Origin: Rhizophagus irregularis | Taxonomy: Eukaryota > Glomeromycota > Glomeromycetes > Glomerales > Glomeraceae | Assembly (NCBI RefSeq): GCF_026210795.1 | Contig: NC_089436.1 | Span: 2,108,001 to 2,172,000, forward strand | Length of the DNA stretch: 64,000 nt | Direction: 5' to 3' | Part shown: positions 1 through 64,000 of the stretch, one piece after another | Layout of the letters: each line of letters begins with the position of its first letter | Position numbering within the stretch: position 1 is the first letter of the stretch | The notes under the pieces: generated by a model | Seen by the model: only the letters and a program-made list of their open reading frames with translations | Database searches by the model: none | Told to the model about the DNA's origin: nothing | Program-made: the position numbers and the translations under genes

Positions 1-96
1 ATTATTCAGATTCATCAATGACTTCGATAAGTATATGAGAGATTATTAAAAGAAGGTACTTTAAATATGATGGATTTAATTTAGAGCGAACGTGCA

Positions 97-567
97 ATGA
101 ATCAAATGAATTCAATGTTAAATTCTATGCCCGAAATGTCGGCAGAAACCACAAACGGTACTTCTAATAGTACTCGTTCAATGAATTATGGTATACCAAA
201 TGGAACTGTCAAGTCGGATAACGAGAGCAAGTCTAGTAAAAGACGAACATCTGAAAGAATTAAAGCTAAATCTCAGTCCAGTCAAGAACCATCACCATCT
301 GCCACATCAACGAAACGTCTCAGAGAAATTGAGAATGAGCGGGATGTGAAAGAAGAAGTTCAAAATCTCAAGCGCAAATTGGATGAAACAGAAGAATACT
401 TGAACTATGACGTAAATAGTAATAAGAGACGTGCTATTTGGGCAGGAATTGGTGCAGCCGTAGGTGCAGGAATTACAGCATTAGCCCTTCATAATATGGG
501 TATAGGATTGTCTGATATAGCATCCGGGATCTCTGATTTCTCATCTAAGTTCGCAGAAATGTTTTGA
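97..567 (+). CDS. Small Lys/Ser-rich protein with C-terminal hydrophobic helix
   Basis: The 156-residue open frame has a Met/Asn/Ser-rich N-terminus (about 1-40), a basic Ser/Lys/Arg stretch (about 43-75) that could be a nuclear signal, a charged helix likely to form a short coiled coil (about 76-108), and a Gly/Ala-rich hydrophobic segment (about 114-142, containing GIGAAVGAGITALALHNMGI) near the C-terminus, as in a tail-anchored or membrane-inserting protein. The family is not recognised. An in-frame TAG lies just upstream (82-84) and the bases before the ATG end in an acceptor-like TTTAG, so this could be the last exon of a larger gene rather than a complete one. A separate frame at 2-49 (ending at a TAA) may be the tail of another exon or gene. 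Codon composition looks coding compared with the AT-rich surroundings. Confidence 0.55.
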   Translation: MNQMNSMLNSMPEMSAETTNGTSNSTRSMNYGIPNGTVKSDNESKSSKRRTSERIKAKSQSSQEPSPSATSTKRLREIENERDVKEEVQNLKRKLDETEEYLNYDVNSNKRRAIWAGIGAAVGAGITALALHNMGIGLSDIASGISDFSSKFAEMF

Positions 568-3500
568 TTAAAAGTTTTGTCTCGATTAAAATTTATAGGC
601 GTAAAAAAAAAAATGTTCGGTTATTCTCATTATTAATTCAAAATTTTTATAATATCTTGATATTCCGAATGTTCCTCTTCAATTGACTGATCAATATTCT
701 TTTTTACTTCTAGATGTTAGATTTTTGAAGGAGGGAATAAATTTTTTTTACGTATTGATTATATTGAACTTATTTGCATATATCGAAGGATTGCTGTTCA
801 TAAACTAGAGATATAAAATGATGTCAAATAACAAAGTAGACATTTCATTTTGCAAATTTTGTATATTTTTTTTATATATCTTCTTTTTTTTTTGCTTATA
901 TCTCTTTTTTCTTTGATACATCAATCATATATTAATACATCATCAGTAATCTTAAAAATCATTTATTTACGTGAACGTTTTTATATACTAAAAAATTATT
1001 TAATATTCATTAATATCTTCCGTTTAACGAACAAAAATACAGTTATTATAGTAATTTTTGAAAATTTCCGATATATAATATATATATAAAATTTTTTTTT
1101 AAAATTACATTATTTTTTTTTCTATTTTGGTCTGGTATCAAATTGATTTTGTAATTGATTTTGTATTATATTGGATTTTGTTGGGTATTTTCGAATATAG
1201 AATTGTTTTTTGATCAAAATATATTATTAAAAAAAAAAATAGATTTGATCAATAACTTTTTTTTGGTTTTTTTTCTGATGATGATTTTCGATGATTATAC
1301 CTTGTTAAAAATTATATGCATATATAAAACATTGATTTGCTCCGGAGTTACCGCAGTAACGCATCTCCGGACTCATAAAAATTCGATAAATATACATAAA
1401 AGATAATTCAACCAGAATATTGAAAAGTAGTAATAAACTATTATTAGATTAAAACAAATAAAATCAGATTATTAATCAGTAATTACTTCAAAACCCGTCG
1501 AATATAACCAAATTGAAATTAATTTATCGTCTAATTCTTACGTTAAATTTTGTTTACGTAACGTATTGCTGAAATCCAAATTATTGAATTCTAAACCCGA
1601 AATACAAATTGTTGGATTTATTGTAATGCAAATACTTGAATTTTTTTTTCAATTCACAAACTTACATAAATTTACAGTATAAATTTTTATATCTCTTATT
1701 CAATTCATATAAATACTATTTAATGAAATTATATGATGCAATTAATATTAATATTAATATTTAGTTAATTGAAACCTTCAATATCAATATCATATTCATA
1801 AATGAAATTAAAATTTTATAAGGGGGTATTTTTTTAGATGTTGGTACTGTAAAAGTGGACATATTGCTACTACCATGTTAGAAAATCTATGAATTCAAGT
1901 AAAATTGAAAATTGACTGGAAGCAAAATAACATTTTTGTATTACTAGAATTATTTCAATTATTCAATTTCAGATAAACTTGTATTAGAAAATTAAAAAAG
2001 TTAAGGACGATATAATTAATTCGTGTAATTTCTTAATGTCGTAATGCCGGTCAAAACTACTGATTTAGACGACCCCAAAAAAGGGTAGATCTGAACTACT
2101 ATTTTTTAAAAATTATTTGACTTCATATTTTTGGTTTATTTTTGAGTTAATGTCAAACCTCTATATATTCACCGATTAGTTTACAAAATGCAGAATTAAA
2201 GGTCTAAAAAAATAATATGATTTTAAAAGTGGAAATTTATTAACAATAGAAAGGTAATAACAAATTCTTGCATTATATTTGAAAACTCATAATGACTATT
2301 TTGACAAAGTAGTATATTAAGTCAAGTAATTTAGCACTTCTATACAGTAAAGTGAATAGTCATCAAAAGTTCAATAAATTGACTGATGATATTTTCCTAA
2401 ATTATACTTTTGATAAGAATGATTTTGCTATGATTTGTACATTTAAAGAAGACATATTTCCTAAAAGAAGAACTGCAACTAAAGAAAATTATAAAGTGAT
2501 GCGTCATATATTCACAAAAGGACATCTTACTTTTATGAAAACTGCAGCTATAAATATAAATGTAGTAGAGATAATATAATTTATGATATAAATATTATCA
2601 ATTAATAGTACAAAGGCTTAGTTTTTTTTATTATAAATGCCAATTTTAAATTTCTTCTTTATCTTTGAGATAAAACTTACCTTATAACCAATTTATTATT
2701 TTATATCTGACAGTGTTTATATGTAGTTAGCTTTAGTTAAAAAAAAAATATGGTTTTAATCATTGGTTAAATTTTTAAGTTTTTTATAATGTATCATTCA
2801 GTGTATGAAATCTATTTATGAAATTTGCAAAGCACAAACTGCTTTTTGATTTTCACAAATTATATATAATTTTAGTTTATGTATAGTGCAACTTATAATT
2901 TTAAAATTTAATATTTAAAAACTTAAGATTTTGCAAATACATTATTAGTAATGTTGCTGCCTGAAACTAAAATTCAAAAATCTGAAACTTAAAAACTTTA
3001 TTTTTAATGAAAAACTTGGTAAATCTGAAATTTCTTAAATTATAATTAATTTCAGAAAAGTATAAAAACGTTTAGGCAATTAAGTTTATTATAAAAAATA
3101 ATTTCAAATTGAATTTTGACTAAACTAAAATTTTGAAAAAATAGTTTTAGCAAGCATCTTTAATTGTTAAATATGTAAATTAGATTTATTTTTATGCAAA
3201 TTGCATATAACTTTTTATTATATATTGTACAAAAAGTATTTGACTTGAATTTTATATATTGGTGTTGCTTTTGATCTCAAAATAACAGATCAGTTTTTTC
3301 TTTTAAGAAGAACAGTATACTGATAATGTTTAAATTTATTTTATTTTATTTTATTTTACTTTTGTAATTTTTTTTTTTATTATTTATTTTTATTATAAGT
3401 ACAGTTTTGTTATATTATAATTATACTTACTTATATATACTAAACTTATAATAATAAAAAAATAAAATACATATAAAAATTAAGTATTAATATAACTACT

Positions 3501-4419
3501 TCTTTAAAGAAAAAATTGACCTGTCATTTATGTGATTACATCATTATTTAAAAAATAATAATACAACCAAAATCTTTAGGTCAGTTTTAGTCAAAATCCA
3601 TATTTTCTTTTTAACTAAAAGTTAAATACTGTCAGATGTAAAATATTTAACTTAAGATAAATTCTATCTAAAAAAATAATAATAATAAAAATAAAACAGA
3701 AAAATAAAGAAACTATAAAACAAAAAGTTCTATTTCTAATCTAATTAATTGCTGAATAAATCAAATTATTACTTATTATGCAACTTCATTTTTTTTTGAA
3801 CTTTTTATTTTTGTTTAGTAGTCTTAATTTTCATTAATTCTTTTATTTTTTTATCATACTATTAGTTGATAATATTTATATTAAAAATTATATCATTATT
3901 CAAGTATTTCAGTTTAAGTATTTTACTTTATTAATTGGAAGACAATTCTTTGTATATAGATAGATATATTATATATTTGTAATTCACTTCTAGTCACTAG
4001 TCTTCTTTTAGAAAGTTTTTCTTATGTAATTATGTATTATATAGAAATTATTTTCATTATACATATATATGGTTGAAAATAATTTTTTTGATTTAGACTA
4101 TTAAATATACAATAAATTAAGATCTTGTTAAATAAAAATACTAGATCACTTGATTTAATAAACTGTTCTTTAAATATTGATTCTTTCATTTTCAACAAAT
4201 AATAAAAAAGGTGGAAGGCTATCAGTATATCACTATTACTAAGTAGTCTTCACTTTTTCATATTATTGGCTAAACTTTTAATTTATCTTTTCATAAATAA
4301 ATCTATTTTCTTTGTATTAGGATTTAATCCTTCTTCTTTATATTTTGAATAGATTACTTAGTATTATATCAGCCCATTATCCTTATATTTTTTATAAGAT
4401 CTTTTTCCTTTATATTATA
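568..4419. other. AT-rich intergenic DNA, no convincing gene
   Basis: Very AT-rich, with long A and T runs. Open frames here (for example 850-1406) follow base composition and have no domain-like content. The only distinct structure is a small stem at 1341-1371: an outer TCCGGAG/CTCCGGA pair enclosing GTTAC/GTAAC, GC-rich in an AT-rich setting. Confidence 0.6.
2352..2579 (+). pseudogene. Short coding-like relic
   Basis: A 75-codon open frame has a more protein-like composition than its surroundings (for example DIFLNYTFDKNDFAMICTFK). It begins at a GTG rather than an ATG. No family is recognised. It may be a fragment of a dead transposon gene. Nothing nearby supports an intact gene. Confidence 0.2.
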
Positions 4420-4591
4420 CATACCATTCAAATTATTTTGGGCTGCCGTAATTATAAGTAAAATTCCAAATTCAATTATAGTATCCCAAATTATTTTGGC
4501 ATTTTATTTACATAGTAAATTATATATAAATTAAATAAATTATAGCATTTCAAATTATAATTATACATCTCAAAATAATTTGGGCAACATA
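4420..4591 (-). mobile_element. Small TA-flanked inverted-repeat element, family 1, copy 1
   Basis: 172-bp element that matches the reverse complement of 7039-7207 and 44854-45022 along its whole length. It is the most diverged of the three copies; its ends read CATACC and GGGCAACATA where the others have CATGC and GCATG. TA lies on both sides, as with Tc1/mariner-type target choice. No coding capacity. Confidence 0.8.
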
Positions 4592-5187
4592 TATACTTTA
4601 TAGTATACAAATTGTTAATACTTTTACGCTTTAAATAAATTTCTTTTTGCTTAATGCATATATCTTTATTAAATATGACTTTCATTAATAGAATCTTAAG
4701 TAAAAGTTGAATGATCTGTTTCTTACATTTTCAACAAACTTTTCTATTATTTGATAGTATAATATTACATAATTGTAAACATAAGTTACAATACATGGTA
4801 ATCTAAAACTAAAATACTATATAGTATATTTAACTGAAAATCTAATATAAGTTATTATTTTGTTAATTCTAGATAATATTGAAGCTAATCATTTAACTAA
4901 TGATTAATATTTTTCTAATAACAAAAATCAAAATTTATTAAAGTATTTAATTCTTATTCTCTTTAATATAGTAATACAAATATTATTGCAATCAGATATT
5001 TAAATATACGAAATTTAATGTTCATATACTTTCTATCATTGATGATATCATATGAGAGTTTATACCTTTCCATTAGTATTGAGAACGGGATAAAGATAAG
5101 AACAAGATAAGATGGAATAATAACAGAACAATCTATAGATATAAACAAAAATTTTTTAATTTCTAAAACATTGGGATATTTATATTA

Positions 5188-5358
5188 CAGTCAAACCTTA
5201 ATATAGCGAATCCTTGATATAGTGAATTTTTCAGACAACTATAATAAATTTCCCTCGCAATAATGAATTAACCAATTAAATCTCTTAAAATCTTCACTAT
5301 AGTCTTATAGCGAAGTTGAAGTCTGGACCCTAGGGTTCGTTATAATAAGAGTTGACTG
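5188..5358 (+). mobile_element. Small TA-flanked inverted-repeat element, family 2, copy 1
   Basis: 171-bp element starting CAGTCAAACCTTAATATAG and ending in GTTGACTG, flanked by TA on both sides. A second copy lies at 29493-29664 in the same orientation. The CAGT ends with a TA duplication are typical of pogo/Tc1-mariner-type non-autonomous elements. Confidence 0.85.
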
Positions 5359-5820
5359 TACATGATATTATAATATTTATTTAATTTATTTACAATTTAT
5401 AAAATTATTATTAAAAAAAAAAAATTTCTTAAAAAATGAACTTAAATTCCATTCAATTATTATAAATATATATTATATTATTTTGATTTTTATTTTCTTT
5501 AAATTCATAAGTTTCTTCTTTTAACATTTCTGATTATCCTTACAAATAATTATTAAATTCTTTTTTAAATTTTCTTTTCTTTTTTTTTTTCTTTAATAAT
5601 TACTAGATTTTCTTCAACTTCTTTTTCATTATTATTTTTCTTTTCATTACAAGTTATAATACTTAATGGAATTAAAATTGCAGAATCAGAATTTATATGA
5701 TATTTTCATATTATATCTGCGAATCTGCCTTAATTTATTCATATTAAGAACTTTTGATGACTAAAAAAAATAACATGTTAATTTAATATTTGTTTATGAA
5801 TGTTGCTAATTTGCATTTGA

Positions 5821-5848
5821 GGTGAAATCACCTAAAGGTGATTTCACC
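5821..5848. repeat. Perfect 12-bp inverted repeat
   Basis: GGTGAAATCACC, a 4-base TAAA loop, then GGTGATTTCACC: a perfect hairpin standing out from AT-rich DNA. No gene adjoins it. It may be the remnant of a small inverted-repeat element. Confidence 0.6.
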
Positions 5849-6109
5849 CAAGTCACAATTAATTTATTAAATTTATTAAATTTGATTATTGTAAATTTAA
5901 TATTTCTCACTTCATAATTTAACATATAAATCCTCTGTAAATTTTTTAAAATTTTTTGATTGGCTAAATTTTTTTAAATATACTGTATAATAAACATGCT
6001 TAAAATATTTTCGCACTAAAGTTTATAACAATTTATTAATTTTTAATAGATTACATGATTTATTGATTGAAAAAAACAAACTCATACTATCCAAAATTCT
6101 AAATTTTTT

Positions 6110-6960
6110 AATAGGAATGATAAAAAGAATGAGTCACAATGATAAAGAAAAGAGAATATATGAATGAAAAAAGGAAAAAAGAATGAGGGTAAATGAAAAA
6201 AGGAAAAAAGAATGAGGGTAAATGAAAAAAATAGGGAGTGAAAGGGAATGAAAGAAATGAAGGGGGAGTGAAGGAGAAATAAAATAGAGCAAAGGGAGAG
6301 TGAAAAAATGAAAGGAACGAAAAAGATAAAGTGGGAATGAAAAAAAATGAAAAGAATGAAGAGGAACAAAATGGAGCAAAGGGAAATAAAAAAATGAAAA
6401 GAACAAAGGATAATATAAAGAAATAAAAAGGATGAAATGGGAATGGAAAAAAAATGAAAATAACAAAGGATAATATAAATGAACGAAAAAGATAAAATAG
6501 GAATGGAAAAAAATGAAAGTAACGAAGGGCAGTGTAAAGGAACAAAAAAGATGAAGTAGAAATGAAATAAAAATGAATGAGAGGTAGTGTAAATGAATGA
6601 AAAAGAAAAAATGGAAACGAAAAAAAAGAAAGGAATGAAAAAAATAAAGTGGAAATGAAAAAAAAAGTGGGAATGAAAAAAAAATGAAAGGACTGAAAAA
6701 GAAATAAAAACAATGGAAAAAATGAAGGAAGGGAAAAACAAAAAAAAAGCAAAAGAAATAAAGAGACAAAAGGAGAGCAAAAAATGGAAAAGGGATGAAA
6801 ATGAGATAAACAGAAGATCAAGTAACAATCAAACCCATAAAATAAAAGAAGAAATAAAGTTAATAGGGAACAGAGATTATATGTAATAAATAAATAAAAA
6901 CAAAAAAATAAAAACATACCTTAGTAGTTGCAGAAAAGAACTAAAAGACTTAAAAAAAAT
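6110..6960. repeat. Near-homopurine low-complexity tract
   Basis: About 850 bp made almost entirely of A and G on the plus strand, with irregular AATGAAAAA / GGGAATGAA units. All three minus-strand frames are open for long stretches and read as Phe/Ser/Leu-rich strings. This is a composition artefact, not a gene. The tract could form triplex DNA. Confidence 0.85.
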
Positions 6961-7038
6961 GAAATACAAAATGTAAGAAATGAAATACAAGAATGAAATA
7001 AAAAATAAGAAGAACGGCCATGTAGTGCTGGATATATA

Positions 7039-7207
7039 CATGCTGCCCAAATTATTTTGGGATGCCATAATTATAATTTGGGATGCCATAATTCATTCAG
7101 TTTATATATAATTTACTATGTAAAGTGCCAAAATAATTTGGGATGCCATAATTGAATTTTGGATTTTACTTATAATTACGGCAGTCCAAAATAATTTGGG
7201 TGGCATG
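7039..7207 (+). mobile_element. Small TA-flanked inverted-repeat element, family 1, copy 2
   Basis: 169 bp. Termini are CATGCTGCCCAAATTATTTT and, reading inward from the right end, CATGCCACCCAAATTATTTT. TA precedes the left end. The last 8 bases (GTGGCATG) were duplicated by insertion of the element at 7208-7451. Nearly identical to 44854-45022. Confidence 0.9.
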
Positions 7208-7451
7208 TAAGGTTGCTTGCCGAAACCTAGGGGTTTAGGCAAGATGGCGTTTCGCCGAAAAGCGAAATTCTGCTGAAACTATATTAAATTTATATTAAAA
7301 AACTGGCGAAACTTTGGAGAAAGGCGAAACTGCCGAAACTTATTATAAATGCCGAAACTGCCAAAACTCTGCCGAAACTATAATAAATCTATAGTAAAAT
7401 TTTGACAAAACTAATCGTAGGATTTTGAAGAGGTTTAGACAAGCAACCTTA
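7208..7451 (+). mobile_element. hAT-like MITE (TAAGGTTGC ends), copy A
   Basis: 244 bp with TAAGGTTGC...GCAACCTTA termini and a perfect 8-bp target duplication GTGGCATG (7200-7207 and 7452-7459). It inserted exactly into the right end of the neighbouring element. The interior is rich in CCGAAAC and GCGAAAC motifs. Related copies lie at 42892-43139 and 43497-43941. An 8-bp duplication with short inverted repeats is the hAT superfamily pattern. Confidence 0.88.
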
Positions 7452-8928
7452 GTGGCATGTATAGCTGGATATACTTAATTGCAAAACCAAAAAAACCAAA
7501 GGACCTAAAAAAATGAAATAAAATTAGTAGGAAACAAAATGCAAGAAGTAAAAATGAAAAAAAAAGAAAACGTATTTGAGTGCCATGTAAAAGAGTGAAA
7601 GTACCTAAAGAAAAAAAAGATTATCCAAGTATGTTTAAAAAAAAAATAAACAAACATAAGCCAGAAATGATCAGTACATTAATTAGCCAATAAAATTTGA
7701 TAGGATGCACATGTACAAATTTAATAATGAGGTGTATCACTGGGTAAATTATTTGTTATATAAATTATCAGGTTAAATCATTTTAGATGAAAATAATTAA
7801 AATCATTCTGAGTGTAAATTAGTTATATTCTTTGTTTATATTATTTATAAAATAAAAAATTAAATACCTTTAAATGATTTTGATGATTAGTTTGCAAAAA
7901 ACCTATACAACTCTATAAATATTTAATAGAAGTAGTATTTACATAAATACCAAATAATGTATAAGCAACTAATTCTAATTTATTTGTAGATACTTTTACA
8001 AAATACCAATATCTTCAGATATTATTATTAAATTGTTTATATTTATTATCATTAAACAGATATTTGCCTAAACAAAAATTATCAAATTTACTTAAAATAT
8101 AGGTGAATTTCTTTTCAAACTATACTCAGTTACTCCATTTTTTTTTTAATCATATACAGCAAGTTGAATATTTGCATAATTATTTCAAAATTGAAAAAAA
8201 TATGCAAAATAGTATGTAACTTGAAATAAATATATATGTTTTATCCTTTTAAAAAATATTTAGTATTTTGCAATATAAATACAACATTTTTACAATTAAA
8301 TATATGTTCGTTCAAAATAATTCAGAATCAATGATTTCAAACATTTCACATAAAATAGTTGGAATTTTTCCTGCTTATTGTCAAACTTAATTAAAAAATG
8401 GTTTAAAATTAATTGCAAGTATCTAAATTATTAAATTTTCATAAGTTAATTAAAATATAATATAATTAATAATGAATTTAACAATATATTGGTAAATTTG
8501 CTTGTAATACTTATTGAGTTCTCAAAAGACTTGAATATATTTTGTAATAACTATTCCACCAGATTTCTTCTGGAGCTGCTAATGCATAAATTTTATTATT
8601 GTAAGTAATTTTTTACTGTTCATGTAATTTTACTATAAAAAATTTATGATTAGAATTTCTAAAGTAAATTGTAAGTTTAATCGCATTACACTGGCCTATA
8701 AAAAGTATTTAATTTTATTATGTGATTTTGCATTTTTATATTACGATTGGTAATTTTTTTCTATCATATTTATAAATAAAAAAGATAATAAAATATTTAT
8801 TTTTAACTTTTCTTTTAGTTTTAAATGTATAAAAACGAAGTTTTAAAGATTTACAAAAAATAAATTATTAGTGTATATCTTAGTAATACTAAATAAAAAG
8901 TTGTTTCTGCTCAGCTTGGTATTCTGGC
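7452..8928. other. AT-rich spacer
   Basis: Apart from the duplicated GTGGCATG and flank at its left edge, no gene, tandem array or clear element end was found. Confidence 0.5.
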
Positions 8929-9835
8929 TAGGGATTGAAATCAATTCAATTGAAAATTGAATCTTGAGAATCGATTAAAGATTCGATTTAGCGATTCGAT
9001 TTTTAGTTTTGATTAATTGAATCTTAATCGAATTTATGTATAATAATTTCACAGCACCAATCATTTTTTTTTTGCATTTGTTGCACAGCAATTTTGATGA
9101 TCTCGACGCATGAAGTTTTAAGTGGATTTAACTAATAAATTTAACTAATAAATTTAACTAATGAGTTTTATTTATAATAAATTTTATTTATTGAAATATT
9201 TTAGAATGTTTAATACAAATTTATCAAAAAAACTAATTCATTTCCAATTTAATAAGTTATTTTTTCACTGCAAATATATCCACATGTTCTCTATTTCTTT
9301 TTAAAAACATAATTTTGTTAATGATACTTGAATCTAAGCGAGTTCTTTGGAAAGTAACTAAATTATTAGCATCAGAAAAAAGTCTTTCTGATGGTACAGA
9401 GGTGGCTGGAATAGAAAGATACTTCATTGCCATTTTATACAATATAGGATATTGAGCTTTATTTGTTGTCCACCATGTAAAGGAATCATACTCCTCAAGA
9501 GCTGGTAATTCTGGTAAATTAAGATAATGCTAGACTTCATTCTTTATTGGAGTTACATTTCTTTCATTTTTTTTCATCCAAAAGCTGCCCATTGTTGTTA
9601 ATGTTAAATTAGATCTCACAGGAATACTAGGAATTGAATCATTTTTAAGAACTTCATATTCTGTTTCTAATTGATTAATAATTTTCTCACGTGTTTCTTG
9701 AGATACAAAGTCTAAGCCTTTGAAACGAGGATCAAGAAATGATCCTTTTATACAAAGTTCTTGAGGAAATTCCCATCTTGATCGTAAATCTTCTAAGATT
9801 GCTTTCAAAAAGTTAGTTATGATATTGTGATTCAC
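8929..9835 (-). pseudogene. hAT transposase C-terminal remnant
   Basis: Minus-strand frame 9835-9530 continues, through a single in-frame TAG near 9530, into 9529-9257. The second part carries the hAT C-terminal dimerisation signature: a WWTTNKAQYP stretch, then LSIPATSVPSERLFSDAN, then a conserved LDSSIINKIMFLKRN. The first part (GSFLDPRFKGLDF) fits the region just before it. The N-terminal zinc finger and most of the catalytic domain are missing. The likely right terminus of the element (in its own sense) is TAGGGATTGAAATC at 8929, the same end sequence as the MITE at 31390-31615. Its other terminus was not found. It is dead, being truncated and carrying a stop codon. Confidence 0.8.
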
Positions 9836-12800
9836 CTTTTTATATGATTTTAATATAAAAAAGTGAATTGCAATATTTCAAAAAAAAAATGTTTTGCACT
9901 ATTATTTTTTGATATTTTAATAAAAATCCTGAAAATTTTCAGGGTTTAGTTCAAATCAGGTCAAACAGATAATCTGATATAACCTGACCTGACTTGTTTT
10001 AAAAAAAATTTCAGGTTAGGTTTATCAATTAACCTGACCTGACCTAACTTATTTGGAATTCTATGTTTTCTATTGATTTTATTATTTAAAATAATTTAAT
10101 AAATATCTAGGTATTATACATAATAAATATCCAATTATTATATAAATTTTATACATATCTACTAATAATAAAAATTCATGCAATGATAAAAGGTATAAGG
10201 TCAAAACTTCTGAAATCTGTATTTCCATTATAAGTAATAAAGTAAAATAGTTAAAGTATTTTCTTTATTTAAAATAATTATTTATATATTATTAAAAATA
10301 TTTTCAGAATTTAAAGTTAATAAAAGAAATAAAATAAAATAATATATTACTAATAAATAAACTAATAGATAAAATAAGAAAATTTTATTCTTATTCAGAT
10401 AATTTTTTACTTCTCTTTAGTAAAACAGGTAAAATTACTTATAAATTATAATTTAAAAAACTATATGAAATTTATATTAAATTTTTTTTTATCAAAAATT
10501 ACATTATTTCTCTTTTAAAAATAATTAGTATGACATCATTTTTATATATTTATAAATACCATTTTTAACATTTTTAATAATAATACAATATAATATTAAA
10601 TACTGTAGTATGATTTATAATTTAATATAAAAATATATTTTTATTTTAATAAATTATATTAATTTTTATAAATTTATATTAATAATTTTAGCAAATTAGT
10701 ATTTTAATATAATTGAGAATAATAATTTTATATAAAAGTATTAAAACACTGTTAAAACATATCTTCCTTTTTTGAAAACTATTATATAGTAAATTTGCTG
10801 ATCATTTGATATCATAAATTCATTTTTTTGAATAATAAATGTAGTGTAAACTTTATATATTTATTATAAAACCTTTAAAATACATATTTTATATGTATTA
10901 TTGCCTGTTTTATAACTTTACTTATAAGGCTAAAAAGAGTTTGAAATATTAATTTTGACTTTTACATATAATATAATATAGGGGAATACATTGCTATACA
11001 TTTATGTATAAATTTTTAAACTCTATATAATTTAATAAAAATTTAATTATTACAATTAATAATTATTAATATTAAAAAATATGGATTTTATTTCATAATT
11101 AAATTTATTTTAATGAAATATCAAAAATTTTTAAGTATATAATATACAAAAAATATAAAACTGACTTATATAAAAACAACATTTTTTATATATATTTTAT
11201 ATATAGTGAATTGATTCAAAAATTATAAATTTATTTAACTTTAAAATTATATATTTTTATAAAAACTTGTATAATATTTTATAATTACTGAATATTTTTA
11301 TGAAAGAAAAAGCTTTTTTAATAAAATATTTAAATGGTTTTATTTATATTATAAATAAATATTTTTTATTATTTATACTGCTAAATTATAATTATTTATT
11401 AATAAAAATATTCAAAGTTATTTAAAAAAACCAATTATTCAATTATAAAACATTAATTGAAAAATATTTTTATATTAATTGTTTTCTTGATACACTTCAT
11501 ATTACTATTTTATATACTACATTATTTAAGTAGGTGATATAGGTCAAAAAGGTAACTTTTGCATCCCTTGCTGTGCCACGCACGTAACTAAATTGACTAA
11601 ATTGACTAAATTGACTAAATTTACGGTTTACCGGAATTTTTTTTAATTTTACCATATAAAATTCAGTCTAACTTTACAATAGAATGTTAATAAAATCAGA
11701 TGACTTGGAATACAACCGAAATGCAACTCGTTCCGTAAGTACGCTAAAATTCATGTGAAGGAAATAAAATTTCATTAATCACTCGGAGCTTTTTAATCAC
11801 ATATGCACTTTTGATTCTGAAACGTAAACCTTGAATCTTTGAGAAAAAAAGAAGTTACACATCTTTGTAACAAATTATAATGAGCCTTTTTTTCGAGTTA
11901 TTTAAACTTAATCTTCTCTCTAATTCTTCAAAGAAAAAAATCTTTTAACACATGTATAGAACTTTTACTTCCACATTTGTTTTAATGTTCTGCATGAAAA
12001 TGAAAAACATTTGATATTAACATGACTTATCTACCACAAAAAATTTTAAATTCACACACTTATCTTAAAATAAAAAAGCCAAACTTCTTTAAGAGTATTT
12101 ATTTTATTTCCTTAATATATTTTGCATTTCGCGATGTTTTAATATAAACCATACATAGATATTTAAGTGTTACTACATTCTCTCCTTGCATTAAATCTCT
12201 ACGTCATCTGTTAGATAGTCATTTTAGCTTCATTATAAAGACACGTTAGTGTTATAATCGGTCTGTAGCCTCAACATATGAAATGTCCGAAATTTGGCGT
12301 ACTTTTCAATATATCCATTTTACAATAATAAAAAAAAAATTTTTTTTTTTTTTAGCGCGCATTTTAATTTTATTTCAGTCCAATCTTTTTTTTTTAGATC
12401 TTGTCATTTTTATAAAATTTTAAGATAGTGGGAAGATATAAACACATAATTATCAGATTGTATCGCACTTTTAAAGATAATCAAGTTTTATAACAAGTTT
12501 TATAGTTTTTTTATTTGTTAAAAATTTTTTTTTTAAAAAAAAAACCAAACATATTTATCATGTTACTTTTTATTTGTTACCTATCAAATACAAACTCATG
12601 AAAAAAAAGAAGAAAAAAAAATAAAAAAAGATTCTTTAGATTTTTTTTTTCATCTTTTGTTAAAACTGATCATTAAAATTTAAAACAAGGGATTTAAAAC
12701 AAGGGGTAGTCATACAAAATACTCCCAAGTTTATATTGCTATTAAAGTTACGTTTTACTTTTGTTTTAGATGAGAATTTTTTTTTTTTTTTTTCAATAGA

Positions 12801-14270
12801 CAAAGAAATAATTTTTTTCACGAATGCATGTAAATTACAGAGAGGAGTCATCAATACGTTTATTCAGCGACATTATCATATCGTATATGCGTAGCAACAT
12901 GGCGCAGTATTTTTGAAAAAAAAAATGATTGACATTGTTTATTTTACAATAAAAGACAATAGATGGTTACACTATTTCATTTTTTTTGACAGTTGGTTTG
13001 TGCACGTTGCAAATCAAATGTAATTTTTTTTTTGTTTGTAAAAAAGTGTCATTGTTATTAGTATAAAGTAAATCACGTAGTCAAATTAATCGTGCCGGGG
13101 AGAGAAAAAAAAAAAATATATATATATTTATTAATTATTTTTTTTTCTCGTGAAAATTAATTATACATTTACATTCTTATGCAACAGCTAAAAAAATGTT
13201 CATTGTTGAAAGATCTTTAAATAAATTTCTCGACTCAAAGATCTCTGAGTCAATTTTAAAGATTACTTAATCACTAAATAAATTCATTTGAATAAAGCGA
13301 AAAGGTGAAGAAAACGATGATAAACAATGTAGAAAGTCAATGGAGCTTTTTTAATAAAATCGACTTTAGAAATGTTAAAGTTAATGTAATATCCATTGTT
13401 TTCTTTTGCATTTGCATAAAAAAGAAAAAAGAGATCATTAAAGTGTTCTTTTCATATTCTGTAAGGAAGCGGCATGTATTATGTGCAATTATTATTATTA
13501 TTTATTATTTATTTTTTTTTTTTATTTTTATTCCATTTTATTCTACTTCTTTGTAATTACTTGCTTGAATGAGTTTTGTAGAATTCATAGAATACTGTAA
13601 ATAAATCAATCAATCATTCAACATAATTTTTCCTTGAAAAGAACTTAAATTTTTTTTATTACTTTAATTGTTGTCATATACATTTTCTTTTTTTTTTTTA
13701 ATCATATATAGTTTTTTCTCTAAAAAAAAATTTGTAATTTGAAGATAATTGAAATATTTGAGATTTGAGAAGTAAAGAAAAAGTAAAGAAAATAGAAAAA
13801 AAAGATAATCATCGAAAAAGGTAAATTTATATATATAATAGTACTTATTACATACGGAGTAAATAATAAGTAAAAAGAAATTCATTTGTTCAAACTAAAA
13901 AGAAACGAGTAAAATTAAAAGGTACGTCTCATGCGTTCAAGATTAAAAGCCATGCATTTTACTTGCATTACTTTACGAATGCTGCGTAAAAAAAAACCGA
14001 AAACTCTTTTAAACTAATAAGAGGTTATATAATCGATAAAAAAAAAAAACAACGATAATGATTAACGCCAAACTTCGGAATACCTTAACGAGCAAGGTAA
14101 AGAAAAAAAAAAGGAATATTAATAGAATTAATATTCTGAATGATAAAAAATCAAGAAAATTGCGGGAAAAAAGAATTCAATACATTCAATACTTTAAGAT
14201 AAGTCTTACTATTTTTAGGAACTGCCAAACAAAAAAAAAAGAACAAAAACCCCCTTCAAATTTCTATCCC
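9836..14270. other. Long AT-rich intergenic region
   Basis: No supportable gene in 4.4 kb. Visible items: repeated ACCTGACCTGAC motifs on both sides of an A run (about 9945-10050), a similar motif recurring near 26140; a short tandem of CTAAATTGA units (about 11588-11620); and long poly-A/poly-T runs from 12.3 to 14.2 kb. Open frames at 12660-14297 are AT-driven and have no protein-like content. Confidence 0.5.
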
Positions 14271-17200
14271 TCATTTCATATTTTTATATCCTCGTAATAA
14301 AATTGTTCTTTTTTGTCGTAATAAGTTTTGTCCTTCTTCTATTGAAACTTCGACCTCCTCAAATAACCTTTCTCCCCATTCTGGTACTTTCCCTTTTTTC
14401 TCTTCTCCATCTTCATTGCCTGCAGTTCCGTTCAATCGAGGATATTTATTCAAAATTGCTTCAAAAAGTTCGAGCTTTAGCTCTTCTTCGAGTGCCATTT
14501 GAAATTTGGCATTAATGCCATATAATGTGTACGTGTACTGATCTATCGCGTACTGAAGGCATGCCGAAGCGTAAAGCAAAGACTCGAAGAATGGTTTCAT
14601 TATGTGGGTTTTTGAAATGTTGTTCCCGCTGGGTGCACGGTGATCTTTCAATACGGCGGCATCCGCAGCGGATGAGAAGTTATGAAAAGTAGTTGTCTGC
14701 TCGGTTGTTTCTTCGGTTTCGTGTCTTGCTACTTGTTCTCCCCCACTTCCAGGGCACAAAGAATATTCAACGCCATCGCCTCGTCCTCGGCACTGTTTCA
14801 CCATCACCCAATTTCCTTCCTGTTCCTCCCTCAAAATAACGCTAGTTTCATCATTGTAAGCATTACTTTCTTTTTCTTGCCACTCTCTTCCAGTCAACTG
14901 CCAAGCTCCTCTCCTTAATTTTTCTACAATTGTACTTGCGACTTTATCCTCATCTCCGCATATTCGTATGCCCTCGTAGAGCATTTGGCGAGCTAAAATC
15001 ATCCTTTGTACGCACCTTATAAACCACTCAACTCCATCTGAGTGAGCTGGTGCTGCATATGGTATTTTTGCCATGTTCTCGCGGAAAAGTCGCATCCTAC
15101 CTTGCTGATCGTATTTACAATGGTGGGATAAAAAGTGTTGAATGGTAGTTGAATTTAAAATACCAAGGAAAAAATATGGTGGAAGTCTTGTGGTAGTTTT
15201 TACAGTAAAATAAATACACTAGTGTTATATAAGAGATAATTTAGCTTTTTTTTTTTTCCCCTCCCCATCAAAAAAAGGTACCGGATTAATGGAGAAGGTT
15301 TAACACACCTGATTAGTCACGCACACGTTGTCTTCGTCTATAAAGAACCGTTGGCGAGGCTATCATAAGATAAGGAAGAAAAAACAAATTTTTTTTTATT
15401 TTTAAGAAATTTTATCTATGAAATTTTTCATCTCGTGCTTCAAATATGTTATTTATTTTTAAGTAATTTAATAAATTCAACATGCTTACTTGGTTTTTCG
15501 AAAAATATCCATAATTAATAGGATGGATAATTTTAGTTTGTACATCAATCCTAGAATTTTAAGAAAAAAAATTAAAGTTTAATTTAAAAATAAAAATTGT
15601 TTAATTTGTAGCCAAATATAGTTTGTTTCCCACAAAAATTTCTACTGTTTATTTGTGCATGCTATTTTAAATATAAATATTAAAAGAAATACTAAAACTA
15701 TAAAGTATATAGTAATTGAAGTTGTCTGATAGCATGTAACTAATACTTAATACAGCTAGCTATCAGGTATTAATAAAAAAGCCAACAATAATAATAAACA
15801 TAACTTACCCGCATTTGCTTGTACCACAGTATACCACTTCTCTGGAAGTAAAACCTGTTTGTAAATACTTACGGGCTTCCTTCAAATACTTCCAGAATTC
15901 ACTATTTTCACCAAATTCCCTTCTAACCTTATCAACAGCATCTCGATCGACCATTATTAACGAATACATCGATCTATCTTGTTCAAGTCCATCTTTTGCA
16001 ATTGTCGTTCCTCCAGAATTATTCACAATAAAAGGTACATAAGCTTCAGCGGGTGAACTTTCTTTTTTTTCTAACCTCAGTTCATCTCCCATTTTCTGCC
16101 AAAATTCTGCCTCTTTTCCACCATTTTTTCCGTTCCAATAAAATACTGGACGCAACCAGCGTCTACACACTTCGGGACCAAATTTACTGTACGCCCAAGT
16201 TGTACGAACTACAAGAGCGTATACTGGATTTGTGTTAGGGCCTCTGTGCCAAATTAATGGATTATTTTCAACCCAGGTATGTTTCATGCTAGCATGGTCA
16301 CATAGAGAAGGTAGATGAGCGGTAATGGAATGTAAATATGCACTCACTGCCGAAGAAGGCATTAAAAATGTGAATGAGTATGAATTTGTAGATGATGGAA
16401 GTTGTGTCATCGGATATGGAAGTGAGAGTTTATATTGCATATCCTTTTCATACTGGGCATTATTTGGGTCAAAATTAGAATAAGCTTGAAGTGTTTCATG
16501 AAGAGTTGCCTTACGATTCATATAACGTAGGAAAAGAATTGAAGATTCCGTTAAAACAGGTTGTATGGGAGGAACGCTAGTTGATAAAATTGGTTCGCTT
16601 CTACGACGAAGTCGAAATATTAAAGAATCTGTTTGGATTTTACGCCAAACTTTGAACGGTTCGAATTGGAAAAATTCGACCAAATGGCATTTTTGCCACA
16701 TCCAAGCCCTATTATGTGTAAAAATAAGAATTTAAACCATTTAGAATATGTTAATATGATGTCCCTTTGACAATCGAAAGTGTGTGTTTATGTCATTATG
16801 AGAAAAGTTGTTGCATCAAATCCGAATTTGGCATCAACTTATTCTCGATTTCGTACTAAATATCATTTCTATTGCAATAAAAAAAAAAAATATACATATT
16901 TTTTTTTATTCATTACCTTAATTTGTCGGCAAATTCTAATCCCATCCATTGACTCGCTATTTTAATTGTAAAAGAATATAAATAAAACGAGTTTTTTAAA
17001 TTTAGTAATTATTAAATGCATGGTAAACATTATCAATGAACACTTTTTAATATTAACATTGTTTCAGCGCATAATTTGATATTATCATCACAAACAAATG
17101 TGAAAATCTCTACCATAAAAACAAGTTTCAAAACAAGAAATGTATAATATCAAAACAAGTTTGTCAAACTTACCGCTGATAAGACAAACCTCTCCAATTT

Positions 17201-19095
17201 CTTCTCGGCATCTTTCGACACAGAACCAAAAGAAATATGCATAAGCTTGCATTCCACCTTTACCCAAAACTCTTTCATCGAAAAGCTCACTATCAGGTTC
17301 TGAAATAAATCCAGTCTTTCTAATCATATATGGGGGATTAGTGACGATAAAATCAAACTTAAGACGTTGGGGTGATCGCAATAACCATAAATTTTCATAT
17401 TCCCATGTATGTTCTCGTTTCGGAAGATATAAATTTAAAGTGTCATTACAAAATAAGTGAAGTCTCGATAACTTAAGGTCATTTATGAGACTTGTAAGGT
17501 GAAGATAACGTTTATATAAAGGTAAGATATGCAAAGTAATATTTATCTTGCAGAGATGATATGCAAATGCATCTATTTCTATTCCCCAAAGGTTCACGGA
17601 CAATGAATGAAGAAGATTGGAAATTGCCACTGAATTATTCCAAACAATAGGACATTGTTGAGCTGCAAGTATTAAACGGCTTATATATTCACAAAGAAAC
17701 GAGCCTATTCCCATACAAGGATCTAGTACACTAGGAGCTTGAGGAAGAACTCCCCAATTAGAAGACGATTGATTTGGATATAAACTAGAATTTTGAAATG
17801 AACCTCCTAAAAGTTTTTCTATCCAAGTCCTATTTCCTTTTCCAATTAAAACACGATCCCACATGAATTGCATAACCTCCCTCGGGGTATAGAATTGACC
17901 ATGATCTTTTTGTTGTTCTTTGGCCAATACATTAAGAAAGTGTTTCGTATACAATATTGATAATATTGATTCAATTGGCTCCAATGTAGTAAAATGGATA
18001 TTTAGAGAATGAAATCTCACCGAAAGGTCACATTGGTATTGAGGCTGAGATCTTACGACCAAACGATAATACCAAGTGAAAGCTTCTAAATTTTCGCTTG
18101 CATTAGGCGGTTGATCATCAAATGGTATATTTCGCTTTAAAAAATTGTCATCATCATGAAAAATGTTCATGAATGTTTCTACACTTAATTGACGTATTGA
18201 TATCTCCTCGTTATTCTCGCATAAAAAATCCATGACCACAGTATCAAATAACATATGAACTACGGTAATAAAAGATGTAATCTGACAATAAGAATTTAAA
18301 GCATTTTTAAATAATTCTATGTCAGGAGATAAGTAAGATGATTGAACTCTGGAAATAAAAGAACGAAATTCTTCAACGCATTTGATAAATGGAGTTTTGA
18401 CATTATTCGGGTGTGAGTCATGAACGAGTTTATTAAATTCGCGAAGAAAGCTTGCTGGGATTAAATGGTCTAATTTGGAAAGATTTGAAGTATGTAAAAG
18501 AATTGAATTAATAGATATTAGGGACGTACCACCAAATTTGGAATTGATGCATTGACAAATCAAATTAAACAACTAATAACATATAAAACAGGATCATCTT
18601 CCTCGAAATTCTTTAAAACAACTCATTAAATTCTCACTACTTTTAAATAATCCTATTCTATTTTTTTTTCTTACCTTTATTAATTATTGTTATCCAAATA
18701 TCTTTTTTAACTTCCTCTAATAAAATACCTAACACTTCTACCACTTTTCCTACTAAATCTTCTGAAAGAAAGTTTGTTGAGAAAGATGACAAATTTGAGG
18801 AAAATTCTTGTCTCCTTTGTGAGTTGGATTCAGCTCCGTTGACAAGATTTTGAGCGGGGTTGACTGACTTGAATATGAAGGGAGTGTTGAACGTAATTTC
18901 AGAATTTTGAGGTTTATGTCGCGACACGTGAGAATCTTGAAAGAAGCAATTCCAAGTATCAATTCTTGGATCCACTTCAACTTCGTTAAGAACAACGCTA
19001 AGCCAATCGTCACTCTGTGAAGATACCTCGTCCGAAGACTTTAGTCTCTTTGGCGGAGGGGCGACGGTTTGCGTATTATCGTTTGCATTCGACAT
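14271..19095 (-). CDS. Intron-containing N6-adenine DNA methyltransferase-like protein
   Basis: Seven exons fit in phase: 18675-19095, 17174-18621, 16917-16956, 15809-16708, 15490-15550, 15309-15359 and 14271-15104, encoding about 1,250 residues. The start is ATG at 19095. Exon 1 is polar with a basic PPPKRLK stretch, a possible nuclear signal. Exon 2 has the order seen in HsdM/Eco57I-type enzymes: GQFYTPREVMQFM (target-side helix), VLDPCMGIGSFL (SAM motif I), WGIEIDAFAYHLCKINI (motif II) and DFIVTNPPYMIRKTG (catalytic NPPY, codons at 17328-17339). Micro-exon 3 joins in phase to give WMGLEFADKL, followed by FFQFEPFKVWRKIQTDSLIF, typical of the region after the catalytic core. The C-terminal half is not recognised and may be the target-recognition part. 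Oddity: the reading frame entering exon 2 at 18621 (VVLKNFEEDDPVLYVIS) runs into a stop, and the long frame begins one base out of register near 18568-18572 beside a T run. An assembly indel or a real frameshift is likely. A 60-bp in-frame GT-AG stretch near 18470-18530 could also be an intron. The reaction is inferred from motifs; DNA rather than RNA or protein as substrate is likely but not proven. Confidence 0.85.
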
Positions 19096-19224
19096 TTTTC
19101 TAAAAAATGACTTATAAGTGTGTATGTATTCTATATATGTTTCGAAAATGATGATCTTCCTAAAGGAAGGTGAAGTCTATTTGTGATGAGATTTTGAAAA
19201 GCCACCGCCTTTGTGCATATTCAG
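19096..19224. promoter_or_regulatory. Probable bidirectional promoter interval
   Basis: The 129 bp between the methyltransferase start (19095, minus) and the first plus-strand coding-like exon. No strong box was identified. The role is inferred from the divergent layout only. Confidence 0.3.
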
Positions 19225-19762
19225 AACCGCCTTTCAATACTTCGCAAAATTGGAAGAATACGGTCTTTTTATACACGAAGTCCGCCTTCCAACTACTTTG
19301 GCCTACTCAGAGCCACAAGCGTATTATTTTAGCGATTTCTTTGGTGGAACAGCAAAGCACACAACGAATGGCGAAGAAGTAGTGGTAAGCATTGTTTTGC
19401 GTTTTATTATTTTTGATTTCTAAAACTAGTGTCGTCACAAAAAAAGCTTTATTTATTAGCACGTGATCTAAAACTTTCGGTCTGAAATAGTGGGGTATAA
19501 ACCCCGATATTCTCCATCAAACCCCATTTTAACCCGTTTATAAACCTGTTTTAATAGAATGTTATATTCAACAGATCTTGTTTGCAGATACGTTGTGCCA
19601 AGTAAACTGCATAATAATAGAATAGAAAAGATCTTCGACGTCCAAATGAAAGGATTGTACAAAACTTTAATGTGGCGAAGCGGGAACCTAGTAAATTCTA
19701 TGTTTTTTTGGCGAAGAATTTTTTATCTGTTTTATTTGGAGGGAAACAAGCCGAGTGCAAGG
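19225..19762 (+). CDS. Two exons of an unidentified plus-strand gene
   Basis: Exon-like block 19225-19384 lies between an acceptor (ATTCAG) and a strong donor (GTAAGC) and reads FQYFAKLEEYGLFIHEVRLP onward with codon choice typical of coding DNA. A second block, 19621-19762, follows an ATAATAG acceptor in compatible phase and reads VAKREPSKFYVFLAKNFLSV before a GTAATT donor. Alternative frames are also open in both blocks (for example the MCIFRTAF frame in block 1, and VQMKGLYKTLMWRSGNL in block 2), so the frame is not certain. No family is recognised and no ATG start or terminal exon was found. It may be the relic of a gene divergent from the methyltransferase. Confidence 0.35.
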
Positions 19763-22286
19763 GTAATTAATTTATTTATGATAATCTTATTTCATATGTA
19801 TATTATAGTATGGAAAACATGAATTCTCAAATGAATTTTTGATTGAAAATCTTGTTTTAAATAGCAACTGCATCGACGAAACAGAAATGCATTTGATTTT
19901 TAATTAAAACATAATATATGTATACCTACCCCATTACCTGTTTTGACAATACTATAATATTATTTATATTATATTTTATAATATTATTAATAATAAATTC
20001 TTTTATAATAAGTAATTTAGACGGACGCGCTTTCCCAGAGAAATTTTTTTTTTCTTCGAATAACGAATAACACTCGCGGTCTATAATAAGGAGGTGCTTT
20101 CTAAAAAAAAACGCCAAAAAAAAAAAAAAAAAATTTCAACAAAAGGGTGAGATATAAAGATGGATGCATTAATATAATTCATTTAATGACATAATCATAA
20201 TTTTGCTAAGCCAAGATAATACTAATGAACTTCCATAATTAATTTTGTATTCATTAGATGTTTACGTTTTTCGTACAAAGTTTTCTGCGAGAAAAAAAAA
20301 CAGAGCTGAATAAGTGATTGATCGACCAAGAAATTCACGTCCATAATGCACAACCTGTTCGTTGATAAAAAAATTTTTTTTTTTTTTTTCCTTTTAAAAT
20401 ATATATTTATATATATTTATTCTAAAACTTGCGTTCGATTACATCATAATATAGTTCAAAAGAGGAAACATCCGTGAAACGCCCTTTGATAACGCAATCT
20501 AACAAATGGAAGAAATGGAAGGAAAAGTCCTTATGACCTGTTGCATCTAAGGAAAAAAAAAAATAAATAAAATAATTCACAATGAACTTTATTTTATAAT
20601 TTATACATTAATAATAATATATATTGTAAGTAAAAGCTCATTCTTGTCCACTCTTGTCAAAAACGGAATTATTATCATTAATATCTTTCATTCACAAGAT
20701 AATCCAACACAAATATGGTACTAACAGGTAACTCAAATCAACAATCGCGAAACCTTTTTCTAGTTTTTATCAGTTTTTATCACTTATTATCGTGTATGAT
20801 TCCGGTAGAGTTGGTAACATTACTTACTATTATTTAATCCCCCATATTTTGAACCCTAATTCCACGTTCGGGACCGCATGTACGGGAGCAAAAGAAAGAT
20901 TGGGCATTTCTTTATCAGGTCATATATTTTGTATTATTTAACAATCCATTGAATCTTAATATTATTACCATGTTTGACTCTTGTCATATGGGTTTGTGAT
21001 GTGTTAAAAATGTTTGTGACATATATGTGACTATAATTGTTTTCGTGAATCGTTCCCGGTGATCCATTTTATTAGTCAAATTTCGTCCTGAAACGCGGAA
21101 AAATCTAATACATCTATTACGCCACAGAAATTTTTTTTAAGGATCTAAACCCAATCTAGGTAGAATTATAATAGTAAATTAACCGGATTGAGCAGTATAT
21201 TATAAAGTAATCCCTGTAGTTTCGCGTTTTTTTATCACAGTTTCACAATTGCTTGGCGATCAAAGTAAAAGAAACTCTTTGTGTGCGTCCTTTAAAAAAA
21301 GAATTTTGAAATTTAAAGTTTAAGATTATCTCTTTATACCATTTTTTTTGTCTTTAAATTGTAAGCACATCTCTGCATAATATAAATCTTAAATAAAGAA
21401 ATAATCATGACTATATCGACTATATCAATTTCATTGTCACGGGAAGTACTAAAAAAAAAGGTTTTACTGCGGATGATTGAAAGATTGAACTAATTTTTTT
21501 GTCATTTTTTGCCAAAAAAAAAAAAAAAAAAAAATTGTGAAGGTAATATATTTTTTCCCCATTTTTCACACCCCCTAACGCCCATTGAAATTTTTTTAAA
21601 AAAATGTCTTTCCCACCCCCGAAATACAACATATGATGGTAAGCAAGCTTACAAAATCCTTTATTACTTTCAAATATTAAGCCCAAATTATTATTATTTT
21701 TATTATTTCGCATAACTTAAAAGATAGCTGTCAAGATAATTAAATAAGTCATACCCCACATTTCAAATATTATATAACTTACCTTTAATGGCAACTTGGT
21801 ATATTTTTTATGTAAGCACGTTGAAAAAGAAATATCTCCGTTTTGAACTTCAAAATACTTTGTTTCTATGATTACATAGAACAATATCTTGCTATAATAC
21901 TTTGTTTCTGTTTTTTTTTTATGTGAATTATAGTAACAAATAATTTATTATCTTATCATAACAAAAAAAAAATTTTTTTTACGCGTGATACATCAAATTT
22001 ATTACAAGGCTTTTCGGTTTACTATAAGATTTTATTTTATGGGGAGAGGGGCTTGTCCCCAATTCTAATAAATTTACATTCTTTAACCAATCTTACCATT
22101 CTTTCTATTTGCATTTTCCATTTGTGGCTAACCAAATCTTCTTACATCTCTAAGAAAGCAATCTTTTCTTTCGCTTTGTTTTTATACTTAAAAAAGGTAG
22201 TTGTACATTAAATCTTTCCTAATGTATTTGTGGAAAGTTTTCCCCGATGAAAGAAAAGTATCGCGCGTCTTTCTATGAGGAGAATT
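19763..22286. other. Intergenic region without a supportable gene
   Basis: AT-rich with many A/T runs; the open frames here lack protein-like content. Short GC-richer patches near 20.3-20.9 kb and 22.0-22.3 kb may be untranslated or regulatory DNA, but no structure could be assigned. Confidence 0.45.
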
Positions 22287-22621
22287 TTAGACAAGGAAAT
22301 TAAACAGGTTTGTTTGATTGTTTTCCTCGTGTGGTAATGAATTTCCATCAGAGATTGTTTGTGATTCCATATCTGAAGATTGTACCTGAGAAGTAATTAA
22401 TGGTCGTGCTTCTGTTACTATTTGGTTCACACATCCCGTGTTCTGAAGCCCAGGGGTACGGATTTTTCTCGAGGTATCTGCGTTGTATATCTTATCAAAT
22501 AAAGTTATAAAATTGCATTGTTTCTAAATAAATTAATATAAAATGTTAACCCTTGAATTACTATTTGTAACCCTTTTTTTCGAAGTAATCTTTTCATTCC
22601 AGCTTCAATCACGCAATTCAT
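22287..22621 (-). CDS. Possible small two-exon gene, unidentified
   Basis: The terminal block 22287-22477 follows an ACGCAG acceptor and stays open to a TAA. It reads as a polar Ser/Gln/Asn/Thr-rich tail (QSSDMESQTISDGNSLPHEE). Upstream, 22551-22621 starts at an ATG and reads MNCVIEAGMKRLLRKKGLQI before a GTTAAC donor. The obvious donor phase favours a different frame of the last block (YLEKNPYPWASEHG...), which is also open for a while, so the exon joining is unresolved. No family is recognised. Confidence 0.3.
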
Positions 22622-23597
22622 TGGTTTTGCGTTTTCACGAGTTGGAAACGAGATTGGTGAATATTACTCGATAAGCCGTTTAGAAGATGGTGGTACTGAA
22701 AAAAAAAAAGATAATCCTCATACATTTAGCGAAATTTGTATACACTACAAAAAAGCAAAGGTATTATTAAATGTTTAGATCGTGTTCTTATAGTGTGTCC
22801 ATAAAGGGATGGATAATATAGACCATCTTTTAAAATTCTCATTAACTCTATGGCAATTTTCTTACAAATTGTTATTTTTAGAACTATTAGATATCGCGTG
22901 AGAAGTAAAAAAAAAAGCCGTCTGGCGTTTGGGGATAAATAATTAATTTGCATCCACTTTGATATATGGGATTTTGTATTGTGAAACGTCGTTATACTGC
23001 GGTTCTAAATGATATTAATAAATCAAGTAAATTCAAAGTCTTTGTTGTCTTACCAAAATTAATTTAGATTCACTTTCCATATTTAATATAATAATTGTTA
23101 TATCGTGCAAAACACCTTTAAAGCATTGGCAAAATTTGTATATGATCTTCAAAAAAAAAGGCAGGAAAGTACTAAGAAATTTGTTTATTGATATATTTGT
23201 CATCATTTTCCATTTTTCGAATTAATAAGACTATTTTCGAAACTATATATAATTCTAATTTTCTAATTATTTTTATTGATTGATTGCTTTACAAATCATA
23301 ATTTTCGTATTTTATGATTTGTTACTTTTAATTTATCATTTATAATCAGATTTGTGAAAAATTAAATCCTTTTGATTTGTAATTTCTCTAAAAAGAAAAG
23401 GAATTTCCGATACATGATTCCGATATATGGATATATGATTTGAGATTTAGGAATCGATCGGATTATATACATATCGGCGATTATTGCCCCAAATGTTATT
23501 TAACGTAAAAAGCCATTAAAATATAATAATGTATATTAATTAATTTGCATCATTATCATCTTGTCTTATGTAGGAAAGTGAAATACAATAAGTATGG

Positions 23598-23603
23598 CAC
23601 GTG
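23598..23603. promoter_or_regulatory. CACGTG box upstream of NOP2-like gene
   Basis: A palindromic CACGTG within GGCACGTGCC, about 140 bp before the ATG. In fungi such boxes bind Cbf1/bHLH factors. Function here is inferred. Confidence 0.4.
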
Positions 23604-23661
23604 CCAAAAAGAACCAGATTAACCAGATTTATGTAGTACAATTTCTAAATAAAGGTGCCAG

Positions 23662-23667
23662 CACGTG
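23662..23667. promoter_or_regulatory. Second CACGTG box upstream of NOP2-like gene
   Basis: CACGTGAT about 75 bp before the chosen ATG and 64 bp after the first box. Two copies so close to the start of a ribosome-biogenesis gene suggest real control sites. Confidence 0.45.
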
Positions 23668-23740
23668 ATGATTTGCAATACTAATTTTGATTCGTACATC
23701 TCATCTGATTTTTTTTATTCCGTCTAAATTATTTTTTCTC

Positions 23741-25518
23741 ATGGATCAATTCGTTTTGCCAGATAATCAATTACTTGGTAAAGAGCAAGTTGAAACAGAA
23801 GATTTACCAGTTATTTCGCAACGAATTCAAGATATAATAGAAGTGCTTAATAATTTTAAAGAGCTAGGAGATCATGAAAGGTTGATTTCATATTTCGTAA
23901 ACGTTTTTTACTTTTTTACTTTGATTTTAAATTATATTGATGTTAGCTTTTTCGTGAATTTTTCAGAGGAAGATCTGCTTATGTCGAACAACTTATTAAA
24001 GATATGGCAGTATACTATGGATATTCGGAGTATTTGTTAGAAAAACTTTTTAATTTATTTTCTGTATCTGAGGTTTAAAATTTTCCTTACGTTTATTTTT
24101 TATTTTATTTTATTTTTTTAAAAAAAAGTTAAATGCCATCACCTAATTCTAATGAATAGATTCAACATTTTTTAGGCTTTGGAATTTTTTGAAGCAAATG
24201 AAGTTCCAAGACCAGTCACAATACGAACAAATACATTGCGAACACGTCGAAGGGATTTAGCCCAAGTATTTAAATTAACATCTTTTTAATGTTTGTTTTT
24301 GATTAAATATTTAGCATTTTAAATTTATTAATAGGCCTTAATAAATCGTGGAGTAAATTTGGAACCAATTGGAAAATGGACGAAGGTCGGATTGACAATA
24401 TTTGATTCAACAGTTCCAGTAGGCATGTTTATTTTAATTTTTGTATGATTAAGCCAAAATATATGTAATATCAATTAATATTAATCCGTTATTTTAGGAG
24501 CTACACCAGAATATCTTGCTGGCCATTACATATTACAGTCTGCGTCGTCTTTTTTACCCGTTATGGCATTGGCGCCTCAAGAAAATGAAAAGATACTAGA
24601 CATGGCATCTGCGCCTGGTGGAAAGTCCACATATATTGCAGCATTAATGAAAAATACTGGTATAATATTTGCTAACGATTCAAACAAGGAGAGAACTAAA
24701 GGTCTTGTATCCAATATACATCGATTAGGTATTAAAAATACCGTAGTTTGCAACTATGATGGACGCGAGTTTCCTACTGTACTTGGAGGATTTGACAGGG
24801 TTCTTTTGGATGCTCCTTGCAGTGGAACTGGCGTTATATCAAAAGATCCATCTGTCAAAATAAATAAGGTAAAAATATTTATATAATTTTGCTTTAGTTT
24901 GCGTCATCAAAAAATAATAATTTTCAAACTCCATTTTTTAAAATAAATAATAATAAACTAAGACCGAGAAAGATTTTATTTTATTACCTCATTTGCAAAA
25001 AGAACTTCTTTTATCGGCTATTGACTCTGTAGATGCCAAATCGTCTAAAGGGGGATATATCGTATATTCAACTTGTTCAGTAACCGTTGAAGAAAATGAA
25101 GCTGTTGTAAACTATGCTTTAAAGAAACGACCAAATGTAAAATTAGTGCTAACCGGATTGGATTTTGGAAGAGAAGGATTTACAAAGTACGTAATTTGAA
25201 TATTGAATTAAAAAAAATGGTTCTTTTTTTCATTATATAAACATTATATTTTATACTCGACTTAGTTATAGAGGCAAGGTTTTCCATCCTTCACTGAAAT
25301 TAACAAGAAGATTCTATCCTCACGTTCATAATATGGATGGATTTTTTGTTTCAAAGTTTAAAAAATTTTCAAACAAGTATGAACTGAAAAGAAAGAATGA
25401 TGATGAAGATCATAAAGGTATGATTAGATTAAATTTAAATATCTTGTTTCAAAATAATGTTTGCTAAAATATTTGTTTAAATATATTTTTAGTTTCAAAA
25501 ACTAAAATCGATAAGTAA
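23741..25518 (+). CDS. NOP2: NOP2-type 25S rRNA (cytosine-C5) methyltransferase
   Basis: Eight exons join in phase: 23741-23880, 23967-24072, 24176-24265, 24335-24422, 24498-24868, 24963-25186, 25266-25417 and 25493-25518. The protein methylates a cytosine of large-subunit rRNA in the nucleolus and is needed for 60S assembly (known for the family). Visible motifs: [20 protein letters not shown] (pre-PUA/N1 signature of NOP2), [23 protein letters not shown]-binding [34 protein letters not shown] with the release cysteine, and the catalytic cysteine in [16 protein letters not shown]. The N-terminus is short: the family normally has a long charged extension of about 200 residues before the first conserved helix, so an upstream exon may be missing or the protein is naturally short. 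The intron after 24422 fits only with a GC donor (G|GCATGT), because the GTAGGC site two bases away breaks the frame. Two CACGTG boxes lie upstream. Confidence 0.93.
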
Positions 25519-26477
25519 TCAAGTGAGTTAATATTAATCAATCCATGGAAATTCGGTTTAATTCATAAGATTACTTTTGGATGTATTTTAAGCAATTTAA
25601 CACTTTAAAATTACCAGTTTAGCTGGAAAAATAAAATTATTATTAATCAATAAATTATAACCAAATATCTTGTAATAGATAAATTCGCTAATTGATATTT
25701 GCTATTAATATTTATTTCTACTATATAATTAATTATTAATTTAAATCATTTAATAATATTAATACTAAAAGTATAATATTTTAATTTTTAAAAGTAATTT
25801 CATTAAATTTAAATTTTAATAGTGTATCATAATACTATCATAATGATTAAAATTTAGAAATGGTAAAATTTATGTTTAATTTTTTAATTTTATTTATTAT
25901 TTTATCATTTATTTTATATTGCTATTTGCTATTTTGTGATTAATATATAGCGATAATAAATAATTTACAAATAAAAAATATTTTTAATATAAAAACCATT
26001 TATTTTTAATAAATAACTGAATTACTGAAAAAGTAATTAAATAATATAAAACTGGATTTTATTAAATTATACATTATCATCTTTACCAATATTTAAAAAT
26101 CAAATATATTAAAAAATCAGATCAGACTAAATTAAAATAACTGACCTGATCCAATCTAGTCTTAAATTGGATCTGAAACAATTTTTTGTCTCCAACCTGA
26201 ACCAATTCAAACCATTTAGCACTTTAAATATAAAACTTTTCAAAGAGATCTATATAATAAAGTTTACTATATAAAAAATTTTTTATTGAGATTTTTAGCT
26301 TAAAATAATTATTACTAAAGTTTACTAGTACTATTGGTAATTAATACTATTAATTTTAATTTAATTATTAAAATTACCTAAAATTTAAATATATAATAGT
26401 AATTACCTATTATTTATTATTATTAATTTATTTCAAATATTAATACTAATTATATACTTTGTTTATTTACTTATTTA
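25519..26477. other. AT-rich spacer
   Basis: No gene found. Contains a diverged block of CTGACCTGATCC / CCTGAACC motifs (about 26130-26210) similar to those near 9950-10050, perhaps remnants of one dispersed repeat. Confidence 0.4.
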
Positions 26478-26602
26478 CAGTGCGCAAAAAAAATAATTAT
26501 AATAATATTTTGTCTATTTGTGTAATAAATATTTATTGAAAATTCATAAAAATTTAAACATATATGCTTTATTACATTGCGAAAAAGTTTGACTATGCAT
26601 AA

Positions 26603-26735
26603 TTAATAATTTATCTTATTACCATTACCTTTAATTATTTGTTCTAATCTTGATGGCATACTTTTAATTAAATTAATAAAAATCTTCAGTTCAATTCTTT
26701 TTCACTCTTTTTGAATTATATCCTGGAAAATGTCT
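26603..26735 (-). pseudogene. Tc1-type transposase C-terminal fragment
   Basis: Reads IFQDIIQKE, a stop, then KRIELKIFINLIKSMPSRLE to a TAA shortly before the terminal repeat. It matches the usual last helix of Tc1 transposases. The DDE catalytic core is absent, so it cannot be active. Confidence 0.7.
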
Positions 26736-26907
26736 ACAGTAATTGATTTTTTTTTTACCACTATAATGGTATATTATAAGGAGTGGAATAAAGGTTAAAG
26801 AGTGTAAAATTTTAGTTTTGTGCCATCGTAAATACTATTTTCCCATATCATTGTATAATATTGCGCAAAAATTCTATATGCCATTTTGCTATAGATAAAA
26901 TATAATT

Positions 26908-27409
26908 CGTGATCCGCCAGTGAACCATAAAACTTGGCTATTAAATTCCGGTAAAAAGTTATATATATATTTACTAATAGCGCGGAATCTACAGTTTTGG
27001 CAATGCAAGGTACAAATTACTAAAATATAATATGAAAACTAATATTATAGCCATAAAAATATGCCATTTGGCTGTCTTAATAATAAAAGACCGGTAAAAA
27101 TTTCATGCACCAAAAGACACTTTCATAAGAGCTGAAAATTTGAATTTGAAAAAAAAAAAATTTAGTATTTTAAAAATTTTAAAGATAACTCATCATCTAG
27201 TGGTCGTAGGAAAATAAAATTTGGTTCATCGGATTCGTCTCATCGAGACGCATCTAATGGTAATAATTTTATGTCTCTATGACTAATAGAAGGCGAGTTA
27301 TCCCATATTTTTTCTCTGGAATCGCAGATTCTAAATTATTGATAAAAATATATATGAACTTATCACCGCCTTTTAATAGTCAAATTTTATGGTTCACTGG
27401 CAGATCACG
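26908..27409. mobile_element. Nested inverted-repeat element with GAGACG module
   Basis: About 500 bp, bounded by CGTGATCCGCCAGTGAACCA and its near reverse complement ending GATCACG, sitting inside the Tc1-type element. The interior (about 27190-27290) holds a copy of the CGTCTCatcGAGACG module shared with the foldback elements. The target duplication was not resolved. Confidence 0.65.
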
Positions 27410-27904
27410 AAATAACTATCGTAAATGAATATGTAAACAAAAAATGATCAGCATATAATTATATATTTACTGTGTAACTAGATAAAATTATTTGCCAAAT
27501 GAATGTATATTGCAGGAATTATTAAACATATAATTTTTATTATAATTATTTTTTTCATACACTGTATGAATTTTAAGGTATAATTTAAATATTTTAATAA
27601 AATAAATCATTTATTATTAATACTTTTTAAATGAAATTATTTATTATTATATTAGTATTATATTTATTTTGATTTAAAATATTTTATAAATGTAGAAGAA
27701 TCATTTAAGATTACTGATAATAATAGTAATTAGTCTTAATATATAACAAAAATACAAAGTATTATTTTATTTATTTAAAATAAAGTTTAAATGAACAACA
27801 GATTTTTTTTTTACTTTTTTAATCATAATTTTCTAATTTTATTAGCTAATTTTTCATTATTTTGTTATTTAAATTTATCAAGTAATATTTATTATCTTCC
27901 ATAT

Positions 27905-29096
27905 TAAAGCTCTGAACGATTTGGGTTAAACCAGAGAACTGATCTGAAACTGGCTTAAAATTCGGTTCAGTTTGGTTCAGGTATTAGAACCGAAAAACTG
28001 GCAGTTCAGTTCAGTTTAATTTGATTTTTTATAAAAATGCAAAAAATCGAATAGCCGTCCATCTAATGATCGTACAAAGTTAAGCCATATATCATTGGAT
28101 TCGTCTCAATGAGACGCGTTGAATGGTGGTAAGATCATATCTCTAGTATCGATAGATCACGCACATGTTAACCCATGCTAAATAGTTTATAAATAATTGG
28201 AATTAGCAAGCTATCTATCAGTGCTAGAGACATGATCTTAGCATCATTCAACACGTCTCATCAAGACGAATCCAATAAATATAAATTTGTCTGTGTACAG
28301 CCACTGGATGGCGAATAATGTCAAGTTTTGCATTTTTTTAAAATTAAAAATTAAAAATTCCAATACATGAATTTATTCATCGTCTAATGGTTATACAAAT
28401 ATGAATTAGAACTCATTGGATTCGTCTCAATGAGATGAGTTGAATGGTAGTAAGATCACGTTTCTAGCATTGATAGATAGCTTGCTAATGCCAATTTTTT
28501 ATAAATCATTTAGCATGAATTAACCTACGATCTATTAATGCTAGTGATATGATCTCACCACCATTTGACTTGTCTCATTGAGACAAATCCAATGAATCCT
28601 AATTCATATTTGTATGACCATTGGATGACAAATAAATTTATGTATCTGAATTTTTAATTTTTAATGCTCAAAAATTTTTAAAAAAATGCAAAACTTGACA
28701 TTATTCGCTATCCAGTGATTGTACATGGACAAATTTATATTCATTGGATTTGTCTCACTGAGACGTGTTAAATAGTGCAAAGATCATGTCTCTAGCACTG
28801 ATAGATAGCTTGCTAATTCCAATTATTTATAAACTATTTAGCGTGGATTAACGTGTGATCTATTGATACTAGAGATATGATCTTACCACCATTCGATACG
28901 TCTCATCAAGACGAATCCAATGATATATGGTTCACTTTGTATGATTACTAGATGGAAGGCTTTTTGATTTTTGCATTTTTATAAAAATCGGATTAAACTG
29001 AACTGAACTGCCGGTTTTTCAGTTCAGTTCTTACGGATTTCAGCTCTAATCCAAACCGTCTATAATCCAGACCAAATTAACCCATTCGGAGCTTTA
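27905..29096 (+). mobile_element. 1.2-kb foldback element, hAT-type target site, copy 1
   Basis: 1,192 bp starting TAAAGCTCTGAAC and ending GAGCTTTA, with a perfect 8-bp duplication TTCCATAT (27897-27904 and 29097-29104). The two halves are long imperfect inverted repeats made of iterated modules around CGTCTC-NNN-GAGACG, each flanked by ATTGGATT / AATCCAAT and GGTGGTAAGATCATGTCTC. No coding capacity. The copy at 35740-36937 is in the opposite orientation. Confidence 0.92.
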
Positions 29097-29492
29097 TTCC
29101 ATATTATATTTATTTATATTAGTATTAATATTATTTAAAATATATATTTATTTTAAAAATAAAGTTAAACTGAATTTTTAAGTATATAAAAATTACTTAA
29201 AAAATAATATATACAAAAAAAAATGTTTTTATATATTGCAAATTATTATGATATATTAAAAAAATAGCATGCAAATTGCAAAATAAAAGAAGCTAATTGA
29301 ACTATATGATATTTTTATCATTTAATTTATAGGTAAAAAATGATATTTAATTGCATTATATATAATTTTAATATGTATAATATAAGATTAACATTTTAAC
29401 TGTTTTTTAAATAGTTACATAATTATAATTATATAAAAAATATAGAGTTGCAATTGTGAATTGCAAGTTGCACACATCTTTAATATAATATA

Positions 29493-29664
29493 CAGTCAAA
29501 CCTTGATATAGTGAACCTTTGATATAATAAATTTTTCAGACAATTATAATAAATTTCCTTTTGCTATAACGAATTAACCAATCAAATCTCTTAAAATCTT
29601 CACTATAGTTTTATAGTGAAGTTGAGGTCTAGACCCTAGGGTTCGTTATAACAAGGGTTAACTG
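29493..29664 (+). mobile_element. Small TA-flanked inverted-repeat element, family 2, copy 2
   Basis: 172 bp beginning CAGTCAAACCTTGATATAG and ending GTTAACTG, TA on both sides. About 88% identical by eye to 5188-5358. Confidence 0.85.
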
Positions 29665-30114
29665 TATATAATTTATATATTATATATTGCATAATTTTAA
29701 ACTTATAATATACATGATTTTAAGCCTAATTCAGTCTAATCTGGATCAGTCTATTCAATGCAATTTAGGTTAAAGTTTAATCTGAAATTAGAATCAAATT
29801 ACTATTAATCAAATTTTGAATAAGTAAATTTGGGACAAATTATATTCAAAATTTGGCTTAAATTGGCTAAATATTATACTAAATATTTATATTAAATGGT
29901 ATAATTCAGACTGCTATTTATCTGAATTTCAGTTATTTTTTACATAATTTTTAGTAGAATTGGTTAATAAATTTTATATAATATTTAGTTGTTTTCTAAT
30001 ATTTGCATTATTATATTGTATTATAAATTTATATTATAGTATTTATTTAATTTTAAATATCAAAAAATTATATAAAAACTGAGAAAAATAAAAAATATAT
30101 TTAAAAATTCCAAT

Positions 30115-30228
30115 ATTTTTCCAATCATCAAATGAAAGAGTAATACCAGCTTGCTCATGTATCTGATTTAACTTTTCTTTGTATAATTGTTCAATACTTT
30201 TAATAGCTTGATCTAATATTGGACCAGC
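30115..30228 (-). pseudogene. hAT transposase fragment cut by another element
   Basis: Minus-strand reading VAGPILDQAIKSIEQLYKEK followed by AGITLSFDDWKN resembles the hAT region (VTLAFDGWTN) of the gene at 45692-48158. Its N-terminal side is cut exactly at the TA where the element 30231-33436 begins, so that element inserted into an older hAT copy. Confidence 0.55.
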
Positions 30229-30528
30229 TACAGTCAACTCCTTCTATAGTCACTCCTATTTATATAGTCATATTCTACTATATAGTCACACCAGTTGAAT
30301 GTTCAAAACACTTTATTATTAAAATCTTTCCTATATAGTCACAATCTATCTATAGTCATTATCACATCTATCCTCAAAAATCTTATATTAAAAAGAACTC
30401 TTTATAATCACAGTCATATGAAGAATATATTAAATAACTTGACATCTAATAATCATACAAAGATGTACCATAACTTGTTAGAATCGTCTTACTGAGACGA
30501 ATCGAATGGTGGTAGTTTTATCCTTTTA

Positions 30529-31745
30529 CTTTACTAGTGTTTATGGCCAAGCCTCCTACTACCTCTTATAAGACTAGTTATCAGCTAGTATACTATCATT
30601 CCTATTAATTACAAATATATACCTGAGTACTTAATTCCTTGCAGTAACAGCACTATATACGAGAACATCTCCCATCAGGCCACTTTTAAAGCTGATTTGA
30701 AGCTAGGAATATGCCGCTTACTCATCCTTAACCTATTGCATGATATTAGTACTCAATTTATTTTACGACCTTTAAAAAGCATCTACTTTCATGGAGGACT
30801 TTCGACAGATAACATCAACCATTTAGTACCCTTCTATACCACTATTTTAGGTACGAAATCTCACTCAAAGATCATTACAGCCTGTGATTACTCAGTACTA
30901 ATAGTACAGTTGTTTACCTCAAGTGGTATACTTTGTAGTGATCATTCAAACAGGAAGTAGCAGGCATCTGTCCAGAATCACCCCTTATGGTGGATATCAA
31001 CCACTAAAGATCACCAATCAGGACCTGAATCGAACTTTATAATCATGTTACCTGTTCTCAATGCATTATCCACTTGATCTTGGTCTACGACTTAACAGAA
31101 GGTCAGACTACCACTAAGTTATTGCACCCTCAGCTTTACCATCTAAAATGACCATCTAGCCATTACTGACCCCAAGCGGTATCATGGAGTAACCATCTGG
31201 ACAGAAAGTCCCTCTAAGGTATAGTACTAGTGACCTCAAGGACAGAACTGCGCACATGTTAATGGCCTCATAAAGAACGTTAGAAGGACATCATGACCCT
31301 TAGTTAAAATGTGCGACCTAACTGTATACACTAATTCACCATGATGCAGTCTAACTACACTAATCCCTGTATCTTCATGCTATTGGTTGTAGGTATTAAA
31401 ATCGATTAATCGAAAATCGACAAAACATAGTAAAATCGATTCTTGAGAATTGATTCTCAGCAATTTTTTACATATAAGTTAACCTGACTCCAAAGTAATT
31501 TTTCATGCCGGCCAAGTGCTGATTATTTTTGCTGAAATTAGAAACTTATTCAAAGTCAGGATGGTTATTTATAAGAAAAATCTTGAAAAGATTCGATTTT
31601 CGATTCCAATCCCTAATTGGTTGTAGCACTCACAGTAAAATTCATTTTATTTTCATGATCAGTGAAATTGAACCTGCAACTTCACCATACTCAGGCTATA
31701 TGAGAGAGTGCTGCCTTAACGACTGCACTAGGGTGATCAGCCTTT
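30529..31745 (-). mobile_element. tRNA-headed retroposon (SINE-like)
   Basis: Flanked by a perfect 17-bp direct repeat GTAGTTTTATCCTTTTA (30512-30528 and 31746-31762), as left by LINE-driven insertion. The minus-strand 5' end (about 31740-31640) resembles a tRNA of the Leu/Ser type: A-box-like GTGCAGTCGTTAAGGCA, B-box-like GCAGGTTCAATTTC, and TGATCA at both acceptor-stem positions. The body is GC-richer than the surroundings and has no clear protein. Interrupted by the MITE at 31390-31615. About 990 bp after removing it, which is long for a SINE. Confidence 0.65.
31390..31615. mobile_element. hAT-like MITE (TAGG ends)
   Basis: 226 bp bounded by TAGGTATTAAAATCGATTAA and the complement of TAGGGATTGGAATCGAAAAT, with a perfect 8-bp duplication ATTGGTTG (31382-31389 and 31616-31623). 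The right end matches the end of the hAT relic at 8929, so that family probably mobilised it. Confidence 0.88.
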
Positions 31746-31762
31746 GTAGTTTTATCCTTTTA

Positions 31763-32457
31763 TTATGCAAACAGTCTTATGATTTTATCTTTTATTTATA
31801 TTTTAAAATCGAAAATTTAAAATTTGAATAATATTACAAAATAAGAAAATAAACTAATAAAAAATAAAAAGAGTAGTTTCACGGCTCATACAAGCAAAAA
31901 AATCTAAACTAAAATAAAATTAAAGAAAAGAATAACTAAACTATTACAGAATCATATACCCCAACTTTACTCGAAGGCCAGTGTGAGTTAACTATTTAAC
32001 ATCCCAAAATCCAGTCCATTACCAGAAAGAGACTCTAAGAGGTTGAACTGTTAAGCGGTGCAGAAAATCCAAATGTAAGATCTAAAATCCACCTTGAATT
32101 ATAAAAGAGGATATCCAAGAAATCCAGGAATTCTGAGAAATTAACGCTAAAGAAGAGTTGTGATAATGTGGAAAAATAATAGAAGAGAAAATGGCAGAAG
32201 GGCCACATGATTTTGATGAAGCAGAAATTCCCTGAGATTTTTCCCAGGTGTGAAAAAGAACATTTCGATATAGCCAAATTTCACCATATAATTCGACTTG
32301 AAAATCATTAAGAAAAGAAGAAATAGTCTTGTACACGACAAAAAGAAGAAAATAATTCTTCAAAAATATTGTTAGATGGGCAGGAAGTAATTATCTAGTA
32401 AGCTATAGACAGGACAGAGAATGAACATCAAAGTTCCAATAATCTAATGCAGAAAAA
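31763..32457 (-). mobile_element. Possible LINE-derived block
   Basis: Bounded by a shared GTTTTATCCTTTTA stretch (31749-31762 and about 32458-32474), suggesting an insertion into the same target. Minus-strand 32363-32082 reads ELYGEIWLYRNVLFHTWEKS, like the conserved Trp/Arg-rich segment near the end of LINE polyproteins. The reverse-transcriptase core is not seen. Assignment is tentative. Confidence 0.35.
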
Positions 32458-32599
32458 GTTTTATCCTTTTACAATAACTGGCTGATGAGTTATTTAACAA
32501 AATATTAAACATCAGCCTTATCATATTTCTTGATTTACATTTACTGCACCATTTAACATTTTGCTAAATTTCTCAGTACCTAGTAATTGTAAAAAAGAC

Positions 32600-33265
32600 A
32601 ATTAATAGCTCATTGAAATCATCTCATCAAGACAAATCAAATGGTAGTAAGCTCATCTCTTTGTGATCAATATTGATGGAGTTACTACTTAAAAACCATT
32701 TAATATTTTTTAATTTCAGAAATTGATCTAGTGATTGGATTTCGATATATTTTATATCATTAGATTCGTCACATTAAGACGAATCGAATGGTAGTAAGAT
32801 CGTCTCTCTAGGATCAATATTAGCAAAGTTATTATACAAAAACTATTAATATTTTTTTAATTTCAGAAATTAATCTAGTGATTGGATTTCGATGTATTTT
32901 ATTAGAACCATTTCATCAAAACGAATCAAATGGCGGTAAGCTCGTCTCTCTGTGATCAATATTGACGGAATTACTACTTAATAACCATTTAATATTTTTT
33001 AATTTCGAAAATTGATCTAGTGATTGGATTTTGATGTATTTTATATTATTAGATTTGTCATATCAAGATGAATCGAATGGTAGTAAAATCGTCTCTCTAG
33101 GATCAATATTGGCAGAGTTATTGCACAAAAACTATTAATATCTGATATTTTTTAATTTTAGAAATTAATCTAGTGATTGGATTTCGATGTATTTATACCA
33201 TTAGAACTGTCTCATTAAGACAAATCGAATGGCGGTAAGATCATCTCTTTATAATTAATATTGGC
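32600..33265. repeat. Tandem array of GAGACG-type modules
   Basis: At least five units of about 140-155 bp, each with a degenerate CGTCTCATNAAGACGAATC core, then GAATGGTAGTAAGATC, GATCAATATTGGCAGAGTTA and GAAATTGATCTAGTGATTGG. The core is the same module as in the foldback elements at 27.9 and 35.7 kb. Confidence 0.8.
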
Positions 33266-33436
33266 AGAGTTATGATACAATAAAATTTTAAGTATAATTT
33301 TGGCCAAAATTTATATTAATTTTTGGCCGGAATTATGATATACTAATATAAGAAATTTTTTATGTAGTCACATCTCTTTTATATAATCACCAAATATAGA
33401 CTGTCCCAAATGTGTGACTATAAAGAGAGTTGACTG

Positions 33437-34733
33437 TAATTAATTAATTAATCAATAGGTTTAATGAAACTTGCAAAGCTTAAACTTTTTAAGCAAGATT
33501 TAAATAATTTGAAATGGCTTTAGAGAATACTAATCAAAACAAATATTAAATTAATTACAATATACTATAAAGAAATTTCTAATTCTGACCAAATAATCAA
33601 AGCAGAAAATTATTGAAGTTTAATAGTAATATTCTTTATTTTATAAAAAGAATACTAGTAATTTAAAGCAAATTGATATTTTTAATTTTAAAAAATCAGT
33701 TTTTTGTTATTTTCTCAGCATTTATTTTATAAAATAAAAAAAAGTTCATCTAATTGAATTATTAGATACTAAGATAATTGCAAAAAATAAAAAAGTAAAA
33801 AAAGAGCAAATTTGATTAATTTTAGCAAAAAGTCAGTTATGAATTTTATACTAAATGTCACAGAATTTTAATAACTTCTAATCAATTTGGCTCTAATTTG
33901 AAAATCTGTAATCTAAAATATATTAGCCATATAACTTTTGGTTAAATTTTAACCAAAGTTCAGTCTGTATAAAGCTTTAACCAAAATTTTAATATATAAC
34001 TTTCAAATATCATTTTAAAGTTAACGCAAAAATTATTATATACTGTATATATATGATAATTTTTTTTAAACTCTTTTTTTTATTTAATTCAACACAAGTT
34101 TTAAATATAGTTTTATTTCACTTCAAAATTTTAAAAAAACTTTTTATTAAAAAAAAAATTTATTGTTTTTTTTTTATTTTGTAAATTTTAGCTTCAAATC
34201 TTAAATATTAAATAGATATAAATAAGTTTTATTTTAAGTAATATTTCAAAACTTTATTTTTTTTTATTTTATAGATTTTGGCTTTAATTCTTAGACTTTA
34301 GATAGGTAAGTTTCAAAGATTTTACTTAATTGCTGATTTATTATTTAACAATATGCCTATGCTTAGCAAAATACTATCTTAATAATCTGAAAATAAACAC
34401 TTTGTATATGTTAAAATACTCATTTAAAAAGTATCACATTAATTATACAAATTTTAAAAATTTAATTTCATTGAATTATTTATTTAGCATTAAAAATAAA
34501 AAAAATTAAAATTTTTTTAAAATTTAAGAAATTTGATGCATTTTTAAGCTGTTAATTCTAATTTGTAAAATATTTCATATTTTTTAAATTGGATTTTTTT
34601 TGAAAATCTAATGAAAGTATATATTAATTAATTTTGAAATTTCTAGTTAATATTTTTATTAAACAAAAAATCTTGATGAAATTTTACTAAAAATTTAGCT
34701 AATTGACAATGTTTAGAAATTAAAATCACTTAA
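33437..34733. other. AT-rich spacer with T-rich tandem repeats
   Basis: No gene. From about 34070 to 34330 irregular repeats of a TTTTATTTTATAGATTTTGG / CTTTAATTCTTAG unit begin; the same unit recurs at 35460-35630 and 37140-37640. Confidence 0.5.
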
Positions 34734-35317
34734 TTGCCGATCCGCCTAAAATCAGCACTGCGTTACTAATAAAATTTGGGAATAATAGCAATAATAAAAA
34801 AGCATTTTTTGCATCTCGCGTGCGAAATAAGTTTCAACCATTTTACAAACAGAAATATTATAAATACAATATTTTCTTTCATTTTATGACAAGTCATATT
34901 TGCCAAAAAATTTTATAATTATATTTCTGTAACTGGTTTTCTTCAACTTTCACTTGTTTTTAATAATAAAAATATTTCAAAAAAGCTTTTAAAAACAACT
35001 TTAAAAGCTAAAAATTATAGGGTTTTAATGTAAATAATGCAATATAGTAAAATGAAATATTGAAATTTCGTATATTATAAGATGTAAATCTGACGCGCGC
35101 ACATAGTAAACTCATTATTTTGCATATGAATGTATAACTTTTTTTTGCAAATTCGTTTTTTTTAAGTATTTTTTCAGTATATTATATGATTTTTTTTTAT
35201 AGTTAATATGTCATCTATGAGATATCCTTTTTTGAAATTTGTGTTTTAGCACAAAATCGGCAAATTTAACCCCGAATTTTATTAGTAACGCAGTGCCGAT
35301 TTTAGGTGGATCTGCAA
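34734..35317. mobile_element. 584-bp inverted-repeat element at TTAA
   Basis: Long near-perfect inverted ends: TTGCCGATCCGCCTAAAATC then AGCACTGCGTTACTAATAAA at left, mirrored at right (GCAGATCCACCTAAAATCGG...). TTAA lies on both sides (34730-34733 and 35318-35321), as for piggyBac-type insertion; a TA duplication inside TTAA is the alternative. No coding capacity. Confidence 0.8.
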
Positions 35318-35739
35318 TTAAATTTTTTGGATAAAAAAACAAAGTTTTTCCAGTAAAAATTTTAAGTGATTTGGTTAGAAATTGATGAACTTTTACTATT
35401 TAGGAAAGTAGTATTCCAGTTTTGCTAATTATTTGTATCATTAAGTGGTAAATTAACAATTAAAACTTTTTCATTAAAAAAATTTTTTTATAATTTTTTT
35501 TTTTCTTTTATTTTGTAAATTTTGGCTTTAATTCTTGAGTATCAGATAGTAAATTTTGAAGATTTTACTTAAAACTTTTTGTTAAAAACACTTATTTTTT
35601 TATTTTATAGTTTTAGTTTCAGTAGAACTCTGAACAATACTGGCTGATACAACTCACATTTGAATTTGCATAGAGTTTATATTAAAATTTTTCAAAAATT
35701 GCATATTACAAGAGTATTTTCAAAATTTTGTTATCCTAT

Positions 35740-36937
35740 TAAAGCTCCGAACGGGTCGGTTTGGTCCAGATTATAGACGGTTCGGATTAGAGCCGAAATC
35801 CATAAGAACCGAACCGAAAAACTGGCGGTTCGGTTCAGTTTAATCCGATTTTTATAAAAATGCTAAAAATCGAATAGCCGGCCATCTAGTGATCGTATAA
35901 AGTCAAGCCATATATCATTGGATTCGTCTCGACGAGACGCGTCGAATGGTGGTAAGATCATGTCTCTAGCATTGATAGAACACACGTTAACCCACGCTAA
36001 ATAATTTATCAATAATTTGAATTAGCAAGCTATCTATCGGTGCTAGAGACATGATCTTAGCGCCATTCGACGCGTCTCTGTGAGACGAATCCAATGAATA
36101 TAAATTTGTTCGTGTACGACCACTAGATGGCGAATAATATCAAGTTTCGCATTTTTTTAAAAATTTCGAGCGTTAAAAATTAAAAATTCCGATACATGAA
36201 TTTATTCGTCGTCTAATGGTCGTACAAATATGAATTAGGATTCATTGGATTCGTCTCGATGAGACGAGTCGAATGGTGGTGAGATCATGTTTCTAGCATT
36301 AATAGATCGTAAGTTAATTCACGCTAAATAATTTATAAAAAATTGGCATTATCAAGCTATCTATCGATGCTAGAGACGTGCTCTTACCACCATTCGACTC
36401 GTCTCATCGAGACGAATCCAATGAGTCCTAATTCATATTTGTATGACCATTGGACGACGAATAAATTCATGTATCGGAATTTTTAATTTTTAACGCTCGA
36501 AAATTTTAAAAAATGCGAAACTTGATATTATTCGCCATATAGTGGTCGTACACGAACGAATTTATATTCATTGGATTCGTCTCACAGAGACGCGTCGAAT
36601 GGCATTAAGATCATGTCTCTAGCACCGATAGATAGCTTGCTAATTCAAATTATTGATAAATCATTTAGCGTGGGTTAACGTGTGTTCTATCGATGCTAGA
36701 GACATGATCTTACCACCATTCGACGCGTCTCGTCGAGACGAATTCAATGATATATGGCTTGACTTTATACGATCACTAGATGGCCGGCTATTCGATTTTT
36801 CGCATTTTTATAAAAAATCGGATTAAACCGAACTGAACCGCCGGTTTTTCAGTTTTAATATCCGAACCGAACCGAACCGAATTTTGAGCCAGTTTCGGAT
36901 CGGTTCCCCGGTTTAGCCCGAACCGTTCAGAGCTTTA
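35740..36937 (-). mobile_element. 1.2-kb foldback element, hAT-type target site, copy 2
   Basis: 1,198 bp starting TAAAGCTCCGAACG and ending GAGCTTTA, with a perfect 8-bp duplication TATCCTAT (35732-35739 and 36938-36945). Opposite orientation to copy 1: the terminus holding GGTTTAGCCCGAACCGTTCA is at the right here and at the left there. It keeps more CpG than copy 1 (CGTCTCGACGAGACGCG versus CATCTCAATGAGACG-type sites), so it looks younger or less deaminated. Confidence 0.92.
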
Positions 36938-37139
36938 TATCCTATATACCTCTGTTTTTAACACAACCAGTAATTTTATTTTAATAAAATTTATATTATT
37001 AGATTCATCTCAATGAGAGAATTCTAATGATAGTAAAATCAAATTCTTAGCTTCAATATTGACAAAGTTATGTCATAAAATGTATTTTTACTTCAATACT
37101 TAAAGTTTACTTGTGAGTTATATTAGTATTATTCAGGTC

Positions 37140-37640
37140 CTGTTTCAGTTCTTTATATTAAATAAATGAGTTTCATTTTAAATAATACTTTGAGATTTTA
37201 TTTTATTTTTTAAAAAATAATTTAATTTTTTTTTATTTTATAGATTTCAGCTTCAGTTTTTGGATATTGAATAAGTAAGTTTCATTTTAAATAACACTTT
37301 AAAACTTTATTTTTTTTTAATTTAATTTATTGATTTTTTTTTCTATTTGGCTCTAATTTTTAAGTTTTAAATAGGTGAATTTTATTTTAAACAATACTTC
37401 AAAATTTTATTTTTTTTAAAGTTTTGAAGATTTTGCTCAAATCTTTTTTATTAAAATAATTTTTTTTATTTTTTTTTCTTTTATTTTGTAATTTTGATTT
37501 CAGTTCTTAAATATTGAATAGATGACTTTGTTTTTATTAAAAAAAATAATTTAATTTTTTTTTTATTTTGAATTTTAAATAGATAAGTTTTAAAGATATT
37601 GCTTAAAAAAAAAATTTTTTAATATTTTTTTTTATTTTAT
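37140..37640. repeat. T-rich degenerate tandem repeat
   Basis: Irregular units of roughly 80-110 bp: ATTTTATAGATTTCAGCTTC, TTTTGGATATTGAATAAGTA, AGTTTCATTTTAAATAACAC, then a T run. The same unit occurs at 34.1-34.3 kb and 35.5-35.6 kb, so one older array has been split by the TTAA element and foldback copy 2. Confidence 0.6.
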
Positions 37641-37646
37641 TTTATA

Positions 37647-37930
37647 GGGTTTAAATTTTAAACGTACCTGCGTTTGAATGCACCCCCATAGTATAGCTCA
37701 AAAATGAAGTTTTAAACCCCTTTTGTCATAGTAAGTAAAGTTGTAGAGGAGGCAAAAATACGCATATAATGTGAGTTTATTTATAGGTATATAAGGTATA
37801 AATTGCATTTATTCAAAAAATTAGAAATTTGCCAGTATTACGTGATAAAATGATCAGCATTTTTATTATATAAAAATTTCCAAAAAAGAGAGGTGCGTTC
37901 AAACGCAAGTGCATTCAAATTTTAATCCCT
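37647..37930. mobile_element. Inverted-repeat element with GGGWTTAAA ends
   Basis: 284 bp with about 40-bp inverted ends (GGGTTTAAATTTTAAACGTA / GGGATTAAAATTTGAATGCA, both continuing into TGCGTTTGAAYGCACC) and a 9-bp direct repeat TATTTTATA on each side. The 8- or 9-bp duplication fits hAT or Mutator-type insertion. Confidence 0.75.
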
Positions 37931-38052
37931 ATTTTATAAATATTGAATTAGTTTTTGAAATTTTTTTTTTTTTTTACAAATTTTAGGATCAGAGAAACGA
38001 AAACTTTTAATTTTAAAGTTTAAAGTAGTTTAATTTTGAAATGTAATATAAA

Positions 38053-39952
38053 TTGATAAATCAAGAATTACTTGAAATTATGATTATATTACCTTCTGGT
38101 AAAACTTTGATATGGAAAGCAGTAGATATAAGTGATCAAAGAGGACGTGCAATTGATGTTATACCAAAAATAGAAGAAATAATATTAAATGATTTAAAGG
38201 AACAATCAATTAAAGTAGCTTGCGGCATATGCTTCAGCATGGTAAGTTGATTATGTAATTATTATATATTAAATTTATTTATTTTTTTTTTAATTTATTT
38301 AATGAATTTTTATTTTATTTAGATGGCAGCTTTATCTCAAATACTTTCAATATGTATTTTTGTCATACTTTGCATATCAATGCAATTTAGCTGTTAGAGA
38401 GATTTTTAAAGAATCTAGTATCTTGAAAAATGCATCTACTAATGCCATCAAATTGGTTAATTATTTTAATCATTCTAATAATGTATATTTTATTGGAAAA
38501 TTACAAAATATTCAACGAGAACTTTATTCAAAATATTATGCAATAATAAAATCTGGCGATACAAAATAGAATTCTTATTATGAATGTTATTTAAGTTTAA
38601 TTCAGACTAAATAGACATTGAAGGTAAGTGAAATTTATTAATTTAAATATTAAAAATTAAATACTAATTTATTATTCTTTAAATAGAATTTAGTTACTCG
38701 TTATGAGCCTTCTGAAGAAACTTCATCAAAATCTACTGAATTATATTTTCCAACTGATATTTGCCAAATAATTATAGGTGATTTATTTTGGTCCCGTATT
38801 TCGCAACTTGCAATATTAATAAAACCTTACTGTGGAGCATTTGGTAAATTGCAAATAGATAAGGCTCAACTATATGATGTTGCTTTATCTTTTGGATATT
38901 TTATTAAATTTTGGGAGCAGAATACAGATCAATTCTTGTCTGAAGGCATAATTTCACATTTTGAAAAATGTTGGAATAACTGGGAACAATTTATACTATT
39001 ACTTTCTTTTGTACTTCATCCCAAATATCACCTTGACAAATTTAATCCTAACTTAGAAACAATCAATTTTGTAACAATAGGAATTTGGCTTGATTATTAT
39101 TATAAAGCTTGGACATCTGAAAAACCAACAAAACTACTTGCATAATTTGAATCTTATTGAGTTAAAAAATTACCTTTTAATAATGAAATATATGAGCAAT
39201 TTGGTGATGATGTTTTGGCATATTAGTACTATTGTTCTATAATGTGTAAGGAATTAGGATTTATAGCAACAAAATTTTCAGTATTTGTGTAAACTCAGTT
39301 TCTATAGAACAATTATTCTTATTTATAGGATTTTTGCACACTTCTTGAAAAAACAAATCAAAGGCAATATTATTTTATTTTGAGTAAATTTATTCATCGC
39401 ACGTGCGATGCATCGCCACTTTCCTTTTTTGTAAATTATTTATGTTGATCAACCTGCTTATACATCGCCACCCCCCTTAAAATGGCAATGATAAACATAA
39501 AAATTTGCATCGCACGTGCGATAAATAAATTATTTCTTTTATTTTTTATATATTATTGATATTTACTAATTATTTTTTTTTTATTTATTTAGCATGAAAG
39601 AGTTGTAGCTATAGCTCAACTTCAAGCAGATATTCATCAGACTGAAAATAAAAAAAAAAGGAAACATGAATCTGAAAAAATAAAGGTAAATATTGCACCA
39701 CCAATTATTGAATCAGCAGGTGAACAAGAAACTGGTAATACAGAACAAAATGAAGCTGAAAGAATACTTGAAGACTTACAAGAAACATCTGATTACATAA
39801 CAACTGAACAAGATTGGATTGAATGTCTGAATGAATGGAATGAGCTATTAATGAAAGAAGAAAAAGCACAAAATTTGGATGTTACAAAGGAATCATTAAA
39901 TTGTAGTGATAATGATCTATTAAATTCATATATATATCCACCCTACTATTAA
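38053..39952 (+). pseudogene. Decayed hAT transposase gene
   Basis: Successive blocks match the minus-strand hAT gene at 45692-48158 in order: LPSGKTLIWKAVDISD (38053-38250) with SEGEVIIWKAVDVSS; AVREIFKESSILKNAS (38360-38569) with VGEIFKESEKFKQAS; QLYDVALSFGYFIKFWEQNT and the following FVLHPKYHLDKF (38849-39145) with RLHKVLHGFGYFIKFW and LLHPKYKMSKF; and an acidic tail (39594-39952) with W-x-x-L-x-x-W. Blocks are separated by introns, stops and frame changes, and a MITE interrupts the C-terminal part. The N-terminal BED zinc finger is missing. Not functional. Confidence 0.8.
39390..39526. mobile_element. Tiny MITE with TCGCACGTGCGA ends
   Basis: About 137 bp. Each end carries the self-complementary TCGCACGTGCGA, giving inverted repeats TTTATTCATCGCACGTGCG and its near complement. 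Inserted in the decayed hAT gene. Similar AAATTTATT / AAATTATTT flanks suggest a diverged target duplication. Confidence 0.65.
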
Positions 39953-40245
39953 TGCTGATGCAAAGTGGAACTTACGAGATCTTTTTATTAGAGAATTGGA
40001 AAGGCCAGAATTTATATCTGTATTTTCAAAATTTAATTAATTAAATATGTAATTAGTTTATTATAATTTTTTTCATTCAATAACATAATATTAATAATAA
40101 ATAATTATTAAATAATGGTTTAAAATTTAGTAATGCTAATATAAATTTGTAATTAACATTTATTTTATATAATGTTTACCAGAATTAGTTATAATTTTGG
40201 CCCAAATTAATTTAATAATCACGTGATCTATCTAAAACTTGTCCA

Positions 40246-40467
40246 ATGAAAAAAGGTTTTAGTTTTGGACAGATTTTGGATAGAATTTTGGGCAGATGTC
40301 CAAAATATCAAATTGTTCAATTACCTAATACTGCATTATATTATTTGCTTTTATATTTGGAAGAGAATATAAGCATGATTCAGAATGTTCTTGGTATTGT
40401 CAGTCATTCTGATCAGGAAATAAATGGATTAGAAGAAGCCAATAAAAATGCAAAAGTGTATCTTTAA
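40246..40467 (+). other. Isolated open frame, unrecognised
   Basis: A 73-codon frame with ATG and balanced composition (for example QLPNTALYYLLLYLEENISM). No family, neighbours or splice context. It could be a relic or chance. Confidence 0.2.
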
Positions 40468-41021
40468 AACTTTTGATAGTTTCTTACCTTTAGTGCCTTT
40501 GGTCCAGGTATATTAATACAGAAATTCATTTATAAGAAGTGGAAATATTTTATTTTACTGGAAAGTAACTATCATTATTTTAATTGTGTGAAAATTCAGC
40601 TAGTGTCTATGTCTAGAATATACTTTTTGTCAAAATGACAAAATACTAATTAAATTTATTTTGATAAACGTAATGTATTTTGATAGACATAATTAATTCA
40701 TAGTAATTTTATAATAAATAGTGAATTGGTCTGTTCACCAAAATATAACGTAATTAATTAGCAGAGAAGTATAGTCTAGAACAGGTTAGCTAATATATAT
40801 ATTTTTTTGTTACATAGGAGTACATATGAAGTTCAGCAAAAAATCTTCTAAGCTGATGATTACCATTCCGAATTATTAGTTAGATTGATAAAGTACAACT
40901 ATTCTGCTTGATCGGTTAGTAATCTCTAAAAAGAATATTGTGAAAAGTTTTCCCTATATACATCTAATGGTAAATCTGGCAGAGATAATTGAAAAAAATG
41001 TGATATCTTTTGAACTGAAAA

Positions 41022-41880
41022 TCAGCACTCTGATTCAGTTTTAGAACTAGAAGATTCTGAATCAGAACAGTAAACTTCATCAAAATTTTTGATATGAATA
41101 TTTGGATTTAACTGGTCCATAGTTTTTTTGCTAATATTTTTACATCCTTCCAAATCTAGAAATTTTAAATTGAGACATGAGCAAGCAATTTCTTTAATAG
41201 TCATACTTGTAATATTGCAGTGAATAAAGTTAAGATGTTGGAGGTTTGGACAGGAACATATAATATTACAAATCAATAGTTCGCTAACAAACTTATAGCA
41301 ACTTAAATCAAGATATTCTAATTTATAGTAAGAATAAGCCAATACTTCAGTAACCTCATCACCAATATCATTATGTCTGATCTCTAAATATCTTAATTCA
41401 GAAATGCTCTGATATTGCCACAATTAATGCATCATTACAAAAAGCCATGACACCAACAAAATCAAGATACTTTATGTTAAGACATCTCTGTATTAACATA
41501 TTAGCATATTTGACATCCTTCTTACTATATACAATATTAAGATTTTATAAATTTGGGCATGAGTTTAAGATGCAACTTATAGATTTATCTGTAATCTGAT
41601 ATGCTTTAGCAAAATGAAACACTTGTATATCATAACAATTTTCTGTGATTTCAAACAAAGATTTATTGGTAATATTTCTGCAGTAAGAAATATTAAGATA
41701 TTCTAATTTATGGCATAATCGTATGATTGCATATAAGCCTTTATCGGTTATTGCTTGAGCATCCTACAAATTGAAATATCTTAAATTAAAATATGATTCT
41801 GCTATTATAAATAGTGATCTATCACTAAAACCTATACTATTTTTAAAATCTAAATGAATCATATTTGAAAATATATCCAC
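41022..41880 (-). pseudogene. Leucine-rich-repeat protein relic
   Basis: The intact part (41423-41022) shows tandem LRRs: [73 protein letters not shown], then an acidic Ser-rich tail. Further repeats continue upstream on the minus strand (LEYLNISYCRNITNKSLFEI near 41690, CLNIKYLDFVG near 41480) but in other frames and broken by stops. These are the cysteine-containing LRRs of F-box/AMN1-like proteins, a family often expanded in such fungi. No F-box is seen. Confidence 0.65.
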
Positions 41881-42329
41881 AATACTTTTTATTTTTTATC
41901 TGAAAGTGAATAGTAATAAGTAATTTCTAGATGGGTTAGATTTGAAACATAAGCAGGCTTATGCTTTTCGCACATTATTTTTACAAATCTTTTCAAACAA
42001 GTATGTTTTCTTGCACAATAATTATAATCTTCTGGAAAATGATATCCATATTTCAGGCCATTTCCCTTTAGTTCAACATGTTTTCATAAAATAGGAGTAC
42101 TACATCTGTACTACAATTAGAAAACAAATAGAGTAGAATAGAAAGATTTATTTATCGCTAAAAAATGTAAAATCTGTTCTAATACTTCTGCTATATTAAA
42201 AATACTTGATTGTGCTATAAATGATATATGTTGTATCTTTAAATAAAAAATAAAATCCTGGTTCAGCCCACTTCAAATTACCACCTGCTTAACCTTTCTT
42301 GGTCACGCTCTCCTTCATTATTTATGAGG

Positions 42330-42703
42330 GACATCCTTTTTTTTTTTTTACCTAATACCTATAGGATTCCTCAATTATTCTTGCTTTTCAGTCCTTTTTT
42401 ACCAATTATCAAAAGAACTATTTCTTGTATTAAATCGATTACAGTCTTCCTATCTACACATTTATCCAGATCATCCAATTCAACTTCCAATAAATTAACC
42501 TTCTTTTTAAACTTTACATATTCGAAATGATAATCTTCCAGCTTTTTTTCTAATACTCAAATCTGTCCAGAGAGTGCTTTATATGCTTTTGTATTTTACT
42601 CATCCAGTCCAAATAACTGAGCTATTTTTTCTATATGTCTAATAATTTTCTCTTTGCTAGTTATACTATTAGATAAATGCTTTTGATTGGTTACCATTTT
42701 CAT
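42330..42703 (-). pseudogene. Coiled-coil protein relic
   Basis: Starts with an ATG at 42703 and reads MKMVTNQKHLSNSITSKEKI, then a heptad-rich helix (LEKKLEDYHFEYVKFKKKVN, LLEVELDDLDKCVD). Two in-frame stops break it. No family recognised. Confidence 0.4.
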
Positions 42704-42891
42704 GATATTTTATATATAATATATCTATTTTTTTTCTTATATTTATTCAAAAAAAAGTAACTCTATCAGATAAGATATTAGAGCAAGTTGCTCTAGTTAA
42801 AAGGGTAGACTATCTTTCACAGATTAATAGATCAAAAGAAGCAAAAAAAATAAAATTAATAAATGATATCCTGATTTTCTAATCATATATG

Positions 42892-43139
42892 TAAGGTTGC
42901 CTACCTAAACCTCTCCAAAATTCTATGATTAATTTCTCCAAAATTTTACTATAGTTTTATTATAGTTTTGGCAAGGTTTCAGCAGTTTCAGCATTTATAC
43001 TAATAAGTTTCATCAGGTTTCGCTTTTCTCCAAAGTTTCGCCAACTTTTTAATAAGACTTTCATATAGTTTTGGCAAAATTTCACCATTTCAGCATTTCG
43101 CCAATTTGTCAAAATCCCCTAGTTTCTCCAGCAATCTTA
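42892..43139 (-). mobile_element. hAT-like MITE (TAAGGTTGC ends), copy B
   Basis: 248 bp with TAAGGTTGCC...GCAATCTTA ends and a perfect 8-bp duplication CATATATG (42884-42891 and 43140-43147). The interior matches the complement of copy A (7208-7451). It inserted in the terminal repeat of the larger foldback element. Confidence 0.88.
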
Positions 43140-43204
43140 CATATATGTTATACTTAAGTGCCAAAACCTTTTGGCTATATGCTGAAATCGAAACACTTTT
43201 CAGC

Positions 43205-43445
43205 ATATAATAGTTTCTGAAATCCATAAATCCCAAACTATTGCCAAAATCCCAAATCATTGCCAAAATCCCAAACTATTGCCAAAATCCCAAATCATTG
43301 CCAAAATCCCAAACTATTGCCAAAATCTAAAATCATTTCCAAAATTCAAATCATTGCCGAAATTCACAATCATTACCAAAATCCCAAACCATTGCCAAAA
43401 TCTCAAATCATTGCCGAAATCAAAACCATTGCCAAAATCCAAAAT
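43205..43445 (+). repeat. Tandem 20-bp repeat CCAAAATCCCAAA
   Basis: About eleven head-to-tail copies of ATTGCCAAAATCCCAAACT with small variations. Open frames across it are translated repeats, not genes. Confidence 0.9.
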
Positions 43446-43496
43446 TAGAGTTCTGAACTGAACCAAAATTTTTTTTTCGGTTCAGTTTAGTAATAT

Positions 43497-43941
43497 TAAG
43501 GTTGCCTGCTAAAACTAAAAAGGAAATTCTAAAAGATTTCAACCAATCAAATCAAATGCTGAAAATTCTGAAATTAGGCCGAAATTCGGTCTTAATTTTG
43601 GCCAAAATTAAAATTCGGCCAAAATTATGATATTGTCACGTGACATTACACTGATTTCCAAAAAAAGGAAATTTTATTTCCCAGTAAAATTGGTGAAATC
43701 AGTTTCACAAAGATTACACAAAGTTCCAAAAAAGGAAATTTATAATGTCGATCATTTTCTGGTCAGAATAACGTCCTAAAAATAACCAGAATTATACCAA
43801 TAATTTTGGTCAAATTTCGAACTTTTGGCAATAATTTCGGCATTATAAATTTTGGCAAATTTATTTTTGATTGCCTAAACTTTTGGTTACAAAAAAGTTT
43901 CGGTCTTGGCCTAAATTACCTAATTTCGGCAAGCAACCTTA
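43497..43941. mobile_element. hAT-like element (TAAGGTTGC ends), copy C
   Basis: 445 bp with TAAGGTTGCC...GCAAGCAACCTTA ends. Flanks AGTAATAT / GGCAATAT match at 6 of 8 bases, a decayed duplication. The interior differs from copies A and B (repeated GGCCAAAATT-type units and a CACGTGAC), so it is a different internal family using the same ends. Confidence 0.7.
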
Positions 43942-44091
43942 GGCAATATACGGTAAGTTTTTATAATAATTAATATTAATTTTTCTTTTACTGAATTACT
44001 TATAAACATTAACTTTATTATTTGAGTGATAAAATAATAAGATCAATACGACCTCTATTAAGATGAGGACTTTGATACAATGCCTTCAGTA

Positions 44092-44368
44092 TAGTGTTTT
44101 GCATGAATCAAATTTCTCCTTTAAAATTCAATTTGATTCGGACTCGATTTAGACTTGATTTGACTTCCAAAAATTATTATCTCAGGATCTAGTAATCCAA
44201 TTTTAATGATCTTTTTTTTTAATCGATAGGACTCATTGCTCTGATCAAAATAAGAAAAGATCGTCAAAATCGGACTGCTAAATCAAAAGTTATTCGCAAA
44301 ATACGGTTTTATTATTCGGGAGCAATTAGGGTCACACTGTATCATGAATCGATTCGTGCAGAACACTA
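44092..44368. mobile_element. hAT-like MITE (TAGTGTTYTGCA ends)
   Basis: 277 bp with inverted ends TAGTGTTTTGCATGAATC / TAGTGTTCTGCACGAATC and an 8-bp duplication with one mismatch (CTTCAGTA at 44084-44091, CTCCAGTA at 44369-44376). Confidence 0.82.
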
Positions 44369-44853
44369 CTCCAGTAGGATGTTGGTAGGTATCACTACCA
44401 AAACTTTTATGAATTATTCTACTGTATCACCTCCTTCGTATCCTATATAAACCATGGGTACTAGAAAAAAAGTACTGGCTAGTTTTTTATTATATTATAT
44501 AGATTATACTTTTAGGATTTGGCAACAGTTTTGGGTTTTGGCAATTATTTGTGATTTCGATAAAGGTTTAGGATTTTGGCAACAGTTTGGGATTTCAGCA
44601 ATAGTTTGGAATTTTGGCAATAGTCTGGGATTTGGAATTTGGAATTTCAGCAAAATTCTGAAACTATATTTCAGCATATGTCAAATCCCAAACATATTTT
44701 GGCACCTATAGGTTTTAGCATTCAAGTCTAATATATGTGATTAATTTAGTTCCTTAGGAACCATTTTTATCAAAGAGCTTGCATAACAGATGATAAACTT
44801 TTTGAATTTTATTAGATCTTTGGATAAGGTCTGAATCTTTGGCATAGGTTATA

Positions 44854-45022
44854 CATGCTGCCCAAATTATTTTGGGATGCCATAATTATAATTTGGGATG
44901 CCATAATTCATTCGGTTTATATATAATTTACTATGTAAAGTGCCAAAATAATTTGGGATGCCATAATTGAATTTGGGATTTTACTTATAATTACGGCAGT
45001 CCAAAATAATTTGGGTGGCATG
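44854..45022 (+). mobile_element. Small TA-flanked inverted-repeat element, family 1, copy 3
   Basis: 169 bp, almost identical to 7039-7207, with TA on both sides (44852-44853, 45023-45024). The near-identity suggests recent movement. It lies in the decayed 3' part of the primase-helicase relic. Confidence 0.9.
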
Positions 45023-45029
45023 TATAGTA

Positions 45030-45309
45030 TAGGTATTAATAATTTTGAGATCCACCCCAGCTTTCACTAATTTCTCACAAAATCAATATTAGTATGAGAC
45101 GCCTGCTTTTACTTTTTTTTTATCATTATTTTTCAGTCCTAAATTTATACTATGGTGGTGAATATCCCACCTATTAGCAGTCTTAGCACAATATTTTGCC
45201 CTCTTCTCTATAGTAAACTTTTTTTTTCTTTTATCTGATATGAGAGCCCCTATCTTCTTTTTACTAAATTTGCATCAGGTTAGGAGATCTTTAACATATT
45301 TACGACCCT
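45030..45309 (-). pseudogene. Primase-helicase relic, 3' part
   Basis: Minus-strand text just beyond the hAT insertion continues from the helicase segment at 48324 (both sides share a D-W codon pair at the duplicated target), then reads GRKYVKDLLT, a stop, and a basic stretch (SKKKIGALISDKRKKK...). It is decayed by stops and frame changes. Similar text at 44739-44850 may be its end, separated by a MITE. Confidence 0.5.
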
Positions 45310-45317
45310 TCCAATCC

Positions 45318-48315
45318 TGTAGTAATGCATTAAGTTAGTGTTGGCCATTGGCCATTTGGCCAGGCTTAGACATTGCCTGTTTGGCTGACCAAAAAATGGC
45401 CAAAAATTTTTATATATAAATATTAAAAAAAAGTAACTACTTAAAATTTGTAACATTTAAATTCAATTATTTAATTCATTTTTATTATAAATTTAGTTAA
45501 TTTGAAGTATTTTCATTAACAAAAAATGGGACATCTAAATTATCAATAAAAATGTCTCTTATATTCCATTTAGCTTCATTATCTAATGCAGGATGTGTTC
45601 TATTTAATAAAAATTTATCAATATTTATATCATCATCACAATGTAAATCAGTTACAGCACTCAACTTTGCTTCTTTTTCCTGTAATAATAATTACCTCCA
45701 TGTATTAATTAGATTATTCCAATTTAATGAAACCTGGAATTTATTATTTTCACCTTCTTCATCTGAATCATCATCTTGAGTGTTAGAATTTCCTTTTTGG
45801 ATTTCTAAGTTAATAGGATTTTTTTCTTGATTCTCTAAATTTGTATTATCATTACTATTAATAATTATAGGAACTATTAGTTCAGCAATATTTTCTTTCA
45901 TTTTTTGTTGTTAAATAGTTTTCACTTCATCAACCCTATATTTATATGAAATTGCAGCACGTAATTTGCTCATTTTAAGTGTTTTTTCATACTATTTAAA
46001 AAATAAATTATTTATTATTACATTAAATTATAATTTTTTTAAAATAATATTATTTTACTTACATTTAATCTATTGCACCTTTTGGTATGTAGAAATCCCA
46101 TATTTGACCAAAGCCTTTCTACTGATGCTGCATTAATACAGATTCCAAAAATTTGTTGTGCGATATATTCAAGTTCTTTTGCTAATGGAACAACAAATCC
46201 CCAATATTTTAAAATATCATCTTCAAATTGATTAATTGTTTGTTCATCAAAAGGATATATATTTCTTCTAAAATTTTCATATTCACGTAAAATTGATTTT
46301 GATTTTGTTTTCGTCCAAGCTTCGTAATAATAAATTAGCCACTTACTAAGATATACATGATTTAAATTTGGGATATTATCTTTAAATTTTGACATCTTGT
46401 ATTTAGGATGTAGGAGCCATAATAAAAGTAAAAGTGGCTGTTCCCAACTTTGCCATCTTGTTTGAAGTCGATCAAGTATTTTCTCATTAAGTTCTATGTT
46501 ATCATAATCTTTCCAAAATTTTATAAAATATCCAAATCCATGCAGTACTTTATGCAGTCGTGCTTTATCACATTGTAGAATATCCAAAATTATACAGTAT
46601 GGTTTAAGTATTTTTACAAGTTCTGAAAGTGATTGCCACCAGGTTTCGTCAAGTAGAATATAAGAAATATTATCAGGTAGATATAATATATTATCAGAAC
46701 TTTGATAAGATGTTGATTGCTCAGAAGATTCAAATTTTGAACCTAAAGTCTTTAGAAAAATAGAAACAAATTATTTTCAAATGTTATATAAAAATAAATA
46801 AAACAAAATATATTATAATACCCGTAATGCCCCTTTTGATTTAATTAAAGTGCGAAAACATTCATAATGGTTATTCCATCTTGTATCATTTCCAATTGCG
46901 ATTTGAACATATTTTCCATATGATTCTTTTTGTAAAGTTCGAAGCTGTTCAATAAAATATTTATGAAGTGATGATTTAAAGTAAAGTGCAATTTTTATTG
47001 CCTTTATTGATGCTTGCTTAAATTTTTCAGATTCTTTAAAGATTTCGCCTACAAAAAGATTCATCTGATGTGCAAAACATGGAAAAAACGTAATATGCAG
47101 ATATTTAAGTCGAAGCTTACGTCTGTTAAAATATAAAATATAATTAATATTTACATAAAATATTAAATAAATATTTTAATAACTTAATTTTTAAAAAAAT
47201 ATGCAAATATACCGTGCAGCAGCATAACTTGGAGTACTATCAGTTACAACAGAAATAAGATTAACTCCCATTTAATTAATTTTCTTAAACATTGTTTCAG
47301 TTTTTTCAATAACTTCTTTCCATCTTTCTAATTCACTGCTTACATCTACTGCTTTCCAAATTATTACTTCCCCTTCTGATGTAATAAAAACAGAGCCAAG
47401 AATATTCTGATTTAACACATTAGTCCAACCATCAAAGGCTAAAGTAACACCAACAGAATCATTCATTAATTTCTTAGTCATTTCATTTTCAAGAATTTTT
47501 GATTCGTCATTTAATATACGTCCTCCTAAAGTTTTACGTCCTGGTAAAATTAATGCTGGATTTAAAAAATGAAAAAGTTCTTGAACTTTCTTATTTTCCA
47601 CCCATCTTAAAGGAAAACCTGCAGAACTGTTGCTTGAATCATTAATTTTTCAAATATAGCTTATTCACCCTTTATAAATAATCAAGTTGCAAGTGGTCTA
47701 GTAATGAAAGAATCAAGTGTACCAACTGATGAATTATTGCTGCCTATATAAAAAAATATTAATAATAGTTTTAATATAAAATTATCAAGTATTATTATTA
47801 ATAAATAAAATAAAAGATAAATACTTCTCAATGATATAGAAGTTATAGCACTATGAACTGAACCAGTTGATTCTCTACGCAATCTTTTTGAACTTACAAT
47901 ATTTTCGTCAAATTCATTAATTTCCATTCTTTTTGTTTCTGATGCAAATAATTCAAAAAATATTTCAGGATATTTATTTTTAAAATGTTGACATTTTTTC
48001 AAGTGATTTCTAACTCGTTCAGTTTTAAATGGAAATTTTTGAAGCAATGCATTTGGACAGCCATTAACATCTCTACACGCAATACAAATACAATAATTTT
48101 GCCAATTATCAGCTTTTTCTGGTAATATTTTCACAAAGGTTTTAAAATTAGCAGCCATTTATTTATATTTTATTTGTTTTTAGTTGGTGAGTTAGTCAGA
48201 TTTGAACACAAAAATCAAATTATAAATACCGGAAAAAAAAGATGATAAAAAAAAAAGATTGCTGATCTTGGCCAATCTGGCTGATTTAGCCGTTAGCCAA
48301 TCGGCCTTTGTGGTA
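45318..48315 (-). mobile_element. 3.0-kb hAT element inserted in the helicase relic
   Basis: Flanked by TCCAATCC (45310-45317) and TCCAATCT (48316-48323), an 8-bp duplication with one transition. The ends share a GGCCATTGGC / GGCCGATTGGC inverted repeat. At the left TAGTGTTGGCC, a hAT-like start, lies 18 bp inside the duplication. It carries one minus-strand transposase gene (45692-48158). Confidence 0.78.
45692..48158 (-). pseudogene. hAT transposase with BED zinc finger, nearly complete
   Basis: ATG at 48158. Order on the minus strand: BED-type finger (CICIACRDVNG ... VRNHLKKCQHF; 48158-47870), an intron before 47740, a conserved FPLRWVENKKVQELFHFLNP / ALILPGRKTLGGRIL block, the catalytic-side VTLAFDGWTN ... 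GSVFITSEGEVIIWKAVDVS (47601-47272), an exon 47064-46813 (VGEIFKESEKFKQASIKAIK), an exon with FGYFIKFWKDY ... LLHPKYKMSKF and the dimerisation motif INAASVERLWSNMGFLHTKR (46587-46039), and an acidic tail (45901-45692). It cuts and pastes its own element. Two stops or a frameshift at about 47640-47690, between the BED finger and the conserved block, suggest it is recently dead unless that stretch is an unrecognised intron. Confidence 0.8.
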
Positions 48316-48323
48316 TCCAATCT

Positions 48324-49034
48324 AAAAGGCCACGTTTAAGTAAATAATTTATAAAAACACCAGATGTATTTGAATTATTTAAAATTTTTTCTAAATGCTT
48401 AAAATATTCCTTATTTCCTTTATATCAAAACGATACATTTATGTTTATTACCCATTTCAATGTGAAGTGATGCATCATGATTACTTAAAACTATATACCC
48501 AGCAAAATCTTTAGTAATTGTCTTAGGCTTGAATTCTTTGCACTCCATTGTTATATATGGTTTAGTGATAAGTGATTTTAAGTGATCATTGGCTTTATGT
48601 CATTCTCCAAAAGCCATTCCGGCTTCATTTAAAAGGACTATTAAATATTTCCAATACTTTTCTAAGATTTGATGTCGCAAAGAATAATTCTGATCTTAGT
48701 ATTTCTTTTCTAATAAAATCTGTTAAGATATTTTTTCCAGAACATGGAGGAGCGTAATACTAAAATAGTATCAGGTTTTTTATCAGGATATTATACAAGA
48801 TATGCAAATTAATTAAGAACATATTTTAAAAGAACTTTATTTTCATCACACCAAACATTTTCTATATGCTTCAATAATAGGGCTTTAAACCCTAAGAAAA
48901 AGTTGAAAAACTTTGTATTCGGTAGGGCTACATGGTGGGTATGATTTTACCACTTTTCTTCCTAGCTCAATTAAATTAATTTTATACTTAGTAATTTTGA
49001 GCTTAGATGACATCTTAAAGAAAAGACCACCATT
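48324..49034 (-). pseudogene. Primase-helicase relic, helicase segment
   Basis: Minus strand, decayed by stops and frame changes. In order: FNFFLGFKALLLKHIENVWC and KVLLKYVLN (about 48935-48800; the linker that precedes D5-type helicases), a degenerate Walker A (SGKNILTDFIRKEI), LRKVLEIFNSPFK, a broken LNEAG (Walker B region), SLITKPYITMECKEF and GYIVLSNHD (sensor region), and YFKHLEKIL with the following FINYLLKRGLLDW. This is the superfamily 3 / D5-like pattern known from large DNA viruses and replicating mobile elements. Cut at 49034 by the 10.3-kb element and at 48316 by the hAT element. Origin (viral or transposon) is not decidable here. Confidence 0.65.
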
Positions 49035-49049
49035 CATTGGGAAATTTTT

Positions 49050-49200
49050 TGGGGAGCAGATCTGCGCAGATTTTCAGAAATTATATCTGCACAGATCTTA
49101 TATCCTGGCGCAAAACATTAAAGAAAAAATCCAATAAAAAACTGCGCAGATTTTAAAAATAACAAAGTTCTGCGCAGATTTTTAAATAAAAAACCTTCGA
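49050..49200. repeat. Left subterminal CTGCGCAGA motifs
   Basis: Four to five copies of (AGAT)CTGCGCAGATTTT or CTGCACAGATC within 150 bp of the left end, comparable to the CTGCAAAATNGCAGA motifs at the right end. Probable protein-binding sites. Confidence 0.65.
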
Positions 49201-49539
49201 AATACCTCAGCAATTTTTTTTGATAAAAATCTACATCACAATAATACAAATTAATTTATTGCATTAATTACTACTAATTTATTTATATAATCAAAATTAC
49301 TTTTTTATTATTATTATATATTAACAAGTTTACAAATACAATTGAAATCTATTACTAGTCATTGCTATTTATCATCTCTTTACTGCACATTTACATGTTG
49401 TTAATGGTTTGGACATTGTTCCAGTTGGTTCGATTCCAACAAACAACAAAATAAAATAGAAAATCAGAGATGTTTGTTAGAAATAAGAAAATCATTTCAA
49501 AGTTATTACTTTCGAAATGTTTGACACGAAATCTCAGGA

Positions 49540-50529
49540 TCTAAAAAATAAAGTAAAATGAACGTTAGTAGAACGTTTGTTAAAGAAGAATAAAAAAAAA
49601 ATCATAAAGAATTTTGAAGATATACCTTCAAATTCTTTCGTCCAGGAGCCAGAGAAAAAAACCCTACAGAAAAAAACAACTGAAACGTTAGTAAACGTTT
49701 CGCAAATTAAAAAACATGAAAGAATTTCGAAGGAATTTTACCTTCGAAATTCCGTCCAGAAGCCGTAAACCTGCAAAAAGTAAAAATAAAAGACAAACGA
49801 AACGTTAGTAAATGTTTCGTTAAATATTAAAAAAAAATTAATTTCGAAGGTAAATACCTTTGAAATCCTGAAAAAATCTCCAAGTCTGGTTCGTCTAAAG
49901 AAGCCCGGCATCCCTATATAAAGAAGAAAGAACGTTAGAAACGTTCTTTGAAAAAAAAAAAATTTTAAAGTTTCGCAACGAGAGTTGCGAAACTTACCAT
50001 TTACCCGTTTCGGGAACCTTGGAGTACCAAAACCTACAACAAAAAAGAAAAACGAAACGTTAGCTAACGTTTTGTTTAAATAAAAACAAAAAAAAACAGA
50101 ATTTCGAAGGTTACCTTAGAAATTCTGTTCAGGAGCGTCCAGAGAGCCGTGTTCCTACAAAATACAAAAACGAACATTAGAAAACGCTTCGTTAAGTATA
50201 ATTATTAAAAAAAATTTTTTTCAAAGGTTTCACCTTCGATATGGGAGACCGAACTCATTTTCGGCTTCCTTTACCTAAAAAAATAAAATACGAACGTTAG
50301 TTAACGTTCGTTTAAATAAAAAAGAAAAAAAAATTTCGAAGGGTTTACCTTCGATATGGGAGTCCGGAATTCGTTTTTGGATTCCCTTGCCTAAAAAAAA
50401 GGAAATACGAACGTTAGTTACGTTCGTCAATAAATAAAAAAAAAAAAATTTCGAAGGTTTTACCTTCGATATGGGAGTCCAGAACTCGTTTTCGAATTCC
50501 CTTGCCTAAAAAAAAAGAAACACGAACGT
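49540..50529 (+). repeat. Array 1 of the 120-bp palindromic unit (diverged)
   Basis: About nine units spaced 110-125 bp, each with an AACGTTAGnnAACGTT palindrome, an A-rich linker, a TTTCGAAGG...CCTTCGAAA palindrome, and a GGAGTCCGGAA or GGAGCC block. Clearly more diverged than array 2 near the gene cassette. The last unit is cut by the solo LTR. Confidence 0.8.
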
Positions 50530-51639
50530 TGAGATCCCCCAATTCCCTCTGTCATCAATTTACAGAGTTGCCACATCGAACGGGCATTCTCATGGTCGAA
50601 CGAACGAATAAACGAACGAACGAATAAACGAACGAACGAACAATTAAACGAACAAGCAAATAATCGACGGCATAATTAACAAATAATATAATCAACGCAC
50701 AACAACAATATACAACAACATTCTTGGTTTACAACATAAATAGCGTTAGTAATATAAAACGTTGAACGATATAAAATAAAATTAGCTTCTCTAAATTTTC
50801 CCCAAATTATATCCACTTTTACCTTTAATTTCAAACTTCGATAGCTCTCGCTACGAATTATTACTTTAATTAACATTAAACTTCATTAACAAATAATTAA
50901 ATGAAACTTATATTTTATTGAGTTCTGTGGATGAGAACTATGGAATTACTTTGAATTCCGCTCTCTATATATACAATTTTTATGCTACTTTCTATTCTGT
51001 CTATATACTATCTTTTATGTTCTTTTTACATATTATCTTTGAACTATTTTTCTAATATACTATCTATATTTTAAATACGCTATCTTTTAATATGCTATCT
51101 TTTAATATGCTATCTTTTTATATATGTTCTTTTTAATATATTATCTTTTACGTTCCATCTTTATACTATCTTTTTATATTATCTTTTACATTATTTTGTG
51201 TTCTTTAATCTTTCTGACATTATTTTATATGTTCCTTTAATTCGCTTTATGTGTTTTGCTTATAATCTATCTTTTGTGGCTTATAATTATTCTTTCTTAT
51301 CGTTCTTATTGTTAAAGATTGCTAAGCCGCAATTGATCGACTCTATTTATCCTATTGGTTCCTTATCAATCATTCAATAAATATTACATCATGTAGATCA
51401 TTACTCTTCCTAAATGTTTATCAACATTATAGATATCACTTAGTTTATATATCACTAAAAATTTGAGTTCGTAAAAATTATGGGATTCCTATTACTCTTC
51501 CTAAATGTTTATCCTTTTCGGCTAATTATTTATCCATCTACGCCAATCCATAATTAATTTGTTCGTTCTTAATATTTAATAATTACATTTGGTGGTTGAA
51601 TTTTATCATCTTTTCGTGCTTGATATTCAACCGTTTACA
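50530..51639 (+). mobile_element. Probable solo LTR
   Basis: 1,110 bp starting TGAGATCCCCC and ending GTTTACA, inserted exactly within one array unit: ACGT before, ATGT after (4-bp duplication with one transition). Internal signs fit an LTR: a TATA-like CTCTATATATAC near 50961-50972 and an AATAAA at about 51376-51381. It also holds a run of CGAA/ACGA tetranucleotides (50582-50650) and ATCTTTTTAATATGCT repeats (51040-51180). No coding region and no second LTR. Confidence 0.55.
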
Positions 51640-53690
51640 ATGTTAGTTAACGTTCGTTAATAAAAATATTAAAAAAAATAAAATTTTCGAAGGGTTTTAC
51701 CTTCGATATAGGAGTCTGGAACTCGGTTTCAGATTTCCTTGCCTAAAAAAAAAAGACGAAACGTTTGTTAACATTTTGCTAAATAAAAATATTAAAAAAA
51801 ATTAATTTTTTTGAAAAGTCTTACCTCCGATATGGGAGTCCGGAACTTGTTTCGGATTCCTTTGCCTAAAAAAAAGAGACAAAACATTAGAAACGTTTCG
51901 TTAATAAATTAATTAAAAAAAAAATTAATTTTCGAAGGTTTGTTTTACCTTTGATATGGAAGTCCGGAACTTGTTTCGGCTTCCTTTACCTGAAAAAAAA
52001 GAAACAAAACATTATAAACTGAACGTTTCGTTAATAAATTAATTAAAAGAAATAATTTGAAAGTTTTACCTTCAAACAGAACTTTCAAATGGGTCCGGAA
52101 CATACCTTTAGCATTCTGGACCTATAAAATACAAAAACGAACGTAACTAACGTTCGTTAAAGTTAAATTATAAAAAAAAAATATTTCAAAGATTTTTACC
52201 TTCAAAATAAACGTCCGGAGCCATTCTTTGGCGTCCAGGACTTATAAATATAAAAATGAACGTTAATTAATGTTCGTTAAATAAAAATATAAAAAAAAAT
52301 TCAAAGGTAAAACCTTTACCTTCGAAATAAGAGTCTGGAGCCGTTCTTCGGCGCCCAGGACCTAAAAACATGAAAAACGAACATTAATTAACGTTCGTTA
52401 AAATAAAATTAAAAGAAATATTTCGAAGGTAAACTTTACCTTCGAAATAAACGTCTGGAGCCATTCTTCGGCGCCCAACACCTAAAAACATGAAAAACAA
52501 ACGTTAATTAACATTCGTTAAAATAAAATTAAAAAAAATATTTTGAAGGTAAACTTTACTATCGAAATAAACGTCCGGAGCCATTCTTCAGCGCCCAGGA
52601 CCTATAAAACGTAAAAATGAACGTTAATTAACGTTCGTTAAAATAAAATTAAAAAAATATTTCGAAGGTAAACTTTACCTTCGAAATAAACGTCCGGAGC
52701 CGTTCTTTGGCGTCCAGGACCTATAAAACGTAAAAATGAACGTTAATTAATGTTCGTTAAAATAAAATTAAAAAAATATTTCAAAGGTAAACTTTACCTT
52801 CGAAATAAACGTCCGGAGCCGTTCTTTGGCGTCCAGGACCTATAAAACGTAAAAACGAACGTTAATTAATGTTCGTTAAAATAAAATTAAAAAAAATATT
52901 TCGAAGGTAAACTTTACCTTCGAAATAAATGTCCGGAGCCGTTCTTCGGCGCCCAGGACCTAAAAACATGAAAAACGAACGTTAATTAATGTTTGTTAAA
53001 ATAAAATTAAAAAAAATATTTCAAAGGTAAACTTTACCTTTGAAATAAACGTCCGGAGCTGTTCTTTAGCGTCTAGGACCTATAAAACGTAAAAATGAAC
53101 GTTAATTAATGTTTGTTAAAATAAAATTAAAAAAAATATTTCGAAGGTAAACTTTACCTTCGAAATAAACGTCCGGAGCCATTCTTTAGCGTCCAGGACC
53201 TATAAAACGTAAAAACAAATGTTAATTAATGTTCGTTAAAATAAAATTAAAAAAATATTTCGAAGGTAAACTTTACCTTTGAAATAAACGTCCGGAGCCG
53301 TTCTTTGGCGTCCAGGACCTATAAAACGTAAAAATGAACGTTAATTAATGTTCGTTAAAATAAAATTAAAAAAAATATTTCGAAGGTAAACTTTACCTTC
53401 AAAATAAACGTCCGGAGCCGTTTTTTGGCGTCCAGGACCTATAAAACGTAAAAACGAACGTTAATTATAGTTCGTTAAAATAAAATTAAAAAAAATATTT
53501 CGAAGGTAAACTTTACCTTTGAAATAAACGTCCGGAGCCGTTCTTTGGCGTCCAGGACCTATAAAACGTAAAAATGAACGTTAATTAATGTTCATTAAAA
53601 TAAAATTAAAAAAAATATTTTGAAGGTAAACTTTACCTTCGAAATAAACGTCCAGAGCCGTTCTTCGACGCCCAGGACCTAAAAACATGA
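51640..53690 (+). repeat. Array 2 of the 120-bp palindromic unit
   Basis: About 17 direct repeats; from 52261 the spacing is almost exactly 120 bp for twelve units. Each unit holds (i) CGAACGTTAATTAACGTTCG, a perfect palindrome; (ii) TTTCGAAGGTAAA then CTTTACCTTCGAAA, an inverted repeat; (iii) CGTCCGGAGCC...GGCGTCCAGGACC, a weaker GC-rich inverted repeat. Between units most changes are CG to TG or CG to CA. Homogeneity rises towards 53690. Confidence 0.93.
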
Positions 53691-54063
53691 CATATGGGCT
53701 GATCACTGACGCTCATTTCACTAAGTACATTTTGTGACATGATCCTGATCTGTACTACCAAAATGCGTGATAACTTGAATTTCGAGCCAATTGTCGTTCT
53801 GATTAACAAGAAAAAAAATTTTTTTACTATTGAAATCATTTGTTTCAAATGAGTTGTAAATGGGTTTGGAAGAGTTCATCGCGAAATTAAGAAAATATTA
53901 AAAGAAGGTATTTTTATTTTTAATATTCAAGTTTTAAAAGTTTTTTTAATTAAGAAACAAAATTTATATAAAACAACTCTTTATAACGCGTTATGGTAAG
54001 TAATTTTACTTTGTAAAATAATATATGTATTTATTAACTTAACTATTAATTATTTACAAGTAG

Positions 54064-56562
54064 ACTGCAAGAATTTTTTACCATAATTATCCTAATGATC
54101 CTTATATATATGCTCAATACACTTCTGGAGGAAAAAATTTTTGTTCAAAATATAAGATAATAACACTCGGACATTACCCACAGAATATTAAATATACACA
54201 AAAAAATAACCATAATGCTGTTCAATATCCGATACCAGATGGATATAATGTGAAAACGGAAATTGCAGATCAAATGCTATGTTGTGAAACAAAGTATACT
54301 TTGGCAAATAAGGTTTTATACACTATTACATGGAAAGAAAGACGAGCAGAATGGATGGTATCTAGTGAGCGATCTGCTAGTGGGGCTGTAAATGAGTTCC
54401 TAAAGGTATCTTAATTATTTTGCGCAACACGTTTTATGCATTTTTACTATTTTATTAATTATTTTATATCAATGTAGAAAACTAATCGTAAAAAATCTCA
54501 AATTTCTGGAGTACATGTCTTTGGATTTGATATTAAAATATTGCATCAATTACGAATTGAACAACCTAGAGAACTATCAACTGATAAAATTACTATTGAT
54601 AAAAGAAAAAGACCACTTAATGAAATACAATCATTGTCACAGCAAAACAAACGATATGCATCATTTGGAAGAGATGCTTACAAGAAAGTTAAAAACCTTA
54701 TCTTAAAACATCGAATGGTCTCAGAATCTGAGGAGCCAATTTGTATACGTAGTATGGAATTAGAAAATGGGAATAATATCATTAATATAAAATATAATTC
54801 ATTATTGGATCTTACAAGGTTAGATGCATATGTACGTGTATGTGATGAGACCTTATTAAGTCGTGATGGGTATCGAAGGCTTGCAACTATAGAAGCACGA
54901 TTGATACGGGAGTATCAAGTTGCACATAGGCGAATTGAGATCACTAAATTAATAAATAACCAAATAAACATTGGAACATTTAATCTTGATAAAGGACTTG
55001 ATCAGCAATCTATACTTGATGATAATGATGAACCTCAAGGTAATCCTGATGGAATTATAGTTGATGAACAAGAAGTTGGAAATGGTGTTTATCGATCAGT
55101 CCGAACCCTTCTTCAAACACTTATTCCTATTTGGAATAAATCAGTTCCACCAATTCTACAATCAGGAGATACAATAAATTTAAAACTCAGTGGTGATGGA
55201 AGAAATGTGGGTCATAAACAGAATCATGTGATGCTAACTTTCTGTCTGTTAAATGAAAAAGATGAAGTGTTAAAGCCAGACTATCAATATTGGTAAGATA
55301 GAGTTTATAGCATATGTTTTTTTGTTAAAATAACTAAATAAGAAATAGTATTTGTCTTTATGTGGGAAAAGAAAAATACGAAACATTGGCCAAAGTTGGC
55401 CATTTATTCAAGCTTCAGCTTTTGGACCTTAAAGAAAATGGAATTTATGTTAATGGCATACACTGGCCAATTGAGTTTTTTCTTTCTAGTGATTGGAAGT
55501 TTATGTATAACGTAATGGGATTAAATGCACCAAACTCAAAATATTTTTGTTTATATTGTGAATGTGAATCTAATATTCGCTGGGACATGAATTTAAAGTG
55601 GCCAATTAATAAAAATACGCAATGTAAGTTTAAAATATTTTTATTAAATAAAGCATTTATTTATTATATTAACTTTAACATTTAGTTTAAAATTTTTTTA
55701 ATTATAGCTAAGAAAAAACCCGAATTATTTCCTGTTATCAAACAGAAAAATTACATTCCTGACGAACTACATTTATTATTACGTATCTCAGATGTATTGA
55801 TGGAATGTTTTTTTAATAACTTATTTAAAAAAAAGGAATTTGAACGGGTAATTAAAAGTCAAATCGAACAAACTATGAAATCTATTCAAGTACATTTTGA
55901 ATTTTTTAAGTCACAGGGTGGAAAATGGGATTGGACTTCGTTGATGGGACCTAATAAGAAAAAAGTTCTACAACATTTTCCAGTCACTAATTTTATCTCA
56001 GGAAGACGTGGTGAAGATATTCAAAAACTTTGGCGTGATTTTTACGATCTATATATGTTTATAAGACGAACAGATCTTAAGAATTCCGAGATTGATGATT
56101 TTGAAATTAAAGTAAAAGAATGGATTTATTTGTTTTGTAGGCCAAATCAAGGTCAGATAAATTCATCATCACAAGTACCAGGTTTATACAGAAAGGAAGA
56201 TGTCACACCGTATATGCATATCTTTTCGCAGCACATTCCTGAATTTTTGCGAATCCTTAAAGAAAAGAATTTGTCATTGCAGTTTTTTTTTGCTTCAAGT
56301 ATTGAAAAAAAAAATCATAACCAGGTAAATATAAATTATTAAATTATTAATTATTAAACAAACTTTAATTACTTTTAAATTTTTCATTTAGGTTCGGTTA
56401 TTTTTTGGTGGCACTACTATGGGTGGCGGGATTAAAGGAAAATCTGTAGTACAAGATATAATGGAATTTGAAAATCGTCAGCTATTTTATTTGCTTAATA
56501 ATACTTCGCAAGAAATCCAGATACGAAATATTAATGCAGAAGATAAAGAAAACAACAATTAA
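54064..56562 (+). CDS. Putative DDE-type transposase, intact copy
   Basis: Five joined exons: about 54064-54405, 54478-55292, 55349-55623, 55708-56324 and 56392-56562, all with GT-AG introns and matching phases; about 735 residues. The first exon and ATG were not identified (a GTAAGT donor at 53996 suggests an upstream exon). Likely catalytic features: KLSGDGRNVGHKQNHVMLTF (first Asp), FFLSSDWKFMYNVMGLNAPN (second Asp candidate), a zinc-knuckle-like YFCLYCECES, PDELHLLLRISDVLMECFFN, YMHIFSQHIPEFL, and SIEKKNHNQVRLFFGGTT (Glu candidate). The order D...D...CxxC...LH...E resembles RNase H-fold transposases of large eukaryotic DNA transposons, but no named superfamily can be assigned with certainty. 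The N-terminal exon holds a domain with CCETKYTLANKVLYTITWKE. It probably moves this element and its relatives. All exons are open, unlike copy 2. Confidence 0.7.
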
Positions 56563-56612
56563 TAAGGTAAAATTTTAAACTTACTATATTGATTTATATT
56601 CTGAAGTGGTGG

Positions 56613-57319
56613 TCACGGTAAAATATAACAAAACTTTCCTTTAATAGATTCTTCAGGTGATTTTTGATTATTCAATGTTGCTATTTGTTTCTCATTACTA
56701 TATTAAAAAAAAAAAAAATATGCATTTTAAAAATAGGTTTGCGTTATAAAACATACTTTTCCTGAAATTCTCCAGAATCAGTAATGAAATTACAGGTCAT
56801 TCTTCCCAACGTGAACTCTCTGTTATTCTCTGATAATGTCGTTTGATTCCACATAAATTTGACTTGATACGTATTTTCATAATCCTCAAGTAAAACATAA
56901 CCCTTAGTATTAGTAAAGGGATTCTGTCGGAAATTCCAATGATCATAGTGAAATATTTCCTTAAGTTTAGCTGCTCCTGCGAATCCTTCAAAACAACATT
57001 GATATTTGTGTTTAGCAGGACTATATTTAAACTTTTCTTCATTTTTAAAAAGATATACAAACACATTTTCTGGGAAAGTTTCGATAGAAAAACGTTTTTT
57101 CCCAATAGCATGACGGGAAAATCCAAGTTTTTTTTTAATAAGAACAATAAAAGAGTTAATATAGTAAGACATTTGTTCCGAAGAGGGTTGGGGAAGCGAA
57201 CAAAAGTGGGGTATTGTTTTGTTATGTGAATGTTTATTTCTTTTGTGAATAAGCAATTTTTGATAAGTCATAAAAGCTCTAAAACAAAGCTTGCAACTGA
57301 TAGAAGACTGGCTCGCCAT
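56613..57319 (-). CDS. C2H2 zinc-finger partner protein of the transposon
   Basis: ATG at 57319; exons 56757-57319 and 56613-56697 join in phase (donor GTATGT, acceptor AATATAG), about 216 residues. Residues 9-30 form one C2H2 finger: CKLCFRAFMTYQKLLIHKRNKH. The rest includes FRQNPFTNTKGYVLLEDYEN, KFMWNQTTLSENNREF and TDSGEF, all conserved in copy 2, so selection has acted on this gene within the family. It ends 51 bp from the transposase stop, tail to tail. It probably binds the element's ends or regulates transposition. Its N-terminus lies about 120 bp from the right end. Confidence 0.72.
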
Positions 57320-57439
57320 AACTACGACACGACCTCTGAAAAAAAACTAACTAATATCTGATCAGCTAATCAGAGTTCGTGATTATCACATTGTTGATCA
57401 AGGTGAAAGAATTGAAGATGAGCGAAATTAGCCCATATG

Positions 57440-58640
57440 AAAAACGAACGTTAATTAACGTTCGTTAAAATAAAATTAAAAAAATATTTTGAAGGTAAAC
57501 TTTACCTTCGAAATAAATGTCCAGAGCCGTTCTTTGGCGTCCAGGACCTATAAAATGTAAAAACGAACATTAATTAATGTTCGTTAAAATAAAATTAAAA
57601 AAAATATTTCAAAGGTAAACTTTACCTTTGAAATAAACGTCCGGAGCCGTTCTTTGGCATCCAGGACCTATAAAACATAAAAACGAACGTTAATTAACGT
57701 TTGTTAAAATAAAATTAAAAAAAATATTTTGAAGGTAAACTTTACCTTCAAAATAAACGTCCGGAGCCGTTCTTTGGCGTCCAGGACCTATAAAACATGA
57801 AAAACGAACGTTAATTAACGTTTGTTAAAATAAAATTAAAAAAATATTTCGAAGGTAAACTTTACCTTTGAAATAAACATCCAGAGCCGTTCTTTGGCGT
57901 CCAGGACCTATAAAACGTAAAAATGAACGTTAATTAACGTTTGTTAAAATAAAATTAAAAAAAATATTTCGAAGGTAAACTTTACCTTCGAAATAAATGT
58001 CCGGAGCCGTTCTTTGGCGTTCAGGATCTATAAAACGTAAAAACGAACGTTAATTAACGTTCGTTAAAATAAAATTAAAAAAAATATTTCAAAGGTAAAC
58101 TTTACCTTTGAAATAAACGTCCGGAGCTGTTCTTCAGCGTCCAGGACCTAAAAACATGAAAAACGAACGTTAATTAACGTTCGTTGAAATAAAATTGAAA
58201 AAAATATTTCGAAGGTAAACTTTACCTTCAAAATAAACGTCCGGAGCCATTCTTTAGCGTCCAGGACCTATAAAATGTAAAAACGAACATTAGCGACGTT
58301 CGTTAAACAAAAATATAAAAAAAAATTTTGAAGGTAAAGGTTTTACCTTCGAAATAAGAGTCCGGAGCCATTCTTTGGCATTCAGGACAAGAAAATAATA
58401 AACCGAACGTTGGACAACGTCCGGTATATAAAAAATATTAGTTTCGAAGTTTTACCTTCAAAATAGAGTCTGGAACTGGTACTTTCAGCGCTCTGGACTT
58501 ACAAAAAAAAAAATAAAACGAACTTTAGCTAATGTTTCGTTAAATTTTTTTTTTTGAAATGGAGTCCAGGACGTACCTTTTGTGTTCTGGATTAATAAAA
58601 CAAACATTTTCTAACGTTCGTTAAATAATACTAATATCAA
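57440..58640 (+). repeat. Array 3 of the 120-bp palindromic unit
   Basis: About ten to eleven direct units at 120-bp spacing, the same orientation and structure as array 2. The first seven are nearly uniform; those after 58290 are progressively diverged (CGTTGGACAACGTCC, GTTAGCTAATGTTTCG). The mirror-image decay with distance from the cassette matches array 2. Confidence 0.92.
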
Positions 58641-59080
58641 AGTTTGAAATAGAGTACCTTCGGCGTTCTGTAAAATGTATTTTTTGAAGGAGATAAAGGA
58701 GTCCGACATCTTTTTAGTCCGAATCTCCTGCATGTTGCAGATTATATGCCGAATGTTGGACGAATTTGCCTTAAAGACTCCGAACCTTGCAAATAAATTT
58801 TTTTTTTAAAAAAAAATTTCTTTGATAAGTTTCAAAGCTTAAAAAACTATAATAGAAATATTTTTTCTTTGGAATCTTTAACAGATTATTTCCTAAAAGG
58901 TGTTGTAGAAAAAATTATTTCACTTCTTTAGTAATAAGTGTTGTAGAAAAATTTTTTTTTTAAAGTCTTGTAAAGTTTTTTTTTTAAAGAGTATTGTAAA
59001 AAAAATTAAATCAAGTTAGAGTTAATCAAAGTTTAAATATTAAATCAATGATGAAATTGCAGATCGAACTGATATTTTAA
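58641..59080. other. Right inner part of the 10.3-kb element
   Basis: A last GGAGTCCGACATC-like remnant, then A/T-rich DNA with repeats of TTGTAGAAAAA and AGTNTTGTAAA. No gene. Confidence 0.4.
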
Positions 59081-59340
59081 TGAAAAAAAAGCAAAAATCT
59101 GCAAAATTGCAGACTTCTGCATAAATTTCACATAAAAAAAAGCAGAAATCTGCAAAATCGCAGATTACTGCAGAAATTCATACATAAAAAATCAGAAACT
59201 TGCAAAATTGCAGATTATTGCATAACTTTGTAAAAAATAAAAAGCAGAAATCTGCAAAATCGCAGACTTCCGCATAAATTCACAAAAAAAATGCGGAGAT
59301 CTGCTAATTTTACAGATCTCTGCAGTTCTGCATCTTAAAA
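59080..59340 (+). repeat. Right subterminal tandem repeat
   Basis: Four units of about 60 bp, AAAGCAGAAATCTGCAAAAT then CGCAGATTACTGCATAAATT, each containing small CTGC/GCAG inverted repeats. Counterpart of the CTGCGCAGA motifs at the left end. Confidence 0.85.
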
Positions 59341-59354
59341 AATTTCCCGATGTT

Positions 59355-60331
59355 AGAATCCTTAAGTTTTAATACCCATAATTTTGTATCAGTTTAAATA
59401 CATGCTATTATTGCTTGAATGACTTCGTATATAGTATTGCAAGTGAATTTTTCTTTTGTATCACACATGTCAATTAGATCATCCCAAATGAAGGATTTTA
59501 CGTTTCAAGTTTTTGATCCTGATTGGCACAGTAGCAATAAAATCTATATATTTTATTTTTTCATATAATATAGACATTTTTATTAATATGCTTCCGATTA
59601 CATAATGGGCAGTATGATAGAAAGTTGCAAATTAATAGGAACAAGTCTGAAATATTATTTGAGGAAGGTGAGAGAGTTATACCCTTTGACACAATTATCT
59701 TTAAGTAACGTTTTCACAAATTCAAATTCTGCTTAATTCGTTTCATCATTAGTATCATTACACCCTTTAGCTTCTAGTTTTGAAACAATTAAGAGAGGAT
59801 TTTCTGCGATTTCTAATTCATCATTTGGCAAGCGAATCATGAAGTCAAAAATGGTTCTATCTTTTGGATGTATTGCTTTTTTCACATGAACGTACTTCTT
59901 TATTTTTTCATTGTACTTGAACAAACTAAGCATTCGCAAGGAAAATGAACGTTTATTTACAATATTATTTATAATATTATTTTCCTGAAGAGACGCTAAA
60001 AGTTTCTTATGAACAAGTTCAGTAAATAATGCAACTTGAACATCAATAATTTTAAGTCTCATACTGAAAGTGAAGATATGGAGAGACATTTTTTTGCATT
60101 ACTACTACTGGCAATAGTTGTAGTTTTACGATCCCAGTCTGAAAATATATCTTTACACATTTTTGCAAAAGCGCAGACAAGTGAATTTTGTATCTCTTTG
60201 CCTATTAGTTTAGGTTCAATAGAATTATATATCTCTCGTGGCAAATCAAAGTCTATAATAGGCTGGAATGGCTCATTTCCATCAATAAATTCGTGTAAAA
60301 AATATAATTGTTTCCGAAATTCAATTGGCAA
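59355..60331 (-). pseudogene. Primase-helicase relic, primase segment
   Basis: Minus strand 60331-59733 carries the marks of an archaeo-eukaryotic primase (PrimPol type): FQPIIDFDLP (the DxD metal motif) and, after a one-base frameshift in an A run near 60090, MSLHIFTFSMRLK (the SxH motif), then VALFTELVHKKLL and HPKDRTIFDFMIRLP. Decayed text continues to 59355 (DDLIDMCDTKEKF, ACI, WVLKLKDSN) and is cut by the 10.3-kb element. It and the helicase segment at 48324-49034 are the two halves of one gene. Such proteins replicate DNA in large viruses and mobile elements; here it is dead. Confidence 0.68.
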
Positions 60332-60429
60332 ATCTGAAATCCAAAATTACAAAATCGTAATTAATTACGTATTCCGAAATTCTGAAATTTGCATAATAGT
60401 ACGAAATTGCGAATATCTCGGGATATAGT

Positions 60430-60652
60430 GATCAGATTTCGATGATCTTACTACCATTCGATTCATCTTATCGAGACGAATCTAATGATATGTGTTTCAT
60501 TTCTATAGCACCGATATTAATGGAGTAAAATTACTATAAACATTTAATAAATTTTGGTGTCGAAGCACGATCTAGTGATTAGATTTGAATGAATTTACCA
60601 CCATTCGATTCATCATAACGAGACGATTCTAATGGCGGTAAGATTATCTTTC
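60430..60652. repeat. Two GAGACG modules
   Basis: Two tandem units of about 150 bp: GATCTTACTACCATTCGATT, CATCTTATCGAGACGAATC, a GATATTAATGGAGTAAAATT region, then a second CATAACGAGACGATTC core. Same module as the array at 32.6-33.3 kb. The second unit is cut by the transposon starting at 60653. Confidence 0.75.
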
Positions 60653-61100
60653 CATATGGGCTGATTTGAATCTGATCACATAGTAAATTTGGGTGATAAG
60701 ATCAGGTGTAACGTGATACTATTATGCATATAAGCTGCATATCATAGTAAAAATTTGTGACTTTATCATGAAGAACCAATCTTCGTTAAATCAAAACAAC
60801 TGTAATCGCGAGTTGCAAATTGGTTTCAGATTGGTTTTTGCTGCATCGCAAAGAGTTAGGGAAAAAACTTTTAAAAAGTTTTTCGCTATAAAGTTAGTTT
60901 TGCTTGTAATAATAAAATATTTTTACGCGTATTCTGTATTAAAATGGCGTATGTGTTAGGGTCAAGTCAAGAAAATAACTGAAGTAACCAAAGTGAAACG
61001 CTATTTTTTATAAACGGTACTTTTTTTCTTTAATTATAATTAAACTTGGGATTATATAGTTAATATATTACCAAATACTTTCTAATAAAATATTATTTAG

Positions 61101-63598
61101 ATGGCTATTTTACGAGAAATTTTTCTTATCAATATCCTGCAAGTTCTTTTATAACATCACAATACATATCAGGAAACCGACCCTTTTATTTTTGGTATAA
61201 AGTAGTGTCTTTAGGATATTATCCAACACCAGTTAAACTTACACAAAAAAATTCTAAAGATTGTATTCAATATCAAATACCTGATAACTATAGTGTTGAA
61301 ACTGAAGTTTCTAAAATGAAGATCCGTTGTGAAACAAAGTATCAACCAAATGGAAAAGTAAGGTTTACAATTGTGTGGAAAGAAAATAGATCAGAGTTGA
61401 GTATATACAGTGATCGCTCTGCAACTAGTGTTGTTAATGCGTTCTTAAAGGTATTATTATTATTTTTTTTTCAAAACTGAACTTTTAATAATTATTTTTA
61501 TTGATCTTATTAATTATACAGAAAAATAATCGCTCAAATTCTAATTTATCGGGAGTATACATTTTTGGGTTTGATATTGGACGATTGCATGAATGTCGCT
61601 TAGAAACAATGGGTGCTTCTATTACATTAGTTAACAAAAGAAAAAGGCCTCTAACAACGATTCAAACCATCTCAGGGCAAAATAAAAGATTTGCATCTTT
61701 AGGCAGAGAATCTGGAAAGGCAATTAGATCTTTGATTAAAAAACATCAATTGACTGATGAAACTAATCAACCAATTATTCATATTCATAAAATTGAATTG
61801 GATTTTAATGGCGAAAGTATTATTTTAACTTACAATCTACCTGATAATAAAAATGAACTTACAAAAATAGATGCTATTGTTAGAGCTTGTGATGAATCAT
61901 TGTTAGCACGTGATGGATATCGGCGGCTTGCTGCAGTTGAAGCATTTCTTATACGTGAATATTTGATAGCTAATCGTAGGGTTGAAATTACAAATCTTAT
62001 TAATAAAGATCTTAGAATTGGAACATTTAACATCAATAAAAGTGATAATGATCTGTTAATCATTTAGAATCTGATGATGGTATAATAGTTGATGAGGCAG
62101 AAATTGGAAATGGTGCATACAGGTCAATTTACACGATTTTACAAACTTTAATACCATTATGGAAAGAATCATCTCCTGCAATCATCAATTCTGGTGATAT
62201 ACTTAAACTTAAGCTTGGTGGAGATGGTCGCAATGTTGGTCGTAAGCAAAGCCATGTAATGATGACGATTTGTCTTTTAAATGAAGGAGAAGAAGTCTTA
62301 AAACCTGAACATCAATACTGGTAATAAATTTATTGTGATTTAATAACCAAAAATTAATTTAAATTATTAAATTTTTTTTTTTTAGCATTTGTCTTTATGT
62401 TGGACGAGAAAAATATGATGACCTTGCTAAGATAGGAAAATTATTTCAACATCAGCTTCTTGATCTCCAAAATAACGGAATATATGATAAAGATGGGAAT
62501 CATTGGCCAGTGGAATTGTTTTTTTCTGGTGACTGGAAGTTTATGTATATAATAATGGGATTGAACGCCCCAAATTCGAAGTATTTTTGTTTATATTGTA
62601 ACTGTCAATCTGAGTTACGCTGGGATATGGAACAAAATTTTGAAAATTCAGGAAATCATGCCTGTAATGTTAAAGGTTTTTTTTTCATGATTATTTTATT
62701 ACCAATTAATTAAAACTATGAATATTTACTAATAATTAGGTGAAAATAGAAAACCAGCATTATTTCCTGCAATAAATCAAGAAAATTATATTCCTGACGA
62801 ATTACATCTACTTTTGCGCATTGTTGATGTTTTGATGGAATGCTTTTTTAATGATGTAATTAAAAAAAAAGAGTTTGAAAAAAAATTAAATTAGAGATTG
62901 AACAAGCAATGCAAAACATTAAAGTTCATTTTGAGTTTTTCAAGTCAAGATCTACTAGTGGAAAGTGGGATTGGACTTCTTTAATGGGTCCTGATAAAAA
63001 GAAAGTATTGGAACATTTTCCAATTTCTCAATTTATTTCTGGCACTCGTGGACAAGAAATTGAAAAACTATGGAAGGAATTTCTCCGGCTTTATAAAGTT
63101 TTAAGAAAACCTTTTCTTTCAAACCAAGAAATTGATGCGTTTGAAATTGATGCCAAACAATGGATCCGTACCTTTTATTGTGCAACTGAAGGACATCCCA
63201 ATTCAATATCACATAAACCTGGATTATATCGCAAACAAGATGTAACCCCTTATATGCATGTTTTCGCACAACACATGCATCAATTTATGCGCTAATTAAA
63301 GATGAAAAACTTATCATTACGATATTTTTCTACTTCTAGTATTGAAAGAAAAAATCACGATCAGGTAATTTGTAAATTTATTTAAAAAGGATATTTTATT
63401 ACATATATTAATATTAATAGACCTTTTAATTAGGTTCAGTTATTTTTTGGTGGTACCACTATGGGTGGTGGAACTGAAAAAAAATTGGTAGTATATAATA
63501 TTATGTCTTTTGAAAATCGTCAACTTTATTACTTAGTTAACAAAACTCCCAAAGAAATTAATACTAGGAATATTGATTCTAACAAAAAAGTAAATTAA
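61101..63598 (+). pseudogene. Putative DDE-type transposase, broken copy
   Basis: Exons 61101-61450, 61522-62322, about 62386-62672, about 62741-63364 and 63435-63598 match copy 1 in order and motif: KLGGDGRNVGRKQSHVMMTI, FFSGDWKFMYIIMGLNAPNS, CLYCNCQSELRWDM, PDELHLLLRIVDVLMECFFN, SSIERKNHDQ, FFGGTTMGGG. Three lesions: a one-base frameshift near 62055, another in an A run near 62885, and a TAA at 63293 replacing a residue of the conserved stretch before the Glu motif. An upstream exon ending at about 61012 (GTACTT donor) joins in phase. Protein identity with copy 1 is roughly 50-60% by eye, so the two are old relatives, not recent duplicates. Confidence 0.72.
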
Positions 63599-63602
63599 AA
63601 TA

Positions 63603-64000
63603 TCATACATAGTGCTTTTGATCTAAGAATAATTGTTGAAGAGGAGAGCGTGGTAAAATAATTCTATATTGTGATTGATTATTTTTGGTAGTAGGCGTTG
63701 TAATATGACTTTCGGATTCTTGTAATTTTTTTTCGTCATTTCTAATAAAAAGTAATAAATACTTTAATTCATATAAATTTTGCACATAAAATTTAAAAAC
63801 TTACTCGTTTACAAATTCTCCCGAATCTGTTGTAAAAGTGCAAGTGACAACACCACATTGAAATGTCCGGTTGTTTTCAACTAATTTGGTCTGTGTCCAA
63901 CTAAAAGTAACCTCATGACTTTCCTCATAATTCACAAATAGTACATATCCAGTTGTTTTTGTTATCAGATCCTGTCGACAACTCCAATGTTCATAATTCA
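63603..64000 (-). CDS. Zinc-finger partner protein, copy 2 (partial)
   Basis: Exon 63805-64000 (continuing beyond the window) and last exon 63603-63741 join in phase. It shares TTGYVLFVNYEESHEVTFSW, NNRTF and TDSGEF with the copy 1 partner, then has a different Ser/Thr/Gln-rich tail. The stop is only 4 bp from the transposase stop. The zinc-finger N-terminus would lie outside the window. It appears open where visible. Confidence 0.62.

Follow-up and report, generated by a model that had tools for sequence, protein, structure and literature searches.

A two-gene DNA transposon family of Rhizophagus irregularis with a 1-bp target site duplication and a transposase of predicted RAG1-like fold

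RESULTS AND DISCUSSION

Two copies of the element lie in the window

The window, a 64,000-nucleotide stretch of Rhizophagus irregularis DNA on contig C8 of the genome searched here (146.7 Mb, 32 contigs), contains a complete transposon of 3,749 bp with CATATG ends (copy 1), surrounded by a 120-bp tandem array (Table 1). The original prediction had placed here a 3.75-kb unit with inverted ends, a gene of about six exons with several named motifs and a convergent gene for a C2H2 protein, and each of these elements was recovered: CATATGGGCTGAT opens the left border and CATATGGGCTAAT reads inward from the right one, every motif was found in a transposase gene of six exons, and the second gene lies on the minus strand. 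By predicted splicing, the transposase gene has GT..AG introns of 56–84 nt and encodes 740 aa with 0 internal stops, and the partner gene, convergent with it, encodes a 215-aa C2H2 protein in two exons.

Table 1 Features of the two element copies in the window
Feature	Position	Strand	Basis or remark
Complete transposon, copy 1	53691..57439	+	Inverted ends, flanks, DNA-level relatives
Left terminal inverted repeat, CATATGGGCTGAT	53691..53703	+	305 exact sites genome-wide
Right terminal inverted repeat, inward reading CATATGGGCTAAT	57427..57439	-	End sequence
1-bp target site duplication (A), left copy	53690..53690	.	Flank bases; related empty sites in 120-bp tandem array
1-bp target site duplication (A), right copy	57440..57440	.	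Flank bases; related empty sites in 120-bp tandem array
Transposase exon 1, lone ATG (predicted, least certain)	53993..53995	+	Splice signals GTAAGT...TAG
Transposase exon 2	54064..54405	+	Similar segment in relatives
Transposase exon 3	54478..55292	+	First catalytic D (SGDGR) 55195-55197
Transposase exon 4	55349..55623	+	Second catalytic D 55491-55493, counterpart of RAG1 D708
Zinc CxxC, transposase exon 4	55548-55550, 55557-55559	+	Counterparts of RAG1 C727, C730
Transposase exon 5	55708..56324	+	DELH histidine 55770-55772, counterpart of RAG1 H795
HxxxxH, transposase exon 5	56217-56219, 56232-56234	+	Counterparts of RAG1 H937, H942
Third catalytic E, transposase exon 5	56304-56306	+	Counterpart of RAG1 E962
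Transposase exon 6, including stop	56392..56562	+	Joined frame
Partner gene exon 1, C2H2 finger and conserved domain	56757..57319	-	Sequence, profile matches
Partner gene exon 2, including stop (predicted)	56613..56697	-	Splice signals and frame
Second copy, decayed, gene order kept	60653..64000	+	Left end, tblastn; continues to window-equivalent 64510

The second copy has the left end, the gene order and both protein families of copy 1, as had been claimed, though in a decayed state. Its right end lies 510 bp past the window, giving a total length of 3,858 bp with flanks C/C; its proteins are 46–69% identical in amino acids to those of copy 1 per tblastn segment, with frameshifts and stops.

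The family is abundant in the genome and its genes are under purifying selection

The terminal sequence CATATGGGCTGAT was found at 147 + 158 exact sites genome-wide, compared with 1 + 0 for the reversed pattern, and its abundance is beyond chance because this control gave only one site. A DNA search with copy 1 gave at least 59 matching pieces (the best 40 of 62 candidates were scored); copy 1 has a near-identical relative (96–97%), in pieces, on contig C29, and relatives at 75–76% on contigs C5, C17 and C31. For a 933-bp element consisting of the ends only, 322 candidates were obtained at first look, and among the 40 scored the best others were 99–100% identical to the query, an identity suggesting that such elements may have moved recently. 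When 117 of the 270 candidates for the transposase core were scored, at least 143 places matched with E no higher than 1, and many of these relatives, at 33–43% identity, carry the whole core in one exon, with open frames of up to 812 aa.

The dN/dS ratio of the transposase was 0.09–0.25 in 11 deep pairs and 0.08 when window exon 5 was compared with L018 and L019, and that of the partner was 0.10–0.21 in three close pairs and 0.34–0.38 in two far pairs, showing that both genes are under purifying selection.

Insertions carry a 1-bp target site duplication

Genomic copies were collected, a step proposed together with the original prediction, and showed the target site duplication (TSD). The last base before the element was the same as the first base after it in 34 of 40 distinct insertions, a count reached in 0 of 20,000 shuffles (mean 14.7, maximum 27), and longer repeats were found in three (2 bp), three (3 bp), one (4 bp) and none (5 bp) of the 40. 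These insertions comprised 33 loci in which the ends were exactly CATATGGGC/GCCCATATG, the two copies in the window and five deep-clade elements, the latter being those among nine fetched with locatable ends and not selected by CATATGGGC. The 1-bp TSD was present in 5/5 deep-clade elements, and 10/10 of their ends read CATATNNGC. An earlier count had been 28/34, and 27 fetched loci without the exact end pair were dropped. Counted against a 1-bp TSD were the six insertions without the match (L003, L008, L012, L013, L017 and L029) and one result from 15 further base pairings that were examined: 14 of these matched in 8–18 of the 40 insertions, and the left base matched the third right base in 22, above the mean of 14.7 and unexplained.

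Comparison with related empty sites was gap-free with one base kept for L009 against L043 (97.5% over 200 columns), for L063 against its own flank repeat, for L035 against L064, and for copy 1 against the junction-sharing units of the 120-bp array. The comparison of L022 with the transposase-gene relatives L062, L076, L080 and L081 was also gap-free, with only 11 bases to the right of the junction, and that of L020 with L066 was ambiguous, with one T extra in a T run. A TSD of 2–8 bp was rejected, as only one base is repeated at the related empty sites, and so was CATATG as the duplicated target site, as the related empty sites are without CATATG. A phrase search of the literature found no paper with a 1-bp target site duplication among the matches listed; for the unrelated PHIS group, the available part of PMC10045372 gives a TSD of none or 1–4 bp.

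The transposase core has a predicted RAG1-like fold

A profile search with the joined exons had been recommended for the window transposase, and the spliced protein gave no convincing match in Pfam (best E 0.39), none in NCBIfam, and in PDB a heat-shock protein as the best match (E 0.078). We built an alignment (A1) of 27 rows, comprising 24 relatives and 3 window exons, with L064, L084, L086, L088 and L089 left out. Searched singly against Pfam, the best of the 27 rows reached E 0.0062 for DUF5975 (3 rows), which is not convincing. The A1 profile found RAG1 first in PDB (E 0.015, best domain 0.16), 5 of the 9 hits at E up to 10 being RAG1 or RAG1L, in a profile alignment that was collinear for the second catalytic Asp with CxxC, and for HxxxxH. 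With one RAG1 sequence, hhalign gave E 7.1e-4 and a probability of 26. The sequence link to RAG1, as judged from the PDB profile and this probability, is weak and was counted against a RAG1-like reading.

Seven residues, namely D219, D300, C319, C322, H510, H515 and E537 in L066 numbering, did not vary among the A1 rows that have a letter at the position. In mouse RAG1, the sequence of which was compared with PDB, we take the catalytic and zinc positions to be D600, D708, C727, C730, H795, H937, H942 and E962, the spacings of which are self-consistent. All of these except D600 were paired with residues of the family by hhalign, with the DELH histidine as partner of H795 and the EKKN glutamate as partner of E962; D600 lies outside this alignment, and its SGDG counterpart was assigned by motif and order. 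The spacings from D to CxxC (19) and from H to H in HxxxxH (5) are common to RAG1 and the family, and those from H to E (20 versus 22), D to D (108 versus 81) and D to E (254 versus 237) differ. The D-D and D-E differences were also counted against a RAG1-like reading.

A structural comparison with RNase H-fold transposases, likewise recommended at the outset, was made with a predicted model of the core of L066 (595 aa, pLDDT 79.9, pTM 0.74), a relative in the 27-row alignment with 33–43% identity to the window exons. RAG1 was the best match. Foldseek placed it at ranks 1–31 (best 4.6e-14), followed by HzTransib at ranks 32–34 (3e-9) and Hermes at rank 35, and VIA-align gave a Z score of 24.5 for RAG1 (rmsd 4.0, 449 residues, model positions 91–589), 22.1 for amphioxus RAG1L, 21.9 for HzTransib, 13.0 for the P element, 10.2 for ISCth4 and 8.9 for Hermes. 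The transposase is thus predicted, on the model of this relative, to have a RAG1-like fold. Since no CACTA structure was among the matches listed, the fold result does not choose between RAG1/Transib and CMC. The suggestion of a possibly undescribed transposase therefore survives in that no single sequence has a convincing match, and falls in that the enzyme is not of an unknown kind, its predicted fold and its residues being of the RAG1/Transib/CMC type.

A viral or bacterial source of the transposase was rejected on searches that were weak. Pattern scans with one protein, both weak and of collections holding no eukaryotes, gave no relative in viral contigs and 14 pattern-matching stretches in genome contigs, 0 of which were confirmed; a similarly weak scan of plasmids, again holding no eukaryotes, gave no transposase relative. 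The best PHROGs match had E 0.0025 (in 2/27 A1 rows). In the fold comparison no viral protein reached E 0.001, the best (1.6e-3) being a pandoravirus hAT-type protein.

The family is best placed in the wider CMCT clan

In the part of PMC12730594 available to us, the CMCT clan is described by C(2)C and H(3–4)H motifs, mostly CA..TG ends and a TSD of 2–5 bp. The present family has the DDE residues with C(2)C and H(3–4)H before the last E in the A1 rows with letters, and 5'-CA..TG-3' termini of the form CATAT..ATATG, for which the 33 loci, unlike the five deep-clade elements, were preselected by CATATGGGC; its TSD was 1 bp in 34/40 insertions. Membership of the wider CMCT clan (CACTA-Mirage-Chapaev-Transib/RAG1) is the safe statement. 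It had been claimed that no named superfamily clearly fits, which holds for the TSD, the termini and the Pfam tests, and needs correction for the kinship with the CMCT clan seen in the predicted fold and in the catalytic and zinc positions.

It is conceivable, although we consider it rather unlikely, that the family belongs to a CMCT lineage already named (CACTA/EnSpm, Mirage, Chapaev, ESTA, Lanisha or Plavaka) but is diverged, its ends and TSD having changed; it may then be present in Repbase or in a curated R. irregularis library. Such membership would agree with the CA..TG termini and the C(2)C/H(3–4)H motifs as marks of the clan in that description, with the Transib superfamily reported in R. 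irregularis by HMM profiles (in the part of PMC11075540 at hand), and with the profile link between A1 and five CACTA ORFs of this genome (hhalign E 1.3e-6, probability 90.6), CACTA/EnSpm also having the D-x-M/L-H motif and, ahead of the last E, C(2)C and H..H. However, the link to one CACTA sequence (E 0.016 or 9.4e-4) was no better than that to RAG1. The corresponding values were E 0.041 (probability 1.3) for A1 against three Plavaka ORFs, two of them near identical, and E 0.46 for the CACTA set against RAG1. The CACTA ORFs of this genome have HxxxH, as read by eye, versus HxxxxH in this family. Membership of CACTA/EnSpm or Plavaka by Pfam was rejected, as PF02992 and PF18759, respectively, matched neither the 27 A1 rows nor the spliced window protein at E up to 10, although both families have genome matches (123 for the Plavaka and 160 for the Transposase_21 model, as totals not matched place-by-place to this family).

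The ends and TSD were also compared with the values given in the same part of PMC12730594, namely CAC..GTG ends with a 3-bp TSD for fungal EnSpm, TGT or CATCA ends with a 2–3 bp TSD for Plavaka, and a TA TSD for ESTA. None of these describes the present family, and the 1-bp TSD with CATAT ends fits no lineage with values at hand from these partial sources. By that description, Plavaka and ESTA resemble the present family in being fungal with CMCT motifs, and ESTA is likewise tied to RAG1 by HHpred; it is set apart here by its TA TSD, from its description and not its sequence. Transib is alike in predicted fold (HzTransib, above), CA..TG ends and zinc motifs, and differs in having one gene, a 5-bp TSD and CAC ends, as given in the available part of PMC7204232. 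Taken together, the best reading of motifs, termini and profile similarity is a separate CMCT lineage.

The partner gene usually accompanies the transposase gene

A convergent partner gene was found in 7/9 deep loci fetched with flanks (L067 and L069 being without), and an antisense, downstream partner in 14/18 further loci (L092, L094, L102 and L103 being without; L107, among the 14, is nearer to the window clade) and in 14/15 window-clade loci with room (the miss being L045). The latter 15 were those of 23 window-clade loci that contain the transposase exon and are followed by 1.1 kb or more of sequence; among the other eight, four had less room and no partner was seen, in L041 only the partner was present, and neither the transposase nor the partner query matched in L042, L046 or L059. 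The partner is thus usual, and the term obligate, used of it in the original prediction, was too strong. Separate travel of the ends and the gene pair, named in advance as grounds for abandoning that prediction, was looked for in the genome copies, in which they travel together, which supports a two-gene transposon family. Transposase and partner co-diverge: in 12 loci, picked because both genes read well, their protein distances correlate (Mantel r 0.96, p 1e-4).

Across the family the partner has approximately 190–250 aa and a C2H2 finger. The Pfam scan gave zf-C2H2 in 12/16 rows, some of which are without the N-terminus (best E 1.3e-5), and for the window partner itself a weak zf-C2H2_4 match (E 0.012) that fails the cut-off. 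DUF7953 matched in 5/16 rows (best E 0.0011), and in the window at E 0.0025, failing the cut-off. A fold search with the predicted partner model (pLDDT 69.8) gave nothing confident (best E 0.13, Z 3.8); this outcome is no evidence of a new fold. A RAG2-like Kelch protein found no support, with no confident fold match and neither Kelch nor PHD among the matches listed (25 of 33 families).

We asked whether the partner could be a passenger or a fortuitous neighbour, with the transposase alone sufficing for transposition. Its absence from 1/15, 2/9 and 4/18 loci would fit this, but its position and orientation are constant across deep divergence, and it is under purifying selection and co-diverges with the transposase, so that we consider a passenger improbable. 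The constant position, selection and co-divergence indicate common travel and constraint, not need. We infer that the partner serves as an accessory subunit that binds DNA or the transposase, and it may help to recognise the ends or to stabilise the complex.

The RAG1 core, RAGL and ProtoRAG resemble the fungal family in predicted fold (~450 residues), in the DDE and C2/H2 zinc residues, in the D-to-CxxC and HxxxxH spacings and in forming a convergent two-gene transposon, a layout given for RAGL in the available parts of PMC7204232 and PMC9435367. In contrast, RAGL has a 5-bp TSD, CAC ends and a Kelch RAG2-like protein where the R. irregularis family has a 1-bp TSD, CATAT ends and a C2H2 partner, and the sequence similarity between RAG1/RAGL and the family is near noise. 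A true RAG-like (RAGL/TransibSU) transposon with RAG2 swapped or lost is thus very improbable, despite this layout and the higher rank of RAG1 than Transib in both fold comparisons of the predicted model, given the TSD of 1 bp rather than 5 (0/40), the CAT rather than CAC termini at the window ends and at 10/10 deep-clade ends, and the small C2H2 partner described above; a genome scan with the RAG1 Pfam model PF12940 gave 0 matches and carries no weight, as the control was silent too.

Proposed mechanism and implications

We are confident, if short of certain, that the family is an autonomous cut-and-paste DNA transposon of a separate CMCT lineage, with a DDE transposase of predicted RAG1/Transib core and a presumed C2H2 accessory subunit. 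We infer cut-and-paste by the DDE transposase from the residues, the predicted fold, the ends and the TSD together. In the proposed mechanism, the transposase, predicted to combine an RNase H fold, interrupted by a zinc domain ahead of the final catalytic Glu, with a C-terminal domain, would recognise the CATATNNGC inverted ends together with the partner, and the two would excise the element. Insertion by two strand transfers with a stagger of one base pair would then give the 1-bp TSD, and the ends-only 0.93-kb copies (MITEs) may be mobilised in trans.

RAG1 is the core of the antibody-gene shuffling machinery. RAG1-type transposases have been described with 5-bp duplications, and RAGL with a Kelch partner, and a 1-bp scar is unusually small for a transposon of RAG1-like predicted fold. 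More tentatively, and with the balance somewhat against it, the family may represent a new RAG1-fold lineage of superfamily rank that uses a one-base-pair stagger and requires its second subunit, an independent counterpart of RAG1–RAG2 that is abundant in an arbuscular mycorrhizal fungus and would have moved there recently. A relative of the RAG1-type transposases with a 1-bp duplication and another convergent partner would show that both the stagger at the target and the subunit composition vary more within this clan of enzymes than has been described. It would serve as an outgroup in asking how transposases come by a second subunit of their own, and part of the repeats reported as unclassified in an important plant symbiont, which offers many young copies for testing, would be given a name.

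Insertion sites of the family

Insertion of copy 1, the complete two-gene element of the window, has divided a tandem array of 120-bp units into two blocks (90% matches), and some units of this surrounding array are themselves related empty sites for the copy. A further short array in the window has GCAGAAATCTGCAAAATCGCAGA as its core.

Arrays and family members
Feature	Location	Description
120-bp array, left block	window 52118-53686	~13 copies
120-bp array, right block	window 57440-58388	~8 copies
Short array	window 59054-59304	~50-bp units
MITE (ends-only family member)	L001:101-1033	933 bp
Interrupted MITE	L014:1573-3936	~3.6 kb interruption
Fragmented element 1 copy	G000:C29:433445-449143	96-97% identical; broken by ~11.5 kb

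The 933-bp MITE had 322 first-look candidates in the whole genome, 40 of which were scored, and at least four others were 99-100% identical to it. For the MITE of locus L022, the host sequence matched L062, L076, L080 and L081, reaching only 11 bases beyond the junction; the insertion site looks like the transposase gene of a relative.

The insert in the L014 MITE carries, on the minus strand, ORFs 495 and 270 aa long, which by eye look like a MULE-type transposase, and a Transposase_21 match lies inside the interruption of the C29 copy.

The convergent C2H2 partner gene was not detected at the deep-clade loci L067, L069, L092, L094, L102 and L103, which are possibly one-gene sublineages or deletions.

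The base left of the element equalled the third base to its right in 22 of the 40 insertions, exceeding the first-base shuffled mean (14.7), and a target preference is a possible cause of this agreement.
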